A stretch of 32,761 nt of DNA from an uncultured Clostridia bacterium. Lineage in GTDB: Bacteria; Bacillota; Clostridia; TANB77; CAG-508. The notes beneath the pieces are model-generated. The model made no database searches, was not told the DNA's origin, and worked only from the letters and a program-made list of their open reading frames with translations. Shown here in pieces: positions 1 through 32,761 of the stretch (positions are counted from its first letter, which is position 1; the number at the start of each line of letters is the position of its first letter). The position numbers and the translations under genes were made by a program. The stretch covers positions 1 through 32,761 of the forward strand of contig CALXAV010000020.1 of the NCBI GenBank assembly GCA_944386385.1. Reading direction: 5' to 3'.

Positions 1-102
1 TCGGTTCTTCTTCTTTAATCCTAAAACGTCTACTAGCTTTCTAGTTACTTATTCATCTATATATTTTTCAATGTGCTAATCGATATCTATTAAAGATATC
101 TT
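1..102 (-). other. 16S-23S internal transcribed spacer, tRNA-Ile to 23S part
   Basis: This is the AT-rich spacer downstream of tRNA-Ile on the minus strand. It would lead into the 23S rRNA gene, which lies beyond the left edge. No gene or obvious rRNA sequence is seen in it. Confidence 0.6.
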
Positions 103-179
<77 letters not shown>

Positions 180-320
180 ATAATTAGAGTCTTTTACTCG
201 ATGTTTTTCTTCTGTTAATGAGCTTCACTCTTAATTTTAAATGTACTATAATGTATACAATCTCATTTTATTCGATTGTATAAGCTATTTCTAAGAAATA
301 AATTTCTAAGAACTAGCTTA

Positions 321-355
321 AAAGTACATTGAAAAATAAACAAAATCCTCTAGAG
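321..355 (-). repeat. 3' arm of the pre-16S rRNA processing stem
   Basis: This 35-base segment is the inverted copy of 2032-2067, with one mismatch and one bulged base. The two arms lie just outside the two ends of the 16S gene, so the primary transcript would form the long stem that RNase III cuts to release precursor 16S. The pairing is seen in the sequence; the RNase III role is established for rRNA operons. Confidence 0.85.
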
Positions 356-358
356 TTA

Positions 359-1895
<1,537 letters not shown>

Positions 1896-2031
1896 GGTAT
1901 TTATATTTCTTCTAATTTCTTAGAAGTTATAAATCTAATTTTAAAGTTTTCTCAAGCTCTTTAAACTTCTTACTTTTTTTCGAAAAACTTTTAAAAATTT
2001 ATTTGGTACTTTTTGTACCGCTTAGGTTTTT

Positions 2032-2067
2032 CTCTAAAGGATTTTTGTTTATTTTTCAATGTACTTT
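2032..2067 (-). repeat. 5' arm of the pre-16S rRNA processing stem
   Basis: This segment pairs with 321-355 across the whole 16S gene. A small separate hairpin (GGTAC / GTACC around 2004-2018) sits between this arm and the 16S 5' end. Confidence 0.85.
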
Positions 2068-2095
2068 TTATGTTCCCTTGTGCGGAACGATTTTT

Positions 2096-2124
2096 ATTAT
2101 ACATTAACTTTTTTTCTTTGTCAA
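2096..2124 (-). promoter_or_regulatory. rRNA operon promoter, consensus sigma-A type
   Basis: On the minus strand TTGACA (complement at 2119-2124) and TATAAT (complement at 2096-2101) are separated by exactly 17 bp, which is a perfect vegetative consensus. It fires toward the 16S gene, with a leader of about 200 bases that contains the processing arm. The 300-base gap between the 16S gene and the next gene (1896-2198) is explained by this promoter and leader; the rest is T-rich and featureless. Confidence 0.9.
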
Positions 2125-2198
2125 CACTTTTTTTATATTTTTTTAAAATTTTTTTATTTAATATTTTTTTCTTACTTTTTTAAACATTTTTCTTGCGA

Positions 2199-3992
2199 CT
2201 AATTATCTTCCACAATGTTTAGAGTCAACTGGTTTACAAGACCATTTTCATCATATTGAACAGTTATATTATATTCATTATTTCCATTATCTTCTAAAAA
2301 TGTAGTTAATGTGTTTACTATTTCTTCATTACCTTGATTTCTTACTATCGTTAATCTTAATTCACTATCAGATACTATTTCCATATTTGCTATACTATCT
2401 TTTACTGCTTGGATAGATCTAGACACACTTTCTCCAGTTAATTTTTCACCTTGTAATAATTCAAAATTATAATTAAATCTATTTCTTTCTGTTTCAGTTA
2501 TTCCATTATATTCTAAAACAGTAGAATCTTTCATCAACCCAACATCTTTTAGCATTTGTTCTATATCTTGATATGCTATTACTTGTTTTACAGATTCTAT
2601 TTCTGAATTCAAACCATTTCTTACTGTATTAATTACACTTTGTACTTGAGAATCTTCTAATGTATTTAACATAGCTGCATTTTCATTGTTAAAACTTTGT
2701 ACATCTTCTAAGCTTTGTACTATTTCTGTATTTCTAATTACATTTAAATCAACTTTTTTATCATCAATTTCATATATTAAATCATAATTTTCTTGTCTTG
2801 TTTGCTTATTTACTTCTTGTGTTCTTCTAAATGTAGTTGTGCTTCCTTTATTATTATTTTGAATAATAACAGATAGTTCATCAGTATTATAATTTAAACT
2901 AATACTATATTTTTCACTTTCTCCATCTGCAATTAATATTTCTGCAAAATTCCCATCTGTTAACTGCAAACAATCTATATTAGTTTGATATTCTTGTGTC
3001 TCCACTCTTGTTCTTATAGTCTGTCCTTCACTTTCATAAACTATAATTTTTGTTTCATCTGCTCCTATATTGCTTTGCTTTATTCTTTGCACTGTAATAT
3101 CTATAAAATTAATCAAATCTTCTTTTAAATTAATGTCATTATTCCCTAAAGTTACTTCATTTATTTTATTTTGTAATATATCTACTTTATTTAATATAGT
3201 TTCATCCTGTTCAATAGTTTGTAAAAGATTTATATATATGTTATTTAATTGTTCTTTAGTTAATGTTAATACATATGCATTTGTTAAATAATTTTCTCCA
3301 TCTATTGTTACAGTTTCTCCACTTTGCTTACTAAAATTACTGTTTGAAACATTTTGCGCAATTATACTTACATACTTTTCTCCTAGGCTTTCTAATTCTT
3401 CATCAGTAAATTTTACTTCATTTAAAAATTCCATGTCTAAATTTATTGTATCTGGAAGTTTTTCTAATTCCTCATCAGTATAACCAAACTTTTTAAACAA
3501 TTCTTTTAAGTTACTATTTTCTGATACTACATATTGACTAAACAAATCTGAAAACTTTATTCCATAATTATTAGATGAATGTAGATATTCTGCTTGAGCT
3601 ACTTGTTCATCATTTTTCAACAACTTTATATCGCGATAGTCATATCCACTATTATTATCTGTTTGACCTTCTACTGTAACTTTTAATTGATTAACTGTAC
3701 TATCTGTATTTTCTTGAGTTGTTCCTATATTTTGAGTGTAATTCGCCTTAGCTTCAGTATCAACATTATAAGAACTAGTTTCTAATAATCCATCATATTC
3801 CGTAGAATTTATTATAGTTTCTAAAGATTTTAAATTATCAGCATTTTTTCCTATATATTTTACAAATAAAGTCTGGCTAGATTTAAACATATCTGTTTTT
3901 AAATATAATACTACAAATGTTGTTGCCAATATTACTAATATAACTGCTATTACTATTATTAAAACTAATCTTCTCTTTTTTCTTGTCATCAT
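2199..3992 (-). CDS. large membrane-anchored extracytoplasmic protein, unknown function
   Basis: This 597-residue protein begins with a basic stretch followed by one hydrophobic segment (residues about 9-30) with no clear cleavage site. It is therefore probably a type II membrane protein with a large outer domain. The outer part is rich in Asn, Thr, Glu and Gln, has alternating beta-like and coiled segments, and shows no catalytic motif I recognise. It is the last gene of the rhodanese-lepA-rlmB-this gene run, starting 19 bases after rlmB with an AAGGGAG ribosome-binding site. Two adjacent ATG codons leave the start uncertain by one residue. Similar unannotated proteins are common in Clostridia, which is from memory. 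I do not assign a function. Confidence 0.8.
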   Translation of the reverse strand: MMTRKKRRLVLIIVIAVILVILATTFVVLYLKTDMFKSSQTLFVKYIGKNADNLKSLETIINSTEYDGLLETSSYNVDTEAKANYTQNIGTTQENTDSTVNQLKVTVEGQTDNNSGYDYRDIKLLKNDEQVAQAEYLHSSNNYGIKFSDLFSQYVVSENSNLKELFKKFGYTDEELEKLPDTINLDMEFLNEVKFTDEELESLGEKYVSIIAQNVSNSNFSKQSGETVTIDGENYLTNAYVLTLTKEQLNNIYINLLQTIEQDETILNKVDILQNKINEVTLGNNDINLKEDLINFIDITVQRIKQSNIGADETKIIVYESEGQTIRTRVETQEYQTNIDCLQLTDGNFAEILIADGESEKYSISLNYNTDELSVIIQNNNKGSTTTFRRTQEVNKQTRQENYDLIYEIDDKKVDLNVIRNTEIVQSLEDVQSFNNENAAMLNTLEDSQVQSVINTVRNGLNSEIESVKQVIAYQDIEQMLKDVGLMKDSTVLEYNGITETERNRFNYNFELLQGEKLTGESVSRSIQAVKDSIANMEIVSDSELRLTIVRNQGNEEIVNTLTTFLEDNGNNEYNITVQYDENGLVNQLTLNIVEDN

Positions 3993-4011
3993 TTTATTTT
4001 TACTCCCTTCT

Positions 4012-4776
4012 TTAATTCTTCTGTAATCTTTGCTTTAGTGTTTCATATATTACAATTCCCGCTGATACAGATGCATTTAAAGATGTTACTTTTCCTTTCA
4101 TAGGAATCTTAACTAAAAAATCACAATTTTTTGTAACTTTATTACTCATTCCGCTTCCTTCATTTCCTATTACAATTCCTATAGGTCCTGTTAAATCTTG
4201 TTCATAATAATATTTGTCAGTATTAATATCTGTACCGCATATCCAAAGTCCTTCTTTTTTTAACTTATCAATCGCATCTGTAATATTAGTTACTCTAGCA
4301 ACTAGCATATGTTCCACTGCTCCTGCAGAAACTTTTGCTACAGTACTGTTTACTCCTGCTGCTCTTCTTTTCGGAATAATAACACCATGTACTCCTGCTG
4401 TTTCTGCTGTTCTTATTATAGAACCTAAGTTATGAGGGTCTTCTATTCCATCTAATATTAATACGAAAGGATCTTCATCTTTTTCTTTTGCTTTATCTAA
4501 AATATCTTCTATTTCACAATATTCAAAAGGTGGAACTAAAGCAATTACTCCCTGATAGTTTTTGTTTTGTGCCATTTCTTCCATCTGTCTTTTATCTTTT
4601 TCTACTATTATAACTCTTTTTTCTTTTGCCATAGCAATTATTTTATGAATAGAACCATGCTTTTCACCTTTTTCTACAAATATTTTATTTATATCTTTAC
4701 CACTTTCTAACAATTCTATTACACTATTTCTTCCTTCTACTTGGTCATTATAATTTTCTTTACTTTTATTTTCCAT
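4012..4776 (-). CDS. rlmB: 23S rRNA (guanosine-2'-O-)-methyltransferase RlmB, TrmH/SpoU family
   Basis: This 254-residue SpoU-family (SPOUT knot) RNA 2'-O-methyltransferase uses S-adenosylmethionine. RlmB modifies a guanosine in the peptidyl-transferase region of 23S rRNA. An N-terminal substrate-binding domain (residues about 10-80, starting GRNSVIELL) precedes the SPOUT domain. The three family motifs are visible: DGIEDPHNLGSIIRTAE with the catalytic Asn and Arg, then IGIVIGNEGSGMS, then IPMKGKVTSLNASVSAGI near the C-terminus. Length is normal for the family. It starts 10 bases after the lepA stop, so it is translated from the same operon. In some Firmicutes this gene (yacO) lies beside cysS; the present setting is different. 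Exact target assignment is by family only. Confidence 0.93.
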   Translation of the reverse strand: MENKSKENYNDQVEGRNSVIELLESGKDINKIFVEKGEKHGSIHKIIAMAKEKRVIIVEKDKRQMEEMAQNKNYQGVIALVPPFEYCEIEDILDKAKEKDEDPFVLILDGIEDPHNLGSIIRTAETAGVHGVIIPKRRAAGVNSTVAKVSAGAVEHMLVARVTNITDAIDKLKKEGLWICGTDINTDKYYYEQDLTGPIGIVIGNEGSGMSNKVTKNCDFLVKIPMKGKVTSLNASVSAGIVIYETLKQRLQKN

Positions 4777-4786
4777 TTACATTCTC

Positions 4787-6595
4787 CTAATTATCATCAT
4801 CTAATTTTAATACTGATAAAAATGCCTCCTGTGGAATTTCTACATTTCCTATCTCACGCATTTTCTTCTTTCCTCTTTTTTGTTTCTCTAATAATTTTTT
4901 CTTTCTAGTTATATCTCCACCATAACATTTAGCCAAAACGTCTTTTCTTAAAGCAGAAATAGTTTCCCTTGCAATTATTTTTCCTCCAATAGCTGCTTGA
5001 ATAGGAATTTTAAATAATTTTCTTGGAATTACTTCTTTTAGTTTTTGAACCATTTTTCTTCCTCTATCATATGCGCTATCTTTATGAACTATAAAACTTA
5101 AAGCATCAACTATTTCTCCGTTTATATAAATATCTAGTTTTACTAAATCTGCTCTTTTATATTCTTTGAATTCATAATCAAGTGATGCATATCCTTTTGT
5201 TTTTGATTTCAAGTTGTCAAAGAAATCATATATTATTTCGTTTAAAGGCATTTCATATATTAATGTAACTCTATTTTCATCTAAGTATTTCATATCTATA
5301 TAAATACCTCTTCTTCTTTGACATAGTTCCATTATATTTCCTATATAATCTTTTGGGGTAAATATATTTGCTGTGACATATGGTTCTTCTATATATGAAA
5401 CTTCTTGAGATGGTGGTAAATCTTCTGGATTATATAATTCAATAACTTGTCCATCTGTTTTATATACTTTATAAATAACTGATGGTGCAGTTGTTATTAA
5501 TCCCAAATCAAACTCTCTATCTAATCTTTCTTCTATTATTTCTAGATGTAATAATCCTAAAAATCCACATCTAAATCCAAATCCTAGTGCTGCTGATGTT
5601 TCTGGTTCATATTCTAGCGCTGCATCATTTAATTTTAATTTTTCTAACGCTTCTTTTAATTCTTCATATTGACTTCCATCTACTGGATATAGTCCACAAT
5701 ATACCATTGGTGTTACTTTTTTATATCCTTTTAATGGTTCATCTGCAGGATTATCTTTTAGAGTTATTGTATCTCCAACTCGTATATCTGCTATATTTTT
5801 TATACTAGCTGCCACATATCCTACTTCTCCTGCTTTTATTTCTTTAACTGGCATATGTGAGCCTGGTATAAAGTAACCTACTTCAGTTACAACAAATTCC
5901 TTATTTGTTGCCATTAATTTTATTTCGTCACCAATTTTTATTTTCCCATCAACTACACGTATAGATGCTACCGCTCCTTTATAACTATCATAATAAGAAT
6001 CAAATATCAAACATTTTGTTTTTGCGTTCTCGTCTCCTTTTGGACAAGGCAAGTCTGTTACTATTCTTTCTAATACCTCTTCTACATTTAATCCTGTTTT
6101 TGCTGATATACAAGGAGCATCCTCTGCTGGTATTCCTATTATATCTTCAATTTCTTGTTTTACCTCATCTACTCTTGCATTTGGTAAATCTATTTTATTA
6201 AGTACTGGTAGTATCTCCAAATTATTGTCTATTGCTAAATACACATTAGCTAAAGTTTGTGCTTCAACTCCTTGGCTACTATCTACTACTAAAATAGCAC
6301 CATCACACGCTGCTAAACTTCTTGATACTTCGTAATTGAAATCAACATGTCCAGGTGTATCAATTAGATTTAAGATATATTCTTGTCCGTCTTTTGCCTT
6401 ATACACCATTCTTACTGCTTGAGATTTTATTGTAATTCCTCTTTCTCTTTCTATTTCCATATTGTCTAGTATTTGGTCTTCCATTTCTCTTTTAGAAAGT
6501 GAGCCTGTCATTTCTATTAATCTATCTGCTAAAGTAGATTTTCCATGATCTATATGTGCAATTATACTAAAATTTCTTATATTTTCTTGTCTCAT
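4787..6595 (-). CDS. lepA: elongation factor 4 (LepA), ribosomal back-translocation GTPase
   Basis: This full-length 602-residue translational GTPase acts on the ribosome under stress and in initiation or assembly. The G1 motif AHIDHGKST (residues about 13-21), the switch region [12 protein letters not shown], the G3 motif DTPGHVDF and the G4 motif NKIDLP are intact. EF-G-like domains follow, and then the LepA-specific C-terminal domain with KVDILING-like (here [15 protein letters not shown]) and [17 protein letters not shown] stretches. The start ATG follows a strong AGGAGGA site. It is the second gene of the operon: the rhodanese gene lies 53 bases upstream and rlmB 10 bases downstream. In many Firmicutes lepA is instead near hemW/hrcA, so the neighbourhood is lineage-specific. 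Confidence 0.97.
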
Positions 6596-6648
6596 ATTTC
6601 CTCCTCTTGCTTTATTATGAAAAATTTTAACATAAAATTAATAAAATC

Positions 6649-6981
6649 TCAATAGTTTTGATATCCATTATATAAATTATATACCTCTGTATACCCCATA
6701 TTCATTAACTCTTCTTGCGCTTTTTTACTTCTTGTTCCACTTGAACAATATACGACTATAGCCTTATTTTTATCTGATAATAATCCGCTTGCTTTTTTCT
6801 TTATATCATATTCTGGAAGTAAGATTGCATCTTCCATATGACCTTCTTCATACTCTTGTGGACTTCTTACATCTACTATCACAGCTCCTTTTGATATTAT
6901 TGAATTCAATTCTTTTTCATCTATATCATATTTGTTTATACTACGGTCTTTCTTCTTTTTAAATAAAAACTTAAATAACAT
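6649..6981 (-). CDS. single-domain rhodanese-like sulfurtransferase
   Basis: This protein of about 110 residues consists almost entirely of one rhodanese fold. The family landmarks are VIVDVRSPQEYEEGH and the active-site loop VVYCSSGTRS, whose Cys would carry the persulfide. The start region is rich in Phe and Lys. Two starts are possible: the ATG at 6981, with AAGGA about 10 bases upstream, or a TTG two codons earlier at 6987. The ATG is chosen. It leads the lepA operon; no partner that would fix its substrate is present, so the sulfur acceptor is unknown. Confidence 0.88.
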   Translation of the reverse strand: MLFKFLFKKKKDRSINKYDIDEKELNSIISKGAVIVDVRSPQEYEEGHMEDAILLPEYDIKKKASGLLSDKNKAIVVYCSSGTRSKKAQEELMNMGYTEVYNLYNGYQNY

Positions 6982-7018
6982 ACACAATCATTCCTTTTAT
7001 TCTATTATATGAAGAAAG

Positions 7019-7385
7019 TTATCCACAAGTACTAATTTTATCCACAGTTTTATTTTCTACAGTATACCTTCTTTTCCTTCATTTTTCTACAATTTCATTT
7101 TTACATTTATATGACAATAATATTTCATAAAACTATATTTTATTTCTGTTATTTCGCTATTTTTACCGATTTATACTTATTTTCCTTGTTTTTTCTCCTT
7201 TTTTCGCGTCTTTTTATTACTTTTTTATTTCATAATTCTTACAATTATGTTATCTTTTCATCATTATGTAACTTATTTTTTTCGTCTTTTTGTAACATTT
7301 GATGTGTATAACTTTTTGTGGAAACTGTGGATAACTTTGTGAACAACTATAAAATAGCCATATCGCGTTCACGAGTTGTTCACAA
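7019..7385. promoter_or_regulatory. DnaA-box cluster flanking a T-rich, gene-free tract
   Basis: Two perfect DnaA boxes TTATCCACA lie at 7019-7027 and 7038-7046. About 250 bases of very T-rich plus-strand sequence follow. Then come TGTGTATAA (7303-7311, reverse of TTATACACA) and TGTGGATAA (7326-7334, reverse of a perfect box), plus two box-like TTGTTCACA sites inside a 12-bp inverted repeat (TTGTGAACAACT at 7337-7348, AGTTGTTCACAA at 7374-7385). Inward-facing boxes around an easily melted tract suggest a DnaA-binding locus. It also fills the 500-base gap between the rhodanese and prepilin-like genes. Chromosomal origin function is doubtful because genes on both sides run on the minus strand and dnaA/dnaN are absent. 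A DnaA titration or regulatory cluster is the more likely reading. Confidence 0.55.
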
Positions 7386-7459
7386 TTGAAATTAGTTTAT
7401 ATAATATTCCTTATTTTGCAATTTTTTATGTGTACTTTTTATTTATAAAAATAAATAAA

Positions 7460-7488
7460 AAAATAACTAGCATAAAACTAGTTATTTT
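7460..7488 (-). terminator. intrinsic terminator of the prepilin-like gene
   Basis: An 11-bp stem (AAAATAACTAG / CTAGTTATTTT) with a seven-base loop is followed on the minus strand by a T-rich run. It lies 14 bases beyond the stop codon of the gene at 7502-8926. Confidence 0.8.
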
Positions 7489-7501
7489 AAATATCAAAAC
7501 A

Positions 7502-8926
7502 TCACTCCCATTTAAGCATTGGATATCCATTATTTTTATTTTCTGTATCTTCTTTAAATGCATCTCCTAAATCTGCAGCTGTAAATGAATCATTTTTAGT
7601 ATAGCAATTTATAATATTAGCTTTCACTCCTAAAGAAATCGGGTTCCCAACTATATCTCCGACTTCACTTGTTCCTGTTATCTCTCCTATTGAATAACAA
7701 CCTTTTACATCTATTGGTCCCTCGGAAAAATTATGAGCTCCCAATATCCCTCCTACAGAATTTTTTCCACTAATATTTTTTGTATTATAGCAATTCTCTA
7801 TTTTAAAGCCACCTGCATAACCTCCTACTATTCCTCCTGTCCACACATTATCATTTTGTATTTCACCCTGATTACAAGAATTTAGTATATCTCCTTTAAA
7901 AAATCCTACTATTCCTCCACAATAATCTCCTGTTTCTCTTGTTACATTACCATAATTACCACAATTTATTATTGTGTTTGAAACATTTGTAAATTGCTCC
8001 CAGTCAGTTCCATTACTACTTCCTACTATTCCTCCCATTCCATTATTTATAGTTCCATAATTTTTACAATTATAAATTGTATGTTGTCCTGCAATTTGCA
8101 CAACAATTCCTGCTCTATTTGTATCTGCATAATTTATGCAATTACTAATATTTCCTTCAAATCCATATAGAAATCCTACTACTCCTGCTCCACTACTTCC
8201 TGTCACTTCACCATTTTCTCCTATAGTTACATTTCTTATTGTTCCATCTACTACAAAACTAAATAATCCATTATTTTTATTTTCTGTTGAACTTATATTC
8301 AAATTATTTATTGTATGGTTACATCCATCAAATATTCCTTTAAAAGGTTTATTATCTCCTGTTTCTGGATTTTTATTATCTGTATCTGGAGATATAATAC
8401 CAATTGGTGTCCAATTGCTACTTAATGTTATATCACTTGTTAGTAGTACTGCTTTTCCTTCATAAGTATTTCCACTATTTATATCATCTCTAAAATTTAT
8501 TAAACCTTGTGCATCACTTATTTCTACTATATTATCACTATTTATAACTGTTTTATCATCATTAACATAGTATTTCCTTTGTGTACCTTCCACTGTTATT
8601 ATAAAACTTCCATCTCCATTTACTACTACATCTAACTCTTGGCTTCCGAATTGATTTTGTAATTCTTTAGTAAAACTATCCGTATCTAAAACTTCTGTAT
8701 AACCATTATCAACAATACTACTTCCTAGTACCGCCATTTGAATTTTTTCTTTCTCTGTTGCTTTATCTGTCTTTTCCTTTGCACTAGTTGCTTGAGTGAG
8801 TATTCCATTCTCTCCTGTTAGCATTGATATTGATACTCCAGCTAATATGAGTAAAACTATGATAGTTACCACTAATGCTATAAGTGTAATTCCTCGTTCT
8901 TTTGTTTTTAATGTTTTTTCTTTCAT
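7502..8926 (-). CDS. prepilin-type N-terminus surface protein with GLUG repeats
   Basis: This 474-residue protein starts with a class III (type IV prepilin) signal: KERG then ITLIALVVTIIVLLIL. A prepilin peptidase would cut after Gly12 and leave the hydrophobic helix for anchoring or assembly. The usual Glu at mature position 5 is Ala, so it may not form a standard pilus core. From about residue 120 onward there are repeated GGIVG-x-I-x-NC-YN-G-x-I-type units (GLUG-like, beta-helical), which are typical of adhesive surface proteins. The C-terminus is NGYPMLKWE, a common ending of such proteins. A candidate processing enzyme is the peptidase at 28875-29630. The gene is monocistronic, with a structured leader and its own terminator. 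Ligand unknown. Confidence 0.85.
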   Translation of the reverse strand: MKEKTLKTKERGITLIALVVTIIVLLILAGVSISMLTGENGILTQATSAKEKTDKATEKEKIQMAVLGSSIVDNGYTEVLDTDSFTKELQNQFGSQELDVVVNGDGSFIITVEGTQRKYYVNDDKTVINSDNIVEISDAQGLINFRDDINSGNTYEGKAVLLTSDITLSSNWTPIGIISPDTDNKNPETGDNKPFKGIFDGCNHTINNLNISSTENKNNGLFSFVVDGTIRNVTIGENGEVTGSSGAGVVGFLYGFEGNISNCINYADTNRAGIVVQIAGQHTIYNCKNYGTINNGMGGIVGSSNGTDWEQFTNVSNTIINCGNYGNVTRETGDYCGGIVGFFKGDILNSCNQGEIQNDNVWTGGIVGGYAGGFKIENCYNTKNISGKNSVGGILGAHNFSEGPIDVKGCYSIGEITGTSEVGDIVGNPISLGVKANIINCYTKNDSFTAADLGDAFKEDTENKNNGYPMLKWE

Positions 8927-8983
8927 TTTAATTTTCCTCCCTGTTTCTTTATTTTATTTTTTTAATTTAATAACAAAACGCAA

Positions 8984-9030
8984 AAAAGACAGCAATAAAA
9001 CCTATTTTTTAGGTCTCATTACTATCTTTT
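8984..9030 (-). promoter_or_regulatory. leader hairpin with U-tract (possible attenuator)
   Basis: Arms at 8984-9004 and 9010-9030 pair along 21 positions. The four imperfect positions are G-U wobbles only when the minus strand is transcribed, and C-A mismatches the other way. On the minus strand the stem is followed by TTTTTT, as in an intrinsic terminator. It lies about 58 bases upstream of the prepilin-like gene, so it is either the end of an upstream leader RNA or an attenuator. No riboswitch aptamer is recognised upstream. The rest of 9031-9284 holds only AT-rich sequence and the TA repeat. Confidence 0.5.
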
Positions 9031-9071
9031 CTATTTATATTTATTATATTTCTATTTACTAATAACCTACT

Positions 9072-9097
9072 TATATATATATATATATATATATATA
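9072..9097. repeat. (TA)13 dinucleotide microsatellite
   Basis: Thirteen uninterrupted TA units lie about 145-170 bases upstream of the prepilin-like gene. Such tracts can vary in length by slippage. Confidence 0.95.
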
Positions 9098-9284
9098 CAG
9101 ACACAAGACTTTCAAGTATTCTAGTCATCTACTTTTTCCCCTTCTCTTTTGTTATTATTTCTTATTTTTATTTTATTATTCTTATGTTATTATAAATATA
9201 TTTTATACAAAAGTCCGTTATTTGTAAATACCTTAAACTATTTTTGTAAAAAATTTGTATAAAAATTTTACCACTTATATTAAA

Positions 9285-9325
9285 AAAATATCCTAATTAG
9301 CTATATATACTAACTAAGATATTTT
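9285..9325 (-). terminator. intrinsic terminator of the DUF1294 gene
   Basis: A 16-position stem (arms 9285-9300 and 9310-9325, two wobble or mismatch positions) is followed on the minus strand by a T-run. It is about 65 bases after the DUF1294 stop codon. Confidence 0.7.
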
Positions 9326-9389
9326 TAACATTAACACTTACAATATTTTGTAAATAAATTTTGTTTTATAAAATTTTAAAATTCCACAT

Positions 9390-9671
9390 TTATTTTAATG
9401 CAAAATAAACAATTGCAATTATTTCAAGTATCGTAATTAGTGGAAAACCAATAACAAACTGGACTTTTTGTGTTTTGTGTCTAAAAGCATACATACCAGC
9501 TGTAGTTCCTATACCTCCACCAATTGCTGTTATTATAAATAAAGTCTTTTCTGGTATTCTCCAAGCTCCTTTTTTAGCTTTTCTTTTATCAAGCCACATT
9601 ACGAAAAAACCAAATAAATTAATTATTACTAAATAAATGGTTATATTTTGCCATGTAAAAATTTCTTGCAT
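9390..9671 (-). CDS. DUF1294 family small membrane protein
   Basis: This 93-residue protein has a hydrophobic segment at about 10-25, the family signature WLDKRKAKKGAWRIPE (about 26-41), a Gly-rich second segment (ITAIGGGIGTTAGMYAFRHKT) and a third hydrophobic stretch at the C-terminus. This order matches DUF1294 proteins, small integral membrane proteins of unknown role that are sometimes fused to cold-shock domains. A GAGAGGA ribosome-binding site precedes the ATG. The gene stands alone between two gene-poor intervals. Confidence 0.88.
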   Translation of the reverse strand: MQEIFTWQNITIYLVIINLFGFFVMWLDKRKAKKGAWRIPEKTLFIITAIGGGIGTTAGMYAFRHKTQKVQFVIGFPLITILEIIAIVYFALK

Positions 9672-9732
9672 TTTCTTTTCCTCTCTATTCTCATATTTAT
9701 ATGCCCAAATTCCCTTCTTGAAATTTTGTCGG

Positions 9733-9762
9733 CAATTTTGTTTACTGTACTAAACAAAATTG
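9733..9762. repeat. perfect 12-bp palindrome
   Basis: CAATTTTGTTTA and TAAACAAAATTG surround the loop CTGTAC. A T-rich run follows on the plus strand, but no plus-strand gene ends here. It lies in the leader region of the DUF1294 gene, where it could bind a regulator or form an RNA hairpin. The rest of 9763-9941 shows no gene or clear signal. Confidence 0.5.
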
Positions 9763-9941
9763 TTGTTTTTTATCTTTTTGTTTAGTAGCTTTTTAAATCA
9801 TTATTTTATTATAATATTATTTACACTTTAATGTATTTTATATTTTTTATTTGTAAATGATTAAAATCTACTAAATTATGTTTTCTTTTATTTCTGTTTT
9901 TCTTCCAATTATTTCTTAAAATAAACTAAAAAGATTACTAA

Positions 9942-10029
9942 AGCAAGTTTTTAGATTAGGTACTTTTTCGTAGGGAAATTAAGGGTAGAAAAAGTACCGG
10001 TGAGCGAAGCTTAAATCTAAAAACTTGCT
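9942..10029 (-). ncRNA. long two-part stem structure downstream of polC (unassigned)
   Basis: An outer 16-bp perfect stem (AGCAAGTTTTTAGATT, left arm from 9942) encloses an inner 11-bp perfect stem (GGTACTTTTTC at 9959-9969 with GAAAAAGTACC at 9988-9998). The strongly asymmetric internal loop is at about 9999-10012. No T-run follows either end, so a plain terminator is unlikely. It sits within 60 bases of the polC stop, next to the REP-like copy at 10046. It may be a structured repeat of a mobile family or a 3' UTR RNA; the function is unknown. Confidence 0.45.
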
Positions 10030-10045
10030 ACAAATCCCTGCAAAA

Positions 10046-10080
10046 GATGTGTCCCAAAAGGAAACGTCCCCAATAGGACA
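10046..10080. repeat. REP-like repeat family 2, copy 1
   Basis: The sequence GATGTGTCCCAAA...AAGGAAACGTCCCCAA is shared with 26537-26585. This copy ends with GGACA, able to pair with its own TGTCC, and directly abuts the polC stop codon. The second copy likewise sits beside a stop codon. Confidence 0.75.
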
Positions 10081-13000
10081 TTATGCAAATAAGCTCATTT
10101 GGTTACTTTGGCTCATTCCCTTTAAGCATCCATAATTTTTAAGTAAGTCAGTAACTGAATTTCCTACTTTTGAACGTATTTTCAAGTCGTCAATAGACAT
10201 GAACTTTCCTTCTTCTCTAGCTTTTGCAATCCCTTCAGCTGCAACAGTTCCAAGACCTGGTATACTGTTTAGAGGTGGTCTAATTGCACCATCTTCTACC
10301 AAGAATTTTGTTGCATGTGATTTATATAAGTCCATTGGCAAAAAATTAAATCCTCTTTCATACATTTCTAGTACTAATTCTAATATTGCATACATATTTT
10401 TATCTTTTACTGTTGCTGCATTTCCTTCTAAGTCTATTTCTTTCATTTTATTTTTTACTTTTTCTTCTCCAAATATCATACAATCACTATCAAATTCATC
10501 TGCTCTAATAGAGAAGAACGCTGCATAATATGCTAAAGGCTCATGCACTTTAAACCATGCTATTCTAAATGCATTTGTAACATATGCTGCTGCGTGTGCT
10601 TTTGGGAACATGTATTTTATTTTCTCACATGATTTAATATACCAATCTGGTACATCATGTTCTTTCATCAATTGCTTATAATCTTCCCATTTAGGTTCTT
10701 TTCCTTTTGCCACTTTTCCTTTACGTACTGATTCCATTATTTTAAAAGAATCATTTGGTGGTAAGCCCATTTTTATTAAATATATCATTATATCATCACG
10801 ACAACATATTGCGTCCTGAAGTGTTACTGTTCCTTGCTCTATTAAGCTCTGAGCATTTCCAAGCCACACATCTGTACCATGTGACAAACCAGAAATACGT
10901 ATTAATTCATCAAAAGTTGTTGGTTTTGTGTCAACTAACATTCCCCTTACGAATTTTGTTCCAAACTCTGGTATTCCAAAACTTCCTACTTCTGAATGAA
11001 TCTGTTCTGGTGTTACTCCTAGAGCTTTTGTTGAACTAAATATTGACATTGTTTCTTTATCATCTAATGGAACCTTTCTTGGGTCTATTCCTGTGATATC
11101 TTGAAGCATTCTTATTACTGTTGGATCATCATGTCCTAGTATATCTAATTTTAATAAGTTCTGGTCTATAGAGTGATAATCAAAGTGTGTTGTTATAATA
11201 TCTGAGTTTGGGTCATCTGCTGGATGTTGTACTGGACAGAATTCATATATTTCTCTTCCTTTTGGTACAACTATAATTCCACCTGGGTGCTGTCCTGTTG
11301 TTCTTTTTATTCCTGTACAACCTGCAGCTAATCTTTGTGTCTCTGCTTTATTTATTGGTATATTTCTTTCTTCAAAATATTTTTTAACATAACCATATGC
11401 TGTTTTATCTGCTATTGTACCTATTGTCCCTGCTTTAAATGTTGTTCCTTTACCAAATATTACTTCTGTATATTTATGAGCTTTTGCTTGGTATTCTCCT
11501 GAGAAGTTTAAGTCTATATCTGGCTCTTTATCTCCGTTAAATCCAAGGAATGTCTCAAATGGTATGTCTAATCCATCTTTATCTAATTTATGACCACATT
11601 TTGGACAAGTTTTATCTGGTAAGTCATATCCATTTTTATATCCATAGTCTGTGAAGTCTGAATATTTACAGTTTGGACATCTATAATGAGGTGGAAGTGA
11701 GTTTACCTCTGTTATTCCTGTCATGTTTGCTACAAATGATGAACCAACAGAACCTCTTGAACCTACTATATATCCATCTTCATTTGATTTCCAAACTAGT
11801 TTTTGAGCAATTATATACATAACTGAGAATCCATTTTTTATAATTGATTCTAGTTCTTTATCTAATCTTGTCTGTACTATTTCTGGTAATGGATCTCCAT
11901 ATAATTCATGTGCTCTTTTATATGCTATATCTTTAATTGTTTGCTCACAACCTGGAATATGTGGTGGACATTTTTCTGGTGATATCGGACTTATCTTATC
12001 ACACATATCTGAAATTTTATTTGTATTTGTTACAACTACTTCATAAGCTTTTTCTTTTCCTAAATAGCTAAATTCTTCTAGCATTTCTTCTGTTGTTCTT
12101 AAATACAATGGTGCTTGTTGGTCAGCATCTGTATATCCTTGTCCAGCCTCTAATATTCTTCTATATACTTCATCTTGTGGGTCCATGAAATGAACATCAC
12201 ATGTTGCTACTACTGGTTTATTTAGTTTTTCTCCTAAAGCTACTATTTTTCTATTTATATCTCTTAAAGCTTCTTCATCTTTTACTGTTTCATTTCTTAT
12301 TAAGAAATTATTATTTCCTATTGGTTGTATTTCTAAGTAATCATAGAAGTTTGCAATTTCTTCTATTTCTTCATCTGTTTTTCCAAGCTCTATTGCTTGA
12401 TATAATTCTCCTGCTTCACATGCACTTCCTAAAATTAAACCTTCTCTATATTTCTCTAGTAAACTTTTTAAAATACGTGGTTTTCTATAAAAATATTTTA
12501 CATGTGAATATGATACTAATTTATATAAGTTTCTTAACCCTATATAATTCTTAGCTAAGATTATTGCATGATATGTTTTTAATTTTTTGTATTCTTCCTT
12601 CTTTGCTTCTTCTGTTCTACTAACACGGTCTATATCATCTACTTTTTTTGCTCCACGTTTAGCAAGCATATCAAGCATTACATTAAATACTTTTACTGTT
12701 GTATCAACATCATCTAAAGCTCTATGTGCTACTTCTACTTTTATTCCTAAGTTTTCTGCGATTTTTCCTAACTTATATTTTTTGTATTCTGGGAACAAGT
12801 CTTTTGCTAAACTTAGTGTGTCTATATATGTATAATCAAAATCATATCCTAAATTTTTAGCATTTTGTTTTAAAAATCCTACGTCAAATCCTGCATTATG
12901 TGCAACAATTACTGAATCTCCTAAGAATTCTAATATTTTAGGAAATACTTTATCTATTGTCTCTGCATCTTTTACCATCTCATCTGTTATATGTGTTACT

Positions 13001-14832
13001 TCTGTTACTCTTTCTGGTATATGCTTTTCAGGATTTACAAAACAAGAAAATTCATCTATTACTTCTCCGTTCTTTACTTTCATTATTCCTACTTCTGTTA
13101 TTTTTTCTGCTGTTGCTGAAAATCCTGTTGTTTCTAAGTCTAGTACACAATATGTTGTATTTAAATCTTGTCCTTTTGAATTTTCTACTGCTGGATTTTT
13201 ATCTGGTGCTAAATATGCTTCCATTCCATAAATTATTTTCATATCTGGATTATCATATCCAAGTAACTTATGTGCCTCTGGGAATGCTTGTACTACTCCA
13301 TGGTCTGTTATTGCAATTGATTTCATGCCCCATTTCATTGCTCTTTTTATTAAATCTGTTGCTGATGTCATTGCATCCATTTGGCTCATCTGAGTATGCA
13401 TGTGTAACTCTACTCTTTTTACTTCTGAATTATCCATTCTTTCTTCTTTTTTCAAGCCTTCGCATTCTACAATTGTATTAACCATTACTGATAATTCATT
13501 TGCAAAGCTATCCATTCCTGCTGTTCCTGCTACCATTAATCCTTTTGCAGATGTTATTCTTTTCATTGTTTTCTTTGCTTTATCTTTTTCTAAAAATACT
13601 TTACAAGTTATTGTACTTGTTCCATCATATAAATCAAAACTAAATAATGTTTTTCCTGATTTTAATGTTCTATCTTCTGAATATATTATTTCTCCTTGTA
13701 GTGCAATCTTACCATCATCTACACCTAAATCAGCTACTTTAACCAAGGTTTCAGTTATGTTCATTGAACTACCATATATAAGAGGAGTACTATCATCTTC
13801 TTCTGGCATTTCTGGAAATTCATTTTCAGTTGCAATTATGGTATTTGCGATTACTGTTACATCTCCTGCATAAGTATCTAATCCCGCTTTTCCTATTGCC
13901 TTTACTGCTTTTGCATTCTGTATTTTTTCAGTCATTTCTTGTCCGCTTTTTAAGTCTTTTGCAAAAGATTTTATTGTTATTCTTCCTGTTCCATCATAGA
14001 TATCAAATATTAACATTCCTTTTCCTGATTTAGTTTCACGTACATCTGATGTAATTACTCTTCCTTCCAATGTTACTCTTCCTGAATCTGCACCTAAGTC
14101 TTTTACTAATACATGTTTCTCTTTTGCTTTTGATGGTTTTCCCATTATGTATTCTACTGAAACAGGTTCAATTTCTACATCTATATTTTCAGGGACATAA
14201 TCTTCATCACCTGGCATTTGATAATCTGGATCTACATATTCTGGAACTGGTACTGCCATTTCTTCTTCATGTTTTTTATTTTCTTCTTCAATATGGGCTA
14301 CAATTTGAGCTTCTTCTTCCTCTAATCTTTTCTTTATTGAATTCATTTCTTCTTTAGATAGTTCTTCTCTTAATTCAATGTTATATCTTTCTCCAAAAAG
14401 ATTTTCTAACACATGAATTAGTTCTTTGTCTGTTTTCTTTGCTCGTAAAAAGTCTGCACCTTTTATGTGCATTCTAACTAATATATCCTTTCCATTTACT
14501 TCTACATCACTTTTTAGTAAAAGCATTGGTTTCATTAAAGGATATTTATGTGCCATATATGCAATTATATTTTTCCATTCTGAAGCAATACTTTTTTTCT
14601 CAACTGCATCATGATATTTTATTTTCATATCTATGTTGCTAAAATGAAATCTTTCTTGCAAGAACTTTTCAAAATACCATATTTCTTTTATTTCTATATA
14701 TTCATCATAATACATTACTACTTCTAATGTATTTGTTTTTTTCAACACGTTTAAAGCCACTATTTGTGCGTATTTTATATTAGAATTTGTCTTATAATCG
14801 CTAAATACTTCACCTATCTTTTTTGCCCCCAA
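10081..14832 (-). CDS. polC: DNA polymerase III alpha subunit, Gram-positive PolC type
   Basis: PolC is the main replicative polymerase of low-GC Gram-positives. At 1583 residues it exceeds the roughly 1440 of the Bacillus enzyme. Order: N-terminal domain (1-170), Glu-rich linker, OB-fold 1 (about 236-335), a second similar OB-fold (about 355-458), PHP domain from 472 (ELHMHTQMSQMDA), DEDD 3'-5' exonuclease (YCVLDLETTG at 561, VAHNAGFD, HRALDDVDTT), then the polymerase with a CPNC...CPKCGHK zinc motif and PDIDLNFSGEYQ. The C-terminus ends SQSNQMSLFA, containing a clamp-binding-like QxxLF motif. The start is a TTG at 14832, about 10 bases after AGGAG; the ATG at 14842 is out of frame. It appears monocistronic. 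Confidence 0.97.
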   Translation of the reverse strand: MGAKKIGEVFSDYKTNSNIKYAQIVALNVLKKTNTLEVVMYYDEYIEIKEIWYFEKFLQERFHFSNIDMKIKYHDAVEKKSIASEWKNIIAYMAHKYPLMKPMLLLKSDVEVNGKDILVRMHIKGADFLRAKKTDKELIHVLENLFGERYNIELREELSKEEMNSIKKRLEEEEAQIVAHIEEENKKHEEEMAVPVPEYVDPDYQMPGDEDYVPENIDVEIEPVSVEYIMGKPSKAKEKHVLVKDLGADSGRVTLEGRVITSDVRETKSGKGMLIFDIYDGTGRITIKSFAKDLKSGQEMTEKIQNAKAVKAIGKAGLDTYAGDVTVIANTIIATENEFPEMPEEDDSTPLIYGSSMNITETLVKVADLGVDDGKIALQGEIIYSEDRTLKSGKTLFSFDLYDGTSTITCKVFLEKDKAKKTMKRITSAKGLMVAGTAGMDSFANELSVMVNTIVECEGLKKEERMDNSEVKRVELHMHTQMSQMDAMTSATDLIKRAMKWGMKSIAITDHGVVQAFPEAHKLLGYDNPDMKIIYGMEAYLAPDKNPAVENSKGQDLNTTYCVLDLETTGFSATAEKITEVGIMKVKNGEVIDEFSCFVNPEKHIPERVTEVTHITDEMVKDAETIDKVFPKILEFLGDSVIVAHNAGFDVGFLKQNAKNLGYDFDYTYIDTLSLAKDLFPEYKKYKLGKIAENLGIKVEVAHRALDDVDTTVKVFNVMLDMLAKRGAKKVDDIDRVSRTEEAKKEEYKKLKTYHAIILAKNYIGLRNLYKLVSYSHVKYFYRKPRILKSLLEKYREGLILGSACEAGELYQAIELGKTDEEIEEIANFYDYLEIQPIGNNNFLIRNETVKDEEALRDINRKIVALGEKLNKPVVATCDVHFMDPQDEVYRRILEAGQGYTDADQQAPLYLRTTEEMLEEFSYLGKEKAYEVVVTNTNKISDMCDKISPISPEKCPPHIPGCEQTIKDIAYKRAHELYGDPLPEIVQTRLDKELESIIKNGFSVMYIIAQKLVWKSNEDGYIVGSRGSVGSSFVANMTGITEVNSLPPHYRCPNCKYSDFTDYGYKNGYDLPDKTCPKCGHKLDKDGLDIPFETFLGFNGDKEPDIDLNFSGEYQAKAHKYTEVIFGKGTTFKAGTIGTIADKTAYGYVKKYFEERNIPINKAETQRLAAGCTGIKRTTGQHPGGIIVVPKGREIYEFCPVQHPADDPNSDIITTHFDYHSIDQNLLKLDILGHDDPTVIRMLQDITGIDPRKVPLDDKETMSIFSSTKALGVTPEQIHSEVGSFGIPEFGTKFVRGMLVDTKPTTFDELIRISGLSHGTDVWLGNAQSLIEQGTVTLQDAICCRDDIMIYLIKMGLPPNDSFKIMESVRKGKVAKGKEPKWEDYKQLMKEHDVPDWYIKSCEKIKYMFPKAHAAAYVTNAFRIAWFKVHEPLAYYAAFFSIRADEFDSDCMIFGEEKVKNKMKEIDLEGNAATVKDKNMYAILELVLEMYERGFNFLPMDLYKSHATKFLVEDGAIRPPLNSIPGLGTVAAEGIAKAREEGKFMSIDDLKIRSKVGNSVTDLLKNYGCLKGMSQSNQMSLFA

Positions 14833-14857
14833 AGTTTTTCATCTCCTAACAAATTGT

Positions 14858-14886
14858 ATTCTAACATAAAATAAAAACTAATTAAA
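14858..14886 (-). promoter_or_regulatory. possible polC promoter
   Basis: On the minus strand TTTAAT (complement 14881-14886), 17 bp, and TAGAAT (complement 14858-14863) preceded by TGT, an extended -10. It lies about 25 bases upstream of the TTG start. Confidence 0.35.
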
Positions 14887-14920
14887 GCGAACATGTAAAA
14901 AAAGATAAAAAATTCATTTT

Positions 14921-14970
14921 GTGAACTACCAACCACCTAAAGGTGGTTGGTTCATGCTCCACTTCTACCC
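14921..14970 (+). mobile_element. solo IS200/IS605-like end (remnant)
   Basis: GTGAACTACC is followed by a perfect nine-bp hairpin (CCAACCACC / GGTGGTTGG, loop TAAA) and a TTCATGCTCC stretch. The arrangement matches the element end at 32683 (GTGAACTACC, hairpin, GGCTTCCTGC). No transposase gene is attached, so this is a remnant or a non-autonomous copy. Confidence 0.55.
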
Positions 14971-15067
14971 AAACTATTATTTTCAATTTTTCGTTCATTT
15001 TTTATTAAACTTTCTTTAGAAATTTATTTTTCCTGTAACACATTTTTATAAAATTCATAAGATATAT

Positions 15068-15075
15068 CATACAAA
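15068..15075 (+). promoter_or_regulatory. CATACAAA -10-like element (possible sporulation sigma E/K)
   Basis: CATACAAA resembles the -10 of the mother-cell sigma factors and lies about 50 bases before the Cys-rich peptide. The -35 is not convincing, so this is a weak call. Confidence 0.25.
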
Positions 15076-15123
15076 GGAAACAACAAAAGAAAACATATTG
15101 TTAATTGGAAGGGGGTTTAGACT

Positions 15124-15237
15124 ATGCCAGAGAACAGAGGATGCGGATTCGGATTTGGTGATGATTGTTGCTGGATTATAATCCTTATTTTATTAATTTG
15201 CTGCTGTTGTGGTGGTAATAGAGGTGGATGTTGCTAA
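15124..15237 (+). CDS. 37-residue Cys/Gly-rich single-helix peptide (YjcZ-like?)
   Basis: The short protein MPENRGCGFGFGDDCCW is followed by a hydrophobic stretch IIILILLICCCC and ends GGNRGGCC. Nine of 37 residues are Cys. A GGGGG-containing ribosome-binding site lies eight bases before the ATG and a strong terminator follows, so it is very likely a real gene. It resembles the short Gly-rich, one-helix sporulation proteins of the YjcZ type found in spore coats, but the Cys content is unusual and the family match is by appearance only. It faces the convergent gene at 15287-16504. Disulfide cross-linking or metal binding in the spore or envelope is a guess. Confidence 0.75.
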   Translation: MPENRGCGFGFGDDCCWIIILILLICCCCGGNRGGCC

Positions 15238-15250
15238 TCCTTCCTTGATA

Positions 15251-15280
15251 AAAAGGGATTCCAATATTGGAATCCCTTTT
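15251..15280. terminator. bidirectional intrinsic terminator
   Basis: A perfect 30-base palindrome (14-bp arms beginning AAAAGGGATTCCAA) starts and ends with A4/T4, so it can terminate both the Cys-rich peptide gene on the plus strand and the converging gene at 15287 on the minus strand. Confidence 0.9.
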
Positions 15281-15286
15281 AGCTTT

Positions 15287-16504
15287 CTATTTAAATCTTT
15301 TACCTTTATGTTTTCTTTTTGAAGCTCTTTCTTGGTCATGATATATATTACCATTATCATAATCATCTAAAAATTGTTTTCTTGCTTTCTCCTTAGTCCA
15401 TGTTTCTTCATCACCGTCTGTATTTTCTACATTATCATTCTGTTCTTTCTTATCTTTACTTTCTTGTTCTTTTTGATATTCTTTATCATCTACAAAATCA
15501 TCATCATCATTTAATCCTGAAAATGGTACAGTATACTCTTCTGCCCAAGCCTTATTTCTTCTATGTCTAACAATTAAAGCAATTATGATTATTAAAACAA
15601 CAACTCCTACTACTGCTCCTATAATCACCATTCTTCTTTGTTCTTCCTGTCTTCTTGCTTCTTCTTGCTCTCTTGCAATTGCTTCTTCATCTACTAAACT
15701 CTTATTTACAGTTACTTGATATGTTGCAACATTTTCTCCATCTGCATCTGTTACTAAAATAGTAACAATATTTTCTCCCTCTTTTAGTCCATCATTTCCT
15801 GTTATCTCTACCGTATACTCAGGGTTTGTTGCTGTTGCCTCTACATCTACTTCAGTTCCCTCTCCAATATACTTTGCTGTATATTCATAAACATTTGTAC
15901 TAAATGCTGGTGATAACTCTAAATCTCCTATTTTCAAAGATTCTAGTCCTTCTCCTGGAGCTTCTGTTCCTTCTGCATTTGAACCTTCAGCACTTTCTCT
16001 TGTTACTTGTATTGTATATATTTTTTCTGTTCCATCTTCAGCCGTTACTACAATTGATAAATCATTTAATCCTTCGTCTAATTTTTTTGTTCCTAATCCA
16101 CTAACTTTTGCATTACTATCTTGTGCAGTTCCATATACTTCTACTTCTTCTACATCTGATGGTACTGTTACTTCATATGTGGTAGTCCCTGACTTAAATC
16201 CCGAAAAATCATACTCAGATGGTCTTATTCCTAACATTTTCAAATTAGCATTACTAGATTCTTCGCTCTGTGTTGTAGTTCTTGATGTATTACTACTTGA
16301 GCTAGAATTACTACTATTGGTTGAGTTACTTGTATTTGATCTATTTGTTGTATTTTCCGTTACTGCTAGACATCTTACTCTTTCTGCTTGTTCCAATTTA
16401 GAAGAAGTTGTAACTATTGCCCCTGCATAAAATGTTGTACTTATTAATAATGTTGCTATTATAAATAATATTAAATTTCTTATATTTTTCTTATGACTAT
16501 CCAT
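15287..16504 (-). CDS. membrane protein with two cadherin-like beta-sandwich domains
   Basis: This 405-residue protein has a signal or anchor helix (about 10-32) and a Ser/Asn/Thr-rich linker (51-85). Two cadherin-like beta-sandwich domains follow (about 88-170 and 186-268), each opening with a hydrophobic-Leu-x-hydrophobic strand and ending in a YTIQVTRE / YQVTVNK strand, as in this family of bacterial surface repeats. A charged coil (270-291) leads into a second membrane helix (292-312), an RHRR stop-transfer and an acidic then basic cytoplasmic tail (to KRKHKGKRFK). It thus presents two Ig-like modules outside the cell with a tail inside. Single gene with an AGGAGG site; role unknown, probably envelope or adhesion. 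Confidence 0.85.
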   Translation of the reverse strand: MDSHKKNIRNLILFIIATLLISTTFYAGAIVTTSSKLEQAERVRCLAVTENTTNRSNTSNSTNSSNSSSSSNTSRTTTQSEESSNANLKMLGIRPSEYDFSGFKSGTTTYEVTVPSDVEEVEVYGTAQDSNAKVSGLGTKKLDEGLNDLSIVVTAEDGTEKIYTIQVTRESAEGSNAEGTEAPGEGLESLKIGDLELSPAFSTNVYEYTAKYIGEGTEVDVEATATNPEYTVEITGNDGLKEGENIVTILVTDADGENVATYQVTVNKSLVDEEAIAREQEEARRQEEQRRMVIIGAVVGVVVLIIIIALIVRHRRNKAWAEEYTVPFSGLNDDDDFVDDKEYQKEQESKDKKEQNDNVENTDGDEETWTKEKARKQFLDDYDNGNIYHDQERASKRKHKGKRFK

Positions 16505-16606
16505 AAAGTTCCTCCTTAATTTCTCCTTCGTTTTTATGAAAGTATTATATCATTTCCGATTTTTTTCGTCAATAAATTTTAAAATTTTACAAACCAATTC
16601 CGTACT

Positions 16607-16635
16607 TTGCATAATTTTTGCATCTGTGCTATAAT
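16607..16635 (+). promoter_or_regulatory. promoter of cassette A
   Basis: TTGCAT at 16607-16612, 17 bp, TATAAT at 16630-16635 with an extended -10 (TGC). The leader that follows can form GCAGTA/TACTGC and two overlapping, mutually exclusive hairpins (TTGTGG/CCACAA versus CCTACC/GGTAGG). Confidence 0.8.
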
Positions 16636-16705
16636 TGAAATATGCAGTAATTATACTGCTTTTGTGGATTCCTACCACAAGGTAGGACAAATGAGAGGAA
16701 TTATT

Positions 16706-17023
16706 ATGCATAAGAGATTTGTTCTTGTGGTTAGTATCACCCTCGCAATGGTTTTGGGAGTTGCTCTAGTAGGTTGTTCCGATTCAGAAACTGAAAGTGG
16801 TTCTTCTGAAACAGAAGTTGCTTCAGAAGTTGCCTCAATCAACGAGCTTGTGCTGGTGGACTACAACGATATCGTTCATGGTGTTAGGTTCTACACTTTC
16901 TATGATCCTGATACATATGTTATGTATAAGCTTGCCACCACTGGTTACCTCGATGGAGGAATTAGCCTTACAGTTATGGTCAATCCAGATGGAACACCTA
17001 GGCTTTATGAGCCCCAAGACTAA
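16706..17023 (+). CDS. small lipoprotein, unrecognised (cassette A)
   Basis: This 105-residue protein begins MHKRFVLVVSITLAMVLG and has a lipobox VALVGC, giving Cys24 as the lipidated residue. A short Ser/Glu-rich linker and a compact domain of about 65 residues follow (beta-rich, Tyr-rich, ending PRLYEPQD). The ATG at 16706 is preceded by GAGAGGA; the frame is open upstream, but the promoter and the signal peptide fix this start. Codon choice (many C- and G-ending codons) differs from neighbouring genes, and the unit has its own promoter and terminator, which points to acquisition. No relative is recognised. It shares this architecture with the genes at 22805 and 26056. Confidence 0.8.
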   Translation: MHKRFVLVVSITLAMVLGVALVGCSDSETESGSSETEVASEVASINELVLVDYNDIVHGVRFYTFYDPDTYVMYKLATTGYLDGGISLTVMVNPDGTPRLYEPQD

Positions 17024-17050
17024 AAAAAGAAAAAGAAAGTATTTCTTTCC

Positions 17051-17068
17051 CCTCGAAAGAGGAGTTCT
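17051..17068 (+). terminator. terminator of cassette A (weak stem)
   Basis: CCTC GAAA GAGG with flanking partial pairing is followed by TTCTTTTTG, about 28 bases after the stop. The stem is short, so moderate confidence. Confidence 0.5.
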
Positions 17069-17100
17069 TTTTGTCTAAAAAGAAATTTTTATAAAAATAT

Positions 17101-17128
17101 TTGTCTTTTTTTCTTTTAATGGTATAAT
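17101..17128 (+). promoter_or_regulatory. promoter of the U32-family gene
   Basis: TTGTCT at 17101-17106, 16 bp, TATAAT at 17123-17128 with extended -10 (TGG). The start codon follows 28 bases later after AGGAGG. Confidence 0.65.
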
Positions 17129-17155
17129 AATAAAAAAACTTGTAGGAGGACTAAA

Positions 17156-19612
17156 ATGATAGACTTACTTGCTCCTGTAGGAGATTTTGAATGTTTAAAA
17201 GCCGCTGTTCAAAATGGTGCAGATAGTGTATATTTTGGTTCTGGCTTTTTTAATGCAAGAGCATTTGCTCATAATTTTAATGGTGAAAATCTAAAAGTTG
17301 CCATTGAATATGCAAAAATTCGTGGTGTAAAAACAAATTTAACATTAAACACTTTAATAAAAGATGATGAATTTAATGATGCTCTTATGCTCGCTACAAA
17401 AGCTTATGAATATGGAATCGATGCAATAATAGTTCAAGATTTAGGCCTAGCAAGAAAACTAATAAAATTATTTCCTGACTTACCAATTCACGGAAGTACT
17501 CAAATGACTGTACATAACTTAAATGGTGCTTTAGAGTTACAAGACTTAGGATTTAAAAGAGTAGTCCTATCAAGAGAACTTTCACTAGATGAAATTAAAT
17601 ATATTTGTAAAAATACTAAAGTAGAAATTGAATGTTTTGTCCATGGAGCTTTATGTATTTCCTATTCAGGACAATGTCTATTTTCTAGTATGCTAGGTGG
17701 TCGTTCAGGAAATAGAGGTAAATGTGCAGGTCCTTGCAGACTTCCATATGAATTATTAGAAAATGAAAAAACTATTGATTCTGGTTATTTATTAAGTACA
17801 AGAGATTTATGTGGTTTAGATTACCTTCCTGATTTTATTGAATCTGGTGTTAAATGTCTAAAAATAGAAGGAAGAATGAAATCGCCAGAATATGTAGCAA
17901 CAGTTACTAGAATATATAGAAAATACCTTGATTTGGCTCAAAATAAAAAAGAAGAATATAAAGTATCAAGCAAAGATAAAAAAATATTAATGCAAGCATT
18001 TAATCGTGGTATGACATCTTCTGGTCACCTTGACAGCGATGCAAATAAAAAACTTGTATACAAAGAAAAACCAAATAACATGGGACTATATATTGGAACT
18101 GTTAAAAGATATAATAAAAATAAAGGCTATGTTACACTTGAATTAGAAGATAAAATTGAAATTGGAGACACTATTTCAATCGAAAACCGTACTGGAAGTT
18201 ATAAAATTTCAGAATTAATGGCAAATGGAAAAAACATTAAAGAAACAAGTGTAGGACAAACTGTAACAATAGGAAGAATTAAAAGTAATATCCAAAATGG
18301 TTATAAGGTTTATAGATTAGCTTCAAAAGAACTATCAAAAAAGGCCAAAGAAAGTTATCAAGGAGAAAATAGAAAAGTTGCACTAAATTGTATAGTAACC
18401 ATAAAAAAGAACGCTCCAGTTTCTATACATGTAACTTCTTGTAGTAATTTAGAACTTTATAAAAACTTATCAATTACATGTAATTTAGACTTTATTCCTG
18501 GTCAAGCTAAAACAAGACCATTAGACAAGCAAACTGTAATAAACCAAATATCAAAAACAGCATCTTCACCTTACTATTTTAAAAATATCAAAGTAGATAT
18601 TGATAATGATGTATTTTTACCAAAACTAAGTATCTTAAATGAATTAAGAAGAATTGCTTTATCTAATATTGGAAGTATCGCACAAGCTGGTATTCACAGA
18701 AATGTTCCAAAAACTGTATTAGATAAAATTAATAAAAAAGAAGATATTACATTAAAAAATATGAGAACTATGGCAAAACTTTCTAAAGACAAAAATCCTA
18801 AGATATCTTTATTGTTAAATATCATAAATGAAAACTTTGATTATAATAAACTTGAAAATGTAGATTGTGTATATATACCATTAAAATATTTTACAAGTAA
18901 AAAATATGAACACTGTTTAAAAGCAATAAGTAAAAGATTTGATACATACATTTATATGCCAACTATTGTTAAAGGAAACTATAAAAATTTATTTTTAGCT
19001 AATGCTGAAAGTGCTGTTAATAAATATAATATTCATGGATTTGTTATTTCTAATATTTGTAATATAAAATTATTAAATGGTTTGTTTAAAGATTTAAACA
19101 AATATTTTAAAATAATTTCTAATTATACATTCAATGTATTTAACTCACAAACAGTACTAGAACTAAAAAAATTAGGAGTTAGCAAATTTACATTATCACC
19201 AGAACTTGATAAAAAAACTATAACAAGTCTTTGTAATTATAACTATTTACAAAAAGAACTAATTGTTTATGGTAAAATTCCGTTAGTTCATATGAATTAC
19301 TGCTTACTTGGAGAATCAAATAAATGCTATCCTACTTGTAAAGTAAGATGCCAAAACACAAAAGAATATTATTTAAAAGATAGACTAAATATGAAATTTG
19401 AAATTATGCCAGATAATATTCAAACAGTAACCACTTTATTTAATAGTAAAACAACATCTATCTCACCTAAATATTTTCAAATAGATTTTGCAAGAATTGA
19501 TATTTTACATGAGTCTGTACCTGAGATAAATGAAATTATTAAAACAGTAAAAGCTGGGAAGAAATTTCAAGGAACAGAATATACAAGTGGTAATCTTAAT
19601 AGAGAAATATAA
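17156..19612 (+). CDS. U32-family protein (RlhA/TrhP-like RNA hydroxylation factor)
   Basis: This 818-residue protein starts MIDLLAPVGDFECLKAAVQNGAD, a classic U32 opening of a TIM-barrel-like domain. The conserved Cys motif is ECFVHGALCISYSGQC, followed by SGNRGKCAGPCR. Further Cys pairs occur near the C-terminus (CYPTCKVRCQ). Members are labelled collagenase-like peptidases, but experimentally studied relatives (E. coli RlhA and TrhP, B. subtilis TrhP1/P2) hydroxylate RNA using an Fe-S cluster and prephenate-derived chemistry. The long form with a DUF3656-like middle region is most like the RlhA/YrrO class. It has its own promoter and AGGAGG site. A REP palindrome begins five bases after the stop. 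The exact RNA target cannot be told. Confidence 0.9.
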   Translation: MIDLLAPVGDFECLKAAVQNGADSVYFGSGFFNARAFAHNFNGENLKVAIEYAKIRGVKTNLTLNTLIKDDEFNDALMLATKAYEYGIDAIIVQDLGLARKLIKLFPDLPIHGSTQMTVHNLNGALELQDLGFKRVVLSRELSLDEIKYICKNTKVEIECFVHGALCISYSGQCLFSSMLGGRSGNRGKCAGPCRLPYELLENEKTIDSGYLLSTRDLCGLDYLPDFIESGVKCLKIEGRMKSPEYVATVTRIYRKYLDLAQNKKEEYKVSSKDKKILMQAFNRGMTSSGHLDSDANKKLVYKEKPNNMGLYIGTVKRYNKNKGYVTLELEDKIEIGDTISIENRTGSYKISELMANGKNIKETSVGQTVTIGRIKSNIQNGYKVYRLASKELSKKAKESYQGENRKVALNCIVTIKKNAPVSIHVTSCSNLELYKNLSITCNLDFIPGQAKTRPLDKQTVINQISKTASSPYYFKNIKVDIDNDVFLPKLSILNELRRIALSNIGSIAQAGIHRNVPKTVLDKINKKEDITLKNMRTMAKLSKDKNPKISLLLNIINENFDYNKLENVDCVYIPLKYFTSKKYEHCLKAISKRFDTYIYMPTIVKGNYKNLFLANAESAVNKYNIHGFVISNICNIKLLNGLFKDLNKYFKIISNYTFNVFNSQTVLELKKLGVSKFTLSPELDKKTITSLCNYNYLQKELIVYGKIPLVHMNYCLLGESNKCYPTCKVRCQNTKEYYLKDRLNMKFEIMPDNIQTVTTLFNSKTTSISPKYFQIDFARIDILHESVPEINEIIKTVKAGKKFQGTEYTSGNLNREI

Positions 19613-19616
19613 AAAC

Positions 19617-19651
19617 AAGCTGTTTTTTGGGACGGGGTCAAAAAACAGCTT
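19617..19651. repeat. REP palindrome family 1, copy 1 (beside RAYT)
   Basis: Perfect 12-bp arms AAGCTGTTTTTT / AAAAAACAGCTT surround the loop GGGACGGGGTC. It lies five bases after the U32 stop and touches the RAYT stop codon. This copy and the one at 20480 carry GGGACGG, where the other four read AGGACGG in the same sense. Confidence 0.95.
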
Positions 19652-20426
19652 ATTTATTTTCTCTTATCTTTTTAGCTACACATTCCATTTCTCCTCTTGT
19701 CATGTCTAAAAATTTTCTTGTTTGTATATATTTAATTTTTTTTACATTTTTTAAAAATCTTATTAAATTTATTAAAATATTTCTATTTGAAAAAGCTTCA
19801 AATAAATCTATTTGTTCTTTTTTAATAAATTCTGAAATACCTTGTTTAATTTTATAATCAGTGTTCTCCTCAATGTCATCAAAAACATAATCAGTATAAA
19901 CATTATTAATTATATCTTCATAATCACTTTTTGAAAAAATTTCATTCTCCATTAGTTCATTATTTAAATTTTTTTGTCTATAATTATTATATGAAGAATA
20001 TTTATACGCTCCACATTCTTTTACAATTCCTGCTTTTACTGGATTTAGATGTATATATTTTATACAATTAATAAAATATTTTTTACTTGTAATAGGCTCA
20101 CTCACATACCTATCCCTAAAAACATAACCTTTTCTTCCATCTTTCATATAATTATAGTATCTAGCATATAAACAATTTATGTCATGCATTGCTTTTGATA
20201 AATTTTGCATTTGGTCAGTGTTTAATAAAAAATGTGCATGATTATCCATTATACAATATGCAATGATTTTTATATTATATTTTTTATAATATTTATTTAC
20301 CAATTTTAAATATTGATTTTTGTTTCTTTCTTCTAAGAAAATATTTTCTCTATTTATTCCTTGCACAATCACATGAAAAAAAGAGGCTCTATTTATTTTT
20401 CTTGCCGTTCTTGAAATTGTAATCAT
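19650..20426 (-). CDS. REP-associated tyrosine transposase (RAYT, Y1/HUH family)
   Basis: This 258-residue single-strand DNA transposase is of the domesticated IS200-like RAYT class, which cuts and joins at REP palindromes. The HUH motif is DNHAHFLL (His63, His65), the probable catalytic Tyr is 90 or 91 in YARYYNY, and the family segments GRKGYVFRDRY and YIHLNPVKAGIV follow. The N-terminus RTARKINRASFFHVIVQG is typical of the family. All catalytic residues seem intact, so it may be active. It is bracketed by two inverted REP palindromes (19617-19651 and 20480-20506) and by no IS605-type ends. An AAGGAAAG ribosome-binding site precedes the ATG. Four further palindromes in the window are its likely substrates. 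Confidence 0.93.
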   Translation of the reverse strand: MITISRTARKINRASFFHVIVQGINRENIFLEERNKNQYLKLVNKYYKKYNIKIIAYCIMDNHAHFLLNTDQMQNLSKAMHDINCLYARYYNYMKDGRKGYVFRDRYVSEPITSKKYFINCIKYIHLNPVKAGIVKECGAYKYSSYNNYRQKNLNNELMENEIFSKSDYEDIINNVYTDYVFDDIEENTDYKIKQGISEFIKKEQIDLFEAFSNRNILINLIRFLKNVKKIKYIQTRKFLDMTRGEMECVAKKIRENK

Positions 20427-20479
20427 CTCACTTTCCTTATATAAATTTCGCCCCTATTTTTTATCCCTCTGTTTTTGGT

Positions 20480-20506
20480 TGTTTTTTGATCCCGTCCCAA
20501 AAAACA
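20480..20506. repeat. REP palindrome family 1, copy 2 (beside RAYT)
   Basis: TGTTTTTT GATCCCGTCCC AAAAAACA, inverted relative to the copy at 19617. It lies three bases after the RNHCP gene stop and about 55 bases upstream of the RAYT start. The outer stem bases are partly mismatched. Confidence 0.92.
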
Positions 20507-20509
20507 GCT

Positions 20510-20827
20510 CTACATTATTTGTTTACTACTTAATTTTATTATTAAATCCATATTATCATCTTTTGCTGCTTTATTTTTTCTTATTGCTCCACATTTCTTA
20601 CATCTAAATACTATTACATAACCTTTTTTACTATCAATTTCTAAACTTACAGGCTCCAAATCACCATGACAAGTTTCTTGTCTATCTCCTGGCTTTATAT
20701 CAACATGTTTCGAATGTAAGCAATACGGACAATGATTTCTAGAAGAATATCCTAGTTTCGGAACTTTTTTTCCACAGTTTTCACATATAAATTCATCATC
20801 ATTTTTAACAAAATTTTTATGTTCCAT
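20510..20827 (-). CDS. RNHCP-domain zinc-ribbon protein
   Basis: This 105-residue protein opens with an FVKNDDEFICENCGKKV segment (first CxxC pair), continues SSRNHCPYCLHSKHVD (the RNHCP signature and second CxxC) and PGDRQETCHG, and closes with FRCKKCGAIRKNKAA (third CxxC). This order is diagnostic of the RNHCP domain family, whose function is unknown but is suspected to involve nucleic-acid binding. The ribosome-binding site GAGAGGAG is rather far (about 13 bases) from the ATG. It stands between the RAYT locus and an IS200/IS605-like end remnant. It could have travelled with mobile DNA, though the family is widespread. Confidence 0.9.
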   Translation of the reverse strand: MEHKNFVKNDDEFICENCGKKVPKLGYSSRNHCPYCLHSKHVDIKPGDRQETCHGDLEPVSLEIDSKKGYVIVFRCKKCGAIRKNKAAKDDNMDLIIKLSSKQIM

Positions 20828-20876
20828 TTTAATATCGAAACTCCTCTCAAGTAGCTTTTTATATTTTTTATTATTA

Positions 20877-20925
20877 GTGAACTACCAACCACCTAAAGGA
20901 ATGTATGTTTTACGCTTCTAATTTA
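20877..20925 (+). mobile_element. degraded IS200/IS605-like end (remnant)
   Basis: The first 22 bases from GTGAACTACC onward match the copy at 14921, but the right half of the hairpin and the inner segment are scrambled. It is a decayed solo end with the same orientation as the copies at 14921 and 32683. Confidence 0.5.
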
Positions 20926-20947
20926 TAAAATTTTATAATTCTAGGAA

Positions 20948-20978
20948 GATGTTTTTTGACCCCGTCCTAAAAAACATC
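20948..20978. repeat. REP palindrome family 1, copy 3
   Basis: GATGTTTTTT GACCCCGTCCT AAAAAACATC. It begins one base after the stop codon of the minus-strand kinase gene. The outer stem is GATG/CATC where other copies have GCTG/CAGC, a compensatory change. Confidence 0.95.
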
Positions 20979-20979
20979 C

Positions 20980-22620
20980 CTAATATTTAAAATCGCCACC
21001 ACCTACAAATTCTTTTAATAAAGAGTTAGTTGGAACTTCACTTGCTGGAATTGATCTAATGTATTTTAGTATTCCAAGTAATCTTTGTGCTTCTGCATAT
21101 TCTGTTTCATCTTTTGTTATTTCTTTTAACATTGGAGTTGCTAAACCTTTTAATACCCCCAACTCATAAATAAGTGATGTATTAAAAATAATATCAGCAT
21201 CTTCCTGGAATGGGAATATATTTTCAACTTCTCCTCTTGTTACACTTGCCCAACCTTCTATTGTATGTTTTGCTTTATAGCCTCTAAATTGATAATCTCT
21301 TACTATTCTTCTAATTAGCCTTACATCTGAAGATGATACTTTAGTATATCTATCCATATTTAAAACTGTTAAAGCACTAATATAAATCTTAAATTTTTGA
21401 CTCTTTGGAATACTACTTGTTAATTTATCGTTTAAACAATGTATTCCTTCTATAACTAAAACTTCATCTTCTTTTAATTTTAACTTATTTCCTTTATATC
21501 TTTTTGTTCCTTCTACAAAATCAAATTGCGGAATTTCTACTTCTTCACCTGCTAATAATTTTGTTAAATGCTCATTAAATAGTTTCAAATCAATTGCTTC
21601 TATTGCTTCAAAATTATATTTTCCATTTTCATCTCTTGGAGTATCTTGTCTTTCCACAAAATAATTATCAACTGAAATTGTTACTGGTTTAATTTTGTTT
21701 ATTCTAAGTTGTATACCCAATCTTTGTGCAAAAGTTGTTTTTCCTGATGATGATGGCCCTGCAATTAATATCATTTTTATTTTTCTATTTTCTGCTATCC
21801 TATCTGCTATATCTGATATTTTCTTTTCATGTAAAGCTTCATCTATCATAATAACATCTTTAATTGTTTTTTGTTTTACTGCTTCATTTAACATATATAC
21901 TGCATTCATTCCAAGTATTTTATGTATTTCATTATATTCATCAAATGCCCATTTTAATTTTTTGTTTTGCATTAATTTTGGTAATTTATTTGGCTCTTCT
22001 ACACTTGGATATCTAATTATTAAACCTTTGTCATACTTTACAACATCAAATGTCTTGATTACTCCTGTTCTATTTGCCATAATTCCATAACAATAATTAA
22101 AATAATCTTCACAAAAATTCATATAGATTTTTTTATTTGATTTTAACTCAAATTGTAATAATCCTCTTTTTGTATTTTTTTCTTTAAAGAATTTTTCCGC
22201 CTCATCTCTATTCATTGTTATTTTTGTTATTGGTAAGTCTTGTTTAACAATCTCTCTCATCTGTTTATTTAGTTCTTTTATAATTTCTTCTGTTACAAAA
22301 ATATCTCCAATATCACAATATATTGCATTTGCCATCTGATAGTTTACTGTTGCTCTATTATCAGGAAATATTTTTCTTAATGCTTTTGCAAAAATAAATA
22401 TTAATGTTCTTCTGTATGTTCTTAATCCTTCTTTTGTAGAAATATCTAATAATTCTATTTTCCCATCTTCATCTATTTTCTCATTTAAATCTACATATTC
22501 ATTATTATATATTGCACCTACTACTGTATATTCACTCTTTTCTATTTCTTCTTTTAGTACCTCTGCTATTGTTTTTCCCTTTTCTACTTCAATCTTTTTA
22601 TCTTTATATTGTATCTTCAT
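20980..22620 (-). CDS. nucleoside kinase (uridine kinase-like) with N-terminal TGS-like domain
   Basis: This 546-residue protein joins an N-terminal TGS/ubiquitin-like segment (about 1-60) and a threonyl-tRNA-synthetase-like second domain (about 70-200) to a C-terminal P-loop kinase of the uridine kinase/phosphoribulokinase class. The Walker A motif is GPSSSGKT (288-295), followed by SVDNYFVERQDTPRD and the VIEGIHCLN segment. This domain order marks the Firmicutes and Thermotoga nucleoside kinase family. ATP-dependent phosphorylation of a nucleoside, probably uridine or cytidine for salvage, is the family expectation. AAGGAGG lies seven bases before the ATG. The gene is followed at once by a REP palindrome. 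The substrate is not fixed by the sequence. Confidence 0.9.
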   Translation of the reverse strand: MKIQYKDKKIEVEKGKTIAEVLKEEIEKSEYTVVGAIYNNEYVDLNEKIDEDGKIELLDISTKEGLRTYRRTLIFIFAKALRKIFPDNRATVNYQMANAIYCDIGDIFVTEEIIKELNKQMREIVKQDLPITKITMNRDEAEKFFKEKNTKRGLLQFELKSNKKIYMNFCEDYFNYCYGIMANRTGVIKTFDVVKYDKGLIIRYPSVEEPNKLPKLMQNKKLKWAFDEYNEIHKILGMNAVYMLNEAVKQKTIKDVIMIDEALHEKKISDIADRIAENRKIKMILIAGPSSSGKTTFAQRLGIQLRINKIKPVTISVDNYFVERQDTPRDENGKYNFEAIEAIDLKLFNEHLTKLLAGEEVEIPQFDFVEGTKRYKGNKLKLKEDEVLVIEGIHCLNDKLTSSIPKSQKFKIYISALTVLNMDRYTKVSSSDVRLIRRIVRDYQFRGYKAKHTIEGWASVTRGEVENIFPFQEDADIIFNTSLIYELGVLKGLATPMLKEITKDETEYAEAQRLLGILKYIRSIPASEVPTNSLLKEFVGGGDFKY

Positions 22621-22692
22621 AATCTTCCTCCTTTTTGTACTAATCTATTTTATCTTAAATATTTATATTAGTCAAATATTAAATATCCAATC

Positions 22693-22721
22693 TTGATACA
22701 TTTATGTAAATATGGTATAAT
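22693..22721 (+). promoter_or_regulatory. promoter of cassette B
   Basis: TTGATA at 22693-22698, 17 bp, TATAAT at 22716-22721 with extended -10 (TGG). Confidence 0.85.
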
Positions 22722-22727
22722 TAAGGA

Positions 22728-22799
22728 CGCATGAAGGTTATTTTAATACCTTCCGGTCAATTTCGGAGGGTAGTCCTCCGAATGATATTATCAAGGAGG
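22728..22799 (+). promoter_or_regulatory. structured leader with competing Shine-Dalgarno pairing (cassette B)
   Basis: Hairpin 1 pairs GAAGGT with ACCTTC. Hairpin 2 pairs TTCGGAGG (22762-22769) with CCTCCGAA (22775-22782). The CCTCC at 22775-22779 is also complementary to the real Shine-Dalgarno GGAGG (22795-22799). The leader could therefore switch between a hidden and a free ribosome-binding site. Pairing is read from the sequence; switching is inference. Confidence 0.5.
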
Positions 22800-22804
22800 A
22801 TAAC

Positions 22805-23080
22805 ATGAAAATGACAATTAGAGAACTTGTTGAGGCTGGCGAGTTTACTGTCAAAAACTATGGTGATTATGGTAGAAACTAGAAGTATCGTTTTCACTGC
22901 ACAGATAAGAACACCGTTCTCATCTCAGGTGACGTGTTCGGCGATGATGAGATTCTCATTCTCAATTCTCTTGAGGTACTCTATTGTCTTGCCAAAGGTA
23001 ACATGAGCTTTTCTGTGAAGCTGCAAGGTGGTTTGTCAATTCCCTTTGACACTCCTTCTCTCGAACTGAAAAGCAAATAA
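22805..23080 (+). pseudogene. short unrecognised ORF interrupted by an amber codon (cassette B)
   Basis: An ATG six bases after AAGGAGG opens a 91-codon frame that closes with TAA at 23078-23080 but holds TAG at codon 26 (22880-22882). Ignoring that codon, the product would begin MKMTIRELVEAGEFTVKNYG and continue after the stop with KYRFHCTDKNTVLISGDVFG, ending SLELKSK. Codon use on both sides of the TAG is the same C/G-ending style as cassettes A and C, so the frame was one gene. A CAG-to-TAG or TGG-to-TAG change explains it simply; readthrough is the alternative. No function is recognised. The unit keeps an excellent promoter, leader and terminator. TAG serves as an ordinary stop in neighbouring genes. 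Confidence 0.7.
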
Positions 23081-23086
23081 ACCTTT

Positions 23087-23123
23087 CTAAGAGGGGCGAC
23101 CACTAACTGGTCGTCCCTCTTAG
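23087..23123 (+). terminator. strong terminator-like stem of cassette B
   Basis: A 16-position stem (arms 23087-23102 and 23108-23123, one G-U pair, loop CTAAC) lies seven bases after the stop, with TTTG after it. The stem is very stable, but the T-run is short. Confidence 0.75.
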
Positions 23124-23143
23124 TTTGTATTTTACAAATTTGA

Positions 23144-23173
23144 GGAATAAAGCTTCTTATTTTGGATATACTT
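23144..23173 (+). promoter_or_regulatory. possible forespore sigma (F/G) promoter of the SspH-like gene
   Basis: GGAATA (23144-23149), 17 bp, TATACTT (23167-23173) resembles the sigma-G pattern (TGAATA, 17-18 bp, CATACTA). The fit suits a spore protein gene but is imperfect. Confidence 0.4.
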
Positions 23174-23206
23174 TATAATGATACCATTTTAAAGGAGGCT
23201 ACATAT

Positions 23207-23380
23207 ATGAATATAGAAAGAATAAATGACATTTTATCTCATGATGAAAAGTGTGATGTGTTTTATAATGAAAGAGTTGTATGGATTCAAGGTGTAAATA
23301 GTGATATTGCCAAAATTGGTTTTGTTGATAATTTTGAAGAAAGAAATGTTCCTATAAGTGACCTTTATGAAAAAAAATAA
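23207..23380 (+). CDS. H-type small acid-soluble spore protein (SspH-like)
   Basis: This 57-residue protein starts MNIERINDILSHDEKCDVFY, contains VVWIQGV and ends with a VPISDLYEKK segment. The order (N-terminal helix ending at ILS, then a V-x-YN-x-x-x-VWI strand, then an x-VP-x-x-DL tail) is that of H-type SASPs, minor spore-core proteins made in the forespore. The start at 23207 is chosen because AAAGGAGG lies nine bases before it; an upstream in-frame ATG at 23162 lacks such a site. It has a forespore-type promoter candidate and its own terminator. It supports a spore-forming host. Confidence 0.82.
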   Translation: MNIERINDILSHDEKCDVFYNERVVWIQGVNSDIAKIGFVDNFEERNVPISDLYEKK

Positions 23381-23398
23381 ACTATTTATCTTTTATAA

Positions 23399-23441
23399 AA
23401 AGAGATTTAAAGTTATATAAAACCTTAAATCTCTTTATTTT
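23399..23441. terminator. intrinsic terminator after the SspH-like gene
   Basis: A 12-bp stem AAAGAGATTTAA / TTAAATCTCTTT is followed by ATTTTTA on the plus strand. It lies 18 bases after the stop and could also serve the converging GlyRS gene. Confidence 0.8.
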
Positions 23442-23446
23442 TATGT

Positions 23447-23477
23447 GCTGTTTTTTGACCCCGTCCTAAAAAACAGC
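23447..23477. repeat. REP palindrome family 1, copy 4
   Basis: GCTGTTTTTT GACCCCGTCCT AAAAAACAGC, 12 bases after the GlyRS stop (minus strand). Confidence 0.95.
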
Positions 23478-23489
23478 AAAACATTATTA

Positions 23490-24872
23490 TTAAAATTCTA
23501 TTTTTTCTTCTATCCAGTTTTCTAATTCTGATATTTTAACTCTTACTTGTTCCATAGTATCTCTATCACGAATTGTAACCGTTTCATCTTCTAAAGTATC
23601 AAAATCTATTGTTACACAGTATGGCGTTCCTATTTCATCTTGTCTTCTATAACGTTTTCCTATACTTCCTGTTTCATCATAATCACACATGAATTTCTTA
23701 GCTAATTTATCATAAACTTCATTTGCTTTTTCTGACAACTTCTTAGAAAGTGGAAGTACTGCTACTTTATATGGTGCTAATGCTGGATGTAAATGTAATA
23801 CTGTTCTTACATCTCCTTCTGCTATTTCTTCTTCATCATATGCGTCACATAAGAATGCTAAAACTACTCTATCTGCTCCTAGTGATGGTTCTATTACATA
23901 TGGTACATATTTTTCATTAGTTTCTGGGTCTTGATATGTTAAATCTTGTTTTGAATGTTCCATATGTCTTGATAAATCATAATCAGTTCTATCAGCAATT
24001 CCCCAAAGCTCTCCCCAACCAAATGGGAAATTAAATTCTATATCTGTTGTTGCTTTACTATAGAATACTAATTCTTCTTTACTATGGTCTCTTAATCTTA
24101 TATTTTCTTTTTTCATTCCCAAGCTTAATAACCATTTTTCAGAATAATCTTTCCAATATTTAAACCACTCTAAATCAGTTCCTGGCTTACAGAAGAATTC
24201 CATTTCCATTTGTTCAAATTCACGCATTCTAAATATAAAGTTTCCAGGTGTTATTTCATTTCTGAATGCTTTACCAATTTGTGCAATTCCCATTGGTATT
24301 TTCTTTCTTGATGTTCTTAGTACACTTTTAAAATCAACAAAAATACCTTGAGCTGTTTCTGGTCTTAAATATATTTCTGATTTTTTATCTTCTGTTACCC
24401 CTTGAGATGTTTTAAACATTAAGTTGAATTTTCTTATATCTGTAAAATTAGTTTTTCCACAATTAGGACAAGGAATTTTATTTTCATTAATAAAATCTAT
24501 TAATTCTTTTTCACTCATTCCATCTGCTATCATATCTTTTCCTTGTTCATGTGCCCATTCCTCAATTAATTTATCTGCTCTATGTCTTGTTTTACATTCC
24601 CTACAGTCTATTAATGGATCTGAAAATCCTCCAACGTGTCCTGATGCTACCCAAGTTTCTGGGTTCATAAGAATTGCAGCATCTAATCCTACTACATTTT
24701 TTTGTTCTTGAATAAATTTCTTTCTCCAAGCATTTTTAACATTGTTTTTTAATTCATTTCCAAGTGGTCCATAATCCCAAGTATTTGCTAATCCTCCATA
24801 AATTTCTGAACCTGGATAAATAAATCCTCTGTTTTTACAAAGTGCAACTAAAGTGTCCATTGAATCTAACAT
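23490..24872 (-). CDS. glyS: glycyl-tRNA synthetase, dimeric eukaryote/Gram-positive type
   Basis: This 460-residue class II synthetase charges tRNA-Gly. The N-terminus [20 protein letters not shown] and the [11 protein letters not shown] stretch are typical of the alpha2 type. Zinc-ligand Cys pairs lie at 90/93 (DCRECKTRH) and 135/138 (CPNCGK). Motif 2 is seen in [25 protein letters not shown] and motif 3 in the [12 protein letters not shown] segment, followed by the anticodon-binding domain ([10 protein letters not shown] onward). Length is normal. A T-box leader lies upstream, so uncharged tRNA-Gly induces expression. The start ATG follows AAGGAGG. It is the last gene on its transcript, with a REP palindrome just beyond. 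Confidence 0.97.
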
Positions 24873-24896
24873 AAAAATTCCTCCTTCTCTTAGCTA

Positions 24897-25085
24897 AGAA
24901 AAAAACTTTCCTCCTTAGCTAAACTATAATAACTTAGCTAGGGACGAAAGTCTCTCCGCGTTTCCACCCTATTTCCTAAATTAGAGAAATTCTAATTTAA
25001 GCACCTCAATTTTAAAGTTACTCCAAAGCTCCCCATACTTATTTATTGTAAGTATTCCACCATCACTTACTCTCTATAAATAAAT
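24897..25085 (-). ncRNA. T-box leader of glyRS
   Basis: On the minus strand the T-box core AGGGTGGAAACGCG (complement 24957-24970) is followed by a terminator stem with arms starting ACTTTC and ending GAAAGT (24903-24952) and then a T-run, just before the glyRS ribosome-binding site. Upstream (about 24990-25085) is the stem I region with AGAGAG and GGTGG elements. Binding of uncharged tRNA would favour the antiterminator. The glycine specifier triplet is not assigned with confidence. The promoter is probably near 25090-25125 (TTGAAA...TAAAAT), imperfectly spaced. Confidence 0.88.
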
Positions 25086-25185
25086 TTTACAAGTATTTTT
25101 TCTTTTTCAACGTAACAAATATTTATTTAGTTTCATATATTTTATTATGATATAATAAAAAAGTCAATAAAATTTGTTAAAATTG

Positions 25186-25214
25186 TTGATAAATTATTTT
25201 TTTTGTGTTAATAT
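25186..25214 (+). promoter_or_regulatory. promoter of tRNA-Trp
   Basis: TTGATA (25186-25191), 17 bp, TAATAT (25209-25214) with extended TGT, about 20 bases before the tRNA. Confidence 0.6.
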
Positions 25215-25234
25215 AATAACTGTGTTTCAAATAT

Positions 25235-25309
25235 AGGGGTATAGTGTCAATGGTAGCACATCGGTCTCCAAAACCGCCTGTGTGGGTTCGAATCCTACTA
25301 CCCCTGCCA
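25235..25309 (+). tRNA. tRNA-Trp (CCA anticodon)
   Basis: The cloverleaf has acceptor arms AGGGGTA / TACCCCT, discriminator G and an encoded CCA (25307-25309). The anticodon loop reads TCTCCAAAA, giving anticodon CCA for tryptophan, and the T-loop is TTCGAAT. It is a single tRNA gene with its own promoter and terminator, divergent from the glyRS T-box leader. Confidence 0.96.
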
Positions 25310-25320
25310 ATAATTAATTT

Positions 25321-25362
25321 ATAGGGAATAAAACTAAATGTTTTGTTCCCTATTTTATTTTT
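25321..25362 (+). terminator. terminator of tRNA-Trp
   Basis: Arms ATAGGGAATAAAAC (25321-25334) and GTTTTGTTCCCTAT (25340-25353), with one mismatch, are followed by a T-rich run. The ATG at 25338 lies in its loop, which argues against translation starting there. Confidence 0.85.
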
Positions 25363-25388
25363 TTCTTTTATTCAAGGAGGTGTTTTCT

Positions 25389-25967
25389 ATTAACAAAATT
25401 TTAAATGCTATTATTATTTTTATTCTATTTTTTACTTTATTTATTTGTATATTTTTTATTCCTACTCTTGGAAATTCGAATATTTCTAATTCTATTCCTT
25501 CTGAAATAATTGATTTTAATCCAGATGGTTTTGTATGGCCTCTTCCTGGTTACACGCGTATTAGCTCTTATTTTGGAAAAAGAGTATCTCCTACTTCTGG
25601 TGCTTCTTCTTCTCATTCTGGAATTGATATTCCTGCACCTCAAGGTACTAATTTTATTGCTGTAGCTGATGGCGAAATTACATTTAGACAGTTTTTAGGA
25701 GCTGGTGGCTATACTATTACCCTTTCTTTTTCAAACTTCAGAGTTTCTTATTGTCATTGTGACCCTAACTTTATTGTTAAAGTTGGTGATAAAGTAAAAC
25801 AGGGCCAAATAATTGGTCAAGTTGGTCCAAAGTACGTTTATGGTGTTAAAGGCAATCAATATTCTGACTCTACTGGTAAACCTACAAATGGTGCTACAAC
25901 TGGATGTCACCTTCACTTAGGTATTCGTATTGATGGTAAATATCAAAATCCCTTAGATTTCTTTTAA
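25389..25967 (+). CDS. M23-family (LytM-type) zinc metallopeptidase, membrane-anchored
   Basis: The protein has an N-terminal hydrophobic helix (NAIIIFILFFTLFICIFF), a short linker, then an M23 domain. The zinc motif HSGID (HxxxD) is followed by VADGEI, VSYCHC and the second motif GCHLHLGI with the HxH ligands. M23 enzymes cut peptidoglycan cross-bridges; all ligands are present, so it should be active outside the membrane. The frame opens at ATG 25338, but that codon is inside the tRNA-Trp terminator. The strong AAGGAGG at 25374-25380 points instead to an ATT at 25389 eight bases later, a rare start, or to a GTG overlapping that site. About 192 residues from ATT. It may also depend on read-through from tRNA-Trp. 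Confidence 0.82.
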   Translation: MNKILNAIIIFILFFTLFICIFFIPTLGNSNISNSIPSEIIDFNPDGFVWPLPGYTRISSYFGKRVSPTSGASSSHSGIDIPAPQGTNFIAVADGEITFRQFLGAGGYTITLSFSNFRVSYCHCDPNFIVKVGDKVKQGQIIGQVGPKYVYGVKGNQYSDSTGKPTNGATTGCHLHLGIRIDGKYQNPLDFF

Positions 25968-25970
25968 TTT

Positions 25971-25999
25971 TTGAATTTTATGTAAAATTATGATATAAT
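25971..25999 (+). promoter_or_regulatory. promoter of cassette C
   Basis: TTGAAT (25971-25976), 17 bp, TATAAT (25994-25999) with extended TGA, starting three bases after the M23 stop. Confidence 0.85.
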
Positions 26000-26055
26000 A
26001 TATGTATTGCAATTGTATTAGCCAAAGCATAGGTAAACGTTCTTAGGAGGAATAA

Positions 26056-26418
26056 ATGGCTACTCAAGTCGGTATATCCTTTTCTACTGTCTATCGTGGT
26101 CACGAGCCTTATCACAAAATCTTTTTTTCTAACTCCAATAGTTATTTCATTGCCAATTATGGGTGCTACTGCTACCCCAATGGCATTCTAGTCTTGGATG
26201 CTACCTGTAGTAATTTCTCTAGCAAGCACATTATCAAGCTTCTGTGTGGTTGCTTTGAGAAAGATAGCGATTTCAACGAGAAAATGAAGCTTATTCTTGG
26301 AGAACATACTGTGAAGGCTATCGTTATCGATATAGATGGTGTTCCAATTATGATAAGTCAATTTAACCACAATGCTGACAAGATTTATACCATCTGGTCT
26401 GAATCTCACAACAAGTAA
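26056..26418 (+). CDS. unrecognised 120-residue protein (cassette C)
   Basis: The product begins MATQVGISFSTVYRGHEPYH and has a hydrophobic, Cys- and Tyr-containing middle (NYGCYCYPNGILVLDATC, then IIKLLCGCF). A short second half predicts a beta-hairpin (TVKAIVIDIDGVPIMISQF) and it ends SESHNK. It has no signal peptide and no convincing membrane helix. AGGAGG lies six bases before the ATG. Codon use is C/G-enriched, unlike the adjacent M23 and EF-P genes, and the promoter and terminator are private. A nine-base inverted repeat (AGCCAAAGC at 26020-26028, GCTTTGGCT at 26440-26448) brackets the ORF. No family is recognised; it is grouped with cassettes A and B by architecture, not by sequence. 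Confidence 0.75.
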   Translation: MATQVGISFSTVYRGHEPYHKIFFSNSNSYFIANYGCYCYPNGILVLDATCSNFSSKHIIKLLCGCFEKDSDFNEKMKLILGEHTVKAIVIDIDGVPIMISQFNHNADKIYTIWSESHNK

Positions 26419-26473
26419 GTTGAAGGAGTGGAACAATTAGCTTTGGCTCACATCGCAGGCTAACTAGCCCTGC

Positions 26474-26505
26474 AAAAAGAGTCACCCTTTCGGGTGGCTC
26501 TTTTT
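26474..26505 (+). terminator. intrinsic terminator of cassette C
   Basis: AAAAAGAGTCACCC TTTC GGGTGGCTCTTTTT, with one wobble pair. A second smaller hairpin (GGCTA/TAGCC) precedes it. Confidence 0.92.
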
Positions 26506-26536
26506 ATTGTTTAATATTTACTTGTATTTTTACATA

Positions 26537-26585
26537 GATGTGTCCCAAATGCGAATTTTTTTGCGCAAAGGAAACGTCCCCAACG
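26537..26585. repeat. REP-like repeat family 2, copy 2
   Basis: It shares GATGTGTCCCAAA and AAAGGAAACGTCCCCAA with 10046-10073. Here a 17-base GC-containing insert (TGCGAATTTTTTTGCGC) separates the halves. It lies five bases from the stop codon of the minus-strand gene at 26591. Confidence 0.75.
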
Positions 26586-26590
26586 CGAAA

Positions 26591-27049
26591 TTACATATCG
26601 TCGTCTTCATCTCCGCATCCAGAACATCCATGGCAATCACCATTACAACCATCTGGGTCATCATCAACATCTCCAGACCAATCTAGTTCTATCATGTTTT
26701 TACATTCTGGACATTCCACTTCTGTTTTGTTTTCATCTACATCTATAAAAAATTCATAATTACAATAAGGACAAGTAATTTCAAAATCAAATCCTTCGTC
26801 ATATATATCTTTTTCTATATTGTTTATTACTTGTTGCATTTTAGACATTCTTTCTTCTATTTGCTTTTGAGTTTTTTCTAATTTATCAATTTCTTCTTTT
26901 TTATAATCCATTATGTTATCAATTTGGTCTAACATGACATCTAAAAAACTTGCAAATCTTCCCTTTACATAATCCAAGTCTTCTTTATTTTTCATGTTTT
27001 TTTCTATGTCATCTAAAAAACTCTTATATTCGGTTTTGATTGTTCCCAT
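26591..27049 (-). CDS. coiled-coil/zinc-ribbon protein linked to efp (CD1247 N-terminal-domain type)
   Basis: This 152-residue protein has an alpha-helical, coiled-coil-like N-terminal half (about 1-85), then a zinc ribbon with CPYC (about 94-97) and CPEC (about 114-117), and an acidic Cys-rich tail (DGCNGDCHGCSGCGDEDDDM). Clostridia commonly keep a gene of this layout directly after efp, annotated in C. difficile as the CD1247 N-terminal-domain protein; its role is unknown. It starts 18 bases after the efp stop, so it is in the same operon. The Cys/His-rich tail (five Cys within 12 residues) may bind extra metal. The naming is from memory and moderately sure. Confidence 0.75.
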   Translation of the reverse strand: MGTIKTEYKSFLDDIEKNMKNKEDLDYVKGRFASFLDVMLDQIDNIMDYKKEEIDKLEKTQKQIEERMSKMQQVINNIEKDIYDEGFDFEITCPYCNYEFFIDVDENKTEVECPECKNMIELDWSGDVDDDPDGCNGDCHGCSGCGDEDDDM

Positions 27050-27067
27050 AAATAATAATCACCTTTC

Positions 27068-27634
27068 CTAAATTCTTTCCATATATTCACCTGTTCTAGT
27101 ATCTATTTTAAGAATATCTCCTATATTTACGAATAATGGAACTTGTATTTCTAATCCAGTTTCTAGTTTAGCTGGTTTTCCTGATGTTGTTGTAGTATTT
27201 CCACTAAATCCTGGTTCTGTATATGTAACTTCTAACTCAACAAATGTTGGTGGTTCTACTGCAAATACATTTCCTTTATAAGAAAGCATTGTTACTTCCA
27301 TATTTTCTTTTAAATATTTTAAACAATCTCCTAATTGGTCTTCATTTAATGGAATTTGATCATATGTATCATTATCCATGAAATAATATAATCCTCCATC
27401 ATTATATAAATATTGCATTGCTTTCTTTTCAATTTCTGCTGCTGGGAATTTATCTGATGGGTTAAAAGTTTTCTCTAATGTTGCTCCTGTTATAACATTT
27501 TTTATTTTTGTTCTAACAAATGCTGATCCCTTTCCTGGTTTTACGTGTTGAAATTCTACAACTCTATAAACATTTCCTTCCATTTCAAATGTTGTTCCAT
27601 TTCTAAAATCTCCTGCTGAATATACTGATGCCAT
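27068..27634 (-). CDS. efp: translation elongation factor P
   Basis: This 188-residue EF-P binds between the P and E sites and relieves ribosome stalling at polyproline. The three beta-domains are recognisable. The modification loop is [12 protein letters not shown], with Lys35 (in PGK) at the position that carries a 5-aminopentanol group in B. subtilis. Domain II has [16 protein letters not shown], and domain III ends with the signature [17 protein letters not shown]-like ([13 protein letters not shown]) and [12 protein letters not shown]. The start at 27634 is preferred to one six codons earlier because AAAGGAG lies eight bases before it. A promoter is visible upstream, and a zinc-ribbon gene follows. 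Confidence 0.97.
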
Positions 27635-27672
27635 AATTATTTCTCCTTTCATTTCTTTAATTAACTTTATCT

Positions 27673-27701
27673 ATTTTACTACATTTTTTAATAAAAATCA
27701 A
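27673..27701 (-). promoter_or_regulatory. efp promoter
   Basis: On the minus strand TTGATT (complement 27696-27701), 17 bp, TAAAAT (complement 27673-27678). It lies between the REP palindrome and efp. Confidence 0.65.
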
Positions 27702-27723
27702 TATATACTTTTATTTATCTTCT

Positions 27724-27754
27724 GCTGTTTTTTGACCCCGTCCTAAAAAACAGC
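27724..27754. repeat. REP palindrome family 1, copy 5
   Basis: GCTGTTTTTT GACCCCGTCCT AAAAAACAGC, 22 bases after the M24 peptidase stop and upstream of the efp promoter. It is identical to the copy at 23447. Confidence 0.95.
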
Positions 27755-27776
27755 ACCCAAAAACAACATTTTACTT

Positions 27777-28835
27777 TTATATTATAATATAATTTTTCTC
27801 AGATTTGGTTAAACTTATACAACCAAATTTTGTTATTTGTACTGTATCTTCTATTCTTACACCAAATTTTCCTGCTATGTAAATTCCTGGTTCATCTGTT
27901 ACTACCATATTTTCTTTAAGTTGTGTATCTGTTCTATAATTAATATATGGTGCTTCATGTATTTCCATTCCTACTCCATGACCTAAGCTATGAATTAAAT
28001 CATATCCATTTAATTTAAAATCATTTTCTACCATCTTTGTAAGTAATCTTGTACTTTCTCCATCTTTCATTTCTTCTAGTGTTTGGACTTGATTTTTTAA
28101 TACTAAGTCATAAACTGGTTTTACATATTCTGGTACACTTCCTACAAAGAATGTTCTTGTCATATCTGAACAATAACCATTTACAATACAACCCATATCT
28201 ATTGTTATTATATCTTGTTCTTGTATTTTTCTATCTGTTGGTACTGCATGTGGCATTGAAGTATTCTCTCCTGAAGCTACTATTGTTTCAAATGCTAAAC
28301 CATCAGTTCTTTGTTTATAATATTCTTCAATCTCCTCTGCTATTTGCTTTTCTGTCATTCCTGGTTTTATATATGTTAGTAAATAACTAAAGCAATTATC
28401 TGTTATTTCACATGCTTTTTCTAAATTCGAAATTTCATCTTTATCTTTTATCATTCTTTGTCTTTCTATAATATGCTCTGTTTCTACTAAATTATTAATT
28501 TTATATTTTCTTATTAATTCTTTATAGTCTGCATATGTAACAAAATATTCTTCAAATCCTACATTCTCACAGAACATAAAGAAATTTTCATAATCATCAC
28601 TTGATACATCATTTATATCATATACTATAATCTCATCATACAATGTAAGAATACTATGTACATGTTCTATATATCTTCCATCTGTTATAAATATATTATC
28701 TTTTCTTGTAAGTAACAACGTCCCTTCTGCATCTATTCCAGTTAAGTATTTTATATTAGTTGGATTAGATATTATTAATCCTTGTAAATCTAAGCTTGAC
28801 ATCGTGTTCCTTAACCATTGTAATTTAGAATTCAT
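27777..28835 (-). CDS. M24-family Xaa-Pro aminopeptidase/dipeptidase
   Basis: This cytoplasmic dinuclear-metal peptidase of about 352 residues removes residues N-terminal to proline. A creatinase-like N-terminal domain (about 1-125) precedes the pita-bread catalytic domain. The five metal ligands are visible: Asp in TIDMG, Asp in YCSDMTRTF, His in SLGHGVGME, Glu in VTDEPGIY and Glu in VRIEDTV. The ATG at 28835 is chosen because AGGGAG lies eight to nine bases before it; an in-frame ATG nine codons earlier lacks a good site. In many Firmicutes this gene (pepP/yqhT) directly precedes efp, as here. The REP palindrome separates it from efp. Confidence 0.93.
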   Translation of the reverse strand: MNSKLQWLRNTMSSLDLQGLIISNPTNIKYLTGIDAEGTLLLTRKDNIFITDGRYIEHVHSILTLYDEIIVYDINDVSSDDYENFFMFCENVGFEEYFVTYADYKELIRKYKINNLVETEHIIERQRMIKDKDEISNLEKACEITDNCFSYLLTYIKPGMTEKQIAEEIEEYYKQRTDGLAFETIVASGENTSMPHAVPTDRKIQEQDIITIDMGCIVNGYCSDMTRTFFVGSVPEYVKPVYDLVLKNQVQTLEEMKDGESTRLLTKMVENDFKLNGYDLIHSLGHGVGMEIHEAPYINYRTDTQLKENMVVTDEPGIYIAGKFGVRIEDTVQITKFGCISLTKSEKNYIII

Positions 28836-28874
28836 ACAATCCATCTCCCTAATTTTTTTCATTTAATATAATAT

Positions 28875-29630
28875 TTATTTTAAATTATACATTCCAAGTG
28901 TAAATATTTGTAGTAATACATTTTTTATCTGTTCAAATGGCACATACATACTAATAAATGTTCCAATTACTATAAATGGTCCAAATGGTATATATTCGCT
29001 TGATTTTTTTATTTTACTAACTAAAAGAATAATACTAAGAATTGCTCCTATTAAGAAAGACATTAAGGTAATGGCAATTATATTTGATAATCCAAAATAT
29101 AATCCAAGTGCTCCCATTAATTTTACGTCACCAAACCCCATTGCTTCTTTTCCATAAAAGATTCCACCTACTAATGTTATAAGTAAGAAAATTCCTCCAC
29201 CTGCAAGCATTCCAAGTAACATATTTATTGTTATTGCTACATCTGATAGTCCATAAAGAAATGCAAATATAATTCCTACTTCAAATATTGTTAAATTTAG
29301 TCTATTGGGTATTATCTGTTCTCTATAATCTATAACAAAAACTGATAGTAACATTGGTGTTAAAATAATATATTTTATTAAATCTAAATTTGCAATAATG
29401 GTATCTTTTATTCCAAACACATATATTAAAGTAACATATATTACTGCTGTTAATAACATTAATATATAATTTGGTTTAAAGTTTAATTTATGTTCTGTAA
29501 AAAATTCTCTTGAAAAGAATTTCTTATATTCTGGAAGTCTTTTATTAGCCCAATTAACCAGTTCTCCTACAAACAATCCTAAAATTGCTGCTATAAAATA
29601 GTATGCTATATGTACGTCATTTATATACAT
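28875..29630 (-). CDS. prepilin peptidase (A24 family)
   Basis: This 251-residue polytopic membrane protein is an aspartic leader peptidase that cleaves type IV prepilin signals after Gly. The two catalytic Asp are in VIDYREQIIPN and in GFGDVKLMGALGL, the diagnostic GxGD motif. Several transmembrane helices fill the rest. The N-terminal region lacks the CxxC pairs seen in many PilD methylase domains. It starts 18 bases after the YqeG gene stop. The prepilin-like protein at 7502-8926 is a plausible substrate, although no pilus ATPase or platform gene is in the window. Confidence 0.9.
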   Translation of the reverse strand: MYINDVHIAYYFIAAILGLFVGELVNWANKRLPEYKKFFSREFFTEHKLNFKPNYILMLLTAVIYVTLIYVFGIKDTIIANLDLIKYIILTPMLLSVFVIDYREQIIPNRLNLTIFEVGIIFAFLYGLSDVAITINMLLGMLAGGGIFLLITLVGGIFYGKEAMGFGDVKLMGALGLYFGLSNIIAITLMSFLIGAILSIILLVSKIKKSSEYIPFGPFIVIGTFISMYVPFEQIKNVLLQIFTLGMYNLK

Positions 29631-29648
29631 TTTATTATTTCTCCTTCG

Positions 29649-30134
29649 TTATCTTTTTTTTATTTTTTGTTTTATTTTATTTTCAATTGGTCTTTTCCAA
29701 GCTGTATACCAAAAATCTTTTTCTTCTAATGAATCAACCAATATTGTATGCATTTTACATCTATTTCCACCAATTATATCTGTAAATATTTGGTCTCCTA
29801 CAACTGCAATATTAGAAGGCTCTTCTCCTAACATCTTAGCTGCCTTTTTCAACCCACTTTTTAATGGTTTTTTTGCAAAAAGTATATATTTTATCCCTAA
29901 CACATTAGATATTTTTTCTACTTTTTCTTTTTTATTACTATTTGATACAATAATTAATTTTACTCCTTGTCCTTTTAATTCTTTTGCCCATTTTTCAACT
30001 CTTTCAGGCATTTCTAAATCATAATTTATTAATGTATTATCCATATCTAATATTAAAGCTTTTATCTTATTTTTTTGTAAATATTCAATTGTTATTTTTT
30101 CTATTTTATCAAAATAATCATTTGGATAAATCAT
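29649..30134 (-). CDS. YqeG-family HAD IIIA phosphatase
   Basis: This 161-residue HAD-superfamily protein shows motif 1 LDMDNTL (nucleophile Asp30, acid Asp32), motif 2 IIVSNSN, Lys in AKKPLKSG and motif 3 VVGDQIFTDIIGGNR. It matches YqeG of B. subtilis in length and order. Related proteins dephosphorylate phosphatidylglycerophosphate in organelles and some bacteria, so a lipid or sugar-phosphate substrate is possible but unproved. The start at 30134 is chosen for GGAGG five bases upstream; the frame is open for 30 more codons without a better site. It begins the run leading to the prepilin peptidase. Confidence 0.9.
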   Translation of the reverse strand: MIYPNDYFDKIEKITIEYLQKNKIKALILDMDNTLINYDLEMPERVEKWAKELKGQGVKLIIVSNSNKKEKVEKISNVLGIKYILFAKKPLKSGLKKAAKMLGEEPSNIAVVGDQIFTDIIGGNRCKMHTILVDSLEEKDFWYTAWKRPIENKIKQKIKKR

Positions 30135-30252
30135 TTCTTCCTCCATAAGCCAATATATCAAATATATATTATCAATATGGTCCTTTTTTGTCAAGAAAAA
30201 CAAGGAAATCTTCCTAAATTTCAATTAAAAAAACCTTAATAAATGATAACTA

Positions 30253-30293
30253 AAAAAGCACTTGCTAAATAATAAATTTAGTAAATGCCTTTT
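30253..30293 (-). terminator. terminator after the SleB-like gene
   Basis: An imperfect stem (arms near 30258-30270 and 30276-30289, about CTAAAT/ATTTAG at the core) is followed on the minus strand by TTTTTT, 50-90 bases after the stop. Confidence 0.65.
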
Positions 30294-30345
30294 TATTGGT
30301 GTTAAATACTTTTTATTTTCTTTTTATAATTTTGTACTGTTTCTT

Positions 30346-31071
30346 TTATTTACAAAACCTATGTCTACCTATAGTTACAGTCATAGGTCTTGACCAAATC
30401 CATTTGTTTGTTGCAGTTGAAGGATTAAAATAATATATTGCTCCATAAGAAGGATCCCAACCATTTAAAGCATCTTGTGCTGCTTTCTTCGCTGTTGAAT
30501 CTGGTGATAAGTTTATTTGTCCATCTCTTACGGCATCAAATGCACCTGACTGGTATATTACTCCTGATATTGTATTTGGAAATGAGCTGCTTTTTACTCT
30601 ATTTAAAACAACTGCTCCTACTGCTACTTGTCCTGAATATGGTTCTCCCCTTGCTTCACCATAAATTATTCTAGAAAGTAAATTCAAATCACTTGAATTA
30701 CTTGTTGTAGAAGATGATGAACTAGAACTATATATTCCCATTGCCTTCAAAGTTGCAGGACCTGCAATACCATCTACTGTAAGTCCATTTTTTCTTTGGA
30801 AATACTTAACCGCTTCTAAAGTCTGACTACCAAATATACCATCTACATTTCCATTATAATATCCCCATCTTTTAAGTTTTTCCTGTATTTGTCTTACTTC
30901 ATCTCCTCTAGAACCATATTTAGATAATGCATCTACTTCATTGTTATTTGTAAAATACATAAAAATAACAGTTGAAAATAATAAAATTATAAATGTAATT
31001 ACTAAGCCCAATTTTAAACTTTTTTTACCTAAAGTTTTTTCTTTAATTTTTTTGTTTTTTTCTTTAAACAT
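30346..31071 (-). CDS. sleB: SleB-type cell-wall (spore-cortex) hydrolase with peptidoglycan-binding domain
   Basis: This 241-residue protein has a basic N-terminus and a membrane or signal helix (about 21-41). A peptidoglycan-binding type 1 domain follows (about 54-112: GSRGDEVRQIQEKLKRWGYY, then GIFGSQTLEAVKYFQ). A Ser-rich linker leads to a SleB/Hydrolase_2 catalytic domain (about 128-241) with the catalytic Glu in IIYGEARGEP and the SPDSTAKKAAQDALNG segment. SleB is a lytic transglycosylase that degrades cortex during germination. The ATG at 31071 is chosen, eight bases after AGG; a GTG lies three codons upstream. The ribosome-binding site lies inside a long stem (31074-31127). A vegetative paralog (CwlJ/YkvT type) is possible. 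Confidence 0.85.
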   Translation of the reverse strand: MFKEKNKKIKEKTLGKKSLKLGLVITFIILLFSTVIFMYFTNNNEVDALSKYGSRGDEVRQIQEKLKRWGYYNGNVDGIFGSQTLEAVKYFQRKNGLTVDGIAGPATLKAMGIYSSSSSSSTTSNSSDLNLLSRIIYGEARGEPYSGQVAVGAVVLNRVKSSSFPNTISGVIYQSGAFDAVRDGQINLSPDSTAKKAAQDALNGWDPSYGAIYYFNPSTATNKWIWSRPMTVTIGRHRFCK

Positions 31072-31073
31072 AA

Positions 31074-31127
31074 AAATCACCTAAATGATAAAATTTCTTT
31101 TTACTATTTTTATCATTTAAGTGATTT
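31074..31127 (-). promoter_or_regulatory. 20-bp stem enclosing the sleB ribosome-binding site
   Basis: Arms at 31074-31093 and 31108-31127 pair with a single mismatch around a 14-base loop. The AGGTGA Shine-Dalgarno of the SleB-like gene lies in the 3' arm (minus strand), so the leader RNA would hide it. Whether this controls translation or is part of an insertion is not known. Confidence 0.6.
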
Positions 31128-31217
31128 ATTATGCATTTTGTCATTATTTTTATAATTTATAATCTTAATACTTTTTTATGCTAAAATTTTCTTTGCTATT
31201 TTTCCTATTATTTAGTA

Positions 31218-31248
31218 GATGTTTTTTGACCCCGTCCTAAAAAACATC
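31218..31248. repeat. REP palindrome family 1, copy 6
   Basis: GATGTTTTTT GACCCCGTCCT AAAAAACATC, overlapping by one base the stop codon of holA (minus strand). It is identical to the copy at 20948. Between this and the SleB-like leader (31128-31217) only AT-rich sequence is seen. Confidence 0.95.
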
Positions 31249-32273
31249 TATGAACAATAATTACAAAGAATTGATTCTAATCCTACTTGTAAATCTATCA
31301 AACCATTTTTATAATTACAATCCAAATCTCTTAATGCTTGTAAAACTTCTTTTAATTCCTTTTCTGTAAAATATTTGCCTTGAGTTTTATATTTGTTTAC
31401 TAAAAATGTTTGGTTTGGTTTTAAGTTTAAAGATGTTACAATATCTTTATTATATTTTGTTGATAGTTTTAAAAAATATAATTTCTTAAAATGGTTATAA
31501 AGCATAACTAAAATTCTTTGTATTGGCTCTTTATTATAAATTAGATTCTTTAATACCTCTAAAGCTTTTGTTGTTTGCTTTTGTCCTAAATTATCAGTTA
31601 AATCAAATATTACTGCTTCTAGTTTCTTTATTGTTAAACTATCTACATCTTCTTTTTTTATAGTTCCACCTTTTCCTGCATATTCTATAAGCTTTCTTAT
31701 TTCGTTTATTACATCTTGCATATTAGTACCGCATATTTCTATAAAATACCTAAGTGTACTATCATCTATTTTTACCTCATAACCATTACAAATAGCTTTT
31801 ATCCTTTTTTCTATTTGAATTGGTTTTTGGAAATCAAATTTACAAACAGTTCCTATTTTATCTAATGTTTTAAATAGCTTTAATCTACTATCTGCATCTT
31901 CTTCTACAAAAACTAGTATAACACTTTGATTTATTATATCTATATTTTCATTAATATAGTCATTTATTTTATCCTTTAAATCACTAAGTTCCTTATTCTT
32001 TCTTTTACCTTCACTTTTAAATAGCCCTGTATTTCTTGCAATTATTAACTTTTTCTCATATCCAAACGCAGGTGTTTCGATATCTTGAATTAATTCTTTT
32101 ACATTTGTATCATCTATTAAAATAAAGTTTATACCTTTTACAGTTTCACCAAATAACTTTCTTATTTTATTCAAATTACTTTCTAGTAAAAACAATTCTT
32201 CTCCATATAAAAGATATATACTATTTAATTTTCCTTGTTTTAATTCCTTTTCTAAATTCTCAATACTAATCAT
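31248..32273 (-). CDS. holA: DNA polymerase III delta subunit
   Basis: This 341-residue clamp-loader delta subunit opens the sliding clamp for PolC. The N-terminus NSIYLLYGEELFLLES is the usual HolA opening. The N-terminal domain I lacks a functional P-loop, as expected for delta. The middle has an EKRIKAICN-type helix and the NMQDVINEIRKLIEYAG segment, and the C-terminal collar domain has the usual GLIDLQVGLESIL ending. Length is normal. The start ATG follows AGGATAGG only a few bases after the HD gene stop, so the two may be co-transcribed. It is often near comEC or rpsT in Firmicutes; here it follows a broken gene. Confidence 0.9.
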   Translation of the reverse strand: MISIENLEKELKQGKLNSIYLLYGEELFLLESNLNKIRKLFGETVKGINFILIDDTNVKELIQDIETPAFGYEKKLIIARNTGLFKSEGKRKNKELSDLKDKINDYINENIDIINQSVILVFVEEDADSRLKLFKTLDKIGTVCKFDFQKPIQIEKRIKAICNGYEVKIDDSTLRYFIEICGTNMQDVINEIRKLIEYAGKGGTIKKEDVDSLTIKKLEAVIFDLTDNLGQKQTTKALEVLKNLIYNKEPIQRILVMLYNHFKKLYFLKLSTKYNKDIVTSLNLKPNQTFLVNKYKTQGKYFTEKELKEVLQALRDLDCNYKNGLIDLQVGLESILCNYCS

Positions 32274-32280
32274 TTACATC

Positions 32281-32649
32281 CTATCCTATTACTTTTGTTT
32301 TTTTATTTCCTTTCGTTAAATCTAGTAATGAATTTAATACTTCTTTACAATTTTCATCTGTTATTTTATTAATACATCTTTCAAAACAAGATGCATCTAA
32401 TCCATATGCTGATACCTGAAGAATAAATTCTAATTGGTCTAAGTTTTTAACAAATTTTGCCTCAATCGTTTTTGCTTCTTCAAACTCTTCCCATAATTCT
32501 AGAAAATCATTATCAAAATCTAAAGAATTTAAAATCTTCTTTATTGCTTCTCTTTCTTGATTATGTTTATCTTCTTTAGTTACCTTATCATAAGGTGTAT
32601 AATCTCCAACGTATACTTCTCCTAATTCATGTACTATACACATTTTCAT
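32281..32649 (-). CDS. HD-domain phosphohydrolase, 5' end lost to an IS200/IS605-type element
   Basis: The visible 122 residues match the C-terminal two-thirds of YfbR/HDDC2-like HD hydrolases: MCIVHELGEVYVGDYTPYDK, then EEFEEAKTIEAKFVKNLDQLE. The expected N-terminal part with the first metal His (a VAEHS-type motif) is absent. The metal pair reads His-Glu rather than the usual His-Asp. The frame stays open upstream through LPYDTLKC, which still looks like HD sequence, then crosses the element end at 32683 and continues into a transposase-like tail. No good start site precedes the internal ATG at 32649. Probably non-functional, or expressed as a fusion. Family activity is on nucleoside monophosphates. 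Confidence 0.65.
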   Translation of the reverse strand: MKMCIVHELGEVYVGDYTPYDKVTKEDKHNQEREAIKKILNSLDFDNDFLELWEEFEEAKTIEAKFVKNLDQLEFILQVSAYGLDASCFERCINKITDENCKEVLNSLLDLTKGNKKTKVIG

Positions 32650-32682
32650 ACACTTTAATGTATCATAAGGTAGTTTATATTT

Positions 32683-32761
32683 GTGAACTACCCATTGTCT
32701 AAAGCCAATGGGCTTCCTGCTTCTTAGACCTCGTAACCTACTATCTCCACAGGCGTTTATT
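32683..32761 (-). mobile_element. right end of an IS200/IS605-type element with tnpB 3' tail (partial)
   Basis: The outer end GTGAACTACC (plus strand, from 32683) is followed by the hairpin CCCATTG / CAATGGG (32691-32697 and 32706-32712) and GGCTTCCTGC. On the minus strand the reading frame at the window edge encodes INACGDSRLRGLRSRKP, which resembles the C-terminal tail of TnpB-type accessory proteins. In this family the RE hairpin zone also overlaps the 3' guide RNA (omega RNA) of TnpB. Only 79 bases are visible, so this is inferred. Solo relatives lie at 14921 and 20877. Confidence 0.6.

Follow-up and report, generated by a model that had tools for sequence, protein, structure and literature searches.

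RAYT transposases insert their REPs rarely, and how the REP populations nevertheless survive and stay matched to their RAYTs over the long term is an open question. In the accessible text of the papers on the proteobacterial RAYT/REP systems (TnpA-REP, REPtron, REPIN; PMC3733652, PMC6006769, PMC3116915), a Y1 HUH transposase is flanked by REPs, which are dispersed as extragenic palindromes, form inverted pairs and are placed at the 3' ends of genes. REPs at most 20 bp from gene 3' ends, and GTAG REPs that supply TAG stop codons, are described in the available portions of Di Nocera 2013 (PMC3733652), so the stop-codon association that a first-pass annotation of the DNA studied here took to be less familiar had already been published. 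Persistence of REPs over millions of years is also stated in the literature, in the portions available. In the orthoswitch model, as given in the accessible text of Nunvar 2013 (PMC3686654), orthologous RAYTs of related strains have different REP sequences, and old REPs stay and decay while new ones spread.

The window (the whole stretch of 32,761 nt analysed, from an uncultured Clostridia bacterium) contains a RAYT and six 31-nt hairpins (Table 1). Like the proteobacterial systems just cited, these comprise a Y1 HUH transposase with flanking REPs and dispersed extragenic palindromes that include inverted pairs and are placed at 3' ends; unlike the REPs of those accounts, they have no GT[AG]G foot and carry a conserved motif in the loop, their relatives belong to uncultured Clostridia, and at common sites the set as a whole changes from species to species. 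Many of the related Clostridia records come from animal guts, according to their titles. With the CGTC-tagged REPs of Di Nocera 2013, as far as that account was available, they share CGTC, which here lies in the loop, on its complementary strand, is no terminal tag, and is associated with a transposase. Orthologous RAYTs with different REP sequences recall the orthoswitch as presented in the accessible text of PMC3686654, but here the new version occupies the old common sites. Neither the Clostridia REPs described here nor renewal in place at orthologous sites was the subject of any paper found in the literature searched, which consisted mostly of papers available without subscription. The new point suggested by the comparison is that REP sites last between species while their sequences change together, unlike in the published decay model.

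Table 1. Positions of the RAYT and of the hairpin repeats in the window.
Feature	Position	Strand	5' distance from stop (nt)	Context
REP 1	19619-19649	+ (GGGAC on +)	6	between convergent stops, 6 nt from that of the U32 protein and 0 nt from that of the RAYT; RAYT 3' flank
RAYT (TnpA-Y1, 258 aa)	19650-20426	-		HUH motif NHAH, Tyr motif YIHLNP
REP 2	20478-20508	-	1	past RNHCP stop, ~51 nt upstream of RAYT; RAYT 5' flank
REP 3	20948-20978	-	1	past nucleoside kinase stop
REP 4	23447-23477	-	12	past stop of class II aminoacyl-tRNA synthetase gene
Different GGGAC repeat	26536-26590	-		TTTCGCG..GGGGACGTTTCC..GGGACACATCT, read by eye; outside the REP set
REP 5	27724-27754	-	22	past M24 peptidase stop; a conserved promoter-like stretch ahead of efp lies downstream
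REP 6	31218-31248	-	-1	TAG stop of HolA ends in the first G of the REP

A search of the window for the loop at up to 2 mismatches gave 6 matches, with 0.62 expected and none of 100 shuffles reaching 6. All six copies were found where the first-pass annotation had placed them behind stop codons, the gene calls being those of our own ORF script rather than of a curated annotation. Of the six copies that it describes as sharing one orientation relative to the upstream gene, REP 1, sitting between two convergent stops, is not a clean orientation case. The loop described as conserved reads AGGACGGGGTC on the gene strand in four copies and takes the variant forms GGGACGGGGTC and GGGACGGGATC in the other two. 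Folded as RNA, the four copies of the window that were tested gave z-scores of -3.45 to -4.80, and an Rfam search of the window returned three matches, none of them at the hairpins. The different GGGAC repeat of Table 1 is of a type that also flanks, on both sides, another RAYT in the same genome (C4:59391). A 152-aa ORF at 26591-27049 was rejected as a candidate transposase, having no Pfam or NCBIfam match.

The RAYT, whose HUH and Tyr motifs are intact as originally read, matches Pfam Y1_Tnp (PF01797) at 1e-13 and scores 78.7 bits with NCBIfam NF047646 (REP_Tyr_transpos), for which the cut-off is 80. The top structural match of its AlphaFold model (mean pLDDT 81.7) is 4er8, a solved RAYT-REP complex (E 3e-7), and residues N62, H63, H65, Y124, N128 and P129 are invariant across 21 sequences. 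The Y1_Tnp and 4er8 matches, together with the REP copies on either side of the gene, bear out the proposal of a RAYT-REP pair, in which the hairpins form the REP population belonging to the resident RAYT. Among 55 related RAYT loci (chosen from search matches, plus two further loci; a 56th, G010:C40, lacked an intact motif), hairpins with their feet outward are present on both sides in 20, on one side in 18 and on neither in 17, and the reverse orientation alone in none. The loops at the 20 loci flanked on both sides mostly contain GGGAC, with GGTTCC instead in 3. Each of the 7 closest homologues found (L310-L316, 67-81% identity) is accompanied by a version of the repeat, in some cases with another core, and a REP occupies the place of REP 1 in L310-L315.

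The RAYT resembles TnpA-Y1 subclass 2.1 (TIRYT), next to which no REP-like sequences are reported in the available text of Quentin 2018. Of the subclass motifs Y[IV]HLNP and NH[VYF]H, the first fits YIHLNP and the second differs from NHAH, which has A for V, Y or F. As to the C-terminal helix-turn-helix (HTH) domain of the subclass, no Pfam HTH was found in the window RAYT, HTH families each match one of nine relatives (3e-4 at best), and helices are predicted at the C-terminus in the structural model. In the accessible accounts of TIRYT/TIRtron (Di Nocera 2013) and subclass 2.1 (Quentin 2018), the Tyr motif is the same, the median length is 238 aa as compared with 258 here, and the flanking inverted repeats are of GGGG type and form moderately abundant families; unlike those, the flanking repeats here are hairpins dispersed in many copies. 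The window REPs lack the TIR motif GGGGWSAS, their nearest stretch, GGGGTCAA, fitting at 7 of 8 positions; the RAYT-C repeat of the same genome, GGGGACAC/GGGACACATC, fits or nearly fits by eye.

Throughout the window genome (G000), 62 REP copies were found at up to 3 mismatches and none with a reversed-pattern control; the five repeat-rich genomes counted possess about 30-80 copies each. The REP is a 31-nt palindrome with arms NNTGTTTTTT and AAAAAACANN and a loop beginning GGGAC or AGGAC, and occurs singly or in inverted pairs (REPINs), mostly in intergenic gaps, where its 5' foot abuts a stop codon or ribosome-binding site. The copies are not randomly placed with respect to genes: the 5' foot lies -3 to 13 nt from a stop in 28 of 40 usable single copies (5.8 expected), and the 5'-side neighbour of 45 single copies is a stop in 34 and a start in 11. 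The description of the family as strictly 3'-oriented survives as a strong genome-wide bias but not as a rule, with a second class that abuts ribosome-binding sites and nine inverted pairs. The 5' foot is at a stop in 38 of 63 copies in G000, 26 of 42 in G056, 13 of 32 in G002, 25 of 76 in G055 and 14 of 45 in G018, and the 3' side in 2, 4, 3, 5 and 0 copies, respectively. Placement probably reflects mainly selection, perhaps with some target preference, because in tight operons it is the stretch from stop to ribosome-binding site that is neutral. GT[AG]G is absent from the foot, which is mostly GCTG or GATG in G000; the consensus foot of G018 is GATG and that of G002 is GGTG. Covariation of the outer stem, another early observation, is significant (Fisher p=1.4e-6, on only the 46 copies with C/A and G/T) but partial: pair 2/30 is CG in 24 of the 63 copies, AT in 15, TA in 1, a TG wobble in 4 and unpaired in 19. 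The two members of the nine inverted pairs in G000 have variants in common (p=0.005), and a REPIN spacing of 74-84 nt is seen in G018 for 12 of 15 groups and in G002 for 6 of 12. The idea that the single REPs of G000 are what is left of decayed pairs was rejected: 3 of 45 beat all 40 shuffles for an inverted remnant, as did 3 in the control orientation.

Between species, REP sites appear to persist while their sequences change together. The genomes compared are drafts, mostly metagenome assemblies; 76 of 78 REPs of G055 and 42 of 44 of G056 (counted with a looser finder) were included, and about half of the 12 in G010. Sites were paired one to one, and pairs with an offset above 25 nt, weak one-sided flank support or second partners were dropped, which left 29 of 39 pairs for G000-G055 and 30 of 34 for G000-G056; the offset is the smallest over a pair's flank alignments, and a strict subset requires both flanks. 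Alignment A1 was made without L089, alignment A2 without L339, L354 and L371, and one tree without three genus genomes that are absent from the trmFO loci. Orthologous REPs of G000 and G056 are closer to each other (distance 2.03) than shuffled pairs (3.28; 0 of 10,000 shuffles, p<0.0001), with identical loop cores at 15 of the 30 sites. This site memory is lost between G000 and G055, where the distance is 5.97 as compared with 6.09 shuffled (p=0.15), distances within each genome are 2.94 and 3.12, and the core is identical at 0 of the 29 sites. The strict subset (both flanks, at most 2 nt) gives the same picture: 1.83 versus 3.16 with 11 of 24 cores identical for G056 (24 of 30 sites), and 5.80 versus 5.86 with 0 of 15 for G055 (15 of 29). 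Flank identity to G000 is 89.8% in G056 and 87.2% in G055, which by this measure is somewhat farther away; branching near G055 is weakly supported (48).

Common sites are not confined to stops: 10 of the 29 G000-G055 pairs lie elsewhere, and for 8 of these at least one flank fixes the position to within 1 nt. In G000 the reading frame of spoIIIAF contains a REP whose counterpart in G055 stands in an open frame at the orthologous position; both keep the arm TTTCTGGGG, which only one copy out of 63 and one out of 76 possess, and the core is species-specific. One loop of trmFO contains an in-frame REP in G018 and G002, each with its own version, and the G024 form matches the family of that genome. 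Several sites are REP-free in outgroups. The kinase-RNHCP gap has no REP in G005, G028, G031 or G002, where it is only a few nt long; the gap before efp has none in G028 and G005 or in the 23 relatives listed; and a GGGAC hairpin is found at 0 of the 7 G000 sites that could be placed in G005 stretches.

We consider it probable that these REPs are the population of a resident RAYT at old shared addresses, with their sequence renewed in place as the RAYT lineage diverges. Many copies would then not be fresh insertions, the shared sites being identical by descent, site by site, since before the related species split. As a RAYT lineage diverges, dozens of fixed sites would switch together, in core and arms alike, to a new version: the RAYT would recognise the hairpin as single-stranded DNA and nick old REPs, which would be overwritten from another copy in a conversion-like manner. 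The association of renewal with RAYT divergence is suggested by the G055 RAYT, which has 72-78% protein and 81-85% nucleotide identity to the five nearest; those five are 84-89% identical in nucleotides to one another, and the genes flanking the G055 RAYT are 86-89% identical at the nucleotide level in the same comparison.

A conversion process of RecA type, homogenising the repeats within each genome with no part played by the RAYT, seems rather unlikely. Blocks of 31 nt are short for RecA conversion, G000 and G056 are similarly diverged and retain site memory, and the deviant REP version of G055 accompanies a more diverged RAYT. In its favour, the many REPs of G018 and G002 are homogeneous, although neither assembly (each 91% complete) yielded a RAYT with this repeat on its flanks, so present RAYT activity may be unneeded; conversion of REPs was raised as early as 1988 (Higgins), going by the title of that work.

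It is unlikely that the common sites are hotspots, that is, a coincidence of targets in which the RAYT of each lineage inserted anew into the same few tolerated gaps. About 3 common sites would be expected by our own estimate (63 and 76 copies, ~1,600 equally likely gene ends) instead of 29, the coincidence extends to non-stop positions and to spoIIIAF with its rare common arm, and both the site memory of G000-G056 and the seven hairpin-free G005 sites run counter to it. Hairpins of other families do occur in the kinase-RNHCP gap of G018 and G004 and in G024 gaps opposite L130 and L164. With a looser motif, 5 of 30 orthologous gaps have a hairpin versus 49 of 714 (p=0.048; p=0.044 with a stem of 8, p=0.075 with a stem of 9), but with the strict motif 3 of 30 versus 36 of 714 (p=0.19); takeover of hotspots by other families is thus suggestive by eye and weak in counts.

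Selection site by site, with each REP an RNA or DNA signal for the RAYT or another factor and with point mutations to the new core selected singly, is improbable. It accords with the position of REPs at gene ends, where transcription would reach, with the long duplex into which the RNA of the one REPIN tested folds (L132, z -12.4), and with the retained arm of the spoIIIAF copy. If only the core were selected, however, neutral differences in the arms should be left standing, and the arms too lack significant G000-G055 site memory (p=0.15). The 3' location and stable hairpins notwithstanding, intrinsic transcription terminators were rejected as a very improbable reading, as the first-pass annotation had also held: at least 6 T in the 8 nt past the 3' arm occur in 11 of 63 copies, and the count for the opposite strand is also 11, which leaves no oriented U-tract; one copy lies upstream of the promoter-like stretch of efp, and others lie inside reading frames.

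Renewal in place at inherited sites, the reading preferred here, has to accommodate the 9 of 29 G000-G055 sites that are offset by more than 2 nt (4-19 nt by the best flank), which also fit repeated insertion; with only 15 placed within 2 nt by both flanks, some of these sites may be separate insertions. In the kinase-RNHCP gap of G055 and MAG313, a repeated AAATATTAA-like sequence stands ahead of the REP and could mark separate events. A broader picture is offered tentatively as a possibility: that REP addresses are lasting, that the RAYT rewrites its set in place, even in reading frames, when its specificity drifts, and that RAYT families may swap gaps.

With these findings, REP biology reaches little-studied Clostridia and probably a transposase subclass for which REPs had been reported absent. 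Sets of species with the same addresses and different REP versions make the contributions of RAYT, RecA or selection separable base by base. If renewal in place is true, the RAYT would be more than a slow transposase: it would edit in a sequence-specific way and so hold a family of sites uniform.

The six palindromes described by the first-pass annotation were all recovered at their positions in the window (G+C content 29.3%), and their sequence in the direction of the upstream gene is NNTGTTTTTT-[AG]GGACGGG[GA]TC-AAAAAACANN. The proposed search of the genome of the window, G000 (1.98 Mb in 61 contigs), found 62 copies of this REP with up to three mismatches, versus none for the reversed pattern; a looser scan, confined to fetched loci, gave 63. 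The RAYT transposase that had been recognized among the REPs also stands, with copies on either side: it matches Pfam Y1_Tnp (1e-13), contains the motifs NHAH and YIHLNP, and its AlphaFold model (pLDDT 81.7) has as top structural match 4er8, a RAYT-REP hairpin complex (E 3e-7). The presence of REPs together with a RAYT in the window is confirmed. Assignment to the RAYT/REP family is secure, a grade that does not extend to the subclass. By the motif table of PMC6006769 the transposase is nearest to TnpA-Y1 subclass 2.1; that paper reports no REP-like flanks for subclass 2.1 and ties it to the TIRYTs of PMC3733652.

Coordinates of REPs, RAYT and related repeats
Feature	Location	Strand	Remark
RAYT	window 19650-20426	-	between REP copies 1 and 2
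Repeat of a second RAYT family	window 26536-26590		GGGGACGTTTCC / GGGACACATC; directly after a 152-aa ORF
REP in spoIIIAF frame	L033 2976-3006		G000
REPs in trmFO frame	L126 1559-1589; L167 1558-1588; L266		peptide with VFWDGxKKH
Longer unit	L298 from ~7075		G024; bounded by inverted GCCAA-type hairpins

Four Y1_Tnp matches are present in G000, and two of the other loci (contigs C9 and C4) adjoin, by eye, GGGAC repeats of different sequence that the flank scan left unscored. The repeat of the second RAYT family in the window also flanks an interrupted RAYT at C4:59391. Named relatives of the window RAYT belong to uncultured Clostridia, and a scan of named genomes yielded close homologues (67-81%) in Clostridia MAGs among the best 80 of 518 matches. 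Elsewhere, a RAYT with 52% identity to the window RAYT (locus L317) is flanked by a REP resembling the type of the related genomes G018 and G002. In G010, which has 12 REP matches, a window-type RAYT (~50% identity; L270 on contig C40) is split into two frames and is possibly dying.

The distance from the stop codon to the 5' foot of the window REPs is 6 nt for the U32 protein gene, 1 nt each for RNHCP and the kinase, 12 nt for the aminoacyl-tRNA synthetase, 22 nt for the M24 peptidase and -1 nt for HolA. With genes called by our own ORF caller, 45 REPs of G000 are single and 18 form nine inverted pairs. The uniform 3' orientation claimed at first holds as a tendency only: a stop codon is at the 5' side of 34 of the 45 single copies, but a start codon is there in the other 11. 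The stop is at the 5' side of 20 of the 27 single copies in co-directional gaps, and 12 of the 14 in convergent gaps are nearer to the 5'-side stop. Random placement is not what was found, as a stop within -3 to 13 nt is present on the 5' side of 28 of 40 usable single REPs (two on the 3' side), versus 5.8 expected from re-insertion at random in random orientation (sd 1.8; maximum 14 in 20,000 runs). In a second class, the same foot abuts a ribosome-binding site, with 6 of 63 copies 5-30 nt before a start. Several REP pairs of G018 and G002 span the entire gap, with feet at the stop and at an AGGAGG-like site, and the foot overlaps the stop codon by 1-2 nt in 8/45 and 9/32 copies, respectively. 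This placement is known in kind and is not new, because PMC3733652 already documents REPs at 3' ends of genes and REPs that supply the stop codon.

At L310-L315, loci of close RAYT homologues, the RAYT has the same gene neighbours, and REPs occupy the same three positions. Searches of two of these genomes found 78 matches around the core GGGACGGAGCA in G055 and 44 around GGGACGGG[ACG]TC in G056. Orthology was assigned by one-to-one flank matching (offset ≤25 nt) among 63 REPs of G000, 42 of G056 and 76 of G055. At the 30 sites common to G000 and G056, orthologues differ by 2.03 bases versus 3.28 when shuffled (0/10,000 shuffles as low), and the core (bases 18-21) is identical at 15. In contrast, at the 29 sites common to G000 and G055, orthologues are 5.97 bases apart versus 6.09 shuffled (p=0.15), and the core is shared at none; distances within G000 and within G055 are about 3 bases. 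The pattern persists with one flank within 2 nt (20 of the 29 sites; 5.85 versus 5.96, core 0/20) and with both (15 sites; 5.80 versus 5.86, core 0/15), the corresponding values for G000-G056 with both flanks within 2 nt being 1.83 versus 3.16, core 11/24 (24 of the 30 sites). G056 and G055 behave as G000 and G055 do (20 sites, 6.55 versus 6.52, core 0/20). Among 16 three-way sites, L031, L038 (3041), L022 and L014 have G000 identical to G056 and G055 different. This loss of site memory first appeared in six REP pairs of G018 and G002, where orthologues are 3.83 bases apart versus 3.55 when shuffled, and copies within each genome differ by 0.33 and 0.67.

Although G055 is the farther relative, flank identities to G000 of 89.8% for G056 and 87.2% for G055 mean that time alone poorly explains the contrast. 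The G055 RAYT has 72-78% protein and 81-85% nucleotide identity to its five nearest relatives, which share 84-89% nucleotide identity among themselves, and the genes flanking it have 86-89%.

Some REPs are within reading frames. One is contained in the spoIIIAF frame of G000, with a counterpart at the corresponding position of an open frame in G055; both retain the arm TTTCTGGGG, which occurs in 1/63 and 1/76 copies, and their cores are species-specific. The length-variable loop of trmFO, inspected in 30 genus genomes, holds in frame each genome's own REP version in G018 and G002. G024 has there a form fitting its own family (ATGATTTTGGGGACGGAGG..), G004 has a similar one, and the REP of G010 coincides with a disruption of the frame. 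Fainter resemblances in G022 and G023 were left uncounted. A tree of trmFO and efp places G002, G024, G018 and G010 in one clade (support 84), to which G004 is linked without support.

The REP is absent from the kinase-RNHCP gap in G005, G028, G031 and G002, and hairpins of other families are there in G018 and G004; no such REP precedes efp in the 23 relatives listed, and none of seven G000 sites placeable in G005 stretches has a GGGAC hairpin. Around 55 RAYT loci, GGGAC-type hairpins flank both sides with feet outward in 20 (three with GGTTCC instead), one side in 18 and neither in 17, and none has reverse-orientation hairpins only; outward hairpins number 35 upstream and 36 downstream, versus 5 and 2 facing the other way. 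The arms vary from RAYT to RAYT. Such hairpins match 45 times in 394 kb of G024 (one in shuffled sequence) and nine times in 413 kb of G005 (none shuffled). In the RAYT-flanking hairpins at L085, L104, L141 and L272, the GGGAC of the loop is replaced by GGTTCCGGGTTT. Several distinct GGGAC families, several of them as inverted pairs, coexist in G024 (L290-L309), and the longer unit of L298 occupies a gap that contains a REPIN in G018 (L130).

The simplest account, and probably the correct one, is that REP sites are inherited by descent and the element is replaced in place; this concerted renewal is what most merits further study. Flank offsets at part of the sites, the search of the G018 and G002 assemblies, which found no cognate RAYT, and weak branching near G055 count against it, as does re-use of sites by other hairpin families, which is possible. 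If renewal does occur in place, the RAYT might nick a single strand at the old hairpin, and repair would then use a current copy as the source for the old site. Nunvar 2013 coined "orthoswitch" for cases in which orthologous RAYTs are accompanied by REPs of a different class, and in that model old copies remain and decay, whereas here the old sites in common carry the new version. It is conceivable, if somewhat doubtful, that the RAYT rewrites lasting REP addresses in place as its specificity drifts.
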